Shown: positions 1-64,000 of the stretch, in pieces
Position numbering within the stretch: position 1 is the stretch's first letter
How the letters are laid out: each line of letters begins with the position of its first letter
Assembly: GCF_029633915.1 (NCBI RefSeq)
Contig: NZ_CP091092.1
Coordinates: forward strand, 310,001 to 374,000
Reading direction: 5' to 3'
DNA: 64,000 bases
From: Methanomicrobium antiquum
GTDB lineage: Archaea; Halobacteriota; Methanomicrobia; Methanomicrobiales; Methanomicrobiaceae
Translations under genes and position numbers: made by a program
Notes under the pieces: generated by a model
What the model saw: only the letters and a program-made list of their open reading frames with translations
Database searches by the model: none
What the model was told of the DNA's origin: nothing

Positions 1-2
1 CT

Positions 3-182
3 TTAGGTACATGGGTGATAAGAGAGGCAACCCGTCTTGCAATGAAAAATCCGCATGTTAAATTTGAAAATGCAGACGAGGCCTGTGCATATGTTACAAA
101 ACTTCTTGGAAGTGACAACTGGCTCTCGCACGGAGCTCTTCTAAACGAAATAAAGACACAAAAAACCATTTTCGACTTTTAA
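3..182 (+). CDS. C-terminal end of an unidentified protein (partial)
   Basis: The third forward frame is open from the window edge to a TAA at 180-182 and gives 59 residues, starting LGTWVIREATRLAMKNPH and ending KTQKTIFDF. The codon use fits a real gene and no other frame stays open. I do not recognise the family from this tail; it is mixed polar and hydrophobic with no membrane segment. It converges on the PGF-CTERM gene, with a hairpin repeat between them that could end transcription. Confidence 0.6.
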   Translation, partial: LGTWVIREATRLAMKNPHVKFENADEACAYVTKLLGSDNWLSHGALLNEIKTQKTIFDF

Positions 183-261
183 TAATCTTTGATAATGATA
201 ATTTCCACTATATAAATTTCGACTGTAAATAAAAAATTCCAACTCTAATATTAAAAAAATT

Positions 262-334
262 GATTTTACATGAAAGTTACTTCGTAACTTACATGAAACC
301 GTGCATGAAATATAATTTCATGGACGTTTTTTTG
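262..334 (+). repeat. Hairpin repeat, module B copy
   Basis: This is a copy of a dispersed element. Hairpin one has arms AAGTTAC and GTAACTT around TTC, flanked by CATG on both sides. Hairpin two pairs CATGAAAT with ATTTCATG and is followed by GACG and a T-run. Close relatives lie at 14.7, 17.5, 53.5 and 58.3 kb. It sits between two convergent genes, so hairpin-plus-T-run could act as a terminator on this strand (inference). Confidence 0.8.
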
Positions 335-346
335 TAAGCTTCTTCT

Positions 347-1183
347 TCAGCTTCTTCTAATAAAAAAAGCTGTTCCAAGTGCGGCAAAAAGAGCTGTAAC
401 AAAACCAAAACCCGGTGTGGCCTCTGTTGCAGACGGTGATGGCTGTTTTGTCTCTTCAGCTGTCGGCAACACACCTGGTGAGATGTGGATTTCATAGACA
501 GAAACTGCCTGAGGACCTGTCATTTTTCCAAAAGAGCCTGTTGATTTGCAGATGTCTGACGGAGATTCACCTTTTATAAATTTAACAGAGATGTCAAAGT
601 CTTTTGGATTTTGTGTAGTGTATTCATAAGATTCTCCCGGAAGAAGGCCAGAATTTGTCAGTGTTTCTCCTGACCTGATAACAGTTACATCTGCCGAACT
701 TGCAGTGCATACCGTTCCGAGACATTCTGCACAGTTTGGAACCGGGCTTGTTTTAAGGATATAATCCCCTGCAAGCGGTTTGAATACTTCTCTTTCAGGA
801 TCGCCTGTTAAATCTGTAACTTTTGCTTTTCCTGATAGTTCTGTAATCTTTGCAATGCCAAGATATGTTCCTCCGCTACCACCAAGGATAATGAATCTTA
901 CAGGATCTCCGACACTGAATGTATCAAAAGCGGAGATGTCAGGAACAACGCCTGTAACATTGCCTGCATCAGACGCTATCCACTCGGAAAGAGGAGTTGA
1001 GCCCGAATAAGATGTTGCAAACTGATACTCTGAATAAACAGTGATTGTTTTTTCTGAAACGTTAATATCAGAGATCTTTCCCATACCATTAGCCTCTAAT
1101 ATTACTGCGCCTGCCGGCGAAAAAATAAATAAAAGAGCTGTAAAAAAAATTGCCGCCGGAAATAAATTATTTCTCATGTCCAT
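347..1183 (-). CDS. Secreted surface protein with PGF-CTERM anchor
   Basis: The 278-residue protein has a signal peptide (about residues 1-26, hydrophobic core ending near SPAGA), an extracellular beta-rich body with a cysteine cluster (CAECLGTVC near residue 153), a Thr/Ser/Pro-rich linker, and a tail of PGF-type motif, hydrophobic helix and terminal RRS. That tripartite tail is the PGF-CTERM signal known to be processed by archaeosortase A and lipid-anchored in archaea. The ATG at 1183 is preceded by AGGAG at good spacing. The second ATG two codons later is less well placed. The body is not a family I recognise; a surface or adhesion role is inference. Confidence 0.75.
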   Translation of the reverse strand: MDMRNNLFPAAIFFTALLFIFSPAGAVILEANGMGKISDINVSEKTITVYSEYQFATSYSGSTPLSEWIASDAGNVTGVVPDISAFDTFSVGDPVRFIILGGSGGTYLGIAKITELSGKAKVTDLTGDPEREVFKPLAGDYILKTSPVPNCAECLGTVCTASSADVTVIRSGETLTNSGLLPGESYEYTTQNPKDFDISVKFIKGESPSDICKSTGSFGKMTGPQAVSVYEIHISPGVLPTAEETKQPSPSATEATPGFGFVTALFAALGTAFFIRRS

Positions 1184-1256
1184 GGATATTACTCCTGAAT
1201 AGAAAGAAGATGATGATTGTATATAAAAGCGCTTATTTGCTATAAAAGTTGAGATT

Positions 1257-1274
1257 CCTGATAAACTTATCAGG
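1257..1274. terminator. Perfect palindrome with T-run, terminator-like
   Basis: The sequence CCTGATAAACTTATCAGG is an inverted repeat with 8-bp arms and a 2-nt centre, followed on the plus strand by TTTTTT. It lies just past the stop codon of the DNA ligase gene and could end its transcript, although the T-run favours the other strand. Its CCTGATA core resembles part of the dispersed hairpin repeats. Confidence 0.4.
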
Positions 1275-1284
1275 TTTTTTGTTA

Positions 1285-2919
1285 TCAGGAAGACTGGTTT
1301 TTGAACCTTTCTTCAATTGAAGATATAGTCTCAATTTCATCTATTCTTTTGTCATCACGAAGCCTGATGAATCTTGGGAATCGAAGGGCATAGCCTGCCT
1401 TGTATGTAGGGCTTTTTTGAATCTCGGCATATCCCACTTCAAATACTAACTCCGGTTCAAAAGAAACTGTGTTTTTCGCCTCTAATATGACCGAGTCTTT
1501 TAAAAGACTGTATAATACTGAGAGCATCTCATCTGAAATTCCCGTTGCAACCTTTGAGACAGGAAGTAATGTGCCGGTCTCATCCTGACATGCAAGAAGA
1601 AACGATCCAAACATCTTAGCTCTTTTTCCTTCTCCCCATTCGGCACCGATTACTGCTAAGTCTATTGTATCAACAGCGGGTTTTATCTTAATCCATTCCT
1701 TTCCGCGAACACCCGGAGTGTAATGTGCAGTTAAAGACTTAACCATTATTCCTTCATGCCCGTCTTCTAATGCCTTTTTGTAGAATGATTCAATATAATC
1801 AATATCGTCTGAGACAATCTGCGGTGCAACATAGCTTTCAATTGACTCTTCGAGGATTTCTCTTCTTTTTGAGAAGGGTTCATCTATCAGTGTTTCATTA
1901 TCAATTGAAATAATGTCAAATATGTTTGGAACAAGCTTTATGCTTTCAACATGGCTTGCAATATCATGCTTCCTGCGAAATCTTCTTAAAACGTACTGAA
2001 ACGGAAGTGGTCTTTCACCGTCAACTGCAATTACTTCTCCGTCAAGAATTATGTCGTGTTCTGATGCGTTAATTAGCATTTCAGCAACATCCGGGATTGC
2101 ATTGGTTACATCCTCAAGTTTTCTTGAGTAAATCCTGCACTCATTTCCCTTTTTGTGAAACTGAAATCTTGTTCCGTCATATTTGTATTCTGCGGCAATA
2201 TGTCCGTTTTCTGCGATCATATCTGCAATTGTGCCCTGTTTTGCAAGCATCATTTTGACAGGCCGGAAGAGTTCTACTTTGACCTTCCACAAAGCCACCT
2301 CGCCTTTTCCTGCAAGAACTGCAACGTTTCCCAGATCATTTGATGCCTGATATGCGTGTTCTACCGCATTTGAAGAAACTGAAAAAGCTTTTGCAATTGC
2401 ATCTCTTATGTTTCCCTCACCAACTCCGATTCGAAGCTCTCCTAATATTAGTCTTGATATATACCTTGCCTCTTTTGGATTTGCATTTGAAAACAATCTC
2501 TTTAAGACTTTGAGCTTCTCTTTTTGCGAGCTGTTTCCCAAAACCCCTGATATGTAGTGAAAGTCTCTGAAGACTTCCAAAAGATCCAAAGACTCGGAGA
2601 AAAATGATGTCTGTTCTTTCTTTGCAAGAAGGTTTTCAATTGCCCGTCCTGCGTCACCACCGGAGTTAATTTTTTTAATAACGGCGTCTCTGTTTCGCCC
2701 GACAACATATGCGACCGCCTCATAAACAAGATTAGGCCCGATTCCAATCTTTTCCGGACTATAATCCGGGAAAATTCTGCCCATTAAAAATCTGACAAAA
2801 ACAGGCAGTTCCTCCACGCTTAAGCCGGGAAGCACTCCTGCGATTATGTCTATTGAGTCAAGCCTTCCTGATGTCTCCTCTATGTTTTCACAGATCTCTG
2901 AAAATTCGTTAAAAAGCAT
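1285..2919 (-). CDS. lig: ATP-dependent DNA ligase
   Basis: This replicative and repair ligase seals nicks using ATP. The 544 residues match the usual archaeal length. Residues 1 to about 200 form the helical DNA-binding domain. The adenylation domain carries the KYDGTR motif near residue 250, whose lysine accepts AMP, then the EGIMVKS motif and KIKPAVD. A C-terminal OB domain ends with [13 protein letters not shown]. The ATG at 2919 has GAGGAT just upstream, inside a 22-bp tandem duplication that separates it from the MBL hydrolase gene. The two genes are closely spaced and probably cotranscribed. Confidence 0.96.
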
Positions 2920-2977
2920 TTATATCCTCATTTTATGGTTTTTATATCCTCATTTTATGGTTTTTATATCGTCATTG
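2919..2977. repeat. 22-bp tandem duplication in the lig leader
   Basis: Two perfect 22-bp units (2919-2940 and 2941-2962) are followed by a partial third. Read on the minus strand each unit holds ATGAGGATATAA, which resembles the end of the upstream MBL gene (ATGACGATATAA). The unit next to lig supplies its ribosome-binding site. The duplication lengthens the spacing between the two genes and adds spare start-stop minicistrons. Confidence 0.8.
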
Positions 2978-3740
2978 TATTACAGGCAGTGCATTGTAAA
3001 GAGACTTCAATTGTTGTTTTTTTTGAGAAAAGACCTGCACTGTTTCTTGCTGACGAAAGCGCTTTTTCAGGAGTGTTGTTCTCTTCGCTTAAGTGGGCAA
3101 GAATGATTTTTTCAACATCTCCGTCTGTTTTTTGAATGAATTCAGACGCAGAAGTGTTTGACAGGTGACCGCGTTTTATGTCTCTTATCCTCTCTTTTAA
3201 AAATTGTGGATATGGCCCTGTCTCAAGCATATGCGGGCAGTGGTTACTTTCAAGAATTACCCCATCACAGCATCTTAATGCAGATGCCATCTTCTCTGAA
3301 ATCTGGCCGGTATCTGTACAAAATCCGAGCTTTGAGCCGTTCTCAGATATTATAAATCCACAGGGATCGCATGCGTCATGATATGTTGAAAAAGGTTCGC
3401 TTAGAAAACCTGCGACTTCAAAAACCTCCCCTTTTTTGCATACACACATCTTAATCTCTTTATCTGACGTTCTTTTCTCTTCAAACTGCCATAATGTTCC
3501 CTGAGTTGCAAAAATCGGAACATCGAGCTTTCTTGCAAGAACATCAAGACCTTTTATGTGATCAGTGTGTTCATGCGTAACTAAAATTCCTGAGATAAGG
3601 TCGGGATTTCCACCGGCAATCTCCAGTCTCTTCAAAGTTTCTTTTCCACTCAGACCTGCGTCAATTAAAAGAGCACCACTGTCGCCCTCTATATATGTGC
3701 AGTTTCCCTTGCTTCCGCTTGCAAGGACTGTTACTTTCAT
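2964..3740 (-). CDS. MBL-fold metallohydrolase, YycJ/WalJ-like
   Basis: The 258-residue protein begins with the beta-strand pair MKVTVLASGSKGNCTYIE typical of the family. It has the metal motif HEHTDHIKG (about residues 55-63), LESNHCP with a later metal histidine, and LAHLSEENN near the C-terminus. Such proteins are cytosolic metal-dependent hydrolases or phosphodiesterases; the YycJ branch is thought to act on nucleic acids. The position directly upstream of DNA ligase fits a DNA-repair role, which is inference. The substrate is not determined by sequence. Confidence 0.88.
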   Translation of the reverse strand: MKVTVLASGSKGNCTYIEGDSGALLIDAGLSGKETLKRLEIAGGNPDLISGILVTHEHTDHIKGLDVLARKLDVPIFATQGTLWQFEEKRTSDKEIKMCVCKKGEVFEVAGFLSEPFSTYHDACDPCGFIISENGSKLGFCTDTGQISEKMASALRCCDGVILESNHCPHMLETGPYPQFLKERIRDIKRGHLSNTSASEFIQKTDGDVEKIILAHLSEENNTPEKALSSARNSAGLFSKKTTIEVSLQCTACNTMTI

Positions 3741-3919
3741 TGCAGATATGTTAGGCTTTTATAAGTAAATGTATTTACTCTCTGCCGGAGGCGGGCTTTA
3801 TTAAAATATAAGTAAAAGATGATTTAATACCGGCTGATAAGAGTTTAATTCATGAAAGAAATCAGATGAAATTAATTAAACCACTACCGGATTTTCGTTT
3901 AGAAACGTAATTAAAAGAA

Positions 3920-4102
3920 TTATTTTTTTCCGTATTTCTCAATTGCAACAAGTATAGGCGCAATTGTTCCTGAATGAATGCACCTTCTGATATATTTTGC
4001 AAGTCTTTTGTTGTATCTTATATGTGCCATCTGAAATCCGACTAAAAAGCCAAAGCACAATGTCACAATTGCAAGAAAAACAATTCCTATAAGATCAGTC
4101 AT
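3920..4102 (-). CDS. Small single-pass membrane protein A
   Basis: The 60-residue protein has one N-terminal membrane helix (about residues 4-24), then a basic cytoplasmic tail with KRLAKYIRR. A strong ribosome-binding site (GGGGGAGG) lies nine bases before the ATG, supporting a real gene. It lies just downstream of a second tiny membrane gene with the same plan, so the two form an operon. No family recognised. Confidence 0.65.
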   Translation of the reverse strand: MTDLIGIVFLAIVTLCFGFLVGFQMAHIRYNKRLAKYIRRCIHSGTIAPILVAIEKYGKK

Positions 4103-4128
4103 TTTACCAAGCCTCCCCCAATAAATTA

Positions 4129-4305
4129 TTAGGAAATCTCCTCCATTTCCATAATAAACGGTTCAAATGAGTCGTCGTCACGGCATTTTTCTGCGGCTGT
4201 CATGAAGCGCTTTCTAAAGTAAAAATTCATAACAGTATAGCCTGAAACAATACCGATTATCGAGCAGAAAAGAACAATTACCACTCCAAGCAGCACATCA
4301 AGCAT
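4129..4305 (-). CDS. Small single-pass membrane protein B
   Basis: This 58-residue frame starts MLDVLLGVVIVLFCSI and ends MEMEEIS. It has one N-terminal membrane helix, a basic stretch (NFYFRKRF) and an acidic tail (DDDSFEPF). GGGG lies a few bases before the ATG. It is followed 26 bp later by small membrane protein A, whose helix-then-basic layout is similar; duplication followed by divergence is possible. Function unknown. Confidence 0.6.
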   Translation of the reverse strand: MLDVLLGVVIVLFCSIIGIVSGYTVMNFYFRKRFMTAAEKCRDDDSFEPFIMEMEEIS

Positions 4306-4592
4306 AAATTCCCCTGTCTTTTAATATGGCATTTGTTTATAAAAACCTTTTCATAATACATGAATTGCGAAATTTAAAGCAATAATCAAAAAAATGACAG
4401 CAATAAAACTAAAATATGACTGCCTGCAAAATAACGGCAATAGATTATATATCCGGTTAAGCAAATAGGATATTATAAAAAAAATGTTCATAATTTATAT
4501 GCTGATGCACTATTTCATATAGTTATCAAATTTCAATGGAATATTTTTATTTAAACAGCATCTTTGAGTTTTTAAAATTTTTGTTAAACAGT

Positions 4593-4970
4593 ATGAATCC
4601 TGATAAACCAAAAGTTCTCATTGTTGAGGATGAAGCTGTTCTTGCAATGTCTGTGCGGGAGCTTATGATAAGATATGGCTGTGATGTCTTAGGTACAGCC
4701 TCTAATTACAATGATGCCGTAAAAATTGCAGGCGAAAAATCTCCTGATCTGGTTTTGATGGATATAAGAATAAACGGAACACGTGACGGAATTGAAACCG
4801 CATCGGCAATAAAAGAAATCTGCAACGCTTCTGTAATTTTTGTAACAGCATATAGTGATTCTGCAACAATTGACCGTTGCAAAAAGATAAATCCTTCTGG
4901 ATATCTTGTCAAGCCTTTTCATGAGAATGAACTTAAAAGTGCTGTTATGGGTGCAATAAGCAGGCGCTAA
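4593..4970 (+). CDS. Single-domain response regulator (receiver)
   Basis: This is a stand-alone receiver domain. It has the acidic pair in VLIVEDEA, the phosphoacceptor aspartate in LVLMDIRI, the threonine in VIFVTAYSD and the lysine in GYLVKPF, all in standard order. There is no output domain, so it probably relays phosphate from a histidine kinase encoded elsewhere. I chose the ATG at 4593, where homology begins. An upstream in-frame ATG at 4536 would add 19 hydrophobic residues not expected for this fold. No clear ribosome-binding site precedes either, so a leaderless transcript is possible. Confidence 0.85.
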   Translation: MNPDKPKVLIVEDEAVLAMSVRELMIRYGCDVLGTASNYNDAVKIAGEKSPDLVLMDIRINGTRDGIETASAIKEICNASVIFVTAYSDSATIDRCKKINPSGYLVKPFHENELKSAVMGAISRR

Positions 4971-5039
4971 TAAAAAGAGGGCCGGAAATCCCTGAGTTTT
5001 TATTATAATAAAGCTGTGACTGCTATGAAATTTAGGATT

Positions 5040-5097
5040 CCAAAAATAAGTTTTTCATCATTTTAGTATGAAAACGCTCATCATGCGGTTTTTTTCA
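5040..5097 (+). repeat. Degenerate hairpin repeat, module A end
   Basis: The stretch contains the AAAACGCTCATCATGCGGTTTTTTTCATGA segment (given here only by its key parts: CTCATCATG, GCGGTTTTTT and CATGA), shared in altered form with 9.1, 14.7 and 58.2 kb. The truncated IS1634 copy begins exactly where this repeat stops, so the repeat may mark the deletion junction. Confidence 0.6.
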
Positions 5098-5453
5098 TGA
5101 ATGCCCGGGTTCAATCCCTTTACCAAAGAAACGCTCTGTTGGAACGTCTTTGAAGAACACAGGATGAAGATAAAGCCGCCTGTCAATGAATGCCAGACCG
5201 TTAATAACAAGTGATTTTACAATCTGACCATGAGTGACAATGTGTGATTTTGTTTTAGGAATAAGTTCGTCGATGAGCTCACCGATTTCAAGCTTGTCAT
5301 AAGCACCGGCAACAAGACCATAATGAGCAAGTGATGTGTTTGAACCCTCTATGAATCCATCTATTGAAGGCATATTATACGTTATTTCCTCAAAGTACAA
5401 AGATCTTGCGGTCGAAATTTAAAAATATGGTTTGAAATGGTGCGGATGGTGAG
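5098..5453 (-). pseudogene. IS1634-family element, 5' fragment
   Basis: The fragment holds the left terminal repeat (GGTGCGGATGGTGAG on the plus strand) and the first 100 transposase codons. The encoded peptide is identical to the start of the full element at 42.8 kb. It breaks off at residue 100 and cannot encode an active enzyme. The perfect protein match points to recent insertion followed by deletion of the rest. Confidence 0.9.
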
Positions 5454-5565
5454 AGTATATTGTTTAAATCGATTTTAATTTACATTATTGATTGTACACA
5501 TAAGAATCGAAATGTGCACAACCGGATAATTATTTGCCTGTAAAAATTCGAAAAAACTAAAAATG

Positions 5566-6390
5566 TTAGTTATCGGTTTTCTCATCATTATAGGGAGTAA
5601 ATCCACAATTTTTAAAGATTGCTTTTCCACCGTTACTGGATGAGACATATTCGACAAATTCCTTTGCGGAGTCAGGGTTTTTGGAGAAGGATAATGATCC
5701 TATTGGAATTATTTTAATCAGATTGTCTTTTTCAGGAATATATACTATATCCATTTTTTCAGGGTTGTAGAGATCCTCCCATATAATTGCGGCGTCTGCA
5801 TTTTCAAGAACGATATCTGTTACAATTTCGTTGACAGTTGCTCTTTCCACAACAACATTTGGCAGAATTTTATCTTTAACGCCATTTTTTTCAAATATTT
5901 TTTTTGCAATTATTCCAAGAGCCATACTGTCAGGTTCACCCATTGAAACTCTGACTCCTGCTTTTCCCATGTCCTCAAGAGAGTTTATGCCTGCCGGATT
6001 TCCTTTTGGAGTTGCAATGACAGGCACGTGATATGCAACAAGAGCCTCATCTAAGATGTAGCCTTTCTCTTTTGCCACTTCAAAGTCAGTTGTTGCACCG
6101 GGCATGTAGATATCGCCTTTTTGGGAAAGTTCCATCTGAGCCAAAAGCTGTCCTGAGCCTGCATAATTGTATGTTACAGGAATGCCTGTTTTTTCTGTAA
6201 AGCCCTTTCCTATATCTTCCATTGGCTTTTTCATCCCTGCACCGCAGTAGATAATTAATTCTTCATTTTCAGAGACTATGCCGTTTTCATTTGTTGTTTT
6301 ACCTGTATTGCCGTCCTCTGCAACACATCCGCATAAAAAGACTGCAAATAACAGAATTAATAGTAATGAGAGATAACCACCAGTTTTCAT
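5566..6390 (-). CDS. Molybdate/tungstate-type ABC transporter binding lipoprotein
   Basis: The 274-residue protein has a lipoprotein signal ending at a cysteine (VFLCGC, about residue 22), then a periplasmic-binding fold of the ModA/WtpA type: LIIYCGAGMKKPM, YAGSGQLLAQMELSQKGDIYMPG, a central hinge, and DAAIIWEDL. These proteins bind oxyanions outside the membrane. No permease or ATPase gene adjoins it, so partners would be elsewhere. Its promoter faces hisD across a region with three TTAACTA sites, which may serve as a metal-oxyanion repressor operator (inference). The ligand could be molybdate, tungstate or another oxyanion. Confidence 0.82.
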   Translation of the reverse strand: MKTGGYLSLLLILLFAVFLCGCVAEDGNTGKTTNENGIVSENEELIIYCGAGMKKPMEDIGKGFTEKTGIPVTYNYAGSGQLLAQMELSQKGDIYMPGATTDFEVAKEKGYILDEALVAYHVPVIATPKGNPAGINSLEDMGKAGVRVSMGEPDSMALGIIAKKIFEKNGVKDKILPNVVVERATVNEIVTDIVLENADAAIIWEDLYNPEKMDIVYIPEKDNLIKIIPIGSLSFSKNPDSAKEFVEYVSSSNGGKAIFKNCGFTPYNDEKTDN

Positions 6391-6401
6391 AAAATGTATG
6401 T

Positions 6402-6474
6402 TTAACTATCTCTATTATTGAGGTTTTATATTTTATGTGATGAATATATCATTATATTAACTAAGTATAGTTAA
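6402..6474. promoter_or_regulatory. Inverted TTAACTA operator in divergent promoter
   Basis: TTAACTA-AGTA-TAGTTAA at 6457-6474 is a perfect 7-bp inverted repeat with a 4-bp spacer. A third TTAACTA copy lies at 6402-6408, right before the binding-lipoprotein gene. This arrangement is typical of a dimeric repressor with DNA looping or dual promoters. The regulator is not identifiable from the window. Confidence 0.5.
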
Positions 6475-6595
6475 CACCATCTCTGGGAAAATTCAGGCAA
6501 CAGGGAAATTATGCATGAAGTTTTTTTTGTTATTGGTATCTGATGTTTTTGCAAACTTTAATTCTGTTTTGGCTCAAAAGAATCTACAGGTTTAT

Positions 6596-7843
6596 ATGTT
6601 AAAAGAGCTGGATGTCAGGAATTGGGTTGCCAAACGGAGAAGTGGATTTTCAGATGTATCTGACAGTGTCTCTGAAATAATCAATAATGTCAGGGAAAAT
6701 GGTGATTCTGCGCTTTTTGAATATGCAAAAAAGTTTGATAACGTTGAGCTTTCAGAACTTCGTGTAACAGAAGATGAGATAGAGGATTCTTATGAAAATG
6801 TTGACATGAGGCTTGTTGAAAGTTTAATAGAGGCAGAGGCCAGAATAACAGAATTTCATGAATATCAGAAGAAAGATGATCTATGGCTTAGAAATGTTGC
6901 CTTTGGCCTTACTCTGGGTGTAAAGACAACACCTCTTTTCAGGGTTGGATGCTATATCCCAGGCGGGCGTGCATCTTATCCTTCAACTGCACTAATGACT
7001 GTAATTCCTGCAAGAGTTGCAGGTGTTTCTGAAATATGTGCATGCACACCTCCGCCTGTAAACCCTTTGACACTTGTAGGCTTTGATATTGCAGGAGTTT
7101 CTGAAATATACAAAACAGGAGGAGCACAGGCAGTTGCCGCAATGGCGCTTGGAACAGAATCAGTAAAGCCGGTTGATAAAATTGTAGGCCCGGGCAATGT
7201 ATTTGTTACAGCAGCCAAGATGATGCTTCGTGAATACGCAGAGATTGACTTTCCGGCAGGCCCGTCTGAGATTGGAATAATTGCTGATTCATCCGCAAAT
7301 CCTGCCTTTATTGCCGCTGATATTTTAGCGCAGGCAGAACATGATCCAAACGCCGCATGTGTACTTGTTACCACCAAAAAGAGTCTTGCAGAAAAGGTGT
7401 CTGAAGAGGTAAAAAAACAGTTTGAAAAAGCGCCAAGAAAGGAAATTATACAAAAAGCACTTTTAAACTCAGGTTTTATTATCTGCGATACATTAGAGGA
7501 TGCAATCTCTGTAACTGATGAAATCGCACCGGAACATTTGTCAATTCAGGTATATGACTCTCTTTATGTCTTAAACAAGGTAAAAAACGCAGGGTCGATA
7601 TTTGTCGGGCCGTATGCGCCGGTTGCATGCGGCGATTATGCCTCAGGTACAAATCATGTTCTTCCAACAGCCGGATACTCAAAAGTTTACTCCGGCCTTA
7701 ATGTGAGCCATTTTACAAAGACATCTACCGTTCAGATAATTGACAGAGACGGACTTGAAGAGATTGGAGATATTGTTGAGACTCTTGCCGAAGCCGAGGG
7801 TCTTTTTGCACATGCAGAATCGGTCAGAATCAGAAGAAGATAA
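6596..7843 (+). CDS. hisD: Histidinol dehydrogenase
   Basis: HisD performs the last two steps of histidine synthesis, oxidising histidinol to histidine with NAD. The sequence shows the CYIPGGRASYPS segment, KTGGAQAVAAMA, KIVGPGNVFVTAAKM, DFPAGPSE, the AEHDPNA metal site and APEHLSIQ. I chose the ATG at 6596 (MLKELDVRNW), which has AGG upstream and gives 415 residues, near the family norm. An upstream ATG at 6515 would add 27 hydrophobic residues unlike HisD homologues. It stands alone, away from hisC at 22.4 kb. Confidence 0.95.
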   Translation: MLKELDVRNWVAKRRSGFSDVSDSVSEIINNVRENGDSALFEYAKKFDNVELSELRVTEDEIEDSYENVDMRLVESLIEAEARITEFHEYQKKDDLWLRNVAFGLTLGVKTTPLFRVGCYIPGGRASYPSTALMTVIPARVAGVSEICACTPPPVNPLTLVGFDIAGVSEIYKTGGAQAVAAMALGTESVKPVDKIVGPGNVFVTAAKMMLREYAEIDFPAGPSEIGIIADSSANPAFIAADILAQAEHDPNAACVLVTTKKSLAEKVSEEVKKQFEKAPRKEIIQKALLNSGFIICDTLEDAISVTDEIAPEHLSIQVYDSLYVLNKVKNAGSIFVGPYAPVACGDYASGTNHVLPTAGYSKVYSGLNVSHFTKTSTVQIIDRDGLEEIGDIVETLAEAEGLFAHAESVRIRRR

Positions 7844-8037
7844 CGATAATAAGATGCCGGTAATAAGCTAATGGTAATAAAATAACCATAATGAGCTAGC
7901 GGGAATAAAATTACAATTAACAAAAGGACAAGAGAAGCAATCACAAAATCAAAAAATCACAAAAAAAAACAATTTTTTAGGTTTATTTTCTTCAGATTAG
8001 AAAAATTATTCAGATTAGAAAAATATAAATTAATTTA

Positions 8038-8973
8038 TTAGAAGAGATAATCATCCCGTTTATTTCCCGTACCAAGAGCTTTTCCAATCTCCTGTTCTTC
8101 TATCGGGGTAGCAGGAATATTTGAAATATCGTTTGAAATATCAGAAATGTCTGAAACATCAGAGTAATCTTTCTCTTCTTTTACAGTTTTTTCTTCCATT
8201 TCTTCTATCACTATTTCTTCTTTTACAGAAGTTTCAGTTTTATTTTCAGTTGTATTATCAGATTTAAAATCATCTTTTTCTTCAAAAACCTCATCATAGT
8301 CATTATCCTGATAATCATCATATCCTGCTGATTTTTCATATGATGTGTTTTCATAAGAGTCATAATCAGTGTCTGAATTGTAAACGCCGGTTAAAACTCC
8401 CCTTACCTTTCCTTTATCCTGGATGTCAAGAATTACTGATCCAAGCTCGCAGAGAATCCGCTGGGATTCTCTTCCCCATTTAATTATGGTTTTTTCCTGC
8501 AAAAGTCCGGCATTTAAATTTTCATTTTTGCCTTTGAGAAGGATTGCAGTCACTTTTGGGCCTGCAACAAATGAAATTAAAATAAAAATCAGACCTGCAA
8601 GCGAGACTAAAAGTCCTCCGTAAAGCTGATTTCCAAGAGCCTGATTAATTTTGAAGAACAGGGATGTTGTCGGGCTGTAAATTCCAAAAAGGCCTGCCAG
8701 AAATACAAGTGCTCCAAAAGCAAAAAGAATTTTGTTTCCTGTTCTCTTCTCATAGATTTCAAGACCGCGAATGTCCTCAATTTTTATCTCCTGTGTCAGA
8801 GACGGCCTGTTCATCTTTGATGCCGCTTTTGTAAGGCCGTAAAATATAAGGCGCTTTGAGGTGACCGCGATATGTAGCGAGGCTTTTTGCGGTTTAAGCA
8901 TCTCAAAACCTCTGTATTCCTTAATTATGGTCTCATCGGCAGACAGTTTGATATAATCTGAAACAGATGGCAT
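8038..8973 (-). CDS. Membrane protein with PH-like N-terminus and acidic tail
   Basis: The 311 residues form three parts. An N-terminal segment (MPSVSDYIKLSADETII to about residue 85) resembles the bacterial PH-like fold, with the ITSKRLIFYG-type strand seen here as VTSKRLIFYG. Two membrane helices follow at about residues 85-105 and 120-140. The last 110 residues are acidic and low in complexity, rich in Asp, Glu, Ser and Tyr, probably disordered and cytoplasmic. I do not recognise a named family. It has no close operon partner. Confidence 0.65.
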   Translation of the reverse strand: MPSVSDYIKLSADETIIKEYRGFEMLKPQKASLHIAVTSKRLIFYGLTKAASKMNRPSLTQEIKIEDIRGLEIYEKRTGNKILFAFGALVFLAGLFGIYSPTTSLFFKINQALGNQLYGGLLVSLAGLIFILISFVAGPKVTAILLKGKNENLNAGLLQEKTIIKWGRESQRILCELGSVILDIQDKGKVRGVLTGVYNSDTDYDSYENTSYEKSAGYDDYQDNDYDEVFEEKDDFKSDNTTENKTETSVKEEIVIEEMEEKTVKEEKDYSDVSDISDISNDISNIPATPIEEQEIGKALGTGNKRDDYLF

Positions 8974-9055
8974 TGTTAAAAGTTACTTGTTTCAAAGAAG
9001 TATAAATTGTTCTAAAATGTAAATCTGGAATATATTGTGAAAAATCAAATCTGAT

Positions 9056-9425
9056 TTGTTATGAAAGTCAAAATTCCTGATAAAATTTCATCACTTTTTT
9101 GTGTGATTAAAAAAGCTCATCATGTGCGTTTAACATGAAAGTCAGATTCCAGAAAGATTTTCATTCCTTTTGTGTGATAAAAAACGCATTCATCATGAGG
9201 GTTTGACATGAAAGTCAGATTCCAGAAAGATTTTCATTCCTTTTGTGTGATAAAAAACGCATTCATCATGAGGGTTTGACATGAAAGTCAAAGTTTCAGA
9301 AAACACTCCTGATATAATTTTGGAAATAATCCTTATCTCTCTGGTATTTTCAAAATAATTGTTATTTACATGAAAATTAATTTCTAATTTACATGAAAGT
9401 GTTTTCATGAAAAAAATTATCATGA
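9056..9425 (+). repeat. Composite hairpin repeat with 73-bp tandem copies
   Basis: Module A starts at 9056 (GTTATGAAAGTC...CATCAC...GTGTGAT). A 73-bp unit then begins with CATGAAAGTCAGATTCC at 9134 and again at 9207, with the next copy starting at 9280 and diverging. A degenerate module B lies at about 9370-9425. It runs into the last codons of thiE, so the repeat supplies that stop codon. An apparent 76-codon reading frame across it is just an artefact of the repeat. Confidence 0.8.
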
Positions 9426-10049
9426 ATGTTTTCTAAGAATTGAAAGAGTATCTGAAATTCTCTCATCCAAATCAGAAGTATCCATAAAATATCTGACCAT
9501 GCAGACATTTTTTGCACCGGCATTAAGGACAGATTGGATATTTTCCTTATTTATACCGCCGATTGCAACAACCGGAATATCCCCTGCAATTGCCAAAACA
9601 TCTTTTATTTTTTCAGTACCTGTAACAGGGTCAGGCTTTTTTTTAGTTGGTGTCTTAAAAATTGGGCCAAATCCGATATAGTCCGGGTTTTGTTTCACTG
9701 CATCTTTGACCTGTTCTATGTTATGTGTCGAAAGACCAAATTCACAAACTTTTCCTTTGCATATTTTTTTTGCATCAGATAGGCATACATCATCCTGCCC
9801 CAGATGCAGACAGTCCGCGCCGGACAAAAATGCAAGATCTGCACGATCATTCATGACAAATTTTGTATCTGTGCCTCTTGTTACAGAGATTATTTCAGCG
9901 GCCGCTTTTAGAATTTCTCTGTCTGACAAATCTTTTTCACGAAGCTGAAGATATTTTATTTTGTATTTGACAGCCGTTTTTGCAATCTCTTTATATGGTA
10001 AAGAAGGGTTTGTGATTATAAGATAAAGTCCAAAATTATTTTTTGTCAT
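9420..10049 (-). CDS. thiE: Thiamine-phosphate synthase
   Basis: ThiE joins hydroxymethylpyrimidine diphosphate to thiazole phosphate. Its TIM-barrel motifs are all present: YLQLREKDLSDRE, FVMNDRADLA, CLHLGQDD, GLSTHN, YIGFGPIFKTPTKK and VAIGGI. The ATG at 10049 has GAGGAG four bases upstream and overlaps the last 14 bases of thi4, so the two are translationally coupled. The TTG twelve bases earlier lacks such a site. Control should come from the TPP riboswitch ahead of thi4. Confidence 0.95.
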   Translation of the reverse strand: MTKNNFGLYLIITNPSLPYKEIAKTAVKYKIKYLQLREKDLSDREILKAAAEIISVTRGTDTKFVMNDRADLAFLSGADCLHLGQDDVCLSDAKKICKGKVCEFGLSTHNIEQVKDAVKQNPDYIGFGPIFKTPTKKKPDPVTGTEKIKDVLAIAGDIPVVAIGGINKENIQSVLNAGAKNVCMVRYFMDTSDLDERISDTLSILRKHS

Positions 10050-10824
10050 TAAGCTCCTCAATAATTAATTTAGCCGCCTTTTCGCCTGAAAGAAGCATGC
10101 CCCCAAATATAGGACCCATTCGTGGCGAGCCTGAAACTCCGTTGGCGGCCATTCCGCAGACATAAAGACCGGGGAATATCTCTTTTGTATTTTCAACAGT
10201 TTCAGCCTCACCTTTGTCTGCATCCATGGAACGCTCTCCCAATACTTTTCCTGAAGGTGTATTGAGTTTTATGTTGTTTTTGTTTGCAACCGTTTCTGCA
10301 ATCTCACAGGGATGGCCTGTTGCATCAACAACAATTTTTGATCTGACTGAAAGAGGGTCTACATGAAGCCCTTCTCTTACAACTGATCCCCAGTTTACAA
10401 CAACTCCTGCTACCTGATTGTTTTTGAAGACCACATCTTCAACGCTCATTCCATTATGTATAACCACTCCTGCCTTTGAAGCGTGATAAATAAGAGCAGA
10501 TGTTGCAAGAACACTATCGCATGTAACAAGTCCTTCATAGTCATTGTTTTCATAACTTTGGTATTTTATTTCAAGTTCATCTAAGATTCTGACAGCATCT
10601 GTCTGGATTGCAACTGATGAAAAAAGCATAGCGCCGCCCCACATTCCGCCTCCAGGTGCAAGTTTGCTCTCAAACATTGAAACCTTAAATCCCGCCTGTG
10701 CAATTCTTAGTGCGGCAATAAGTCCTGAAGGTCCTGTTCCTGCAATTGCAACGTCAATAGAAAGATTTTCCCTTAGTCTGTAAAACCAGGAATCTGTGAT
10801 TGCTTTTGTTGTGTTTAACTCCAT
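10036..10824 (-). CDS. thi4: Thi4-type thiazole synthase
   Basis: This FAD/NAD-fold enzyme makes the thiazole half of thiamine from NAD, glycine and a sulfur donor. Visible features are the dinucleotide site GTGPSG, FESKLAPGGGMWGG, DATGHPCEI and the C-terminal GSPRMGPIFGGML. The DATGH histidine lies where yeast Thi4 has its sacrificial cysteine; archaeal enzymes with histidine there use free sulfide catalytically, which suits an anaerobe. I chose the ATG at 10824, preceded by GGGAGGAT at the right distance, giving 262 residues. An upstream in-frame ATG at 10869 lies in the riboswitch leader and is unlikely to be used. Confidence 0.93.
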   Translation of the reverse strand: MELNTTKAITDSWFYRLRENLSIDVAIAGTGPSGLIAALRIAQAGFKVSMFESKLAPGGGMWGGAMLFSSVAIQTDAVRILDELEIKYQSYENNDYEGLVTCDSVLATSALIYHASKAGVVIHNGMSVEDVVFKNNQVAGVVVNWGSVVREGLHVDPLSVRSKIVVDATGHPCEIAETVANKNNIKLNTPSGKVLGERSMDADKGEAETVENTKEIFPGLYVCGMAANGVSGSPRMGPIFGGMLLSGEKAAKLIIEELNDKK

Positions 10825-10832
10825 TTTAAGTA

Positions 10833-10854
10833 ATCCTCCCGAAACCGGGTGGAT
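10833..10854 (-). promoter_or_regulatory. Hairpin sequestering the thi4 ribosome-binding site
   Basis: In the transcript AUCC-A-CCCG, a GUUU loop and CGGG-A-GGAU form a stem broken only by one A-A mismatch. The 3' arm is the thi4 Shine-Dalgarno sequence. It lies between the TPP aptamer and the start codon, so it is the likely expression platform: ribosome access blocked when the hairpin forms. Confidence 0.65.
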
Positions 10855-10882
10855 AATGCTTACTGGCAAATCAGGAAAAATA

Positions 10883-10977
10883 AATCCCTACGCCGGCATT
10901 ACCCGGATCAGGTTAATGGGTATAATCTCAGCCGTTTTCATCTGAAATAATTCAGATTTAACAGCACCCCGTTATAG
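10883..10977 (-). promoter_or_regulatory. TPP riboswitch aptamer (THI element)
   Basis: The minus-strand RNA shows the full consensus in order: CGGGGTGCT, a variable P3 hairpin with AATCTGAA/TTTCAGAT arms, GGCTGAGA, ACCC, AACCTGATC, GGGTAATGCC and GCGTAGGGA closing P1. Binding of thiamine diphosphate is well established for this motif. It lies about 60 bases upstream of the thi4 start and should repress thi4-thiE when thiamine is plentiful. Confidence 0.96.
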
Positions 10978-11299
10978 TTTCAGTCTTCATAATATATTGA
11001 ATCTGCGAAGGAAAAAGTGTCAGGTAGAAATGAAAAAAGAAAACAGAAAAAAGAAAACAGAAAAAAAACAGGAAACAGGAAAAAATTAAGAAATTAAGCA
11101 AAATTAAAAAAATTAACCAAAAAATAAAAAAAACGTTAATGAAACTAAGGTTTCATGCAACAGTTTCATGTAAATCACAAAGTGATTTTTATAGCAAAGT
11201 GATTTTTATAGCAAAATAAGATATATTTACAAAAACCAAAAAATAAAAAAACAGCTTGTATTTTATTATTCAGCTTTGATTATTAATTTAGAATCTGTC
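10978..11299. other. A-rich low-complexity intergenic stretch
   Basis: No gene is visible. The first half is a purine-rich run of AAAAAAGAAAACAG-like units. Near 11140-11215 lie TTTCATG-containing inverted segments and two direct copies of AAGTGATTTTTATAGCA, probably a decayed relative of the dispersed hairpin repeat. The thi4 promoter should lie just downstream of 10978 as read on the plus strand. Confidence 0.6.
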
Positions 11300-13321
11300 T
11301 CATATACCAATCATTAATTCAGGATGATTGTAGGGGTAATAAGGGGGTTCTGTTGGTTTTTTCTGTATTTCAATCGATTTTATTGCATCGCCTAAGTTAC
11401 TTAGATTAGATATCACTATTTTGTAGTCTGATATTGTGTATAAATTATCGTCCATAAAAATCGAGCGTTTAACAGAATCTGAAGGGTACCAGTACCTGTC
11501 GGAATCAAATCCCTCATGTTTGACCTTTCCCTTAATTGTGAAGGAATAATCAGAATTTATGCCCAAAACATAAACGCCGTTCCATCTTCCCCTTGAATAT
11601 GAGTTTTCATAACGACTGTCTTCTACAGGAATTTTTGTTATTTCATCTACAGGCAAAACGAGTATATTTTTTTCATAGTCAAACAAAAACGCCTTGTGAT
11701 CTGATAAAACTTCAGAGTCTGTTCCAGCTTCTCCAATAATTAACTCATCATTAAGAACAGGATTGTTTAAATCAGTCACATCAAAGAGGGCAATTTTTAA
11801 TCCTTCTGTTGTAACTCCGCCCCACTTGTTTTCCGATGTTGATTTTCCAATACCTATTATGTGGTTTTCATCGTAAGGATGCAGATAATCAGAGTATCCC
11901 GGAATCTTTAATTCACCTAAAATTCCCGGCTGTTTCGGGTTTGAAAGATCGATAACAAAGAACGGATCAATCTGCTTGAAAGTTACAAGATAGAGGAGAC
12001 TGCCTGTGAATCTTGCAGAGTAAATCTTCTCATCAGGTGCGATGTGCTCAAGTCTTCCGATGATGTTTAAAGAATCGTCAAGCACATAAACGCAGTTGTA
12101 CATGTAATATTCATTGGCTGAATAACTGTTGATTGTCGTTGCAACCCTTAAATTTTTGTTGTATTCATCAAGCGACCACTGATTCAAAAGACTTCCCGGA
12201 ACTGTTCCTGTAGCTTTATATTTTATATCTCCTCTGTCTATTGAAAAGCGGTGTATAACGGTATTTTGCCTTTCATTATCAGATGATATTTCACTATCTT
12301 TTGTTATTGAATATCTGTTGTTTGAAGGGAGGTATCTTTCATATGCCATGAAGATGTTGTCCTTTGATACATAGAGGGTGTTATCTCTTCCTGTCAGAAA
12401 TGCCTCTGATTGTAAATCGTCGTCAGAATTGATATTAAAGGATGTCACTGTATGAAGAACAAAGTTGTATTCGTAAACAGGCGGACACCAGATTTCAGGC
12501 TTTGAAATAACATCTCCGTTTTGCCTGACAACCGGCATTATTACGTCACTGTCGCTTGAAACTGAGTTTTTTGAGATTGCATAAATATAATTGTCAATCA
12601 TCCTGGAGTCCTCATAAAAGCCGGGGAGTTTTAGCGTTCTTATAAGTTCAGGATTTTTCCTGTCGGAGATGTCATACACCTTTGCATAAGTAATCTGAAT
12701 TGTTACCGGAACCGGTGCTGAACTAATTTCAGGTGTTGTCCATTCGTCTTCATAGCCTGTGGAAAAAACTACAAGTCTGTTATTGTATAAAAAAAGTGCT
12801 GAAGTGCTGTATCCCTCTATTTTATCTTCGAAGATAATTTCTGCCTCTTCTGCCGGGTATGCATCGATAATCATCAGATTATTGCCTTTTACCATGTATA
12901 TGTATTTTCCATCATTTTTAACAAAATCTGCCTCATCAACGCCTTTCACCTGTATATTTGTCTCTGAGTAGTCAGATGCAGAAGATGCAGAGGTCGGTAC
13001 CGCTGTCGGCATCGGCATTTGAGGCATCTGCCCTGTCAGACCTGTTTCCGGCGAGAATATATTCTCCCGATCTGCAGATTTACTCATTCCAAGGCCGAAG
13101 ACCAAATCCATTGCTTCATCTACAACAGAATATTCGTAGGTTTTTTGATGTGCTTTGAGAAAACTTTTCAGTTCATCACCGGACGTTATCTTTATTATCC
13201 CGTCAGGCTGTTTTTGTTCATCAAAAAAACCTGTCATAATAGTGTATGCAAATATTCCTAAAACTACAATACATCCTGCCGCAATAAGAAAAATAAGTAT
13301 ATTTATGCCGTCAAATTTCAT
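11300..13321 (-). CDS. Membrane-anchored beta-propeller domain protein
   Basis: The 673-residue protein has one N-terminal membrane helix (residues 8-30), a Pro/Thr-rich linker to about residue 115, then the secreted beta-propeller domain family marked by TNIQVKGVDEADFVKNDGKYIY. Repeated blades follow (LYNNRLVVFSTG, KVYDISDRKNPELIRTLKLPG, FVIDLSNPKQPGILGELKIPGYS, LFDVTDLNNPVL). The ILGELKIPGYSDYLHPY segment is the family's most recognisable part. The function of the family is not known to me; extracellular binding is the usual guess. Two tandem-repeat arrays lie directly upstream, in its promoter region. Confidence 0.88.
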   Translation of the reverse strand: MKFDGINILIFLIAAGCIVVLGIFAYTIMTGFFDEQKQPDGIIKITSGDELKSFLKAHQKTYEYSVVDEAMDLVFGLGMSKSADRENIFSPETGLTGQMPQMPMPTAVPTSASSASDYSETNIQVKGVDEADFVKNDGKYIYMVKGNNLMIIDAYPAEEAEIIFEDKIEGYSTSALFLYNNRLVVFSTGYEDEWTTPEISSAPVPVTIQITYAKVYDISDRKNPELIRTLKLPGFYEDSRMIDNYIYAISKNSVSSDSDVIMPVVRQNGDVISKPEIWCPPVYEYNFVLHTVTSFNINSDDDLQSEAFLTGRDNTLYVSKDNIFMAYERYLPSNNRYSITKDSEISSDNERQNTVIHRFSIDRGDIKYKATGTVPGSLLNQWSLDEYNKNLRVATTINSYSANEYYMYNCVYVLDDSLNIIGRLEHIAPDEKIYSARFTGSLLYLVTFKQIDPFFVIDLSNPKQPGILGELKIPGYSDYLHPYDENHIIGIGKSTSENKWGGVTTEGLKIALFDVTDLNNPVLNDELIIGEAGTDSEVLSDHKAFLFDYEKNILVLPVDEITKIPVEDSRYENSYSRGRWNGVYVLGINSDYSFTIKGKVKHEGFDSDRYWYPSDSVKRSIFMDDNLYTISDYKIVISNLSNLGDAIKSIEIQKKPTEPPYYPYNHPELMIGI

Positions 13322-13360
13322 TTTACCACATCCTGAATAATTTATTCCCTGCGTTAGTTT

Positions 13361-13466
13361 GACCTTAGTATAACCTTAGTATAACCTTAGTATAACCTTA
13401 GTATGACCTTAGTATAACCTTAGTATAACCTTAGTATAACCTTAGTATGACCAGTATAATCTTAGT
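13361..13466. repeat. 11-bp tandem array (ACCTTAGTATA)
   Basis: About nine copies of an 11-bp unit, ACCTTAGTATA with minor G variants, lie 40 bp upstream of the beta-propeller gene start. On the minus strand the unit reads TATACTAAGGT, which places repeated TATA-like steps in the presumed promoter. It could vary in copy number by slippage. Confidence 0.9.
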
Positions 13467-13603
13467 TTAAACTCCTGTTAACAGCAGGCTGTTATAAATT
13501 ATCAAATGGTTGTTTTTTGTTCTGAATGATTATAATGACTGCTTTAACTGCGGAATTTTTTGAAGTTATAAAAAACAATGAATATAAGAAGAATGGGAAA
13601 AAA

Positions 13604-13836
13604 GGAATGAAAAATAAGAATGAAAAATAAGAATGAAAAATAAGAATGAAAAATAAGAATGAAAAATAAGAATGAAAAATAAGAATGAAAAATAAGAATG
13701 AAAAATAAGAATGAAAAATAAGAATGAAAAATAAGAATGAAAAATAAGAATGAAAAATAAGAATGAAAAATAAGAATGAAAAATAAGAATGAAAAATAAG
13801 AATGAAAAATAAGAATGAAAAATAAGAATGAAAAAG
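13604..13836. repeat. 13-bp minisatellite (GAATGAAAAATAA)
   Basis: Roughly eighteen near-perfect head-to-tail copies of the 13-bp unit GAATGAAAAATAA occur. The near-identity of all copies indicates recent expansion or ongoing homogenisation. The 13-bp period is not a multiple of three and each unit contains a stop, so it is not coding. No spacers exist, so it is not a CRISPR. Confidence 0.95.
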
Positions 13837-13958
13837 AAATCGTAGTAATTAGACTGAATAAAAGAAAAAAGTAAAGAATTTTTCCTGAATATTAAATCAG
13901 GCTCCTTGATATGCCCTAAAATTGACCCTGAAGAAATTTAAAATCTCTTTTTTTCCAG

Positions 13959-14543
13959 CTAAAAAATTGGAAAAGGTGCAGGTATGAAAAAGAGTGAAAC
14001 AAACAGGCAAATGAATATGATATATGGAAGTATCATTGCAATAACTGCACGTCCTGTTGATATTTCATGAAGTTCTCTTATTGCAATCGTCTGCAAAACA
14101 AGTGCCCATACTGTTGTTATTATTCCGATTATCGGAATCCAGCCCAGAATGAGTGTTGGTACAGATGAATATGAAACAGATTTCAGTGTTTCAAAAAGAC
14201 CGTTTTTGCCCTCGACAATTATTACAAAAACGTGAATGAATAAGGTGTTTAAGAAAACATCTGCAATAACAAGTCCATAAATTATTAGAATCCAAAGATA
14301 TGGTTTTGCAAAGTTTAGAAATTCATAAGAGTAGAATATATCCAGATTACAGAATATAACGATGCTTAAAAGTACTGAATAAAATATTCCCGTTGAAAAA
14401 ATAAATACAAGAACGTCTGAAATTTTCCGGTTGCGAATTTCACGAAGTGTTTTAACAGGTCTTTTAATAATTCCCATGACATCGGAAGAAATGTATGAAA
14501 AACTTATTTTTCCTGCCTCAAAAAAATCCATATGAATCTGCAT
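13959..14543 (-). CDS. Yip1-domain membrane protein
   Basis: The 194 residues start with an amphipathic stretch containing DVMGIIKRPVKTLREIR, typical of the start of Yip1/DUF1282 domains, followed by about five membrane helices with the conserved SYSSVPTLILGWIPIIGIITTVWALVLQTIAIRELHEISTGRA region (key pieces: SYSSVPTLILGW, PIIGIITTVWALVL, IRELH). Archaeal members are integral membrane proteins of unknown role. The gene stands alone between repeats. Confidence 0.8.
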   Translation of the reverse strand: MQIHMDFFEAGKISFSYISSDVMGIIKRPVKTLREIRNRKISDVLVFIFSTGIFYSVLLSIVIFCNLDIFYSYEFLNFAKPYLWILIIYGLVIADVFLNTLFIHVFVIIVEGKNGLFETLKSVSYSSVPTLILGWIPIIGIITTVWALVLQTIAIRELHEISTGRAVIAMILPYIIFICLFVSLFFIPAPFPIF

Positions 14544-14649
14544 AATTATCTTTTTCAGGACTATATATTACATCAGTTTTAAATCGGAAATTCTGACCTG
14601 GAGCGTTTACCTGATTGCATTATCATTCAATAGTTATCATTGAAATGTG

Positions 14650-14795
14650 ATTTGTTATGAAAGTCTAAAATCCCTGATAGACTTTCATCAATTTTTGTGT
14701 GATGAAAAAAGCTCATCATGTGCGTTTCACATGAAAGTTACTTCGTAACTTACATGAAACCGTGCATGAAATAGAATTTCATGGACGTTTTTTTA
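14650..14795 (+). repeat. Full-length hairpin repeat, modules A and B
   Basis: This is the most complete copy. Module A: ATGAAAGTCTA pairs with TAGACTTTCAT, then TCATCA with TGATGA. Module B: AAGTTAC/GTAACTT, then CATGAAAT/ATTTCATG, ending GACGTTTTTTT. Four hairpins in a row followed by a T-run resemble a terminator or REP-like element. It fills much of the 315-bp gap between the HD-domain and Yip1 genes; I see no gene there. Confidence 0.85.
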
Positions 14796-14858
14796 AAGAA
14801 TAAATTTTCAGGGCGATTTTTCCGGAAAAAACAGAGATTTTAGTATTTCTTCTAAATA

Positions 14859-16052
14859 TTATTCACTATTGAAGCAGTCCAGAGTTGTCATGTCTTTTTT
14901 GGAGCTTTCAGAAGAATTAACCTTTTCAGAGTTTTCCTCATATGAATCTGACTTAAAAACAAAACCATCCATTCTTTTTCCCCATAAAAGTTCACCCCTT
15001 TCAGCCGGTTTTAAATCTTCTGAAATCTCATGGAGTGTTGCGCTGATATTGTCTGCGAAATGAACAATCCATGCTTCAGGTGTCTGAGGCCTTGTTTCAC
15101 CATGTTCACCGTGATGTGACTGAATAATATGTAAAAGTTCAAGATAGGTGCCTTCGTCAACAAATGCTCTATATCTCGAAAGTGTCTGCATGGCAGGAGT
15201 AATATGTCCTAATAGTGAGTATGATGGATTTGGTGCATAATAAAGACCTTTTTTATCAAAGGACTGGCATTTGCCAATATCATGCAAAATTGCGCCTGCA
15301 ATTAAAATATCATAATTTAAATTTATACCTGCAAGGTTTCTTCCAATCGAAAGTGAAATCTCTGCAACTTCCAGGGTGTGTTCACAAAGACCTCCTGTAT
15401 AGTCATGGTGCCTTGACTTTGCCGCAGGTTTTTCAAAAAAGCCTTCTGATTTTTTAATTACTGTCTGTAAAAGATCTTTTAACCCCCGGTTCTTTACCGA
15501 TTCACAAAGCTTTAAAATTTTATCCCGGTTTTCCTTAATATTGGCAGGAGAATAGATGTAATCAGAAGGTGTAATTTTTTTTATGTCAACCGGATTTTTC
15601 AGGTATTCTATCCCGTCATTTACATTGATATTTAAGTCGTTGTTGTATTTGTCAGCCTTTCCTGATATTCTGAATATCTGCCCTTCGTTTTCTGCAAGTG
15701 CATTAAAGACCTCTTCTATGTCACATGCTCCTGAATTATACTGCCCCCAGATTTTGCACGATATTTTTCCGGTATTGTCTGAGATACTGCATGCAATGTA
15801 TTTATTGTTCTTTCCTGTCCTAAGTGTCGGATTTTCAATTAAAAAAGCTGAATCAACAGCCATCTTTGGGATTATAGAGTTTACATATATTTTTTTTATC
15901 AATCCACACACCCCTTTCTGATTAGGTTTGATTTCATTTTTCTTTTCATCTGCTATGAAAATTGGGATTTTACTTACATGATTTTTTTTTGATTTATGTT
16001 GTTTTTTTAGTTGATTCAGATACAGTTTATGATTATCTGGTTGTTTTATCAT
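14859..16052 (-). CDS. OB-fold plus HD-domain protein, YhaM-like 3'-5' exonuclease
   Basis: After a lysine-rich N-terminus, an OB fold (IACSISDNTGKISCKIWG, near residues 80-100) binds nucleic acid, and an HD phosphohydrolase domain follows (HHDYTGGLCEHTLEVAE, then AGAILHDIGK and IQSHHGEHG). This order matches the YhaM/CBF1 family, which includes a 3'-5' exoribonuclease in bacteria. The ATG at 16052 overlaps the upstream GT2 gene by 20 bases. A TTG at 15902 preceded by AAGGGGTG would start at IKKIYVNSIIP, where YhaM homology begins, so the first 50 residues may not be translated. Confidence 0.82.
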   Translation of the reverse strand: MIKQPDNHKLYLNQLKKQHKSKKNHVSKIPIFIADEKKNEIKPNQKGVCGLIKKIYVNSIIPKMAVDSAFLIENPTLRTGKNNKYIACSISDNTGKISCKIWGQYNSGACDIEEVFNALAENEGQIFRISGKADKYNNDLNINVNDGIEYLKNPVDIKKITPSDYIYSPANIKENRDKILKLCESVKNRGLKDLLQTVIKKSEGFFEKPAAKSRHHDYTGGLCEHTLEVAEISLSIGRNLAGINLNYDILIAGAILHDIGKCQSFDKKGLYYAPNPSYSLLGHITPAMQTLSRYRAFVDEGTYLELLHIIQSHHGEHGETRPQTPEAWIVHFADNISATLHEISEDLKPAERGELLWGKRMDGFVFKSDSYEENSEKVNSSESSKKDMTTLDCFNSE

Positions 16053-16755
16053 TTCTTTTTTGATTAAATCTTATTTTCAACAGATTTAAAAGCATTCCTA
16101 TGCCATCCCGGCTTTTTACATGCGATTCATCTGTGTCATTCCATTTGATTGGAACTTCCTCTACCAAAAACCCCCTCTTTAGAAGAAGATGCAAAACCTC
16201 GACATCAAATTCAAAACCATAAGATGTTATATCCGGCAAAACAGCATCAACTGCATTTTTTCTGAATACTTTTGCGCCACATTGCGTATCATAAAATTTC
16301 AGCCCAAAGAGCAGTCTGACATATATGTTAAAAAGTCTGCTTTGAAAGAGTCTTGCAAAAGGTTGCTTTTTTTTGATTTCAGCCCCTTTGAGCCATCTTG
16401 AACCTATTACACAATCATAATTCAAAAGATATGAAAAAAGACGGTTTATTTCTGAAACCGGAGTAGAACCGTCAGCGTCTGTAAACCCGACATAATCTGT
16501 ATCGCATGCTTTTATACCTTCAATGATTCCGCCTCCCTTTCCAAGGCGGCTTTGAAAGTCAATAATTTTTATTTTCAGAAAATCCTCTTTTTCTGCGAAG
16601 TTCTTAACTATCTCTGCTGTTTTATCACTGCCATCACATACAAAAATTAAAGGTCCACTGTATGATTTAATTTCTGAGAGAAATGACCTGATTCTTCTCT
16701 CTTCATTGTAGGCCGGCACTATTAAAGTGCAGTTTTCGCCGGATATTTTGTTCAT
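16033..16755 (-). CDS. GT2 glycosyltransferase, dolichyl-phosphate sugar synthase type
   Basis: This 240-residue GT-A enzyme has IVPAYNEERRI at the start, CDGSDKT, SRLGKGGGIIEGI, the metal site FTDADGSTP and the family-specific GSRWLKGA and FYDTQCGAKVF. These match dolichyl-phosphate glucose/mannose synthases (ALG5/DPM1 group) that load sugars on lipid carriers for protein N-glycosylation in archaea. No C-terminal membrane domain is present. It overlaps the HD-domain gene by 20 bases, suggesting cotranscription but not a shared function. Confidence 0.88.
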   Translation of the reverse strand: MNKISGENCTLIVPAYNEERRIRSFLSEIKSYSGPLIFVCDGSDKTAEIVKNFAEKEDFLKIKIIDFQSRLGKGGGIIEGIKACDTDYVGFTDADGSTPVSEINRLFSYLLNYDCVIGSRWLKGAEIKKKQPFARLFQSRLFNIYVRLLFGLKFYDTQCGAKVFRKNAVDAVLPDITSYGFEFDVEVLHLLLKRGFLVEEVPIKWNDTDESHVKSRDGIGMLLNLLKIRFNQKRNDKTTR

Positions 16756-16788
16756 TTAAAGTTTCGCTAATCGTTTTATTGTCATCTT

Positions 16789-17313
16789 TTAACAGCCGAG
16801 TTTTTCAAGAACAATGTCTGCAAAACCTTCAGCCGCTGTCGGATGATTTGCAGTTATTATATTATTGTCTGAGACCACCGGAACTTTTACAATATTTGCG
16901 CCACCCTGCTTTAGAAGTTCAACTGATGCAGGTGTCTCAAAAACAGTAGCCTGTTTATCTTTTAGAATTCCTGCTCTTGCAAGAACAACAGGAGCAAGAC
17001 ATATTGCGCCAACAACCTTGTCCTTCTCATAAAACTGTTTTACAAGCTCTACTAAGGGTTCTTCTTTCCATAAAAAGTCGCTTGCACCAAGTCCGCCGAC
17101 AATTACAATTCCATCGTAATTTTCTTCTGATGCATCTGAAATTAAAAGCGAAGCTTCCTGTTCACCACCAACCATTCCTTCGCATATACCTGTTTTTGTC
17201 GATGCAACATCAAATGAGACTCCGGCATTTAGAAATGCTTTTGCCGGAATTTCAAACTCTTCTTCCCTGTACCTTTTTGGGGCAATAACCATCAGAATTT
17301 TCAATTTTTTCAC
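16789..17313 (-). CDS. DJ-1/PfpI family protein
   Basis: The 174-residue flavodoxin-like protein has the conserved early glutamate in KRYREEEFEIP, IVIVGGLGASDFL, the nucleophile elbow AICLAPVVLARAG with its cysteine, and ANHPTAAEGFADIVLE at the end. DJ-1/PfpI members act as proteases, glyoxalases/deglycases or stress chaperones; sequence alone does not decide which. Thirty-four bases separate it from the GT2 gene downstream. Confidence 0.88.
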   Translation of the reverse strand: MKKLKILMVIAPKRYREEEFEIPAKAFLNAGVSFDVASTKTGICEGMVGGEQEASLLISDASEENYDGIVIVGGLGASDFLWKEEPLVELVKQFYEKDKVVGAICLAPVVLARAGILKDKQATVFETPASVELLKQGGANIVKVPVVSDNNIITANHPTAAEGFADIVLEKLGC

Positions 17314-17496
17314 CTTCTAATATTTAAGACTGTACAACTTTTTAAGGTTGTACTTATTTTTAGGTTGTTCTTTTTAATGTTGGAATTTTTAAATTTTAAT
17401 TTGGAAGTGTTCTTTTAAGAATTGTATATTTTTAATTGTAAATAGTGGATTCTATTAATACCTGAAATTATGATGAATTATTCAATTATTTTTCAT

Positions 17497-17575
17497 CAAT
17501 AAAAACGTCCATGATAATTTTTTTCATGCACGATTTCATGTAAGTTACGAAGTAACTTTCATGTAAAAGTCAAAA
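17497..17575 (-). repeat. Hairpin repeat, module B, inverted copy
   Basis: The reverse complement matches module B: CATGAAAGTTACTTCGTAAC, then GCATGAAA...TTATCATGGACGTTTTTAT. Unlike the other well-kept copies it lies on the minus strand. It follows an AT-rich stretch with no gene in the 323-bp gap upstream of the DJ-1 promoter. Confidence 0.8.
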
Positions 17576-17636
17576 TAAAAAGTTAAAATATCAACCAATA
17601 TATCAGGCATCAGTATCAGAGTTAATTTGTCAGTTT

Positions 17637-17873
17637 TCACTGGTGTTTTTCCAGATGTTCTCTAAGTTTTGTTCCCGGCCTGTATCTGTCGGCAATATCC
17701 ATTGCAACTTTTCTAAGCTCAACGTGATCAATTCTGCATGTTTCCGGGATATCCTCTTTTCTTAGAATCTGCGATGTGTTCTCTGTAATTTGTATAAGTT
17801 CGGTTGCGATAACTGAGTTTAGCCATAAGAGATCTGAAAACATCTCTTTTAATTCCTCATCCATAAAGGACAT
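17637..17873 (-). CDS. Small hypothetical protein
   Basis: The 78-residue protein starts MSFMDEELKEMFSDLLW and ends GTKLREHLEKHQ. It is soluble, helix-rich and acidic at the start, with no metal site or membrane segment. The ATG at position 1 or 4 could be used. It is divergent from the thioesterase gene, whose promoter lies 113 bp away. No family recognised. Confidence 0.55.
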   Translation of the reverse strand: MSFMDEELKEMFSDLLWLNSVIATELIQITENTSQILRKEDIPETCRIDHVELRKVAMDIADRYRPGTKLREHLEKHQ

Positions 17874-17986
17874 TTGAAAATAAAGAAGATAATCTTTTTG
17901 TTAATTTAAAAACTGCTCCCCTGAGCCAAAAATCAAAAAAACAACTGAATGTATATTTATTCTCCAAGCCAAAAATATTTACAGAC

Positions 17987-18394
17987 ATGACATATCCTGA
18001 AGAATTGTCCAGACTTGGGAGAGGAGCAAATCCATACTTTGGCCTGATGGGAATAGATGCGGAAAGCTTCGGCGATGGTTCTGCTGTTTTGTCAATGGAA
18101 GTTCGCCCTGACATGCTTAATGGTGCCGGATGGCTTCAGGGCGGAGTTTATGTCTCCTTAATTGACGAGGCAATGGCGCTTGCAATTTACACTATATTAA
18201 AAGAAGACGAGGGAATTGCAACAATCTCTGAAAATACAAACTTCTACAAAGGCGTACGTGAAGGAAAAATATATGCAAAAGCGCGTGTTGTCCGGCGCGG
18301 CAGGAGGATAATTTTTGCTGAAGGATTTTGTTTCTTTGAAAACGATGAAAAAAACATTCTTGCCAAAACAACCGCATCATTCGCGGCACTTTGA
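17987..18394 (+). CDS. Hotdog-fold thioesterase, PaaI family
   Basis: The 135-residue hotdog protein shows NPYFGLMGI, MLNGAGWLQGGVYVSLIDEAMALA (key: LQGG and DEA on the hotdog helix), then ATISENTNFYKGV and a C-terminal strand pair. PaaI-type enzymes hydrolyse acyl-CoA thioesters; the substrate here is unknown. A TATA-like ATATTTATT about 35 bp upstream with no ribosome-binding site suggests a leaderless transcript. Confidence 0.85.
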   Translation: MTYPEELSRLGRGANPYFGLMGIDAESFGDGSAVLSMEVRPDMLNGAGWLQGGVYVSLIDEAMALAIYTILKEDEGIATISENTNFYKGVREGKIYAKARVVRRGRRIIFAEGFCFFENDEKNILAKTTASFAAL

Positions 18395-18528
18395 TATTAA
18401 AATAAATATCCAAAGCTTTTTTCATCCATTTATTCATCTCATAGTGTGAGATTTTTCTCAGTCAATCAGCCATTTTATTTTCTTTCAAAAACAAATTATT
18501 TGGTATATTTATATTTGGAGAGGGTGTT

Positions 18529-20106
18529 TTGAAATACATAATCGTTACCGGAGGTGTGATGAGTGGTCTTGGAAAAGGGATCACAACCGCATCTATTGGC
18601 AGAATACTGAAAAACAGAGGATACAGGGTCACTGCTGTAAAGATAGATCCGTATCTTAACATTGACGCCGGAACAATGAATCCTGCTCAGCACGGAGAAG
18701 TTTTTGTATTAAAAGACGGCGGTGAAGCAGATCTCGACCTTGGTAATTACGAGAGATTTTTGGACATCAGCCTAACTTCTGATCACAACATAACAACAGG
18801 AAAAGTATACCAGACTGTAATTGACAAGGAAAGGCATGGAGATTATCTTGGAGCAACTGTTCAGATAATTCCCCATATCACTGATCAGATAAAGGAATTT
18901 ATCAAAACTGCTGCTGAAAATTCAAACGGTGACGGAAAAGCAGAAATTTGTCTTGTTGAGGTCGGAGGAACGGTTGGTGACATCGAAAGCATGCCGTTTT
19001 TGGAAGCAATAAGGCAAATGGTTGGAGAGCTTCCTGAAGAAGACATAATACTTGTTCATGTAACCCTTGTTCCTGAAGACAACATGGGAGATCACAAAAC
19101 AAAGCCCACCCAGCACTCTGTAAAAGTCCTGCGCGAACTTGGTCTTCATCCTGATGCAATTGTCGGAAGAAGCGAGACTGTTATGAGCAGTTCAACAAAG
19201 AAGAAAATCTCCGACTTCTGCGGCGTTGCACAAAAGGCTGTTATATCAGCGGCAACTGCAAAAGATATCTACGAAGTTCCTGTTGAGATGGAAAAGGAAG
19301 GAATGGCATCTGTAATAAGAGATCTTCTTCATTTGGAGGAGCGTCCTGCTGATAACAAGTGGTACAGAACAGTCTGCCGGGAGTATACAAGACGGGCATC
19401 GGTTGCAATCGTTACAAAGTATGGTGTTGAAGATGTTTATATGTCAATCAAAGAGGCTTTGAGGCATGCCGGAAGAAGCCTTTCAACCGAAGTTGACATA
19501 AAATGGGTTGATGCCGAAAACTACGAGGATAGCGAGTTATCAGAGGTTGACGGAATTTTAATACCGGGAGGATTTGGGCCGCGTGGAATTGAAGGAAAGA
19601 TCAATGCCATAAAATACGCCCGTGAGAACAAAATTCCATTCCTTGGATTATGTCTTGGTTTTCAGCTTGCAGTAATTGAATACTGCAGAAGTGTCCTTGG
19701 CTGGGAGAATGCAACCTCTGAAGAAATGGGCGAAGGAAAGCATGTAATTGCAATTCTTCCCGAACAGGAGGATGTTGTAGACCTTGGCGGAACAATGAGA
19801 CTTGGAGACTGCACAATTGACATTAAGCCCGGAACAAGGATTGAGAAACTTTATGGCAAAAATGAGGTTGTTGAACGCCACCGCCACAGGTATGAGGTAA
19901 ATCCTGAGTATATCCCTGAAATAGAATCTGCAGGACTTATCTTTTCAGGAAAATGCGGGCCGAGAATGGAATCCTGTGAACTTTCAGGAGATGATTTCTT
20001 CCTTGCAACACAGTTCCATCCTGAATTTAAGTCTACACCCACACATCCTTCCCCGCCGTATCTTGGATTTGTGGAGGCGTGCGCTAATAAAAGAAAGGGT
20101 GAATGA
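18529..20106 (+). CDS. pyrG: CTP synthase
   Basis: PyrG aminates UTP to CTP using glutamine. The N-terminal synthetase domain has [14 protein letters not shown] (P-loop), [13 protein letters not shown] and [18 protein letters not shown]. The C-terminal class I amidotransferase domain has [14 protein letters not shown] with its nucleophile cysteine and QFHPEF with the histidine. The length of 525 residues is normal. Translation starts at TTG 18529, preceded by GGAGAGGGTG; a TATA-like TATATTTATAT lies just upstream. It heads the plus-strand housekeeping run. Confidence 0.98.
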
Positions 20107-20190
20107 GAGAAAAAATTCAGAAATCAAAAAATTATGAATTAAATGTCAGAATAAAAAAGTCAGAATAAAAAACAGGGAGAATTGAAAAAA

Positions 20191-21108
20191 ATGGTAAATG
20201 CTGAGAAATTTATTGCAAAGGCAATAGAGGATATAAAAGAGAAATCAAACGGCAAAAAGGTTGTAATGGCGCTTTCCGGCGGTGTTGACTCATCAGTATG
20301 TGCCGAACTTGCAAAGCGTGCAATCGGTGAAAACTTAATGCCAATCTATGTTGACACAGGTCTTATGAGAAAAGGAGAGACTAAGAGGATAAAAGAGCTC
20401 TTCTCTGATTTAAATCTCCTGACAATAGATGCCGGCGATGAGTTCTTCGAGGCTCTCTCCGGTGTCACAGACCCTGAAGAGAAAAGAAAGGTTATTGGTG
20501 CAAAATTCATAAGAATCTTTGAGCGTGAGGCAAAAAAGACCGGCGCCGCTTATCTTTTGCAGGGCACAATATATCCTGACATTATTGAAAGCGAAGGGGG
20601 AATCAAAAGCCATCACAATGTCGGAGGACTTCCTTATGACATCGACTTTGAAGGTTTAATTGAGCCGTTAATTGATCTCTACAAGGATGAGGTAAGAGAG
20701 GTTGCAGGAGCGCTTGAACTTCCCGTTGAAATTCAGCACAGAATGCCCTTCCCCGGACCCGGACTTTCGGTCCGCTGTATTGGTGAGGTTACAAAAGAGA
20801 AGATTGCAGTTGTAAGAGAGGCAAATGCAATTGCAGAAGAGGAAATTGTTGAGAAATATTCTCCCTGGCAGTGTTTTGCCGCAGTTATCGGACTTGGAAC
20901 AGGTGTAAAGGGTGATGTCCGCCTTCACGGATGGATTGTTTCTGTAAGGGCTGTATATTCCCGCGATGCAATGACAGCAGAGCCGGTTGAAATCTCATGG
21001 GAGACAATGCATAAGATTGCAACCAGAATAACGGCAGAAATTCCTGAAGTTGCAAGGGTTGTATATGATATAACACCAAAACCTCCTGCAACAATAGAGT
21101 ATGAGTGA
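20191..21108 (+). CDS. guaAB: GMP synthase subunit B (ATP-pyrophosphatase)
   Basis: This is the synthetase half of the two-subunit archaeal GMP synthase; the glutaminase subunit is encoded elsewhere. Evidence is the PP-loop [20 protein letters not shown], the [17 protein letters not shown] segment and the dimer-domain motifs [11 protein letters not shown] and [12 protein letters not shown] at the terminus. I chose the ATG at 20191, ten bases past GGGAGA; a TTG nine bases earlier is too close to that site. It lies between pyrG and argD in the same direction, so nucleotide amination genes are grouped. Confidence 0.97.
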
Positions 21109-21163
21109 ATTAAAAACAAAATAAAAAAAAACAAAAAAAATTAACAAAAAAGGACAGGGAAAA

Positions 21164-22315
21164 ATGGAAGAAAAAATGAGCTCAAAAGAACTTGAAGACT
21201 TGTATTTCATGAAAGCCTTCGGACGCGACTTAAAGATTGTTAAGGGAAGCGGAAGCTATGTCTGGGACGAGAACGGGAAGAAATATCTTGACTGTGTTGC
21301 AGGAATTGCAGTATGTGTGACAGGGCACTGCAACCCTGAAGTTGTTGATGCAATATGCAACCAGGCAAAAGAGCTAATACACATATCAAATCTTTATTAT
21401 GTTCCAAACCAGGGAGAGCTTGCAAAAAAGGTTGTTGAAATGACAGGAATCAAAGGCGCAAGGGCGTTTTTCTCAAACTCCGGCGCTGAGGCAAATGACG
21501 GTGCAATAAAGCTTGCAAGAATAAGAACCGGCAGAAAAAATTTTGTTGCATTCGTTGACGGATTCCACGGGAGAACACTTGGATCACTTGCAGTGACACA
21601 TAAACCTGCAATAAGAGAGCCTTTTGATCCGCTTGAGCCAAAGTGCACATTTGTCAGATACGGAGATCTGAATGCCCTTGAAAAAGCAGTTGATGAGAAT
21701 ACTGCCGGTGTCTTTGTCGAGGGAATTCAGGGAGAAGCAGGAATTGTTCCGGCACCAGAAGGATTTTATGAGGGTGTCAGAAAAATCTGCGATGAGAAAG
21801 GTGCACTAATGATCTGTGACGAAGTCCAGAGCGGAATGGGAAGGACAGGAAAGTGGTTTTATTACCAGCACACCGGCATAACACCTGATATTGTATCCAT
21901 TGCAAAAGGAATCGCTAGCGGACTTCCAATGGGTGCTATAGTAGCACGTGACGGTCTCACATTTAACCCCGGAGAGCACGGAAGCACATTTGCCGGCGGT
22001 CCGATTCTCTGTGCGGCGGCGCTTACTACAATAAAGATTATAGAAGAAAATCTCCCTTTGATATCAGAAAAGGGAAAAATGTTTATGGACGGTCTTAGTG
22101 CATACTCTCCGCGTGGTATGGGTCTTATGATAGGTATTCCTGCAGGAGATGAGGAACGCTCACATAAAATTGCAGAAATATGCCGCAAAAACGGAGTTTT
22201 AGTAAACTGTGCATCCCACGCAACAATCCGTATTGTGCCGCCGCTTACAATATCAAAGGAAGAAATAAAAGAGGCAGTGTCAGTAATTGACGGTGCATTC
22301 AAAGAGACTGCATAA
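21164..22315 (+). CDS. argD: Acetylornithine aminotransferase
   Basis: This class III PLP aminotransferase converts N-acetylglutamate semialdehyde to acetylornithine in arginine synthesis. Motifs are SNSGAEANDGAIKLAR, FHGRTLGSLA, the aspartate in LMICDEVQSGMGRTG, and the PLP lysine in VSIAKGIASGLPMGA. The length of 383 fits. Related class III enzymes (for example for lysine or GABA) cannot be excluded, but this is the usual methanogen ArgD. It sits 55 bp after the GMP synthase gene. Confidence 0.92.
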   Translation: MEEKMSSKELEDLYFMKAFGRDLKIVKGSGSYVWDENGKKYLDCVAGIAVCVTGHCNPEVVDAICNQAKELIHISNLYYVPNQGELAKKVVEMTGIKGARAFFSNSGAEANDGAIKLARIRTGRKNFVAFVDGFHGRTLGSLAVTHKPAIREPFDPLEPKCTFVRYGDLNALEKAVDENTAGVFVEGIQGEAGIVPAPEGFYEGVRKICDEKGALMICDEVQSGMGRTGKWFYYQHTGITPDIVSIAKGIASGLPMGAIVARDGLTFNPGEHGSTFAGGPILCAAALTTIKIIEENLPLISEKGKMFMDGLSAYSPRGMGLMIGIPAGDEERSHKIAEICRKNGVLVNCASHATIRIVPPLTISKEEIKEAVSVIDGAFKETA

Positions 22316-22350
22316 AATAATCAGTGCTGTTTAATACTGAGGGTAATTTG

Positions 22351-23424
22351 ATGAAGCATTTAATCAGGAATATTTTCGAAGAAGAGGGCTATGTATTTGC
22401 AACAAAAGCATCAGATATTGCAAAAGATGCAGGTTTTTTAAATCCTGCCCGCCTTGCAAGCAATGAAAACCCAAAAGGACCTTCTTTTAAGGCAATGGAA
22501 TGTGCCAAAAAATCACTTGAGGATCTAAACCGCTATCCTGATGAAAATGCAAAAAAACTTGTTCAGGCTCTTCGTGACTATCATGGCGATTATAGAATAG
22601 TAACAGGAGTCGGCATGGACGGAGTTATTGAAAACACAATCAGAACCCTTGTTGAAGCAGGCGACAAGGTATGCGTCAGCACTCCGACATTTTCTTTTTA
22701 TGGAATTGCAATAGCCGCCCAGGGAGGAGTGGTTTCAAATATCAGACGAACTGATGATTTCACAGTTGATTGTGACAGTTTCATAAAGGGGTGTAAAGGA
22801 GCGAAGCTTGCCTTTTTGTGTTCGCCAAACAACCCGACAGGAACTGTAACAAAAGTCTCTGATATTGAATACATTCTGAAGAATATTGATTGCATTCTTT
22901 TTTTGGACAATGCTTATGTGGATTTTTGCGATACCGACTACAAAGAGCTTGTAAAAAAATACGATAATCTCATAATTGGAAGAACAATGTCAAAGGCATT
23001 TGGACTTGCCGGAATGAGGGTTGGGTATGCTTTTGTTCCGGAATGGTATGAAGAATATTATCATCGTGCACAGACTCCCTTTGCCTTGAATTCGGTTGCA
23101 ATCGAAGCCGCATCCGGTGCGCTATTGGATAAGGAATATTTTGAAAGCTACAAAAGTCATGTTGAAGAATGGAGAAGGCGTTTTAGCCTTGAATCAGGCT
23201 TTTTAGTGTATCCTTCAGGCGCCAACTTTGTAATGATGGATGTATCGCCCTTAAAAAGCGATGATGCCGTATTACAGCTGGCAAAAAGGGGAGTTATTGT
23301 CAGATCCTGTGCGAGTTTTCCAACACTAAATGACAGTTTCATCAGAGTAAGTGTTGGAGAATCCTGGGAGAATGAACTTTTCTTAAAAGCGATAAAAGAA
23401 TTAAAGGCATTAAAAGAGATTTGA
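22351..23424 (+). CDS. hisC: Histidinol-phosphate aminotransferase
   Basis: HisC transfers the amino group of glutamate to imidazole acetol phosphate. This fold-I enzyme shows LASNENPKGPS, the PTFSFYGIAI region, SPNNPTGTV, DNAYVDF, and the PLP lysine in RTMSKAFGLAGMRVGY. I chose ATG 22351, seven bases after GAGGGT; a GTG at 22324 would add nine residues outside the family start. The stop overlaps the next gene's ribosome-binding region. Confidence 0.94.
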   Translation: MKHLIRNIFEEEGYVFATKASDIAKDAGFLNPARLASNENPKGPSFKAMECAKKSLEDLNRYPDENAKKLVQALRDYHGDYRIVTGVGMDGVIENTIRTLVEAGDKVCVSTPTFSFYGIAIAAQGGVVSNIRRTDDFTVDCDSFIKGCKGAKLAFLCSPNNPTGTVTKVSDIEYILKNIDCILFLDNAYVDFCDTDYKELVKKYDNLIIGRTMSKAFGLAGMRVGYAFVPEWYEEYYHRAQTPFALNSVAIEAASGALLDKEYFESYKSHVEEWRRRFSLESGFLVYPSGANFVMMDVSPLKSDDAVLQLAKRGVIVRSCASFPTLNDSFIRVSVGESWENELFLKAIKELKALKEI

Positions 23425-23429
23425 AAATT

Positions 23430-23930
23430 ATGATGGTCTGCATTACAGGAACGCCTGGAACAGGAAAGTCTGCGGTTTCAGAAATATTAAGAGATAAAGG
23501 ATACAGGGTTGACTCTCAAAACGAAACTGCAAAAAAATATATCATCTGTTCTGATTTTAGCCGTGATACTGATATTGTCGATGAGGACAAGTGGATAGAG
23601 GATTTTGAACCATTCGAGGGTATAATAGAAGGCCACATAACTCACTATCTGCCCTGTGACAGTGTCGTTGTCCTTCGTTGCAGACCTGATATTTTAAAAG
23701 AGCGTCTCATAAAAAGAGGATACGGGCCTGAGAAGGTCTTGGAAAATGTGATGGCTGAAGCTTTGGATGTTGTATTAATTGAAGCACTTGAAGAACACTC
23801 CCAGGATTCTTTACTTGAAATTGACACAACAGAAAAATCTCCTGAGCAGACTGCTGATGAAATCTCTAAATTTATGAAAGGAGATATTCCAGGTCATTTT
23901 GGAGATACTGACTGGTCTTTGTTTCTTTAG
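23430..23930 (+). CDS. Adenylate kinase, AK6/Fap7-like
   Basis: This compact P-loop kinase has CITGTPGTGKSAVSEILR at the start, the DEDKWIEDFEPFEGIIEGHITHYLPCD segment characteristic of AK6 (key pieces: IIEGH and HYLPCD), and RLIKRGYGPEKVLENVMAE as lid and basic region. AK6/Fap7 members also assist 18S/16S rRNA maturation. It lies 5 bp after hisC. Start could be ATG 23430 or 23433. Confidence 0.87.
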   Translation: MMVCITGTPGTGKSAVSEILRDKGYRVDSQNETAKKYIICSDFSRDTDIVDEDKWIEDFEPFEGIIEGHITHYLPCDSVVVLRCRPDILKERLIKRGYGPEKVLENVMAEALDVVLIEALEEHSQDSLLEIDTTEKSPEQTADEISKFMKGDIPGHFGDTDWSLFL

Positions 23931-23942
23931 GTGATGATTTAT

Positions 23943-24542
23943 ATGACTCTTGACAGCTACAGAAAAAACGTATCGTTTATTATAACTCCTGTTGCAAGGG
24001 GATGTGTCAGGATAGGACTGACACCAAATATCTGCACAATTCTTGCATTTTTAGCGGCGGTTTTTGCCGGCTATTTGTTTTTCAAGTCGTTGGTTTTTGC
24101 CGGAGTTTTATTTGTATTTCTGAATGCATTTTTTGATGCAATTGACGGTGCAGTCGCACGCGAGCTTAATTCTGCAAGTCCGCGGGGTGATTTTTTGGAT
24201 CATGTCCTTGACAGATATGCAGACATTTTCATAATCTGCGGTATCTTTGCAGGCAGTCTTGCTACATGGCCTATTGGAGTCTTTGCACTTACAGGTGTTT
24301 TGATGTCATCATATCTTGGAACGCAGGCACAGGCTGTGGGGGCAGGAAGGTTTTATGGCGGACTTTTAGGGCGTGCAGACAGGCTGGTTTTGATAATTGC
24401 GGCCGGAATTTTTACAGCTTTGCTTCCCGCCGGAATTTTCGGCATGAGCATTCTTGGCTGGGTGCTTGTAATCTTTGGAATACTGGGTCATTTTACAGCT
24501 CTCCAGCGGTTCAATCATGTTTGGAAAGAACTCAAAAGATAA
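23943..24542 (+). CDS. CDP-alcohol phosphatidyltransferase, AIP-synthase-like
   Basis: The full CDP-alcohol transferase signature is present: DAIDGAVAR, then GDFLDHVLDRYAD with the metal-binding aspartates. About six membrane helices follow the usual pattern. In archaea this clade makes archaetidylinositol phosphate, a precursor of inositol ether lipids; that substrate is inferred from length and order, not proved. ATG 23943 is preceded by AGGTGAT; the GTG at 23931 is also possible. It forms an operon with the kinase gene. Confidence 0.87.
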   Translation: MTLDSYRKNVSFIITPVARGCVRIGLTPNICTILAFLAAVFAGYLFFKSLVFAGVLFVFLNAFFDAIDGAVARELNSASPRGDFLDHVLDRYADIFIICGIFAGSLATWPIGVFALTGVLMSSYLGTQAQAVGAGRFYGGLLGRADRLVLIIAAGIFTALLPAGIFGMSILGWVLVIFGILGHFTALQRFNHVWKELKR

Positions 24543-24571
24543 ATGGGAAAAAAATAAAATACAGATTGTAA

Positions 24572-25114
24572 GTGATTGTTGTGGCATTTAAGCGAGTGGT
24601 TGTTGCGGGGAAATTGAAGGGAAATTTAGATGATGAGATCTCTCCTGTTTTTGGAAGGTGTGGGGGATTTTGCGTATTTGATTTGGCAGACGGAAATGTA
24701 TCAGAAAGTAAAATTATTTCAAATCCGGCAATAGATCTTCCTGGAAGTGCAGGGGTTGTTGCCGCTGATTCTGTTGTTAAGCTTGGCGCTGACGCTGTTG
24801 TTGCCGGAGATTTTGGTGTTGCTTCTACAGAAATCTTCTACAAATCCGGAGTTAAGCAGTACATTGTAAAAGATACTACAATAAAAGATGCTCTTGAAAA
24901 GATGATTTCGGGTGAGACTGCCTGTGTTGATTCAAAAAACTATATTGAGTCAAATAAACCTCTTTATGGTAGGAGAAGCATTACACTCAAAAATACAAAC
25001 AATCTTCAAAACAATAATTCATATATCTGCAGAAACTGCGGTTGCACAATGCCAAGAAAGGAAGGTCTTATGCAGATTCACTGCCCCAACTGCGGGAATA
25101 TGATGGAATTGTGA
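24572..25114 (+). CDS. NifX/NifB-type cofactor-binding domain with zinc ribbon
   Basis: Residues 7-110 form a dinitrogenase FeMo-cofactor domain (NifX/NafY/MTH1175 family): LDDEISPVFGRCGGFCVFDL, then GAGVVAADSVVKLGADAVVAGDFG-like core (here SAGVVAADSVVKLGADAVV). Residues 140-180 hold a zinc ribbon with CRNCGC and CPNCGN. Domains of this family bind iron-sulfur clusters or metal cofactors. The gene starts at GTG 24572 with no obvious ribosome-binding site. It ends 2 bp from the nitrogenase-like operon in convergent orientation, suggesting functional association. Its role there is inference. Confidence 0.8.
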   Translation: MIVVAFKRVVVAGKLKGNLDDEISPVFGRCGGFCVFDLADGNVSESKIISNPAIDLPGSAGVVAADSVVKLGADAVVAGDFGVASTEIFYKSGVKQYIVKDTTIKDALEKMISGETACVDSKNYIESNKPLYGRRSITLKNTNNLQNNNSYICRNCGCTMPRKEGLMQIHCPNCGNMMEL

Positions 25115-25116
25115 TT

Positions 25117-26232
25117 TTATCTTTTTGATTCAAGGGAATTTAGAACTGAATCCATAAAATAAAGACTTCCTTCCACCCCGCAAAGTGGTCTGTGCCAGAG
25201 CATCTTCTGATGCCTTATTGGAAATGTAAGTCCAAAAAACGGTTTTTTTGGAAATTTTGCATATTCAAATGATGAGCCTAAAATGATGTCAGGCTTTTCT
25301 GCATCAATTTTTTTTACAATCTCTCTTAAATTATTTGAATCTGAATTATCACTGTTATTATTATCGTTTCTGGTGTTAACTGTCACAATTTCCGCATCCA
25401 GATAATTCTTTAAGATATCACATGCGAATTTTGAATAGCTCTTTGTTGAAAAGACAGCCGCACGGGGTGAGTCATTTCTTCTCAGGAATTTCTCACCAGC
25501 CTTTCTCATAATCTCTTCTGCTTCTTCAGTTAAATTAAATACTGGCTCTGTGTTTGCTTCCGGAAACTGATTTGAGAGCTTTTCAAATGCATCTTCTGTT
25601 TCTTTAAGGCCTAGAATTGAATAAGTCACTTTTGAAACGTCTGTATTGTAATCCGGATTTGCAGAAATTGATGTGCAGGAAGGATTTTTACAGGCGTTGT
25701 AGGTATCTTTGAAAAAGACTGAGGCTTTCGGAATTTCAGAAACGTGCAAAAGCCTTTCGGCTTCGTTTAAGTTGCCGCGGGAATATGGGTCAAGCGAGCA
25801 GATGCCTTCTATATTAACTCCGTTTTTTTCCGGATCACATGTTGGTTTTAAGGCGCTTACTGCACTTTTCCAGCCATAATCAAAGTCTCCTTTGAATCCT
25901 GCTATATCAACCGTTATGCAGTCATACTCTGATAATGTGCCTGAAATATCTTCTCCCATGACTGACGGAACACATGTATTTATTACTGCAACTCTGCCGC
26001 AAAGCTCTGAAATACTTTCAACAACTTCCAACAGCCTGTCAGACGTTCCAAATATGACCTCATCCTGGACAAGAAATGTACTGTATAATGTGTCCGAAAC
26101 TGCCATGTCGGCATAAATGTAGCACCCTGATGATCCATGTATGATAACGCCTAAATCCTTTATTCCTGCAAGCGCTGATGCCGCACCTGTCATTGCACAA
26201 GGCCATAGTGGATTTGCACATAATTTAGCCAT
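25117..26232 (-). CDS. Nitrogenase-like component, NifK/NifD family
   Basis: The 371-residue protein belongs to the nitrogenase component 1 superfamily. C12 (PLWPCAMTGAA), C37 (IIHGSSGCYIYAD) and C87 (VINTCVPSVMGEDIS) match the three P-cluster cysteine positions of NifK. The C-terminus FGLTFPIRHQKMLWHRPLCGVEGSLYFM resembles the NifE/NifK end (key: GVEGSLYF). It is shorter than true NifK (about 520). It overlaps the stop of the NifD-like gene by 8 bases. Together the two probably form a heterodimer or heterotetramer; the substrate is unknown. It differs from CfbD, which has its own signature and works without a partner. Confidence 0.85.
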   Translation of the reverse strand: MAKLCANPLWPCAMTGAASALAGIKDLGVIIHGSSGCYIYADMAVSDTLYSTFLVQDEVIFGTSDRLLEVVESISELCGRVAVINTCVPSVMGEDISGTLSEYDCITVDIAGFKGDFDYGWKSAVSALKPTCDPEKNGVNIEGICSLDPYSRGNLNEAERLLHVSEIPKASVFFKDTYNACKNPSCTSISANPDYNTDVSKVTYSILGLKETEDAFEKLSNQFPEANTEPVFNLTEEAEEIMRKAGEKFLRRNDSPRAAVFSTKSYSKFACDILKNYLDAEIVTVNTRNDNNNSDNSDSNNLREIVKKIDAEKPDIILGSSFEYAKFPKKPFFGLTFPIRHQKMLWHRPLCGVEGSLYFMDSVLNSLESKR

Positions 26233-27307
26233 TTATAAATCTCCTCCACTGTGAAAGCATATGAAAGACACCGCCTGTTCCAACAGGGGTAAAAAAAGGA
26301 ATTGGGATGGTGACGCCGTCTGAATCTAAAACGATGCCTGTATGTCTGGCGATTTCAGTGAAAAGATTTGAATCAGCCTTTTGAAAGCCGAATGAGTCAA
26401 ATGAAATTTTCTCCCCTCTTAGATCACTGAATGACTCAAACATTTCTTTTTGATAATTAATCTCATGCTTTATTGCAAGATCAGGATTTATGTTTAGATA
26501 TTCTCCTGCTTCTTTTAGAAATTCAAGAGTATTTGAAATTCCATATGGATATGAGGAGATGCAGGGGATATTTGTAAGCTTTTCAAAATGCCTTTTTATA
26601 TCTCCTGTTGTATCTTCACGGATTATGTTTAGTGATGCACAGTTGAAATTTTGAATATCATCAAAAGTTATATTCCTGATAAATCTTAAATTCACATCTG
26701 CGCCTAGGAGATTCAAAAGTCTTTTAATCTCTGAAAAATTGGCATCAACTTCATATTCTAAGTTTTTTTCACCAATTATATTTACAAGTGGCTTTATTTG
26801 GCATTCATCTGAATATTTATCTGAAAAATTGCAGTTCTCACCAATTATTTCCGATGCACCTTTCAGTGCTGATATAAACCCGTCTTCAAAAGAGCCGCCA
26901 AGAAATCCGGATGCATTAATCGGAATTACAGGGACACTGTCTTTTTCATTAAATCCGGCGCAGACTGATTCGATGTCATCGCCGATTGTATCACTAATGC
27001 ATGTTCCAATTATAAAGATACACCTGAAATCCTCATCCAAAGCCTCTTTTATGGCATCATTAAGGCTGTCCTCACCGCCAAAGATAATGTTTTTTTCATC
27101 CATTGCAGACGAGAATATATCCGGAATGTCAAAGCATTCGTTGTAAAGCATTGATGAGTGCAGGACTGAAACTGCCTGATGACAACAGCCTTTTGGCCCG
27201 TGCACTATTGTTGCAGAATCCCGCAAAAATGTGGTTACTGTTAAAGCGCCTGTTACAGTACAGCCGTCATGCCTTGATATATTTTTGTGCAAGAGTTTCG
27301 AGTTCAT
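26225..27307 (-). CDS. Nitrogenase-like component, NifD family
   Basis: The 360 residues show C16 ([10 protein letters not shown]), C41/C42 ([12 protein letters not shown]) and C103 ([16 protein letters not shown]), the last closely matching the third P-cluster cysteine region of NifD. The FeMo-cofactor cysteine and histidine of NifD are not evident; the C-terminus reads [12 protein letters not shown]. So a P-cluster-like centre is likely but a FeMo-cofactor is not. The start overlaps the NifH-like gene by 41 bases, indicating tight coupling. The protein most likely pairs with the NifK-like product. Confidence 0.85.
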
Positions 27308-28091
27308 CCATTGAAAGCGGAGTTGGTTTTTTGTCAGGGTCAGGGTTTGTGTTCATTATTTTTTCAGCAAGCTTTCTGTATACATCTGCCTGTTCAGATT
27401 CAGGAGCATATTCAAGGACTGTTTTTTTGTTAACCTCTGATACTCTTACAATCTGGCTTCGCGGTATAAAACCTGTAAGTTCTGAGTTGATTTTTTCTGC
27501 AAATTCTGATACAAGCCCAAGTTCCCCCTCAATATTTTGTGAATTGCAGATAACACCACCTAATGTACAGCACGGTTTTGAGCGTTTTGACAGACGGGCA
27601 ATTGCCTTGCAGATGTTGTTTGCGGCATAAAGTGCCATGAAGTCCCCCGATGTTACAAGATAGACTTCGCGAGCGTAACCCTCCCGCATCGGCATTGCGA
27701 ATCCGCCACAGACAACATCGCCTAAAACATCATATACTATTACATCGCCGTAGAGCGCGTCTAACTTTTCCAGAAGCTGAAATGTTGCGATGATGCCGCG
27801 GCCTGCACAGCCGACACCAGGCTCAGGTCCTCCCGCTTCAACACAGCGGATATTGTTGTAGCCTGAAAAGACAACATCTTCTGTTGTAATATTCCCTTCG
27901 CCTTTTTCTCTTACAAGATCAAGGACTGTTGGAATCCATTGACCGTGCATTAACATGCGCGTACTGTCATGTTTCGGGTCGCATCCTATTTGGAGAATAT
28001 CTAAGGATTTTTCTGAAAGGGCAGCGGAAAGGTTTGCCGATGTTGTTGATTTTCCTATTCCTCCCTTGCCGTAGAGGGCGATTTGTTTCAT
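27267..28091 (-). CDS. NifH-like nitrogenase reductase
   Basis: This ATP-driven electron donor has the P-loop [11 protein letters not shown], switch features [11 protein letters not shown], and two cluster ligands C95 (GVGCAGRG) and C128 ([10 protein letters not shown]) for a 4Fe-4S cluster shared by the homodimer. The 274 residues are normal for NifH and relatives. As first gene of the operon it would supply electrons to the D/K-like complex. The window shows no nifEN, nifB, amtB or glnB genes, so ordinary nitrogen fixation is unlikely from this locus. Confidence 0.93.
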
Positions 28092-28205
28092 TGTTGTAAT
28101 AGAGTTTGTTTTTGGAAGTGAAATATTGTTGGTGAATAATTTCTTTTGATTGTCAGTTGTTTAAAATATGATAGAAGCTATAATTTTCTTCAGGTTATAT
28201 CTTAA

Positions 28206-30032
28206 ATGTCAGTAATAAGCGATTCTGTTAATATTATGCGTTTTCTTTTCAGCCCTTTTAAGAAGTTAATAGCACTGTATCTGATATCCGTAATTGCTCT
28301 GTCCTTTTTGGAAGTATTCAGAATTTCGCTTGTATATCCTATAATTAATTATGGTCTTGGCGTTGAAAACCAGCCCAAATTACTTGATGCTTTTTATGAC
28401 TTTTTACTGCCCTCTTCTATGAATCCCTTTGTTGCATCTGCTCTATTGCTTCTTGTTATAACAGTTATGATTGCCGGGATATATGGTACAGTTGCATATG
28501 GAGGTTCATATGTATTTTCCACAGTTCGTGATTCACTTGACAGAAAGGTATTTGAAAGGATAAAAAGCAGGCCCTATAGGTATTTTGCAGGGAAAAAACA
28601 GGGGGATTTGTTATATATTGGTCAGGGTGCTGTTCTTGAATCAAGCAATGCCATCAACCAGTTTGTTGAGCTTTTAAGAAACGGTTTTATGTCTCTTTTT
28701 TATCTTTTACTCTTGTTTTACCTTTCATTCTGGCTGACAATCTGTGTAATGATCCTTGGAATATTTTATGCTTTCATTGTAAAAAAATCCCTTTTTTCCC
28801 GTGTTTATCGAAACAGCAGTGTTTTAAATATTTCTTTGATGGAAAAATCTGTTGTCTACCAGGAGTTCATCTCCGGAATTAAAACAATATTTATCACAGG
28901 CTCTCTTGACTACTGGTCAGAAAAATATGATTCTGCGGTAAAAAAATTAAAAAAAGCCTATACCAATGTTTATGCTTTGGGAAAAATTCCAATAATAGCA
29001 AATGATTTCATAATGTTTTCAATTATTGCTCTTGGAGGAATTCTTCTGTATGTATTTACAGGCGGCGATTTTATCCCATATATTGGAATATTTGGAACAT
29101 TTATGCTTGCTTTGTACAGACTTGTTCCGTCTTTGTCAGCTGCTCAGAGCAATCTTTCATTACTTGTTCAGTACCTTCCTTCACTTGAACTTGTATACGG
29201 AATTCTGATTGAAGATTCTGATGAAGAAGAATCATCAGAAAATGGCTCAGATAGCAAGGAATTTTCTTTTAGAGAAAAAATAGAATTTGATAATGTCTCC
29301 TTTTTTTATGAAGAGGGCAAAAGAAAGACTCTTGACAATATAACTTTTGAGATTTCCAAAAATTCAAGGATTGCAATTGTCGGAAGCTCCGGAGCCGGGA
29401 AAACAACGGTTGCTAACCTTCTTGCACTTTTATATAGGCCTGTATCGGGGAGTATTTTAATAGACGGGGTTAGCCTGAGTGAAATTTGTAGTTCTGATTA
29501 CCTTTCTCATTTGGGGTACATTGGCCAGGAGACATTTGTTTATCACAATACCATCCGGGAAAACATCCGGTTTGGGCAGGATTGTTCTGAAGATGATATA
29601 ATGGAGGCTGCAAAACTTGCTGATGCACATGAATTCATTATGGCAACGAATGATGGATATGACACGGTTATTGGTGATCAGGGCTTAAAACTATCCGGAG
29701 GACAGCGGCAGAGGATTGCGATTGCAAGGATTATATTAAGGAAACCTGAGATTTTGCTCCTTGATGAGGCAACAAGTTCGCTTGACAATATCTCAGAGCA
29801 GAAAATTATGGAGTCTGTTGAAAAGCTTTCTAAAAATATGACTGTAATTATAATAGCCCACCGGTTGTCAACCGTTCAGAATGCGGATCAGATTTTCGTT
29901 TTGAAGGGCGGGAAGCTTGTTGAAAGAGGCTCTCATAATGAATTAATGGAGTTGAGGGGAGAGTATCAGAGATTGTATCTCGGTCAGAAGAAAGATGGTT
30001 TTGTGGAGACTTCCTCTTTGGAAAAGGAATAA
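28206..30032 (+). CDS. ABC exporter with fused membrane and ATPase domains
   Basis: Residues 1-330 contain six membrane helices; residues 350-600 are the ATPase: Walker A GSSGAGKTTV, signature LSGGQRQRIAIAR, Walker B LLLDEATSSLD and the H-loop IIAHRLSTV. This is a half-transporter of the MsbA/lipid-flippase type that works as a dimer. Position at the head of the glycan locus suggests export of a lipid-linked glycan, as for PglK-type flippases. No ribosome-binding site is visible; it is divergent from the NifH-like gene. Confidence 0.92.
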   Translation: MSVISDSVNIMRFLFSPFKKLIALYLISVIALSFLEVFRISLVYPIINYGLGVENQPKLLDAFYDFLLPSSMNPFVASALLLLVITVMIAGIYGTVAYGGSYVFSTVRDSLDRKVFERIKSRPYRYFAGKKQGDLLYIGQGAVLESSNAINQFVELLRNGFMSLFYLLLLFYLSFWLTICVMILGIFYAFIVKKSLFSRVYRNSSVLNISLMEKSVVYQEFISGIKTIFITGSLDYWSEKYDSAVKKLKKAYTNVYALGKIPIIANDFIMFSIIALGGILLYVFTGGDFIPYIGIFGTFMLALYRLVPSLSAAQSNLSLLVQYLPSLELVYGILIEDSDEEESSENGSDSKEFSFREKIEFDNVSFFYEEGKRKTLDNITFEISKNSRIAIVGSSGAGKTTVANLLALLYRPVSGSILIDGVSLSEICSSDYLSHLGYIGQETFVYHNTIRENIRFGQDCSEDDIMEAAKLADAHEFIMATNDGYDTVIGDQGLKLSGGQRQRIAIARIILRKPEILLLDEATSSLDNISEQKIMESVEKLSKNMTVIIIAHRLSTVQNADQIFVLKGGKLVERGSHNELMELRGEYQRLYLGQKKDGFVETSSLEKE

Positions 30033-30113
30033 TATTTATTGGTCTTATTTTTTAAGCTGAACTTTTTTTATTGGATGAAGTTCATAAATCTATAATTAAA
30101 TATTGGGGAAAAA

Positions 30114-31157
30114 ATGAAAAAAGCGTTAATTACCGGCATAACCGGTCAGGACGGATCATATTTGGCAGAACTTCTGCTTCACAAAGGCTATGAGGTTCAT
30201 GGAATTATAAGAAGAGCTTCAACTTTCAATACGGGAAGAATTGATAATATTTATTCTGACCCTCATGATGCCGGAGCAAGGCTCTTTCTCCATTATGGAG
30301 ATCTCTCAGATTGTGAGCAGATTTCAAATATAATCTATAATATCTGCCCTGATGAGATATACCATCTTGGCGCACAAAGCCATGTGAGGGTGAGCTTTGA
30401 TATACCTGAATATACAAGCAACGTTACAGGTCTTGGCACAACAAGACTTCTTGAGGCTTTAAGAAGAAAGGACAGCAAAATTAAATTTTACCAAGCTTCA
30501 AGCAGTGAGATGTTTGGCGCAGCAAAACCGCCGCAGAATGAAAATACTGAGTTTGTTCCCAGAAGTCCGTATGCATGTGCAAAACTTTATTCATACTGGA
30601 TGGTTAAAAACTACCGCGAAGGATATAATTTGTTTGCCTCAAACGGGATTTTATTTAACCATGAATCTCCGCGCCGCGGTGAAACGTTTGTTACAAGAAA
30701 GGTTACACGCGGGATTGCTTCAATTCTTTCAGGAAAAGAAAAGTACCTTTACATGGGGAATCTTGATGCAAGGCGTGACTGGGGTTTTGCACCTGAATAT
30801 GTTGAGGCTATGTGGAGAATTCTTCAGAATGATAAGCCGGATGATTTTGTGATTGCAACAGGAGAGACACATTCTGTTAAGGAATTTTTAGAAGAGGCTT
30901 TCTCGTATGTCGGTAAGCATATGAATGATTTTGTTAAAATTGATTCAAAATATTTCCGTCCGACAGAAGTTGAGGTTTTAATCGGGGATGCCTCTAAATC
31001 TGATAAAGAATTAGGATGGAAACCAAAAGTAACTTTTTCTGATCTTGTCAGGATTATGGTTGATGCTGATATGAGGGCCGCTGGACTTGAGGTTGCAGGC
31101 GAGGGTGATGAAATTCTTGCTAAGAAATTCTCTGATAAATGGTGGAGAGGGGACTGA
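30114..31157 (+). CDS. gmd: GDP-mannose 4,6-dehydratase
   Basis: Gmd makes GDP-4-keto-6-deoxymannose, the precursor of GDP-fucose and GDP-rhamnose. The 347-residue SDR enzyme shows the NADP site [21 protein letters not shown], the active-site [10 protein letters not shown] (YxxxK) and [17 protein letters not shown], all diagnostic. It precedes the fucose synthase-like gene by 62 bp in the same direction. Confidence 0.97.
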
Positions 31158-31207
31158 AGGGTAAAACTTTCTTTTGGTTGAACTCCGGATATTAGATTAT
31201 TAAATAG

Positions 31208-32158
<951 letters not shown>

Positions 32159-32372
32159 TGATGTATATATTTTAATTAGAGAAAAAAATCAATATTGTCT
32201 AAGATAAATGTGCAACTGATAAAGAACAATGCATATGATATTAAATTTAATATATAGTTTATCAGATGATATGATCTAGATTATATTTTTCTTAAAGTGA
32301 ATATTAAATTTGCAGAACATAGTATATTTATACAAATACTATTCTATATATTTGTAATCTGAGCTGATTGAT

Positions 32373-33062
32373 GTGAATATATCAAATTTTGTAGTAAATA
32401 CATTACATAAATTAGGTTACAGGAAACCAAATCCATCTGATTATTCTACAATTGTGGGTGTAGGATCTATTGTTCCTATTCAGATAGAGGCCTATTTTTT
32501 AGCTTTAAATAAATATGTTGATGAGGATTGTAAAATTTTAGATGTTGGTTTTGGATTGGGTTATGGACTTAATATATTGGCAATAAAAGCAAAGGAAGTT
32601 AGTGGTGTTGATGTTGACAAGAAAGTTTATGATTATTGCCAGGAAACTGTTGTAGGGAGAAATCCAAGACTTATTTCACTTGAAATTTACGATGGCTATA
32701 ATTTGCCATTTTCTGATGAATCTTTTGATATTGTTACTTGTGTTGATGTTATAGAACATGTTGAAGATTACAATCGGCTTATCAAAGAAATGTTACGAAT
32801 ATCAAAAAAAGGAATTTTCTTAAGCACCCCAAATAGGCGGTCGGAAAATACAAACCGGGATGGAAGTCCAAAAAACTATTGGCATTTAAGAGAATGGAAT
32901 TTTGAGGAATTTGATGAAATAATATCTCATTTTGGTTCTGTAGATTGGAATTTTATAAATGGACATTCTGATGGCCCATTTTTAGTATCTTCTAAAATAT
33001 CCAAAAATACAATGGCTTTATCGCCATTTATTTTTAAAAATGAGAGTATATGGAGTAAATAA
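32373..33062 (+). CDS. SAM-dependent methyltransferase (class I)
   Basis: The 229 residues hold a Rossmann methyltransferase core: CKILDVGFGLGYGLNI (motif I), VSGVDVDKKVYDY, LPFSDESFDIVTCVDVIEHVEDY and KKGIFLSTPNRRSENTN. It starts at GTG 32373. In this cluster it probably modifies a sugar or lipid carrier; the substrate cannot be read. The next methyltransferase gene begins 1 bp after its stop. Confidence 0.85.
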   Translation: MNISNFVVNTLHKLGYRKPNPSDYSTIVGVGSIVPIQIEAYFLALNKYVDEDCKILDVGFGLGYGLNILAIKAKEVSGVDVDKKVYDYCQETVVGRNPRLISLEIYDGYNLPFSDESFDIVTCVDVIEHVEDYNRLIKEMLRISKKGIFLSTPNRRSENTNRDGSPKNYWHLREWNFEEFDEIISHFGSVDWNFINGHSDGPFLVSSKISKNTMALSPFIFKNESIWSK

Positions 33063-33063
33063 A

Positions 33064-33822
33064 ATGGACGAGAGTCATATTATTCAAAAAGTTGATATTA
33101 ACAGATGGGAACAGGCACAGGAATTTGAACTTAAATCTGCTGAACAAGCAATTGGATCAGATGATGACTGGAATAAATGGTGGTACGAAAAATTTGAAGA
33201 ATATTCAGTTCTAAAAAGCAAACATTATAATAATGTTTTAGAAGTTGGTTGTGGTCCACATACAAATGTAAGATACATTTTACCTTCCATAACTTTTGAT
33301 AAATTATGGTTTGAGGATCCACTGATTCAATTTTATATTACACACAACTTAAATGGATCAAATTCGTATTTAAGAAAAATTAGAAATCATGTTAAAAAAA
33401 ATCCAATAAATTATCTGCTAAAACTCTATTCTGACAAAAATATGGTGATTGATCTTTCCTCATCAAAACTTGAAGACCTGCCATATAAGGATCAGCAGAT
33501 GGATTTAATAATCTGCATAAATGTACTTGATCATGTTAATGATTTTAAAAAATGTATGGAGGAAATATTCAGAGTATTAAAAAATGGAGGGTTATTAGTT
33601 TTGGGTCAGGATTTATCTAATAAAGAAGATCAGATGTATTGTCCTGAATCATATGAAGATATTGGGCATCCTATAAAAATAGATCATTTATTAATTGAAA
33701 AGATACTTGTCGGAAAATATCATCCGCTATTTGAAAAGATTTTAACTCGGGATGAAGGAAGAAATCCTAAAGCACATTATGCGACATACTTGGGAATATT
33801 GCAAAAAGAGACTATTCAATAA
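33064..33822 (+). CDS. SAM-dependent methyltransferase (class I), second copy type
   Basis: Motif I reads NVLEVGCGPHTNVRYI, the acidic loop is VIDLSSSKLEDLPYKDQQMDLIICINVLDHV (core: DLIICINVLDHV) and motif III is LKNGGLLVLGQDL. It is unlike the gene before it outside the core. ATG 33064 has GGAG upstream, so the earlier start at 33040 is less likely. The degraded IS1634 copy begins 5 bp after the stop, so its 3' neighbourhood has been rearranged. Confidence 0.83.
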   Translation: MDESHIIQKVDINRWEQAQEFELKSAEQAIGSDDDWNKWWYEKFEEYSVLKSKHYNNVLEVGCGPHTNVRYILPSITFDKLWFEDPLIQFYITHNLNGSNSYLRKIRNHVKKNPINYLLKLYSDKNMVIDLSSSKLEDLPYKDQQMDLIICINVLDHVNDFKKCMEEIFRVLKNGGLLVLGQDLSNKEDQMYCPESYEDIGHPIKIDHLLIEKILVGKYHPLFEKILTRDEGRNPKAHYATYLGILQKETIQ

Positions 33823-33827
33823 GATGT

Positions 33828-34316
33828 ATCACTTGTTATTAATGGCCTGACATTCATTGACAGGTGGCTTTATCTTCATCCGGTGTTCTTCAAAGACGTT
33901 CCAACAGAGCATTTCTTTGGTAAAGGGATTTATCCGGACATTTCACTGACGGTAAACTGGAAAGAACTATCAATAGAATCCATGAAATATGAACCTGCCG
34001 AATTATTCATTCCAATCGTGATAAAAAGATCATGAAACATGAATATGGGATCCACTGTATTCATTTTGATATTACGAATTTTAGCGATTACGGATCCAAT
34101 GAAATTGAATGCGATTCACGGAATATAGAGATGACATTTAGTCATACATAAGATGGCGGTGACATAAAGTCTAGTGCTGAAATGAGTATTTTTTAGGTTT
34201 AGGATAGTTTTGAACTTAAGTTTAGTGTAGAAGGCAAGATTAAATCGTAATTACAAACTTGAAATAAGACTTGTGAATGATCTTATTACTGATGTGAAGA
34301 GATTGTTGTAGTATCA
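33828..34316 (+). pseudogene. Degraded IS1634-family transposase remnant
   Basis: Two blocks match the full element at 42.8 kb. The first (TCACTTGTTATTAATGG onward) covers codons for the conserved VINGLAFIDRRLYLHPVFF region through the THFTNFSV-equivalent area, with stops and frameshifts. The second (GAACTTAAGTTTAGTG) matches the last part of the transposase. The middle 1 kb is missing. This is an old, dead copy. Confidence 0.85.
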
Positions 34317-34372
34317 CGAAAATTGTTTGATTTATTCATCTATTTTTAGAATTGAAGAAATTCCTGAAGTTG

Positions 34373-35317
34373 CTAATCGTTAGTTAAAACATCATTAAAG
34401 TAATTAATTGTTTTTTTCAATCCATCTTCAAGTTTAATTTGTGGTACCCAGCCTAATTTTTCTTCAGCCAAATTTATCTGAGGTTTTCTTTGCTTTGGAT
34501 CGTCTTCAGGAAGTGGTTTAAAAACAATCTTGCTTTTTGAATCAGTCATTTTTATAATTATTTCAGCTAATTCTAAAATTGTGAATTCGCATGGATTTCC
34601 TAAATTAACTGGGCCAGTAAATCCTTCTTTTGAATTCATCATCATTGTCATTCCTTTAATAAGATCATCAACATAACAAAAGCTCCGTGTTTGTGAACCT
34701 GTGCCATAGACTGTAATATCCTTGTTTTTTAGCGCTTGAACTATAAAATTGCTTATTACACGACCGTCATTTGGATGCATTCTTGGTCCATATGTATTGA
34801 AAATACGAATTACTTTAATATTCAATCCATGCTGACGATGATAATCAAAAAATAATGTTTCTGCACAACGTTTTCCTTCGTCATAACAAGCTCTGGGGCC
34901 GATTTGATTGACATTTCCTCGGTAATTTTCTGGTTGAGGATGGATTGTAGGATCGCCATATACTTCACTTGTCGATGCCTGAAGAATAGGTACGTGCAAT
35001 CTTTTTGCCAAACCTAACATATTTATTGCACCAACAACGCAGGTTTTTGTTGTTTGTGCAGGATTATATTGATAATGGACTGGGCTTGCTGGGCAGGCAA
35101 GATTATAGATTTCATCAACTTCAACATATAATGGAAAAGTTACATCATGTCGGATAAGCTCAAAATTTTCATTTCCCAGCAAATGTGAAACATTCTCACG
35201 CCCTCCGGTAAAAAAATTATCTACACAAAGAACATAATGTCCCTCATTTAGAAGTTTATCACACAAATGTGAACCTATGAATCCCGCTCCGCCAGTTACA
35301 AGTATTTGTTTTTTCAT
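34373..35317 (-). CDS. UDP-glucuronate decarboxylase (UDP-xylose synthase) family
   Basis: The 314-residue SDR has [64 protein letters not shown] (catalytic YxxxK) and [11 protein letters not shown]. The NLACPASP and RACYDEGKR segments are diagnostic of UXS enzymes that turn UDP-glucuronate into UDP-xylose. It points away from the neighbours and towards the IS remnant. UDP-xylose would feed the nearby glycosyltransferases. Confidence 0.93.
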
Positions 35318-35399
35318 GAAGTCAACAACCTTTGTTTTGTGTAAATTTGAGAATTAAAAAATAAAAAAAATCTTTCATAAATATAGTTGTTATATCTTA

Positions 35400-36656
35400 T
35401 TAAGTTAGTTTCATATAATTTAACATTTTTAGTAAAGAATCAATATTTATGAATATGTTTTCATGACCTATATGAGGATCGTAAAAATCTGGAGGTCTTT
35501 TTCCTTCACTCATTAAATAATAATAATTAAGATCTACTTGATTTGCTAATGTATAATAGCATGGATTAACGTAATTTGGGGAGAAAAATTCTAGTATTTG
35601 TGTTTTTGGATCACAGAAAACAATATTTGATAAACCTGCTCCATGTGGTGCAATAATCACTTCAGAATTATGAAATAATTCGACTTGTTCTTTAAATGAG
35701 ATTTCTTCAGAAAATATCAATTCAAATCCAAGAGGTTTTAGGATATTCATTATTTCTTTTTCATTTAAGACCTTTCTTCCATTTGAAGATTTATCACGTG
35801 ATATATACAGTCTTTTCTTTTTAGATTTATTATTTTTAGATATGACAGGAAGAAAAGAATCTCGTAAAAAATCACAAACCCATTTTGGCATATGCCCTGT
35901 ATTCCCGGGAAGAGATGGCACAATCATTTCATGTGCCTGTAAATAATCTTTTTCAGATATAGCTATACTAATGTCTAAGTATTTAAGGATTTCAAGAGTT
36001 TCTTTTTGAAACTGTGTTTTTATCTCATTAACAATAATTTTGTCTGGATGGCAGCCACACTGTTTGAGAATGTATATTTTTGGTAAGACATCAAATAACC
36101 AATGAAAGAAATACTGACCTACTTGTGATGATAAAATGGCTACTTTGCCATCAATATATTCCGGACTGGGAAGAAAAATTTTTTTGAATATATTTGATTC
36201 TCCAGGATCTTTTCTAATTGGTGTTGAAAAATCTTCTAATACAATATTGTCTTTTGTTACAATAATTCCTTCATTTCCAAAAACTCGTCCATTTTCCAAT
36301 TTTATAATGAATACAGAAGGTGTATTTATGCAATATTCTTCTTCAAATACCCAGTGTATTTTATTTTCAATTGTATGTGGTTTTTTATTGTATATTTTAG
36401 ATTCCGGATATATCTCAATGTGATCACAAAACATTTTATTATCTTCAATGTATTCACTAGCTTTTTGATGATGTATCGGTGCAATATTATTTTTGGTAGA
36501 AATGAGTATGAGTATTCTTTTTAAAACCATTGAAAATTTTATATGAATAATACCCGAAAATCTGAATATATTCATAATAGTATGAAAAATAAAGTGATTA
36601 TTTAAAACAACCAGTTTTAATAGTTTTTTTGAGTAATTGGCTATTATCTTTATCAT
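35400..36656 (-). CDS. GT61-family glycosyltransferase
   Basis: The 418-residue protein contains the DUF563/GT61 pattern: FFHWLFDVLPKIYILKQCG, RLYISRDKSSNGRKVLNE, SFKEQVELFHNSEVIIAPHGAGLSNIVFCDP (key: APHGAGLSN) and ILEFFSPNYVNPCYY. GT61 includes xylosyl- and GlcNAc-transferases, compatible with the adjacent UDP-xylose synthase. The first 60 residues are basic and variable; the real start may be internal. AT content is higher than the housekeeping genes, consistent with transfer. Confidence 0.85.
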   Translation of the reverse strand: MIKIIANYSKKLLKLVVLNNHFIFHTIMNIFRFSGIIHIKFSMVLKRILILISTKNNIAPIHHQKASEYIEDNKMFCDHIEIYPESKIYNKKPHTIENKIHWVFEEEYCINTPSVFIIKLENGRVFGNEGIIVTKDNIVLEDFSTPIRKDPGESNIFKKIFLPSPEYIDGKVAILSSQVGQYFFHWLFDVLPKIYILKQCGCHPDKIIVNEIKTQFQKETLEILKYLDISIAISEKDYLQAHEMIVPSLPGNTGHMPKWVCDFLRDSFLPVISKNNKSKKKRLYISRDKSSNGRKVLNEKEIMNILKPLGFELIFSEEISFKEQVELFHNSEVIIAPHGAGLSNIVFCDPKTQILEFFSPNYVNPCYYTLANQVDLNYYYLMSEGKRPPDFYDPHIGHENIFINIDSLLKMLNYMKLT

Positions 36657-36929
36657 CTGATTTTACCATCGCAATTTGGTATTATTTATTTTTGTGTTGA
36701 TACATATAGTAATAGTATAGTCGATTTTCTTTTGAGAATCTTTGAGTTAATTTTCAATAAATTTAGCTGGTGTAGTATATGTATTGTCTAGAAATTATTT
36801 CACATGAATTATTTTAAGATAAAATGACCCTCAAAATATGAAATGGATTTGTGATATCACAAAGGTGAACTGTTACAAAAAGAGTTTAATATAAAAATAA
36901 GATCTAATCTATGAACAATTGTAAGCAAA

Positions 36930-38081
36930 ATGATATCGGTAGATAATATAAAACGAAAAATTGTATTGTCGTATAAGCATATGACGGGTAATGATGTGGT
37001 CTCTCTATTTGCACCTGTAAAGAGTGATAAGAATGTGTTATTATCATATATCACACGGCCTTTTGAGATAGATCAAAATTCCTTAGAATTTTTGTCGCAT
37101 ACTAATAAATGGGAGTGTCTTCAAATTGCTCAAACATGGGTTGATCATGGTTATAATGTGGATATCATAGATTATGATAACAATTATTTTAAGCCAAAAA
37201 AGAATTACTCAATTTTTATAGATATCCATTCAAACATGGAGCGTCTGTCTTCGCAGCTTGGAAAGAACTGCAAAAAAATATTGCATATTACCGGTGCATA
37301 TTGGAAATTTCAGAATCGTGCTGAAAAAATCAGATTATCTAATTTGCAGGATAGAAAAAATTTTTCTTTAGCCCCACGAAGTCAGGTGCCCCCTAGTCGT
37401 GGTATTGAATTTGCTGATTGTGCAACTATTCTGGGAAATGAATTTACTAAAGGAACATTCTCAGAATTCGGAAAGAAGCTATATGAAATTCCTCTTTCAA
37501 CAACAATAGAATATCCCCTCTTTGAGAAGGATTTTAGTAAAATCAATAAAAACTATCTTTGGTTTGGAAGTTCTGGGATGGTACATAAGGGTTTGGATCT
37601 GGTACTGGATGTGTTTCGGGAATTGCCGGATTATAATCTCACTGTTTGTGGAAATGTTAGTAAAGAGAAGGATTTCGAAAAGGCATATTATGAAGAATTA
37701 TATTGTTTGCCGAATATTCATACATTAGGCTTTGTTGATGTAAGAAGTGATATTTTTCTGGCTGTCATAAAGAATACAGCTGCATTGATATTCCCCTCAT
37801 GCTCTGAAGGTCAGTCAGGGTGTGTTGTTACTTGTATGCATGCAGGCCTGATTCCGGTTATCAGTTATGAATCCGGAGTTAGTGTCAGCAATAATTCAGG
37901 CATTATACTTAAAAACAATAACATTGAAGAGATATTATGCTCTATTATAAATTTATCCACAAAACCTGCAGATGAACTTAGGGCAATGTCTCTTAATTCA
38001 TGGCTTTATGCAAGAAAATATCATACCAGAGAAAATTTCTTAAATCATTACTGTAGTTTTGCTGATAAATTGGTTGAATAG
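36930..38081 (+). CDS. GT4-type glycosyltransferase
   Basis: This 383-residue GT-B protein has an N-terminal acceptor domain with ILHITGAYWKFQNRA and a C-terminal donor domain with NYLWFGSSGMVHKGLDLVLDVF, VDVRSDIFLAVIKNTAALIFPSCSEGQSGCVVTCMHAG (the E-x7-E-like nucleotide region, key SCSEGQSG) and SYESGV. It has no signal peptide. The next glycosyltransferase begins 6 bp after its stop. Confidence 0.8.
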   Translation: MISVDNIKRKIVLSYKHMTGNDVVSLFAPVKSDKNVLLSYITRPFEIDQNSLEFLSHTNKWECLQIAQTWVDHGYNVDIIDYDNNYFKPKKNYSIFIDIHSNMERLSSQLGKNCKKILHITGAYWKFQNRAEKIRLSNLQDRKNFSLAPRSQVPPSRGIEFADCATILGNEFTKGTFSEFGKKLYEIPLSTTIEYPLFEKDFSKINKNYLWFGSSGMVHKGLDLVLDVFRELPDYNLTVCGNVSKEKDFEKAYYEELYCLPNIHTLGFVDVRSDIFLAVIKNTAALIFPSCSEGQSGCVVTCMHAGLIPVISYESGVSVSNNSGIILKNNNIEEILCSIINLSTKPADELRAMSLNSWLYARKYHTRENFLNHYCSFADKLVE

Positions 38082-38087
38082 ATTATT

Positions 38088-39245
38088 ATGCAAGTATTAT
38101 TTGATCACCAGGTATTTTCTTTTCAAAAGTATGGAGGCATTTCAAGATATTTTTGTGAATTAATGGATCAATTCACATTTATACCTGATACGAATTTCAA
38201 TATTGGCATAAGGCATTCAAACAATGAAAATCTTGTATCCAGAAAAAATCTTTATAAATATTGGTCTAATCCAAGCAAATATCTCTGCAATTCAAAAGTA
38301 TTTCCTTATATTCAAAAAAAATGTAACGTGGATTTGTTGAATTTGATTCAAATTAACAATTCTGAATCAATACGAATGCTAAAAAAGAGTAATTATGACT
38401 TATTTCACCCGACATACTATGATCCGTATTTTCTGAAATATATTGAAAAAAGACCATATGTGCTAACAGTTTATGATATGATTCATGAATTATATCCTGA
38501 ATCGTTTTCAAAAAAAGATCCTGTCAGTCTTTGGAAAAAAAAGCTAATACAAAATGCAACTTCAATAATCTCAATTTCAGAGAGTACTAAAAAGGATATT
38601 ATAGATCTTTATGGAACAGATGATTCTAAAATTCGTGTAGTATATCTTGGAAATCCTCTTGAAAATATAACAAAATTACAAGAAAAAGACTCATTTTCAG
38701 TTGAAAAGGAATTTAGTTTTGAGTACCTGTTATTTGTTGGTAAAAGATCCGGTTGTAAAAATTTTCAATTTTTTATTAAATGTATAGCTGAATACCTTAT
38801 CATGGCCCAAAAACATGTTGTTTGTGCGGGGGGTGGGTTTTTCACTCCCGATGAAATATCTCTATTTAAAAAATTGGATATAATAAACAAGATTCATTAT
38901 GTCGATATTAATGATTCAAATATATGCAAATTATATCTAAATGCGATGGCATTTATTTTTCCTTCGTTATATGAGGGATTTGGACTTCCTGTGCTGGAAG
39001 CTTTTTCATGTGGTTGTCCTGTGATATTAAGTAGTTCCAGTTCTCTTCCTGAAGTTGGAGGAGATGCAGCCTGTTATATTAATCCAGAATCTTCAGAGTC
39101 AATTATGCAAGGCGTTAAGTGCGTTTGTTCAGATGAGAATTATAGGAGTGATTTAATTGATAAAGGATTTAAGCAATTAAAAATATTTTCGTGGAGAAAA
39201 ACAGCTCTTGAAACAAAAAAAGTTTATGAAGATACATTACAATAA
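38088..39245 (+). CDS. GT4-type glycosyltransferase
   Basis: This is a clear GT4 enzyme: [17 protein letters not shown] at the N-terminus, [39 protein letters not shown] at the donor-domain start, and [38 protein letters not shown] (key [10 protein letters not shown]). These match mannosyl/rhamnosyl transferases of surface polysaccharide loci. It is probably cotranscribed with its upstream neighbour. Confidence 0.9.
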
Positions 39246-39336
39246 ATTAGTAATACTGTCTAAAAATGTTTTTTAGAAAATTTTCTATTATGAAATAATA
39301 AATTATGAATGAACAGCAAATAAATTTAGTATTAAC

Positions 39337-40203
39337 ATGAACAGCAATTCTACTATTAAGATTACTCCTTCCAATTCAGATAAAACCGGATGGCCATGGA
39401 CAGAAGATTCATCTTCTTTGTATTATGAAGATGAATCTTTAAAATGGCCAAAAATCTCCATAATAACTCCCAGTTACAATCAGGGCAGCTTCTTAGAAGA
39501 AACTATGCGCTCTGTTCTTCTTCAAAATTATCCAAATTTAGAATATATTATTCTTGATGGAGGCTCTACAGACAATAGTGTTGAAATAATCCAAAAATAT
39601 GATGAATATATTGATTTCTGGGTAAGTGAGCCGGATAATGGTCAGGCAGATGCAATTTATCGAGGGATTGAAATGGCTACCGGAGATATAGTGGCTTACA
39701 TAAATTCTGATGATATTTATTACCCCGGGGCATTCTTTAAAGTCGCAAAAGAATTTATTAAAAATCCGGATTCGGGGTGGTTAACCGGAAGAACTGTTTT
39801 TGTTGATGAGTATTCAAATCCAAAGAGTGACCAGCCAAGATATCTTCCAATAAACATGTTTAATATGGTTTATCTGGGTAATTTTGTTATGCAGCCATCT
39901 ACCTTCTGGAAAAAGGAATTATTTCTATCTGTTGGTGGATTTGATAAAAATCTTCGTTTTAGCTTTGATTATGAATTATTCCTCAAATTTCTAAAATTTG
40001 AAAAACCATTGTGGATAAATCAAAATCTTGCAGGATTCAGATATCATTCACTGAGTAAAACTACTAATATTCATGATGTATGTGTTGAAGAATCAGATGA
40101 AATAAAAAGTAAATACATCTGCAATGACAGTATCTTCAAAAAATTTATAGGCAGGATTTTTAGTGACTTGTATTCATTAATTTTTAATTATCGGCACAGG
40201 TAA
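39337..40203 (+). CDS. GT2-family glycosyltransferase
   Basis: The 288-residue GT-A protein shows ISIITPSYNQGSFLEETMRSVLLQ, EYIILDGGSTDNSVEIIQKY, WVSEPDNGQADAI, the DxD metal site YINSDDIYY and FDYELFLKF. The substrate is unknown. It ends 45 bp before the convergent FkbM methyltransferase region. Confidence 0.9.
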   Translation: MNSNSTIKITPSNSDKTGWPWTEDSSSLYYEDESLKWPKISIITPSYNQGSFLEETMRSVLLQNYPNLEYIILDGGSTDNSVEIIQKYDEYIDFWVSEPDNGQADAIYRGIEMATGDIVAYINSDDIYYPGAFFKVAKEFIKNPDSGWLTGRTVFVDEYSNPKSDQPRYLPINMFNMVYLGNFVMQPSTFWKKELFLSVGGFDKNLRFSFDYELFLKFLKFEKPLWINQNLAGFRYHSLSKTTNIHDVCVEESDEIKSKYICNDSIFKKFIGRIFSDLYSLIFNYRHR

Positions 40204-40248
40204 AAAATTATCATATTTAATTTATTTTCAACTGACAAAGTCAGGATC

Positions 40249-41207
40249 TTATATTGCATAAAGGACAGATTCATATGGATTATTTCCGTCATCTAACTTG
40301 TATTGTCTCAAATAGAGTTTATATGATGGATTCATTTCTAAAATTAATTCGGAAATTTCCCATAGGTCATTTGGTTTATGATATACGCAAATTGCTAATT
40401 TTGGCTTTTCATCTATGATATGCCGTTTTGCACCATTTAGAGCATCCAATTCTGAGCCTTCAATATCCATTTTGATGAATGAAATTGGTTCTTTGATATC
40501 ATTATCAAGGGAAACCACCTCAATTTCACAGCCTTTTTCCGAAGAAATCGTGGAATTTGCACCATTCGCTTTAATTTTCAGTAGAGCGTTTTCTTTACCA
40601 ACACCAACATTACGAAGAATTATTTTATCAAACACATCTTTTTCCCATGAGGAAAGATAGGTTGACGCTTTATTAAAATTATCAGATTGTGGTTCATAAA
40701 AATAAATTTTAGAAAAATTTGTAACATGGTTGATAAACATCTCTGTTGTATCTCCAATAAATCCTCCACAATCTACAAATTTTTCAAATTCGGAGAGCTT
40801 AATAATTTTTTTATCAAAGTATTGGTTGAATATAAAATCACTTTCAGCATGTAGTGTTGTATAATTCCCGTCGATTCGATGCTTTAAAATACAGAGTAAA
40901 GTTTTGAGAGATTTTTCATCGGCCAAAATATTATATAAATTTATATACTTCTCTTTATACTCAAACACACTGCTTCCAAATGAGGAAACACAGATATCTT
41001 TATTTTTTCCAAACAGTAGTCGGCGAGTTTTCCATAGAACCTGTGTGGCAGTTTTGCACCTCCCAAATATTGATTTGTTCCATAAATTTGTACATTTGAG
41101 AACAAAACCCTTTTGTAATTTTTTGAATCTACATTTTCTATTTTATTATAGAAATCATCAATATTTTCACTGTTCAAAGATTCTGTCATATCATTCATTA
41201 ATACCAA
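40249..41207 (-). pseudogene. FkbM-family methyltransferase, interrupted by a frameshift
   Basis: Two overlapping frames together make one FkbM protein. The first (41207 to about 41003) gives MVLMNDMTESLNSEN through LADYCLEK. The second (about 41002 to 40249) carries DICVSSFGSSVFEYK, LADEKS and the catalytic domain FVDCGGFIGDTTEMF, FYEPQSDN, IKMDIEGSELDAL. They join at an A6 run (T6 at 41003-41008 on the plus strand): one extra A, or a one-base backward slip, fuses them. A small-molecule or sugar methyltransferase role is typical. Decay, slippage or a sequencing error are the options. Confidence 0.8.
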
Positions 41208-41407
41208 TTCAATATGTGAGAATATTTATTTTTCTATTGTAATTATTTAGCTTATTATTGCTTAATGAGAAGTTGGCTGTCCTGCAACCCTTTTTTCTGG
41301 AGGTTGGAATATATCTCTAAATTCTAAAGAACATTTTTACATATTCAACTGATATAACCTGAACTTGCCACTTGGTCTTTTGAAGTGCATTATTCCCAAA
41401 AATATCA

Positions 41408-42445
41408 CCGTTTTGTCCTGAAATTATTTCGCCTTTTTGGGTATTTATATACTGACATTTTAATCACACCTCACAAATTGAATAATCTTACTGTAATTCC
41501 CATTTTAGCTTCTTCTGGGAGTCTTCTCCAGAAAGCCTGTTCAGGGGTTTCTAATTCATCAAAATTTAATGACCCATGTGGCCTGTTGTTGTACCACATG
41601 ATAAAATCTTCAAGCGAATCGAACTCACTCCTAAATCGTTGATAGGTGTGAAACCACTTTTCTATCTTTCCGTTTGTCTGAGGATGCTTTACTCGTGCCA
41701 GAATTGGAAGAATATTGTGTTTAGTCAGGAATTGCTTAAACTCACTGTCCCATGATCCATCAGAGTTTCTTCGGTGTGCACCAAATTCACTTCCATGATC
41801 CATGATTAATTCACGAAGTGGACAAATGGTACAATAATCTTTAATCATGGTTGAAACCGTTTTAATTGTGTTTTCTGCATTGGATGATACATATTCCTCA
41901 GCTGCAAGTATCATCCTGGAAGAATCATCTATAATGGCACATATCTGAAGACTCAGTTCTGGATTATAGTGACAGTCTATATGGGCCGCCGACATTGAAT
42001 GTTTTCTTTCATATCGGCAGTATTTTCTTTGCTTCCTTTTTTTCTCAGAGGTTTTTACAACTCCCATTTTCAGTAGATGAGAATGGATTTTATTATGTGA
42101 TATATTCATCCCTTTTTCAAATTGGATGATTTTTTCAAGATAAAGTGCTCCAAACTTATATCTTGAATATGTTGAACTGATTAGTTCTTTTTCTGAGTCT
42201 GTCAGATTTTTTAAAGGTCTTCCAATGTTTTTACCAATTACTGGAATCTCCCCTGCATCACAGAATTTTTTCCAGATTTGCTGAACTCTCCTGGGAGTGA
42301 CTTTTTGAACATTCGCAATTTCGGTACTGCTCACCCCCTTCTTTTTCTGATTAATAATCAATTTGACCTTTTTAGGCGATAATTTCACATTTAAGGGATT
42401 CTTTTTTCGAAGATAAGCAATGCGAAATAATTTCAGGACAGTACA
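41408..42445 (-). mobile_element. IS481-like insertion sequence
   Basis: The element is 1038 bp. Inner inverted repeats TGTCCTGAAATTATTTCGC (41414-41432 and, inverted, 42422-42440) are perfect over 19 bp. The flanks CCAAAAATATCA at 41396-41407 and 42446-42457 are a 12-bp target-site duplication. Comparison with the empty MITE proves the boundaries to within a few bases. The single transposase gene is intact, so the element may be active. Confidence 0.92.
41471..42388 (-). CDS. IS481-like transposase (DDE integrase core)
   Basis: The 305-residue enzyme has N-terminal helix-turn-helix segments (GVSSTEIANVQKVTPRRVQQIWKKF) and an rve-type catalytic core with the first aspartate in AAHIDCHYNPEL, the second in ELIMDHGSEFGAH and the glutamate in TNGKIEKWFHTYQRFR, followed by FIMWYNNRPHGSLNFDELETPEQAF (key YNNRPH). 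It is full length and uninterrupted. Confidence 0.92.
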   Translation of the reverse strand: MKLSPKKVKLIINQKKKGVSSTEIANVQKVTPRRVQQIWKKFCDAGEIPVIGKNIGRPLKNLTDSEKELISSTYSRYKFGALYLEKIIQFEKGMNISHNKIHSHLLKMGVVKTSEKKRKQRKYCRYERKHSMSAAHIDCHYNPELSLQICAIIDDSSRMILAAEEYVSSNAENTIKTVSTMIKDYCTICPLRELIMDHGSEFGAHRRNSDGSWDSEFKQFLTKHNILPILARVKHPQTNGKIEKWFHTYQRFRSEFDSLEDFIMWYNNRPHGSLNFDELETPEQAFWRRLPEEAKMGITVRLFNL

Positions 42446-42766
42446 CCAAAAATATCAAAAATAATCGTTATTGAATTTGACAGTTGGGACATATTTGCAT
42501 GCAATAATCAATTTTATTTTTATAATGCCAAAGTCATTTAGAATTTAAGCTCAGAATGATGCTATTTTTTGGTAAAATTTTCAAAAATTCCTGGAACTGT
42601 CAAATTTAATTCTTGCACAATACAATGAATTTGAATAATGTGGCAAACTTAGGATATAAACGTAACCTGAGGTTTTTTTTATTCGAATTTAAGCCATTTT
42701 TCGTCCGCATGTAAAATTTTTGAGTTAAGTTGTTCTTCTTTGATGATGGTCTAGAAAAGTTCAAGA

Positions 42767-44485
42767 CTCACCATCCGCACCATTTCGAACCATATTTTTA
42801 ATTTTCAACCGCAATATCTTTGTACTTTGAGGAAATAACGTATAATATGCCTTCAATAGATGGATTCATAGAGGGTTCAAACACATCACTTGCTCATTAT
42901 GGTCTTGTTGCCGGTGCTTATGACAAGCTTGAAATCGGTGAGCTCATCGACGAACTTATTCCTAAAACAAAATCACATATTGTCACTCATGGTCAGATTG
43001 TAAAATCACTTGTTATTAACGGTCTGGCATTCATTGACAGGCGGCTTTATCTTCATCCTGTGTTCTTCAAAGACGTTCCAACAGAGCGTTTCTTTGGTAA
43101 AGGAATTGAACCCGGGCATTTCAATGATGATACACTGGGACGGACTCTCGATAGAATCTATGAATATGGACCTACTGAATTATTCAATCAAATTGTGATA
43201 AAAAGACTGCTGAAGGATGATTATGGAATCCACTGTATTCATGTGGATACTACAAATTTTAGCGTTTACGGGGACTATGATAGTAATTTCGATTCACGGA
43301 ATATGGAGATAACATTTGGTCATCCTAAAGACGGCAGAAACGATCTCAAACGATTTGTACTCGGAATGGCTTCAGATAATCGGGGAGTTCCAGTCTTTCT
43401 CCAGACATTTTCAGGTAATGAATCAGATAAAAAAGCAATTATTGAGATGATAGATAAACTGAGGAAAAATCTTATTTCATCTCATAAAGTCTACCATATT
43501 GCCGATAATGCCTTTTACACTAAGGCAAATCTTCAGGAGATGGGCGATCACACTTTCTGGATAAGCAGAGTTACAAACTCGATTGGAGAGGCGAAAGAAT
43601 TCCTGAGCTTGGATGAAACTTTACAGGAATGTGAAGATAATAGATATTCATATGCAGAAAAGATCTCAGATTATGCAGGTATAAAACAAAAATGGGTTCT
43701 GTACAGCTCAAATGAAATGCAAAAGCAGAAGCTTAAAAAATATGAGATAATGCTTCAGAAAAATATTTTAGATGAAACGAAATCTCTTAAAAAGATGAAA
43801 GCACGTGAATTTGCTTGTGAGGCAGATGCATTTCAGGAGGCTGAAAAATGGATCTCGGAGAGGAGAAGATACAGATATTCTTCAATTGAAGTCTGTCCAG
43901 TCTCAAAGCGGAATGACGGGAAGAAAGGACGACCAAAAAAAGATGAGTGTTTATTTCAGGTTTATAAAATTCGGGCTGAAATTGAACACGATCCAGAGTT
44001 TGTGAAAACGGAGAAGAGTAAGTTAGGAAGGTTCATTCTGGCAACAAATGATGATAAAATGGATCCTGATACATTGCTCAGTGAATACAAGAATCAATAC
44101 AAGGTTGAGCGGGGTTTTAGATTCCTTAAGGATAAGTCATTTAGAATTGGAGAGGTATTTTTAAAAAAGGAGTCCAGAATTCAGGCTCTGGCAATGATTA
44201 TGGTACTTTGTCTGTTCATATATTCCCTCGTGGAGTTTGAATTGAGAAAGAAACTGCAGGATTCCAAAGAGACTGTGACCAGCCAGACTAATAAGCAGAC
44301 AGAAAGGCCGACGCTGAAGTGGGTGTTCTTTGGATTTAGGAGAGTTCGTGAACTTAGGTTCAGTGTTGAAGGCCAGACTAAAATCGTAATTACAAACATG
44401 GAAGAGGAGTTGTGGAAGATCTTAAGGCTTATGGGCAGGGATTATGAAAAATATTATTTCCCAAAATTTTGCTGCGGAATGTAAG
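42767..44485 (+). mobile_element. IS1634-family element, full length
   Basis: The left end CTCACCATCCGCACCATTT and the right end (reverse complement CTTACATTCCGCAGCAAAAT) form an imperfect inverted repeat, giving about 1719 bp. The left boundary matches the fragment at 5.1-5.45 kb. No clear target duplication is visible. The right end stops one base before the stop codon of the adjacent glycosyltransferase, so that gene was only just spared. Confidence 0.85.
42847..44484 (+). CDS. IS1634-family transposase
   Basis: The N-terminus carries a DUF4277-type domain (IGELIDELIPKTKSHIVTHGQIVKSLVINGLAFIDRRLYL; key ELIPK and VTHGQ). The catalytic part shows IHVDTTNFSVYGDY (first Asp), VYHIADNAFYT (second Asp) and YKVERGFRFLKDKSF (Glu). 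I chose ATG 42847 (MPSIDGF), which has GAGG upstream; a TTG at 42820 would add nine residues. Length 545-554 is normal, so it is probably functional. Confidence 0.92.
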   Translation: MPSIDGFIEGSNTSLAHYGLVAGAYDKLEIGELIDELIPKTKSHIVTHGQIVKSLVINGLAFIDRRLYLHPVFFKDVPTERFFGKGIEPGHFNDDTLGRTLDRIYEYGPTELFNQIVIKRLLKDDYGIHCIHVDTTNFSVYGDYDSNFDSRNMEITFGHPKDGRNDLKRFVLGMASDNRGVPVFLQTFSGNESDKKAIIEMIDKLRKNLISSHKVYHIADNAFYTKANLQEMGDHTFWISRVTNSIGEAKEFLSLDETLQECEDNRYSYAEKISDYAGIKQKWVLYSSNEMQKQKLKKYEIMLQKNILDETKSLKKMKAREFACEADAFQEAEKWISERRRYRYSSIEVCPVSKRNDGKKGRPKKDECLFQVYKIRAEIEHDPEFVKTEKSKLGRFILATNDDKMDPDTLLSEYKNQYKVERGFRFLKDKSFRIGEVFLKKESRIQALAMIMVLCLFIYSLVEFELRKKLQDSKETVTSQTNKQTERPTLKWVFFGFRRVRELRFSVEGQTKIVITNMEEELWKILRLMGRDYEKYYFPKFCCGM

Positions 44486-45517
44486 CTAAAGATTTATCAA
44501 CTTTAAATGGATTGACATCAATTTTTTATTTAATTTTTCATTATCATAGTTTTCTAAAACGTATTCTCTTCCAGTTTTTCCTGTTTTATTTCTCAAATTA
44601 AAATTTTCATCATAATATTTTATTGCTTTAGATAGATATTTAATATTTTTTGGAGGAATTAAAATGCCTGAATCTTTATTTGTTATGATCTCCGGACAAC
44701 CTCCAACATTTGAAGCAATAACAGGAACTCCGCATGCAAGGCTTTCCAGAAGAACCAGACCCAGTCCCTCCGAATGACTTGGCAAAACCAGAAAGTCTGC
44801 GGCGTTCATTAATATAGGCATTTTTTCAGGAGAAATATCACCTAAAAAAAAACAGTTTGACGGGTGTTTTGGAACAGGTCCTGGTCCTCCAAATATAAAA
44901 GTTACATCAGGATTTAATTTTGCAGCTTCAATAAGATCAAAAATTCCCTTCATTGGATGAATTCTTCCGGCATATAGGCAGATTGTAGCATTTTTATCCA
45001 ATGAAAAGGACTCTCTGCAATGTTCTTTGTTCATAGGCTTAAAGACAGAAGTATCTACACCGTTTGCAATTGGAGTGATTTTTTCAGATTCAACACCCAA
45101 ATTAATCAGTGAAGTTTTCAAAGCCTCACTGCATGTTATTATATGATCAGCCCTGTTAACTGATAAATTGAACAGAGCTCTGTTAAAATGATTCTTATAA
45201 GGATATATCAGCCCGTCATCGCCATGAAATTTCAAGATAAGTGGTTTTTTTGATTTCATTAAAGCCGGAATAATTGAACTGTGGGGGATATACTCAGCCT
45301 GAAAAATATCAACATCTTTTTTGAGAGAATTTACAAAAGAATCCAGATAAAAAGTAGAATATGCAAAAGGAGAAGCACTTTTTTTTACAGCTTTTATGAC
45401 CTTCACATTTTTTTCTTCAAGAGAGTCAACCATCCTTTTGACAAATATACCCCTGCTATCGCCTTCATATCTGGGATATAAATTAGCAAAAAGACCAAGA
45501 GTATAATCAGGCTTCAT
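44486..45517 (-). CDS. GT4-type glycosyltransferase
   Basis: The 343-residue GT-B protein shows LILKFHGDDGLIYPY, ADHIITCSEALKTSLINLGV, ITPIANGVDTSVFKP, LYAGRIHPMKGIFDLIEAAK and LPSHSEGLGLVLLESLACGVPVIASNVGGCPEII (key EGLGLVLLE). Its ATG lies within the first duplicated end of top6A (ATGA), so ancestrally it was coupled to top6A; hicBA now lies between. Its stop abuts the IS1634 right end. Confidence 0.92.
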   Translation of the reverse strand: MKPDYTLGLFANLYPRYEGDSRGIFVKRMVDSLEEKNVKVIKAVKKSASPFAYSTFYLDSFVNSLKKDVDIFQAEYIPHSSIIPALMKSKKPLILKFHGDDGLIYPYKNHFNRALFNLSVNRADHIITCSEALKTSLINLGVESEKITPIANGVDTSVFKPMNKEHCRESFSLDKNATICLYAGRIHPMKGIFDLIEAAKLNPDVTFIFGGPGPVPKHPSNCFFLGDISPEKMPILMNAADFLVLPSHSEGLGLVLLESLACGVPVIASNVGGCPEIITNKDSGILIPPKNIKYLSKAIKYYDENFNLRNKTGKTGREYVLENYDNEKLNKKLMSIHLKLINL

Positions 45518-45571
45518 AAAATCCCCATCTCACTAAGTCTCGCCGGCAGATACTTTTTCGTTACAAAATCA
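45513..45571. repeat. 59-bp direct repeat, copy 1 (duplicated top6A end)
   Basis: It matches 46107-46165 at 56 of 59 positions. On the minus strand it encodes the last residues of Top6A ([13 protein letters not shown]) but lies beyond the stop of hicA. Its outer edge includes the start codon of the glycosyltransferase. It and copy 2 flank hicBA exactly. Confidence 0.92.
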
Positions 45572-45802
45572 GACATTCTGCCTCATCTCCTCATAATCTT
45601 CGCGCGATAGCTTCACCTGTTTCATTATCTCTTTTGTAAGGCCAATGCCAAGCTTTTCATTTTCATGGACAGGCACTACCGTTCTTCTTCCGTCCGGATG
45701 AATATAACGGACGTGACTGCCGGACTGGTGAATTTTTACAAATCCCAAACTTTCCAGTATTCTGCACATCTGCTTTCCCGTAACAGGAAGAAGTCTGCTC
45801 AT
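45569..45802 (-). CDS. hicA: HicA family mRNA interferase toxin
   Basis: This 77-residue dsRBD-like toxin has GKQMCRILESLGFVKIHQSGSHVRYIHPDG, with the catalytic histidine in SGSHVRY, and VVPVHENEKLGIGLTKEIMKQ. HicA cleaves mRNA and is neutralised by HicB. It overlaps hicB by 4 bases (hicB first), an order usual for many archaeal and cyanobacterial systems. Confidence 0.93.
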   Translation of the reverse strand: MSRLLPVTGKQMCRILESLGFVKIHQSGSHVRYIHPDGRRTVVPVHENEKLGIGLTKEIMKQVKLSREDYEEMRQNV

Positions 45803-46035
45803 GCCTTAACCTTAATCTCGATCTGTTGGAGGCCGATAAATTTCATAGGTACAATCTCTGTCAGATCTTCTCCTGTATCAATACAGGCATGAATTGCTTC
45901 CTCTATCCTCTCCATTGCCTGTGTTATGGTATTTCCCTGCGTGTAACACCCGGGAATGTCCGGAACCTTTGCCACATACATCCCGTCTTCATCCTGCTCA
46001 ATAAGAACAGTAAAATTCAGAAGGTTATCTTTCAT
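45799..46035 (-). CDS. hicB: HicB family antitoxin
   Basis: The 78-residue protein shows the HicB partial RNase-H fold: FTVLIEQDEDGMYVAKVPDIPGCYTQGNTITQAMERIEEAI (key DIPGC and GNT). It lacks a DNA-binding extension, as in short HicB proteins. I chose ATG 46035; a GTG nine bases upstream (46044) is possible. It lies just upstream of hicA and 72 bp from the end of top6A. Confidence 0.92.
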   Translation of the reverse strand: MKDNLLNFTVLIEQDEDGMYVAKVPDIPGCYTQGNTITQAMERIEEAIHACIDTGEDLTEIVPMKFIGLQQIEIKVKA

Positions 46036-46106
46036 TTCAATCACCAGTATATTATGCTGTATTTAGATATTAATCGAGGATAATAATGTTTGTATGATAC
46101 AATAAT

Positions 46107-46165
46107 TTCATAAAATCCCCATCTCACTAAGCCTCGCCGGCAGATACTCCTTCGTTACAAAATCA
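46107..46165. repeat. 59-bp direct repeat, copy 2 (native top6A end)
   Basis: This is the genuine 3' end of top6A. Together with copy 1 it brackets hicBA as attL/attR-like direct repeats. The three differences from copy 1 are C/T changes, two of them in one codon pair. Confidence 0.9.
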
Positions 46166-47196
46166 AGGCCCCGTGCCGCAAACGCCTGCTGTTCTGACTT
46201 AAGGCCCATCTTTAACTGAAGATTGATCTCTGATCTCCAGTACTCGGTATCAAATCTCGGGTCAGAAAGCTCAGCCTTTAGCGCTGCAATATCTCCTTCT
46301 GTCAGCTTGTCTGAGGGAAGATTGTAGTTGCTGATGTCTGATGGCTGAACTCCTATAAACTGTGCCCCTGGCGTTGCAAGCGTATCAGACATATGCGCCG
46401 CCTTAATAGAGCCGTATGCAACGCTTGCAAAAATCCTGTAAGACCATGGATCACCGTCTGTGAACACAACAACAGGAAGGTTAAGCTCCTGGTTCAAGCG
46501 CTTTAAAACCCTTCTTGTCGAACGTGCCGGCTGGCCCTTTAAGTGAACAAGAACAGCATCGTAATCCTCGTCAAAACCGTTCTCCATAAGCCTAGCATAC
46601 ATACCGCCGGTCTCCATTGCAATCACAAATTTTGCATCATGTCCGATGAACTCAAGATTATCAACATTGTTTGGAATAGGATATCCTCCCTCTCCCACAT
46701 CCTGCTGGCAGTGCATATCGCGGTCACCGCGGCGTGTCTTCTCACGAATTTTAAGAGGCCCGTATATTGTTGCTCCGTCATCTTCGGGCCTTAAGTGAAA
46801 AGATTCTCTTGAAAGTTCGGTAATAATCTCCAAATCCTCAACAAGATGGTTTGACTCATCCTGGGCTGAAAACTTAGCCTTCTTCCAGCCTTCTGAGATG
46901 TAATACATCTCCCTTAATGTTGATGAGCGGTTTTCTTTCAACTGCTGTTTTAAAAACCCGACTACATATGCCATTTTAAGAAGATGAACGGCACCCTTTG
47001 ATGAATTTGCAACACGAAGTGTCTCTTTATCGCCATACTTCCAGACTTCAGAATCCTCATCATACTCGATATTGTGTTTTGTACGTGTCGGAAGCGAAAT
47101 ATATGGTATTGATGCATTCTGCATCTGCTGATACCACTTATTGGCAATATCCAATAATTTTTCATCTGCGATTTTGTCCTTGTCCTCTTTGCTCAT
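46108..47196 (-). CDS. top6A: DNA topoisomerase VI subunit A
   Basis: Topo VI relaxes and decatenates DNA; the A subunit cuts the strands. The winged-helix domain has [13 protein letters not shown] with the catalytic tyrosine, and the Toprim domain has [17 protein letters not shown] and [15 protein letters not shown] (acidic DGD). Length 362 matches Spo11/Top6A. The ATG overlaps the end of top6B by 4 bases. The last codons duplicate at 45.5 kb. Confidence 0.97.
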
Positions 47197-48992
47197 ATTA
47201 TATCCACCACAACCAGCAGTTTTTCCTCAACTCCACGGACACTCACAGTTCCGTGTGAATTTCCTGAATATTCAGTTTTCCATGAACTTTCAGGCGAAAT
47301 TTCAACCTTCCAGAGCTTATTATATTCATCGCCTATTTTGTCAACAAAATCAGGCTTTGGCTTTGCATCAGATGCCGAATCCTCAGACATATTGTATATT
47401 GTAAGAGATGCCGGATGTTTTGTGTAGTTATTGACAGAAATTAAAACTTTTCCATTGGAGACCTTTTTTTTCACAACTACCTTTCTCATAATCTGTGCTT
47501 CAAGGGATGTGGTGTCAGGAACCGGCTTTCCAACAATATCTGCAACCTTTTCTGCGATATCCGGAAGGATAGAGCATACTGCACGGGCTCTTTCTTCCTG
47601 TTGTTTGTTTTTATCACGCCTTGATATATAATTTTTAAGCTCGCGGCCAAGCTCTTGTAAAACAAGGATAATTTCCTTTTCTATCTCAGGTATAGCCGCG
47701 ACAGCATCCTTGCTTTCGCTTGTGAACGGAACGTTTGTGGATGCAACGTGAACAAGAATCAAAACAGGTCCGATTGGTATTCCCTGCTGAGATAAATTAT
47801 ATGCCTTCCAGTTCACCTGTGATGCCGCGTTTGTAATAAGGCATGCACCCTGCTGGTAAAGAAGAGGAACACGGTTTGCAAACCGTAATATTTGTGCAGG
47901 ACCTTCAGATTCAAGCTTTCCGCCATACCCGATTGCCGCTTCGACAATAAACGGATGGCCTGAAAAAACCTGGCTTTTTCTTGTTCTTGAACGGACAAAG
48001 TCAAGCTGAAATTCCTTATCAATTCCGGCGACAATTTTATCCTCTCCAATTGGAGACAAACATTGTGATGCCGGAGGAGGGGGTACCTGAACAGTCTGCA
48101 TTGCGTCAAGGAGCTTTTTTAATTCCTCTGTTTTAAGACCCTGTGCTTTTCTGTCAGGCTTTAAACCAGACATTCCGATTATTTCATCAGCGTTTTTATC
48201 TCCTACTCTTGAGAAGCCTTCAATTAAAAATTCTTTTAGTTTAAGAGAGCTTGCCTCAGCCATTCTTTTGAGTGTTCCAAACTCAATTCCGTGCGGGTGG
48301 GGTGCAATTGCTTTTGGGGGAATAATTGTTTCATCAGAGCCTCTTTCAAAATTGAATTTTTCACCGTCTATATCAGCCCTTATTCTTGCATGCGGGTTTA
48401 CAACAGCAGTGTATCTTAAGTAATCAAGAAGCCTTTTTTTTGCCGCAAGAGAACTTTTGAATTCAATCTCAACGCGGGTACCGTGCATTCTGTCCCAGTC
48501 AATCTCTTCCTGTTCTAAAACCTGAGGCTCGTTAACCTCGGTTTTTATCATAATCAGAAAGCGGTTTGCCTTTGATGTGTGACCTGTTCTTGAAATTACT
48601 GTTGCCGGAATGCCTGTTGTAAGCTGGGCATAAAGGACTGCGGCGCTTATTCCTATACCCTGCTGACCGCGGCTCTGCTTAATCTGGTGAAATCTTGAGC
48701 CATAGAGTAGTTTTCCAAAGACAAAAGGAACCTGTTTTGGAACAATTCCCGGCCCGTTATCTTCAACAATAATCCTGTAAACGTCCTTTTCAGTCCTTTT
48801 TATTCCGACATAGATGTCAGGAAGCACCTCTGCTTCCTCGCAGGCGTCAAGTGAGTTGTCTACAGCCTCTTTTATTGTTGTAATAATGCCTCTTGTAGGC
48901 GAGTCAAAACCAAGAAGATGCTTATTCTTTTCAAAAAATTCTGCAACACTGATACTTCTCTGTTTTGTTGCAAGCTCTTCTGCCAAATCCAA
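47193..48992 (-). CDS. top6B: DNA topoisomerase VI subunit B
   Basis: The B subunit binds ATP. Its GHKL domain shows [46 protein letters not shown], and [16 protein letters not shown]; the transducer domain has the switch lysine in the [12 protein letters not shown] segment. The 599 residues are normal. It starts at TTG 48992, three bases past the stop of hisS and about nine bases after GAGGGGTG. So hisS-top6B-top6A form one operon. Confidence 0.97.
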
Positions 48993-48995
48993 TTT

Positions 48996-50222
48996 TTATT
49001 TCACCCCTCTAATAACGGAGATGGCTGAATCGGCTGAAAGCTCTTTTTGTTCGCCGGATTTCATATCTTTCAATGTGATTTTTCCTGATTTTGCCTCGCG
49101 TTTTCCAATTACAACTGCATAATCTGCTGTCTTTGCGGCATGCTTCATCTGTGCACCGATTCCCCTTTCAAGTAGGTTTAGTTCGGTTGTAATTCCGGCT
49201 TCCCTAAAGATTTTGGCGATTGAGAATGAAAAATCTGAAACATCAGGTGTGTATACGACTGAAACCAATGGCGGTTTTTGCGGATTGAATTCTCCAATTG
49301 ATACCATTACGCGGTCAAATCCTATTCCAAAACCGCATGATGCAACATCTTCTCCGCCGAAGAGATGTGCAAGCCTGTATGATCCACCGCCTATTATCTG
49401 GTTTTCAGCGCCTAAATTGTCTGCAAAGCCCTCAAAGACCATTCCTGTGTAGTAATCAAGACCTCTTACAATACCAAGATTAAGCCTGTATTCAATATTC
49501 TGGCTGTCAAGGATTTTAATAAGTTCACACATCCTCTCTTTATCCGGCATATCCCCGCAGATTTTTAGTGCCTCATCTATTGTTCTGCATTCCAAAAGCG
49601 ATTTTAAAGAGGCAAAGAGACTTTCAGCGTTTATTTCCTCAAGATATTTTTGAAGTCCGTCAAAATTCTTCTTATCCAAAAGCGCCATTATATCTTTTCT
49701 GTGTACATCTGAAAGATCTGATAAAAGATGCTTCATCGGTGCAAGGTGTCCTATATGAAAAGTAAATCTGACACCTGTGGCTTTTAGTATTTCATATGCA
49801 AGAAGTATTATCTCAGCCTCACCGGCGGGAGTGTCAGCGCCTATCTGCTCTGCGCCAAACTGCCAGAACTGTCTGTAACGACCCTTTTGCGGGCGTTCAT
49901 AACGATAGCAGTCTGAAAGATAGCACCATCTGACAGGCTTTGAGAGAACTTTCGCTTCATTGACATACATTCGAAGAACAGCCGCGGTTCCTTCCGGCCT
50001 TAATGCAAGTTTTCGCCCGCCCTTGTCTTCAAAGACGTACATCTCATTTATTATGCCCTCTCCTGAACGGATTGTATAAAGTTCCTGGGTTTCAAAGGTA
50101 GGTGTGCATATTTCGCGGTAGCCCCAGTTTTGTGCAACGCTTCTCATGCGCATCTCAATTTCTCTTCTCTGTTCCATCTCTTCAGGCAGAAAGTCTCTTG
50201 TTCCTCTTGGTTTTTGAAGCAT
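48996..50222 (-). CDS. hisS: Histidyl-tRNA synthetase
   Basis: This class II synthetase charges tRNA-His. Motif 2 region reads LRPEGTAAVLRMYV, and the histidine-specific segments are QFGAEQIGADTPAGEAEI and RGLDYYTGMVFEG; motif 3 is GFGIGFDRVM. A C-terminal anticodon-binding domain follows. The 408 residues fit archaeal HisRS. It heads the operon with topoisomerase VI. Confidence 0.97.
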   Translation of the reverse strand: MLQKPRGTRDFLPEEMEQRREIEMRMRSVAQNWGYREICTPTFETQELYTIRSGEGIINEMYVFEDKGGRKLALRPEGTAAVLRMYVNEAKVLSKPVRWCYLSDCYRYERPQKGRYRQFWQFGAEQIGADTPAGEAEIILLAYEILKATGVRFTFHIGHLAPMKHLLSDLSDVHRKDIMALLDKKNFDGLQKYLEEINAESLFASLKSLLECRTIDEALKICGDMPDKERMCELIKILDSQNIEYRLNLGIVRGLDYYTGMVFEGFADNLGAENQIIGGGSYRLAHLFGGEDVASCGFGIGFDRVMVSIGEFNPQKPPLVSVVYTPDVSDFSFSIAKIFREAGITTELNLLERGIGAQMKHAAKTADYAVVIGKREAKSGKITLKDMKSGEQKELSADSAISVIRGVK

Positions 50223-50414
50223 CAGTATTTCTCCGGATAAATTTCTAAATTGTATTTTGGAATTAATTTTGTAATATTTTTCAATTCATTTTTCACTTCA
50301 TTTTGTATTTTTTGTATTTTTATTTTTTGTAACTTTATTTTGTACAGTATTTTTTGCGTTTTTGTCAGTTATTTCTTATTGGTTTTTATTTGGAATGCCT
50401 GATTTTTTAAATTG

Positions 50415-50753
50415 TTAAATTTTATCATCATCTGTTGTATTATGCAGTACTGCCTTTCCGAGAATCCTGTCTGCTGTTGTTGAATCTTTTGACCAGACTT
50501 TTGTTCTTTCTCTTTCTATTCTTCCCTGAAGGTAGAGTGCAAGAAGAATCAGTCCCAGTCCGACCAGTTCATATCCGCGGAATTCAAATAAAAGGCCGAG
50601 CAATGAAAGTGTTGTATAAAATACGCCATAGTAGGCCGCCTTTCTGTATCCCTTAAATCCGGTCCTGTAAAAGATTCTTGCATCACGAAGCCACAAGTAC
50701 AAAACAGTGGCCACTCCAAAAAGGGCTATATAAATAAAAAAACTGTATGCCAT
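50415..50753 (-). CDS. Small multi-pass membrane protein
   Basis: The 112-residue protein has three or four membrane helices in residues 1-75 (FFIYIALFGVATVLYLWL, YYGVFYTTLSLLGLLF, LVGLGLILLALYLQG) and a charged cytoplasmic tail with the basic RIERERTKVW. It is divergent from larB. No family recognised; the shape suggests a small archaeal membrane protein. Confidence 0.65.
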   Translation of the reverse strand: MAYSFFIYIALFGVATVLYLWLRDARIFYRTGFKGYRKAAYYGVFYTTLSLLGLLFEFRGYELVGLGLILLALYLQGRIERERTKVWSKDSTTADRILGKAVLHNTTDDDKI

Positions 50754-50799
50754 GACAATAATTATTATTCAACTCCTGACCATATGTTAGTTATCTGTT

Positions 50800-52088
<1,289 letters not shown>

Positions 52089-52198
52089 AAAGCATAAAAC
52101 GCATAAAAAGAAAAAAAGATGATGCTCTGTGCCTGTTTTGGTATTCATAATAGATATAATTAAACAAATAAATTAAAATCAGATTAGTTGAGGTAAAA

Positions 52199-53500
52199 AT
52201 GGCAGGATTTTTTAAGAAACTCTTTTCAAAAGAGGAAGAAACACCGCCTGCGATGGATTTTTCTGAAATCGCAGGGTATCTGAAAAACCTTGAAAAAGAG
52301 GATTTAGAAAAATTAGAGGCAGCATCGCAAAAATCGAAGAAAGAGGTGCTAACGGCAATCGAAGATCTTAAAATAAAGGCTGACTCAATATCCGGTGCAA
52401 AGATTCCCGATGATTCAGTTGTTGCCCCCCGAGTCAGAACAGTTGTAGAAAAGTCTCTTCCGAATTTTTCAGCATCCCTTTTAAAAGCAATGCCTCAAAA
52501 TCTTCCGGAAAACCCTGAGGAATATTATGCCTCTCTTGTTGAAACTATTCAGGCAGTAAGCAAATGTATGAGAGGTCAGGGGAAATATATACATATCGTA
52601 TTTCCGGCTGAGATGAAGGACATTAAAGCCTCTGTTGATGTAATAGGGCGTGCCATAAATAATCTGAATAATGAATTAAAACCGGTAATGGATAAGAAGG
52701 CAAATGTGGTCTCAGTTAGAGGAGAACTTTTAAAAACTGAGTCTTTAGTATCTGAATACTCGTCTTCTGTTGATACTATAAATGAATTAAAATCAGAGAT
52801 TTCATCAAATGAAGATGAAATTGAAAAAATAATTGAAGAAATAACACTCTGCAGAAAATCTCCTGATTTTTTGGAGTATGAAGGGCAGATTGAGAGAATT
52901 AAGGTTCTTGAAGAGGAGAAAAGTGAACTTTCAGACAGCTACAGAGCCGCAGTTGCAGATGTTTCAAATGTTTTCAGAAAAATAATTTATGCGTCTGAAA
53001 GGGAAGGAGAATCTGATTTTTCAAAATCTTTGTTTGATTTTGATTCATACCTTTTATCAGGAGAAATTAAGGATGCCGGAAAAATAAACAAAATTTATTC
53101 TGGTCTGTATCCAAAAATTGAGGAATATATTAGAAAAAACCCCGGATTTTTAAAGAACAAGTCTGAAGAATTTTTCTTCTCCGATTCTGATGCTTTCAAA
53201 ATCCGCATTTCAGAGTTGTGCAATACATACAATCAGGTTAAAGATGAGATTTCCGCTTTAAAAGACACGGTTTCAAAGTCGCAGAGTGCAGAAAAACTCT
53301 CTTCATTAAAAGCGAAAATGGAAAAACTAAATGAAGAAAGTGCTATGAAAAACAAAAAAATCTCATCTTTAATTGAAAGACAAAATGAAATATCTGAAGA
53401 ATACCCTCAACTTTCTGAGAGTCTTTCATCAGCACTTTCTAAATTAAGGGGTTGTGATACAATTATTGTAGATATGCCACAATTACCTCTGAAAAATTAA
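52199..53500 (+). CDS. Coiled-coil protein of unknown function
   Basis: The 433 residues have no signal peptide or membrane segment. Residues 1-60 start with the basic MAGFFKKLFSKEEE; the middle (150-270) and end (330-415) are long coiled coils rich in Glu, Lys and Ser (for example NELKSEISSNEDEIEKIIEEI). The N-terminus GFFKKLFSKEEE resembles a membrane-peripheral amphipathic helix. No family recognised. A module B repeat lies just beyond its stop. Confidence 0.7.
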   Translation: MAGFFKKLFSKEEETPPAMDFSEIAGYLKNLEKEDLEKLEAASQKSKKEVLTAIEDLKIKADSISGAKIPDDSVVAPRVRTVVEKSLPNFSASLLKAMPQNLPENPEEYYASLVETIQAVSKCMRGQGKYIHIVFPAEMKDIKASVDVIGRAINNLNNELKPVMDKKANVVSVRGELLKTESLVSEYSSSVDTINELKSEISSNEDEIEKIIEEITLCRKSPDFLEYEGQIERIKVLEEEKSELSDSYRAAVADVSNVFRKIIYASEREGESDFSKSLFDFDSYLLSGEIKDAGKINKIYSGLYPKIEEYIRKNPGFLKNKSEEFFFSDSDAFKIRISELCNTYNQVKDEISALKDTVSKSQSAEKLSSLKAKMEKLNEESAMKNKKISSLIERQNEISEEYPQLSESLSSALSKLRGCDTIIVDMPQLPLKN

Positions 53501-53504
53501 ATTT

Positions 53505-53575
53505 GCATGAAAATTAATTCGTAACTTACATGAAACATTTAGCATGAAATGATAATTTCATGAACGTTTTTATAG
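53505..53575 (+). repeat. Hairpin repeat, module B copy
   Basis: It reads CATGAAAATTAATTCGTAAC, then TTAGCATGAAATGATAATTTCATGAACGTTTTTA, with hairpin CATGAAAT/ATTTCATG (GCATGAAATGATAATTTCATG is 21 bases, core arms 8 bp). The first hairpin is weakened by substitutions. It separates two convergent genes and sits right after the coiled-coil gene stop. Confidence 0.75.
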
Positions 53576-53612
53576 AATCTGAAAAAATCAGATTTTTTTA
53601 ATTTTTAAAATA

Positions 53613-54260
53613 TTAGATTTTATGGAATTTGTTTCCTTCAGAGTCAGTAAAGACATCTCCGGCTTTAGATACGCAAACATTTGAATTCCAGTCTTCATGC
53701 GCGTAAGTTAGGTTATATTTGTAATCGCCGTTTTCCAAAAGTTCCAGATATTCAACAAAACCGTAGTATTCCCAGTTTTCTTTCATCGTTTTATCTTCAT
53801 TGAATACTAATGTGGCCTTGTAATCATATTCTGAATTTTCATCAATCCATATTCCTGTTATTGGCTCATCTCCTGAAACTTCAGACTCATTTACTTTTGT
53901 GTATGTATATCCGTCTATATCAAAAAGTCCGGGAGCTAAATCAGAGGTGAAGAAACTGCATGTATCTCCGTTTTTGTATGCGGCAATGTATTCATCATAT
54001 CCGTCATCAGTTGTTCCGTTGTATGACCAGTTACCCTCATATGACCAGAGTTCTGTAAATGAAAGGTTATTTTTAAGATCGTCTGATATGGCATAGGAAA
54101 GAGAGGCGGTGTCAACAGGCTTATCTGAAACCCATTTTCCGGTAATCAGCGACTCTGCACTTTTACCTGTATCATCTGATGCTATACATCCTGAGAGAAA
54201 AACCAGTGTTAATAACACTGAAAATGTGAGAATGACTGCTTTTGTCTTCATTTTATTCAT
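53613..54260 (-). CDS. Secreted lipoprotein of unknown function
   Basis: A lipoprotein signal (KAVILTFSVLLTLVFLSGC) leads to a modified cysteine, then an acidic extracellular domain with two similar beta repeats (TGKWVSDKPVD... and TGIWIDENSEYDYKATLVF). I chose the ATG at 54260; upstream in-frame starts exist at 54275 and TTG 54281, none with a clear ribosome-binding site. The repeated GKWxS/GIWxD pattern resembles lipocalin-like or META-like small domains, but I do not assign a family. Confidence 0.65.
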   Translation of the reverse strand: MNKMKTKAVILTFSVLLTLVFLSGCIASDDTGKSAESLITGKWVSDKPVDTASLSYAISDDLKNNLSFTELWSYEGNWSYNGTTDDGYDEYIAAYKNGDTCSFFTSDLAPGLFDIDGYTYTKVNESEVSGDEPITGIWIDENSEYDYKATLVFNEDKTMKENWEYYGFVEYLELLENGDYKYNLTYAHEDWNSNVCVSKAGDVFTDSEGNKFHKI

Positions 54261-54493
54261 AATGTAGTTTGTCATTTTCAAAATAAATGTGTATATGATT
54301 GATGAAGTTTGATGCAGGTTAAAAGAAAAAAATCTGGAAAAAAATTAGTGTGGAATATTCAGGAAAAAATTAGAACAACAATTTTTTAAAAAGAAATAGG
54401 AAATTAGAAAAAAGTCAAAAAAAGACAAAAAATAATTAAGTTATATGACGGATTTGACACAAATCCGGATTATAGGCTTTGAAATGTTCCGGG

Positions 54494-54814
54494 TTATAGT
54501 GAATCCAGACTGATTGAGCTGAATGTGTCTGCCATATCGGCAATCTCTGACACTCCAAATGCAGTCTGGACATGGTGAATATCAATTTCCGCGGCGCATG
54601 TGCAGACATAATCAATAATATCTATTGAAAGTTCTCTTTTCTGCTTGCTCTTTCGCATCTGATCTGTTAGAAACGCTACCTTTTCAGGCGTTTCCATGCG
54701 AAGTTTTGCAAGACTTACTATGCACATATAAATTCGGGTGAGATTCCTGTCGGTACCGGTTATTGTGTCAAAGAAATTTTTGATAACCTGTGCCTGATAT
54801 ATCTCTGCACCCAT
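54494..54814 (-). CDS. Small hypothetical protein
   Basis: The 106-residue soluble protein is helical, starts MGAEIYQAQVIKNFF and contains CTCAAEIDIHHVQTAFG. The two cysteines and two histidines are close but do not form a known zinc motif. No recognised family. It is the sole gene between the lipoprotein and ychF. Confidence 0.5.
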   Translation of the reverse strand: MGAEIYQAQVIKNFFDTITGTDRNLTRIYMCIVSLAKLRMETPEKVAFLTDQMRKSKQKRELSIDIIDYVCTCAAEIDIHHVQTAFGVSEIADMADTFSSISLDSL

Positions 54815-54960
54815 GATAGTGAATTATTAGATTAGGATCGTATAAAGTTTTTTGCTAAAAAAACGTCTGACATGGAGCTGACAGGCAAAAAGAAAGGATT
54901 TAAAAAGAATTTAGAACGGATTTATAAAAGGATTTTTAAAATTTCCCTGTTGGATAATAA

Positions 54961-56133
54961 TTATTTTTTTGTGGAGACGATTTTTATAACATCTCCTGAT
55001 TTAAGTTCGTGGCTCTCTTTAATTCTCATCTTTGTCTTTGCATCAACTGCATACAAAAATGCATCCCCAATATCCGAGTGAACCTGATATGCAAGATCGT
55101 GCGGGGTTGAACCGCGCTTCATCAAAAAGGCATCAGGCAAAATCCTGTCGTTTCCGTCACAGAACTTATTTTCGTCTTCAACCGGAAATACTACAATCAT
55201 ATCCAAAAGATCGAAGACTATTTCGTTTATCGTCTGCTGAACGCCGGTGCCGCCAAACTCCTTCATTACTTTTCTTATAGCCTCAAGACCTGCGTTTTGG
55301 GCACTGTTTAATTTTTCAGGTTCATTTATTGTAAAATCCGCATCTCCTGCAACATAACTGACAAGACCTGCTTCTGCGGCTTTTTTAAGTGCCAGTTCCC
55401 CTGCGGCACTTGAAAAAGAGATCTCTTTTCCCTTTAATTTCTCAATAAGCTCTTTTGGCGCGAAGTCGGCTTTGTTTGCAACAACTCTAAATGGTTTTGA
55501 AATCTCCACAAGAGCCCCGCAGAATTCAATTAACTCTTCTTCTGTACATGTTTTCAAATTTATGTCCGTTATTCTGACTGCGTCAGTTACATGTTCAGGA
55601 GTTATTGCAAGACCGCCTAACTGTTCGGCAATAGCATCCTCGATTGAATAGGTTTTTTGCTGTGCCGAGCGCTGAATTTTACTCCAGTTCTTCTCAATCA
55701 GACCATAAACCCACATTTTCATCTCAGACTCAACAAATCCGATGTCAGTTGTGGGATCATGCGATCCCATATCAACAGGATTTCCCTCTTCGTCTGTTGA
55801 ACCGCTTGCGTCGATTATGTGAATTATTGCATCTGCTTCTCTTAGGTTATCTAAGAATTTGTTTCCAAGTCCGCGTCCTTTATGGGCATCGGGAACAAGT
55901 CCTGCAACATCTATTAAACCAATCTGTATAAACCTGACTCCGTCTTTGCAGGCAGGGCAGTTTTTAATTCCAAGCTCTTTGCATGCACAGTTTATGCGCA
56001 CATATGCAACTGCGTTATTTGCATCTATCGTTGTAAACGGATAGTTGGCAATCTCTGCAGGAGCCATAGTTGCGGCGGCAAAAAATGTTGACTTGCCGCA
56101 GTTTGGTTTTCCGGCTATTGCTAAATTAATCAT
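54961..56133 (-). CDS. ychF: Redox-regulated ATPase YchF (OLA1-like)
   Basis: This Obg-family P-loop protein shows AIAGKPNCGKSTFFAAATMA (G1), IQIGLIDVAGLVPDAHKGRGLGNKFLDNL (G3, key DVAGLV), RVVANKADFA (G4) and a C-terminal TGS-like domain ending SGDVIKIVSTKK. YchF prefers ATP and binds the ribosome. The 390 residues fit the archaeal group; archaeal members have a cysteine-rich insert, here CKELGIKNCPACKDG. Confidence 0.95.
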   Translation of the reverse strand: MINLAIAGKPNCGKSTFFAAATMAPAEIANYPFTTIDANNAVAYVRINCACKELGIKNCPACKDGVRFIQIGLIDVAGLVPDAHKGRGLGNKFLDNLREADAIIHIIDASGSTDEEGNPVDMGSHDPTTDIGFVESEMKMWVYGLIEKNWSKIQRSAQQKTYSIEDAIAEQLGGLAITPEHVTDAVRITDINLKTCTEEELIEFCGALVEISKPFRVVANKADFAPKELIEKLKGKEISFSSAAGELALKKAAEAGLVSYVAGDADFTINEPEKLNSAQNAGLEAIRKVMKEFGGTGVQQTINEIVFDLLDMIVVFPVEDENKFCDGNDRILPDAFLMKRGSTPHDLAYQVHSDIGDAFLYAVDAKTKMRIKESHELKSGDVIKIVSTKK

Positions 56134-56266
56134 GACAGTAATCCTCCGGTGTTAAATTAGAAAGTCTGTTTTCTTATTTGGTATGTGAGTCATAAATGAT
56201 TTGCATTATAATTTATCCTACATTCACAGATAATTAAATCAAATCCTGTGTATAAATAAAATACAC

Positions 56267-56857
56267 ATGAGTTATACGAAAAAGACCACATATTATTTTG
56301 ATAATCCCGGGCCTGAAAACACCTCTGATGCGGCATTATTTGCAATTGAGAGGGCGGAGGAGCTTGGAATAAAAAAGGTTGTTGTAGCAAGTTCGAGTGG
56401 AAAAACAGCGCTTGAGTTTCAAAAGAGTATTTCCGGTACAGACATTGAATTAATTGTTGTAACTCACGTTGTCGGATTTACACAGCCCGGAGTATGGGAA
56501 TTTCCAAAAGACCTGGCAGAAAGGATGGAATCCGAAGGTGTCAGGATTATCAAAGGTACTCACGCACTTTCAGGACTTGAAAGAGCAATCTCCAGAAATG
56601 CAAAGCTTGGCGGGTCATCAAGGACTGAAGTTGTTGCAGAAACTCTTAGAAGGACAGTTGCAATTGGCCTTAAGGTTGCGGTCGAATGCACTCTTATTGC
56701 CGCAGATCAGGGAATTGTCTCTCCTGAAGAGGAAATTATTGCCGCCGGTGGAACAGCTGAAGGGTGTGATACCGTCTGTGTCATAAAACCATCGCACACG
56801 GCATCATATTTCTCTCTTCAGGTGCGTGAAATTGTAGCTATGCCGAGGAATCGTTAG
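56267..56857 (+). CDS. Pyruvate kinase C-terminal (alpha/beta) domain protein
   Basis: The 196 residues correspond to the stand-alone pyruvate-kinase C-domain found in methanogens: VVVASSSGKTALEFQKS, ELIVVTHVVGFTQPGVWEFP and AVECTLIAADQGIVSPEEEIIAAGGTAEGCDTVCVIKP (key AAGGT). It lacks the catalytic barrel, so it is not pyruvate kinase. The role is unknown, probably binding a phosphorylated ligand. It precedes the membrane gene by 2 bp. Confidence 0.85.
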   Translation: MSYTKKTTYYFDNPGPENTSDAALFAIERAEELGIKKVVVASSSGKTALEFQKSISGTDIELIVVTHVVGFTQPGVWEFPKDLAERMESEGVRIIKGTHALSGLERAISRNAKLGGSSRTEVVAETLRRTVAIGLKVAVECTLIAADQGIVSPEEEIIAAGGTAEGCDTVCVIKPSHTASYFSLQVREIVAMPRNR

Positions 56858-56859
56858 AA

Positions 56860-57714
56860 ATGGGATTTCAATCACTTCATAAAGCGCTTTTACTGCTCAG
56901 ACATCCTGTTATGTGGCTTTCAGGAGTATTTTCAGGTTTATTTTGCGCTTCTTTAGTTTATCTTGCATTTTTAGGTACAGCTGGTGCATTTTATGCTGAA
57001 AGGCTTTTGGTATTTGGACTGCTTATGTTGCCTTTTTTTTTAGCGGCAACATACGGCTCAATAAAAGGTGAAGACTACTCTTTTAAGAATTATTTGAAAG
57101 AGGGGATTTCAGGATATTTCCGTGTTCTTTTGCCAACAGTTATTATAACAGCAGTTTTTTTTGTGTTTATTTTAGTGCTTGCACTGCCCGGTACAATGTC
57201 AGGAGCGTCAGGCATGCTTTTAATGTCAGTTTCATTTATTGTTATCCTGATACCGGTTCTTTTGTTTGTATTTTTTTATGATACCGCGGCTATATTTGAG
57301 GATAAAAAGGTATTTGAATGCATTAGAAGAAGTTTTGAGGTTTCATATTCAAGAACAGTTCCGATTTTTGGATTTTATCTTTTAACAGTGCTGATATTGT
57401 TCATCTTATTCACAGGCTTTTCGCTGTTGTGGTCAGGAATACTTGCAAGTCAGTTCGAACCTTTACTTTCGATGAGTGAGGAGGAGATCAACAATTTTGC
57501 GACCAATCCTGATGCAGTCAGGGAAATGCTTGGCGAGTATGGGGTTTTAATTACCGCTGTTATGACATTTTTTGGAGCATTTGTATTTACAGTCTTTTTC
57601 CTTCCGTATAAAGCCGTATTTTATCGTGATCATCTAAAAGACTCTAAAATCACTCCTGTTTCTAAAGAGCCTTTGGGAGAATACGATGAGAAGGGAAGAT
57701 GGTATAAATACTAA
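56860..57714 (+). CDS. Polytopic membrane protein
   Basis: The 284 residues have about six membrane helices: MWLSGVFSGLFCASLVYLAFLG, LPFFLAATYGS, FRVLLPTVIITAVFFVFILVLALPG (two), VSFIVILIPVLLFVFFYDTAA, FGFYLLTVLILFILFTGFSLL and VMTFFGAFVFTVFFLPYKAVFYRD. The plan resembles archaeal DUF4013-like membrane proteins (CIRRSFEVSYSR is typical). No function assigned. It is operon-linked to the pyruvate-kinase-domain gene. Confidence 0.75.
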   Translation: MGFQSLHKALLLLRHPVMWLSGVFSGLFCASLVYLAFLGTAGAFYAERLLVFGLLMLPFFLAATYGSIKGEDYSFKNYLKEGISGYFRVLLPTVIITAVFFVFILVLALPGTMSGASGMLLMSVSFIVILIPVLLFVFFYDTAAIFEDKKVFECIRRSFEVSYSRTVPIFGFYLLTVLILFILFTGFSLLWSGILASQFEPLLSMSEEEINNFATNPDAVREMLGEYGVLITAVMTFFGAFVFTVFFLPYKAVFYRDHLKDSKITPVSKEPLGEYDEKGRWYKY

Positions 57715-57740
57715 TTTTTTATCATCCATTTTTTTATCAT

Positions 57741-57986
57741 CCTAAGTTTGCCACATCACTCAAATTCATTGTATTGTGCAAGAATTAAATTTGACAGTTC
57801 CAGGAATTTTTGAAAATGTTACCAAAAATAGCATCATTCTGAGCTTAAATTCTAAATGACTTTGGCATTATAAAAATAAAGTTGATGTTTTGCATGCAAA
57901 TATGTCCCAACTGTTAAATTCAATAACGATTATTTTTGATATTTTGGGGAATAATGCACTTTGAAAGACCAACTGGCAAAGTCAGG
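57741..57986. mobile_element. MITE copy 2 (empty of IS)
   Basis: It has terminal repeats CCTAAGTTTGCCA and TGGCAAAGTCAGG (imperfect 13 bp), flanked by TTATCAT on each side (7-bp target duplication). A nested inverted pair AATTTGACAGTT and AACTGTTAAATT lies inside. It carries no reading frame, is 246 bp, and matches the copy at 41.4-42.7 kb in the opposite orientation. It preserves the target site of the IS481-like element. Confidence 0.88.
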
Positions 57987-58198
57987 TTATCATCCATTTT
58001 TTTTCATAACAGATTTTTATCTGCATAGCAAATTTTGAGATTTTTTTTCAAAAATGAATAATTGAACGTTACATTCAATTTTCATTCATTTTTTCTTTTT
58101 ATAATTTTCTTTTTTTATAATTTTATTAATGACGTTAACGAAACAATGACGTTAATTAAACAATTTTTCCTGATTAAGTTTCATGCAAATCATGTCTT

Positions 58199-58316
58199 CA
58201 TTTGTTATGAAAGTCTAAAATTCCTGATAGACTTATCATCACTTTTTTGTGTGATGAAAAAAGCTCATCATGGGGGTTTTACATGAAAAAAATTATCATG
58301 GACGTTTTTATGTAAG
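58199..58316 (+). repeat. Hairpin repeat, module A with shortened module B
   Basis: GTTATGAAAGTCTAAAATTCC, then TAGACTTATCATCAC, GTGTGATGAAAA, then CTCATCATGGGG and a short tail ACATGAAAAAAATTATCATGGACGTTTTTA. It lacks the TTCGTAAC hairpin of module B. It lies between two convergent genes. The stretch between the MITE and this repeat (57987-58198) is AT-rich without a gene; two copies of ATGACGTTAA lie near 58130. Confidence 0.8.
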
Positions 58317-58382
58317 ACAGAAGAATCTGAAAATGAAAATCATAAATTGAGGATCAGAAAAAGAAGGAAAAAGAATTAAGAA

Positions 58383-59576
58383 TCAGAGAATATAGAGAAG
58401 CATTGCAAAGATTCCTCCGGACAGAGTGCAGAGGAAGTTTGTTCCGGTGTTGTGAATCAGCCCTTTTCTTTCAAGAGTTGCACCGATAAAACTGTCAACA
58501 TTTGTTCCGACAAACCCTGCAAGAACACCAAATAGTGCTATTTCAAAGGTTACAACTCCAAGTGCGTACGCAACCATACACAAAATAAATGCCGATATTG
58601 TTGCCGCGGCTTCGCCAAAAAGAGTGACTCCTCCATCTGTTCCTTTTGGAACTTTTTTAAATGTAGTAATCAGGCGTGGTGTTTTTCCAAGCATTCCAAG
58701 TTCGCTTGCTGTTGTATCAGCCATCGCTGAAGAAATGCTGCCAATAAACATTGCAGAAAAGAGAGGGTCCTGGTAGATTCCAAATAAAATTGCGGCGCAA
58801 AGAGAGACAAGACCATTTGCAAAAACATTTAAAAATCCGCGTACACCTCCGCGTGACTCAGCAACACCTTCTCTTTTTTTCTTTTCATACTTAAACTTTG
58901 TAAATCCTGAACCCAGTATGAAAAATGCAAGCATCACAAAAAACCATGTGATGTCAGAGAAGACAATAATTAAGATACCCATAAGTGCGGCACTGAAAAG
59001 GCCGGACATATCTGCGGCTTTCATCTTGTAAGATAAAATTCCAAAAGCAAATGAAATGATTATTGCAAGAATTATGAGATTTGTATTCGCAGTGTAGCTT
59101 ATGTCTTCAAACAAATACATCGTCATTGAAGCGCCGATGCACTCAAGCATTATTGAATCCTCTCTTTTTTTAAGAACTGATTTGAGCATCAAAGCTACAA
59201 TCAGACCTGTAAGTGGAATCAAAATATTTGTGTAGTTTAAATAGAGCATTACGATAACAGAAGAGACCGAAGCTACCAGAATATGAACATATATCCTGTA
59301 TTTATTGTCAGCCATAATCCGCGAGGCCGCCTCTCCCATCATCACAATAGTTATTGTTCCCAAAAAGACCATCAGGGAGACAAGTCCTGCCCCGTATAAT
59401 ATTGCAACAATGCTCATTCCTATTGCGGGGTATTTTGCATCTCTTATTGCGTAGAAAAGAGCACTTATAAGAATTGTAATAACTGCAAGAAGCCATGGCG
59501 GCTGAATATATGGAGAGATAATTACTGCCGCTACTGAAATAGCAAGAACAATCCACATGTCTCTCCGGAATATCAT
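58383..59576 (-). CDS. DUF92/TIGR00297 membrane protein
   Basis: This 397-residue protein has about ten membrane helices and the DUF92 core: GGVRGFLNVFANGL, SSAMADTTASELGMLGKTPRLITTFKKVPKGTDGGVT (key DTTASELG and GTDGG) and FVGTNVDSFIGATLERKGL. Plant and bacterial relatives (VTE6/TMEM19-like) act on prenyl phosphates, so a role in isoprenoid or ether-lipid salvage is possible (inference). The start could be the first or seventh codon. Confidence 0.88.
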   Translation of the reverse strand: MIFRRDMWIVLAISVAAVIISPYIQPPWLLAVITILISALFYAIRDAKYPAIGMSIVAILYGAGLVSLMVFLGTITIVMMGEAASRIMADNKYRIYVHILVASVSSVIVMLYLNYTNILIPLTGLIVALMLKSVLKKREDSIMLECIGASMTMYLFEDISYTANTNLIILAIIISFAFGILSYKMKAADMSGLFSAALMGILIIVFSDITWFFVMLAFFILGSGFTKFKYEKKKREGVAESRGGVRGFLNVFANGLVSLCAAILFGIYQDPLFSAMFIGSISSAMADTTASELGMLGKTPRLITTFKKVPKGTDGGVTLFGEAAATISAFILCMVAYALGVVTFEIALFGVLAGFVGTNVDSFIGATLERKGLIHNTGTNFLCTLSGGIFAMLLYIL

Positions 59577-59791
59577 ATTAATTCAGATTAGTTTATGTAA
59601 CTTCATAATAATTAATTTAAACCATATGTGGCTGAAATAAAGTTTTTTTCACTCCGGTAAAAGCAGATGGATGTTTTTTCTAACTTTTAATGGCTTATTT
59701 TTCCTTATATATCTCTGTTAATTTACAGGTCACATTTTCATGTTTTTTTCAATCAATTATATGTCTTAAAAGAGACAAAATTTAAGGGAAT

Positions 59792-62386
59792 ATGTCTCAG
59801 CCAAAGGAAATCCCAAAAACTTATGATCCAATAGAGGTTGAAGAGCGGTGGATGAATACGTGGAAGAAGGAGTCTTATTATTTTGACAGAAGCTCCAAAA
59901 AACCGCAGTTTATAATTGATACCCCGCCGCCTTATCCTACAGGAAATTTCCATATCGGAAATGCGTTTAACTGGTGTTATATTGACTTTATTGCGCGCTA
60001 TAAAAGAATGTGTGGCTTTAATGTCATGTTTCCGCAGGGCTGGGACTGCCATGGTCTTCCAACCGAAGTTAAGGTTGAAGAATTAAACAATATTACCAAA
60101 AACGATGTTCCAAGAGATGAGTTTCGGAAGATGTGCCGTGAACTTACTCTTCAAAACATCGAAAAAATGAGAAAAACCATGTGGCGCTGTGGTTTTTCAA
60201 ACGACTGGTCTAATGAATACATAACAATGATGCCTGAGTATTACAAAAAGACCCAGTTGTCATTTCTTCGGATGTATAAAAAAGGCGATATTTACCAGAG
60301 TGAGCATCCGGTAAATTTCTGTACACGCTGTGAGACTGCGATTGCTTTTGCAGAAGTATCATACGAAGACAGAACTACCAAACTAAATTTCTTTGATTTT
60401 GACGGTGTTGAGATTGCAACATCACGCCCTGAGCTTTTAGCGGCATGTGTTGCGGTTGCAGTTCATCCTGATGACGAGAGATACAAAAACCTCTCAGGAA
60501 AAACCCTGAAGGTCCCACTCTTCGGGCACGATGTAAGAATCATAAAAGATGAGGCTGTTGATCCGTCTTTTGGAAGCGGTGCTGTAATGATCTGTACCTT
60601 TGGTGATAAGCAGGATGTTCACTGGTGGGTAAAGCACAAACTGGATCTTAGATGTGCAATTACACTTACAGGCAAAATGACAGAAATTGCCGGTAAATAC
60701 GCAGGTATGAGTTCAACCGATTGTCGTGCGGCTATTTTGTCTGATATGGAAAATGAGGGCATACTAAAGCGCCAGGAGCCTCTGGAACAGCGTGTTGGTA
60801 CATGCTGGAGATGTAAAACACCAATTGAAATTTTATCAGAGCGCCAGTGGTTTGTAAAAGTTCACAATGACGATATTTTAGAGAATGCAAACAAGATTAA
60901 CTGGACACCTGAGCACATGAAATCACGCCTTGAAAACTGGGCATCCCAGATGGAGTGGGACTGGTGCATCTCAAGGCAGAGAATTTTTGCAACTCCGATT
61001 CCGGTATGGTTCTGCAATAAATGTGGTGAGGTTATTCTTCCGGATGAGTCTTTACTTCCGGTTGACCCGACATCAGATATGCCTGAAAATCCGTGTCCAA
61101 AGTGTGGTTCAACCGAATTTACAGGCGAGAAGGATGTCCTTGATACCTGGATGGATTCATCGATTTCAGTTTTAAACATCACCGGCTGGGACGGCTCAGG
61201 TGTTCCTCCGCTTTTCCCTGCACAGATTCGTCCGCAGGGTCATGATATTATCAGAACATGGGCATTTTATACAATTCTTCGCGCAGGCGCAATCACAGGA
61301 GAAAAACCCTGGGATGAGATTTTGGTCAATGGTATGGTTCTTGGTGATGATGGTTTTAAGATGTCAAAGAGCCGTGGAAATATCATCTCTCCTGAAGAAG
61401 TCATTGCAAAGCACGGTGCTGATGCATTCCGCCAGTGGAGTGCGTCCGGTGCGGCAACAGGCCAGGATATTGTATTTAGCTGGAATGATGTTATTGCGGC
61501 GGCACGTTTCCAGACAAAGATGTGGAATATCTGCCGCTTTGTTTTAATGCAGCTTGAAAAAGGCGAACCTGAGGATGATTCGGCATCTGTTCTCGCAGAC
61601 AGATGGTTGATGGACAAACTTTCATCAACCGAAAAAACAGTTACTGAGTGTATGGATTCATATAACTTTGCAGGTGCAATTCTTAGTATCCGTGAGTTTG
61701 CAAGGGAGATTTTCGCTGACAATTACATTGAACTTGTAAAGGGACGCCTCTACGGTGACGGAACAGGACGCGGCAGTGCTCTTTTTGCCCTTAGAACTTC
61801 AATTGATGCTCTTTGCAGGATGCTTTCTCCGTTTACACCTTACTTTTCAGAAGAATGCTACACAATTCTTACAGGAAAAAGTGTTCACTCAGAATCCTGG
61901 GTTGATTTTGAGTATGAGGATGAGGATGCACGTTTGCAGGGTGAGCTTTTGGTAAAGGTTGTCTCTGAAGTGCGCCGTTATAAACACGATGAGGGGCTTG
62001 CATTAAACGCTTTGCTTGGACATGTTGTTGTATATACTCCGTATGAGATAAATGACGGCGGAGATGCGGCATCGGCGCTTAATGCAAATCTTGAATGGAA
62101 GTGCGAAAAGCCAAAGCTTATCAAATCTGTATCTGATGTAAAGTTCAATTTCGGCATAATCGGTCCTGTATTCAGAAAACAGGCAAATTCTTATATGAAT
62201 GCAATAAGGGCACTCTCTGATGATGAGAAGATAAATCCTCCAAAGACTGTTTTGGTTGACGGTTCAGAGGCAGATGTTTTGGAAAACTCCTATGAGCCTG
62301 TGTTTTCATACAGTGTTGCAGGAGAGACTGTTGATGTTTTAACTATTTCAGACGATGTAATCGTCACAGTCCAGAAAAAGATATAA
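59792..62386 (+). CDS. valS: Valyl-tRNA synthetase
   Basis: This class I synthetase charges tRNA-Val. The HIGH-type motif is [14 protein letters not shown], the KMSKS-type loop is [18 protein letters not shown]. The editing domain has [20 protein letters not shown], and zinc knuckles appear at [23 protein letters not shown] and CPKCGS. A helical anticodon domain ends the 864-residue protein, the usual archaeal length. Confidence 0.97.
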
Positions 62387-62485
62387 AAATTTCAATTTTT
62401 TTCGTCCGGAATTACTATAGGCGGGTTTTTATAGGAAGGAATAAAGATAAGTGAAACAGCCTTGAGGCTAGCGAGATTAAATAAA

Positions 62486-62626
62486 ATGTCGGCGGCAAGT
62501 AAAAAACAATTGGGAAAGCTAAACAAAGTAAAGAAAGCAAAAGCAGAAGTACTCTCACAGCAGGCTTCAGAGGGTAGTAAGGCGGCAAAAAAGAAATTAA
62601 AGAAGCTTGAGAAAAAGATAAAGTGA
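62486..62626 (+). CDS. Lysine-rich 46-residue protein
   Basis: ATG 62486 opens a 46-codon frame starting MSAASKKQLGKLNKVKKAK and ending KKLKKLEKKIK, with 17 lysines and no aromatic residues or cysteines. It is very basic and probably a helix, fitting nucleic-acid or ribosome binding (inference). A weak GCGAG precedes the start. The biased composition and the clean frame in a gap after valS support a real gene but do not prove it. Confidence 0.55.
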   Translation: MSAASKKQLGKLNKVKKAKAEVLSQQASEGSKAAKKKLKKLEKKIK

Positions 62627-62796
62627 GCTTCTTATTAAATAATTCTACTTTTTTTTTATTACCATTTCCTGAGAGAATTCAAATGAATCAGGATATATTG
62701 GCTAAAATGCCTTTATCATGAAGGCTGGCGGTGAAAGGCGCTGTTTTTAAAATAAATTTTTCCTGAAAAAGTTTAATTTAACCCTTAATTTTTCCC

Positions 62797-62985
62797 TGTG
62801 GCAGGCTATGCGACGCGCCGGCTGTAAAAATAATAATGTCAATCTCAGGCATGTGAGAACGGGCCACTTAACTCTGAAGTAAAGCCGGTGACTGCGCCGT
62901 ATCTGCCTTGCTCATAAATCCGGCGCAGAATAATTTGGGGGATATAAGGAGGGCTGAAATGACCCGGAGTGACGCAGAGCGGGTT
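62797..62985 (+). ncRNA. Candidate structured RNA or riboswitch-like leader
   Basis: A GC-rich stretch stands out from AT-rich surroundings. A TATA-like GTTTAATTTA at 62771-62780 is about 25 bp upstream. Pairings visible: GGCAG (62801) with CTGCC (62903), GCCGGCT with AGCCGGT, TCTCA with TGAGA, ACTT with AAGT, ACCCG with CGGGT. CTGCGCCG (62891) pairs CGGCGCAG (62931), but GCGCCGG (62814) can pair CCGGCGC (62930) instead, so two structures exclude each other. It matches no family I can name. Confidence 0.5.
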
Positions 62986-62994
62986 TCTTCCTGA
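62959..62994 (+). other. Possible 11-residue leader peptide
   Basis: ATG ACC CGG ... TCC TGA encodes MTRSDAERVSS and follows AAGGAGGG with five bases of spacing, the strongest ribosome-binding site in this region. The codons overlap the ACCCG/CGGGT hairpin, so translation would disrupt that structure. Could be chance. Confidence 0.35.
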
Positions 62995-63118
62995 AAGGGA
63001 GTATGGTTATGTAAGAGAAAAATTTCAAGAAAAAAAATGAGAAGAATATCCTCCTGTACTGGTTAAAAAAAACCATTTGATTTCCTGTATTTTACAGTTT
63101 TGCGGGGGGAAAAGACAG

Positions 63119-63157
63119 ATGTGGTCACTTTATGATGAAATTATTCTTAAAATTTAG
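63119..63157 (+). other. Second possible leader peptide (12 residues)
   Basis: ATG 63119 begins MWSLYDEIILKI and stops at TAG. GGGGGGAA lies about ten bases upstream. It sits 110 bp before the transporter gene. With the first peptide it suggests a translated leader, but each is short enough to be accidental. Confidence 0.3.
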
Positions 63158-63265
63158 AAAACAGAGGATTCATATTTAGGGATAAATGTGCGGATAATAT
63201 GATGCATTTTCAGGATAATTTAAAAATATTTATTATTTGGTATAATGATTCTTTATTAATTATTT

Positions 63266-64000
63266 TTGGGGGGAGAAAAGCTAATCGAAAATCTGGGTCT
63301 TTTTCTTCAGTCTGTTGCTGTCTTTTTTCTCCTTGTAATTCTTGTCCAGTTTCTTAAAAGACAGGGTGTTTTTGATGATTCACACCAGAAGATATTCAAC
63401 AGATTTATAACAGAGCTTATACTTCCCGTAACAATATTCTCAACGCTTGCTGTAAGCACAATACACATAGATCATATTATTGCAGCTGTAGTAATGTTTT
63501 TTTCAGCCCTTGTCTGCTGGCTTATAAGCTATATATTCTGCCGGCTACTTGGTTTTTCTGATAAGCTTACCGGTGCTGTTGTTGTAATATCCGGTGTAGG
63601 GTGCACATCCACACTTGCATATCCTCTTATTAGTCAGACCTACGGTATGGACAGCGAAGCAATGTCCTTTGGAATTATGGCAGGTGAGCTTGGAGTTGTT
63701 GTTCCGACAATTACGGTCGGCGTATTGGTGCTGATATATTTTGGCAGCAGCGAAAAGATGAACCGGCATGATCTTGTGCCGGTCATAAAAAATCTTTTAA
63801 AAATGCCTATGTTTATTGCCTTTGTTTTAGGCATTGTCTTCTCACAGGTAAGTTTTTTTTCCGGTATTATGGGTTCATGGTTTGTAGGGACACTGTCGGG
63901 TTATTTTATCAGCGGTCTTGAAATGATGGTTGCAATATCTGTTGGTCTTATGCTCAGGCCGGTTAAACTGCGCCTTATTCTTCCGGTTCTTCTGATGGTT
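63266..64000 (+). CDS. AEC-family transporter (partial, 3' end outside window)
   Basis: The frame LIENLGLFLQSVAVFFLLVILVQFLKRQGVFDDS onward is open to the window end. It matches auxin-efflux-carrier/malonate-type permeases: LPVTIFSTLAV, ISGVGCTSTLAYPLISQTYG, MSFGIMAGELGVVVPTITVG and AISVGLMLRP. No ATG or GTG lies before the conserved start; the first candidate is TTG 63266. GGGGGGAG at 63268-63275 points to initiation just after it, at CTA/ATC, so the true start is unclear. Substrate unknown. Confidence 0.7.
   Translation, partial: MGGEKLIENLGLFLQSVAVFFLLVILVQFLKRQGVFDDSHQKIFNRFITELILPVTIFSTLAVSTIHIDHIIAAVVMFFSALVCWLISYIFCRLLGFSDKLTGAVVVISGVGCTSTLAYPLISQTYGMDSEAMSFGIMAGELGVVVPTITVGVLVLIYFGSSEKMNRHDLVPVIKNLLKMPMFIAFVLGIVFSQVSFFSGIMGSWFVGTLSGYFISGLEMMVAISVGLMLRPVKLRLILPVLLMV

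Follow-up and report, generated by a model that had tools for sequence, protein, structure and literature searches.

A nitrogenase-like operon near-universal in Methanomicrobiales combines a very probable CfbC with the subunits of a putative second reductase

What might a methanogen reduce with a NifH-like protein and two different nitrogenase-type large subunits encoded in one operon? Methanogens use a homodimeric CfbD together with CfbC for the synthesis of F430, and the first-pass annotation had set the present operon apart from that system, as a reductase with a possibly sulfur- or tetrapyrrole-related substrate. The locus lies in the window, that is, the whole stretch of 64,000 nucleotides analysed here (contig NZ_CP091092.1, positions 310,001 to 374,000) of Methanomicrobium antiquum, whose genome is a single contig of 2.44 Mb. 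Recomputed open reading frames and Pfam searches recovered all four genes with the strands and spacing originally assigned to them. Three are on the minus strand: H, a NifH-family Fe protein that is very probably CfbC (27267..28091; 274 aa; Fer4_NifH, 2.4e-105; NF033200), and the two PF00148 subunits D (26225..27307; 360 aa; Oxidored_nitro, 1.9e-55) and K (25117..26232; 371 aa; Oxidored_nitro, 2.4e-35). The D gene starts inside H, with an overlap of 41 bp (27267-27307), and overlaps K by 8 bp (26225-26232). Convergent to them on the plus strand, and separated from K by 2 bp, is a gene for a Nitro_FeMo-Co (NifX/NafY-like) domain with a zinc ribbon (24572..25114; 180 aa; Nitro_FeMo-Co, 2.4e-12). 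An H-D overlap of 23-41 bp recurs at all 20 orthologous loci compared across families of Methanomicrobiales, and a D-K overlap at 18 of the same 20, a recurrence far beyond chance. Both large subunits are under purifying selection, with pN of 0.19-0.31 against pS of 0.65-0.83.

The D/K pair (hereafter DK) marks almost the whole of Methanomicrobiales, a methanogen order that is both large and widespread. D was found in 81 of the 83 well-assembled genomes of the order that were sampled (E <= 1e-45) and at a comparable score in none of 310 other genomes of the phylum; the K profile picked out the same 81 genomes at E <= 1e-117, all its other matches being 2e-33 or weaker. A search with D against the named genome contigs returned one locus only. 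The HDK operon is found both alongside further nitrogenase-like systems and in genomes that have none, and since nearly every member of the order carries it, the role of DK is probably core to these methane producers. Two well-assembled Methanomicrobiales genomes, G185 and G404, have neither D nor K. The argument for loss of the pair, as opposed to its never having been gained, is that both genomes are placed in family f5, in which the other sampled genera have DK.

Comparison of gene content and of sequence indicates that H is very probably the CfbC of this genome for F430 synthesis, common to CfbD and DK, because many relatives have no other NifH-family gene, it passes the cut-off of the curated model, the cfb cluster lacks a cfbC and H is kept where CfbD is its only visible partner. 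Against the NCBIfam CfbC model NF033200 it scored 413.8 bits (cut-off 402), and its orthologues in G185 and G404 scored 406.5 and 415 bits. In about 30 genomes at least 90% complete, counted by hand from tables, there is exactly one NifH-family gene, and it adjoins D. The cfb cluster of M. antiquum consists of cfbA, cfbE, cfbD and cfbB, with no cfbC among them, and its CfbD matches TIGR03282 at 507 bits. G185 and G404 retain the orthologous H at the syntenic site, beside TrkH, desulfoferrodoxin, FprA or PRK genes, and in the whole of G185 the NifH family and PF00148 are represented by a single gene each, that of PF00148 encoding CfbD. H therefore has a necessary job that is independent of D and K. 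Two more NifH domains of M. antiquum, one in a group IV HDK system (locus L015) and one in a fused H-D protein (locus L016), both fall under the CfbC cut-off. H carries a Walker motif and, as first described, keeps both [4Fe-4S] ligands, Cys95 and Cys128, which are invariant in 21 orthologues; its separation from the CfbC/CfbD system, on the other hand, has to be given up. In the H tree the Methanomicrobiales proteins form a clade (100/98) whose sister group consists of NifH-type proteins (92/70) and which lies outside the CfbC clade formed by other methanogens, Methanosarcina-type genomes included, so it seems that CfbC of Methanomicrobiales either had a different history or changed fast in sequence.

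What, then, are D and K? The cysteines that had been assigned to P-cluster positions are indeed there and are kept without exception: C16, C41 and C103 of D align with C62, C88 and C154 of NifD and are invariant in 39 of 39 sequences, and C12, C37 and C87 of K align with C70, C95 and C153 of NifK and are invariant in 35 of 35. K has a further invariant cysteine (C5), and D a near-invariant one (C116). The P-cluster-position cysteines are partly missing from CfbD, from BchB, from Rhizobium NifN and from the K of the fused system. The reported lack of FeMo-cofactor ligands was also borne out. In the column of NifD Cys275, which held Cys in every NifD, NifE, VnfD, VnfE and Mar-like D sequence examined, every D examined has an invariant arginine (Arg230); alignment with NifD further showed that the segment with His442 is deleted and the C-terminal (third) domain shortened. 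The group IV D at L015 of the same genome has both the Cys275 and the His442 positions occupied. A tree of 69 PF00148 proteins, a comparison suggested by the first-pass annotation, placed D (100/99) and K (100/100) in separate deep clades of their own, distinct from those of Nif, CfbD and Bch. The sister group of D is the D portion of the fused H-D protein (100/95), and that of both together is NifD/NifE/VnfD (93/87).

The operon can be set against several known systems. Like CfbC/CfbD, the operon has an Fe protein above the CfbC cut-off, the only CfbC candidate in most of the order, and a D of CfbD-like length; unlike CfbD, which has no C62 equivalent, DK comprises two distinct subunits from other clades with six P-cluster-type cysteines, and D and K scored only 56.7 and 34.3 bits against the TIGR03282 cut-off of 268.4. 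Replacement of CfbD by DK was dismissed, as every genome checked for CfbD, the DK-free G185 among them, proved to have it. With NifDK and NifEN the operon shares the HDK order and the PF00148 fold; it has the six P-cluster cysteines of NifDK, and of the curated models that of NifE comes nearest to D. The ligand losses, the shortened third domain and the deep separation of the clades nevertheless set it apart from both, and D falls far short of the nifE (122.6 against a cut-off of 505.1) and nifN (40.9 against 326.8) models, K scoring lower still; the cluster-binding cysteine of the E subunit is present in the NifE of Rhizobium and of another genome in our set (G007). Nitrogen fixation was rejected as a function, both FeMo-cofactor ligands being missing and the operon occurring in genomes without any other NifH. 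The protochlorophyllide reductase DPOR (BchNB/ChlNB) also joins an Fe protein to two different subunits and has, as does D, no ligands for an active-site metal cluster, and the predicted structures of K and D appear nearest to BchB. However, DK lies in separate clades, its BchB model score is 64.8 against a cut-off of 490, and DPOR has a single [4Fe-4S] cluster with an Asp ligand where DK has six cysteines. MarHDK and the group IV NflHDK systems resemble it in H-D-K organisation, non-diazotrophic context and six P-cluster cysteines, but MarD belongs to another clade and holds an active-site [Fe8S9C] through Cys270 (PMC12552129), where D has arginine. The fused NifH-NifE-like protein and its NifN-like partner (L016 and L149; for the type, PMC3464626) likewise lack Cys275, but there H and D are one chain, the K-like partner keeps a single P-cluster-position cysteine and the genes are linked to a FecCD-type ABC transporter, CbiK and CobN. 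The same cysteine pattern is seen in group IV pairs that Dos Santos et al. (2012) placed in their 'yellow' clades, which have six P-cluster cysteines and no FeMoco ligand and include archaea (PMC3464626); the Methanomicrobiales family may be among them.

Confident AlphaFold2 models of D (pLDDT 88.2, pTM 0.86) and K (pLDDT 88.8, pTM 0.90) were searched with Foldseek, which ranked NifE/NifD chains first for D, the top match being NifEN with NifX, and NifE/AnfK chains first for K. With VIA-align, the K model was closest to BchB (Z 36.0, rmsd 2.7, 363 residues aligned), ahead of MarK (32.9) and AnfK (31.6), and the D model showed a small lead of ChlB/BchB (28.6) over NifN (27.3). The apparent closeness of the two folds to BchB of protochlorophyllide reductase is a hint only, because the compactness of BchB may contribute to it. 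By sequence, D is nearer to NifE/NifD than to Bch, both in the curated models and in matches to the sequences of solved structures.

The gene neighbourhood gave less guidance. The operon comes after FprA, desulfoferrodoxin, PRK and TrkH genes outside the sub-clade of M. antiquum, often with leuCDB-like genes nearby. CTP synthase is among its other neighbours. The former set hints at an oxidative-stress setting, but neighbourhood was abandoned as a guide to the substrate, the neighbours being too inconsistent and naming none. The NifX/zinc-ribbon gene had been described as belonging with the operon; its position was confirmed, but only some members of family f1 have it next to the operon, and its relatives elsewhere are weak, so it is a neighbour and was rejected as a component. 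The fused H-D protein, in the sister clade of D, is found beside FecCD, periplasmic binding and ABC genes and, in a relative, beside CbiK and CobN, which is a tetrapyrrole-metal setting.

The best reading of DK is as a nitrogenase-like reductase. We consider it nearly an even chance (about 0.45) that one Fe protein serves both CfbD and an order-specific DK, and that DK carries electrons through a P-cluster-type relay to an organic, possibly tetrapyrrole, substrate. H would have the function of CfbC and would be made from an operon translationally coupled with the order-specific D and K; taken together, these two properties imply that a single Fe protein could supply CfbD, whose gene lies elsewhere with cfbA, cfbB and cfbE, as well as DK. 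The six cysteines would hold a P-cluster-like [8Fe-7S] or a [4Fe-4S] relay at the interface of a putative D-K heteromer, on which ATP-bound H would dock and hydrolyse ATP, its own [4Fe-4S] cluster passing electrons singly to the relay. From there they might reach an organic substrate in the D cavity that in NifD holds the cofactor, lined here by R230 and perhaps R208. This scheme of docking and relay is drawn from the nitrogenase, DPOR and Mar literature (PMC12552129, PMC3464626).

Since both ligands of an active-site cluster are gone, the substrate of DK is probably organic, as in DPOR, and the invariant arginines, one of them exactly at the position of the cofactor cysteine, would suit an anionic compound. 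Most likely it is a carboxylate-rich tetrapyrrole akin to F430 or the corrinoids, acted on in a modification or repair step, although this is the weakest step of the argument. Three lines point that way, none of them proof: the Fe protein shared with F430 synthesis, the FecCD, CbiK and CobN genes around the sister clade, and the BchB-like fold. Of the two substrate classes first proposed for the operon, tetrapyrroles thus fit best, and no sulfur gene linked to it was found. A more specific proposal, possible but doubtful, is that DK represents a third mode of nitrogenase-like enzyme, in which a P-cluster relay without an active-site cluster draws on the Fe protein of F430 for an undescribed, Methanomicrobiales-specific tetrapyrrole reduction, be it modification of F430 or a corrinoid or reductive repair of oxidised F430. 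We know of no tetrapyrrole specific to Methanomicrobiales that would account for the distribution of DK. Against the preferred reading also stand the affinity of D for NifE/NifD in sequence, the FprA, desulfoferrodoxin, PRK, TrkH and CTP synthase neighbours, which point to no substrate, the position of H outside the CfbC clade of Methanosarcina-type genomes, the part that compact size may play in the structural preference for BchB, and the fact that the characterised tetrapyrrole reductases BchNB and CfbD do not carry the full set of six cysteines or a P-cluster (PMC12552129), whereas DK has all six.

The affinity for NifE could instead mean that DK is a NifEN-like scaffold or insertase that takes over the L-cluster which NifB makes and, helped by H, passes it on, for example to the MCR activation complex (McrC, Mmp7), in which [8Fe-9S-C]-type L-clusters occur (PMC12176620). 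NifE is the best match of D among both curated models and sequences of solved structures, the leading Foldseek hit was NifEN with NifX, part of one family has a NifX-like neighbour, and all 46 good relatives have NifB, even those that carry no other nif genes. Yet the cysteine that binds the cluster in every NifD, NifE and VnfE examined is the invariant arginine of D, K has three P-cluster-position cysteines where Rhizobium NifN has one, conservation of the operon does not extend to the NifX-like gene, and MCR activation machinery is found in lineages without DK (PMC12176620), which is absent outside Methanomicrobiales; we regard a scaffold role as unlikely. A slightly less probable alternative is that DK carries out no separate reaction and assists CfbC/CfbD in F430 synthesis, as an electron buffer or in cluster maturation or regulation. 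Coupling to the H gene nearly everywhere, restriction to one order and dispensability in a lineage that keeps H and CfbD would all suit such a helper, but CfbC/CfbD run without DK in other methanogen orders, and two full-length subunits with conserved relay and pocket residues look like an enzyme.

A sulfur-assimilating reductase that cleaves C-S bonds, of the methylthio-alkane reductase or NflHDK type, would explain the six P-cluster cysteines that DK has in common with MarDK and the rank of MarK as the best non-Bch structural match of K, and other NflHDK systems do act on sulfur compounds (PMC12552129, PMC11423573). We nonetheless think it improbable: MarD requires its active-site [Fe8S9C], bound through Cys270 and His429 (PMC12552129), and D offers an arginine and no His loop, sulfur genes tied to the operon are wanting, and M. 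antiquum has a separate D at L015 with both ligand positions occupied. Least probable of all is that H works for DK alone and does not act as CfbC, in which case an unrecognised reductase would serve CfbD. The sister relationship of H to NifH-type proteins (92/70), outside the CfbC clade of other methanogens, would agree with this; its score above the CfbC cut-off, the single NifH-family gene of about 30 genomes and its persistence without DK where CfbD is the only PF00148 protein would not.

If CfbC is indeed common to two catalytic components, F430 synthesis would either compete with another ATP-driven reduction or be coordinated with it. A P-cluster that stands without an active-site cluster would moreover bear on the evolution of nitrogenase metal clusters, because reconstructions put the two together in the ancestor (PMC12552129). 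Pairs with six P-cluster cysteines and no FeMoco ligands, as well as the fused H-D form, were recorded in 2012 with no function given, and the consulted sections of that survey do not connect such pairs with CfbC, with conservation throughout Methanomicrobiales or with natural loss of DK (PMC3464626). Both the tie to CfbC and conservation across the whole order appear to be new within the open-licence literature searched. That conservation extends to family f4, in which K is shifted 3.3 kb off and lies on the opposite strand, but is still there.

The D-like and K-like genes of the window are not the only ones of their kind in this genome. At 568-572 kb, a fused NifH-D protein is encoded together with a K-like partner (L016:4265-7761), and a relative carries the same arrangement (L149:6002-9603); a fusion of this type has already been recorded in PMC3464626. 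Periplasmic-binding, FecCD and ABC transporter genes adjoin the fused gene and its partner, with CbiK and CobN additionally nearby in the relative. The system may reduce a tetrapyrrole or siderophore that the cell has taken up. In the tree, the fused NifH-D forms the sister clade to window D. An H-D-K set at 465-469 kb (L015:5509-9324), whose D retains the Cys275 equivalent, falls among group IV proteins from Chlorohelix and Treponema rather than with Nif. The genome therefore holds three nitrogenase-like systems, none of which falls in the Nif clade.

Single-gene PF00148 proteins of about 400 aa constitute a separate clade (support 100/99), and retain all three D-side P-cluster cysteines as well as the Cys275 equivalent. 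One copy (L139:5926-7116, minus strand) adjoins a cfb cluster; further copies lie at L138:5083-6306, L141:5992-7170, L145:6503-7678 and L144:3505-4692, the last being followed by a NifH-like gene of its own. Relatives from other families carry clusters of two D-K type pairs with one to three NifH genes (L142:541-7040, L147:439-8847), next to ABC transporter and methyltransferase-like genes.

In the window, a plus-strand gene row (18529-24542) kept in the nearest genera runs up to the operon; it begins with CTP synthase, followed by GMP synthase-like, aminotransferase, nucleotide kinase and CDP-alcohol phosphatidyltransferase-like genes. In family f4, K has shifted to a site about 3.3 kb from H-D on the opposite strand (L101:10887-12047, L102:10924-12090). 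One f5 genome, G350, has the D/K pair in two copies, on contigs C28 (locus L078) and C32. The two Methanomicrobiales genomes without D/K retain H at its old place (L154:6901-7719, L155:6384-7217), on longer branches, as if constraint had relaxed once D/K were lost.
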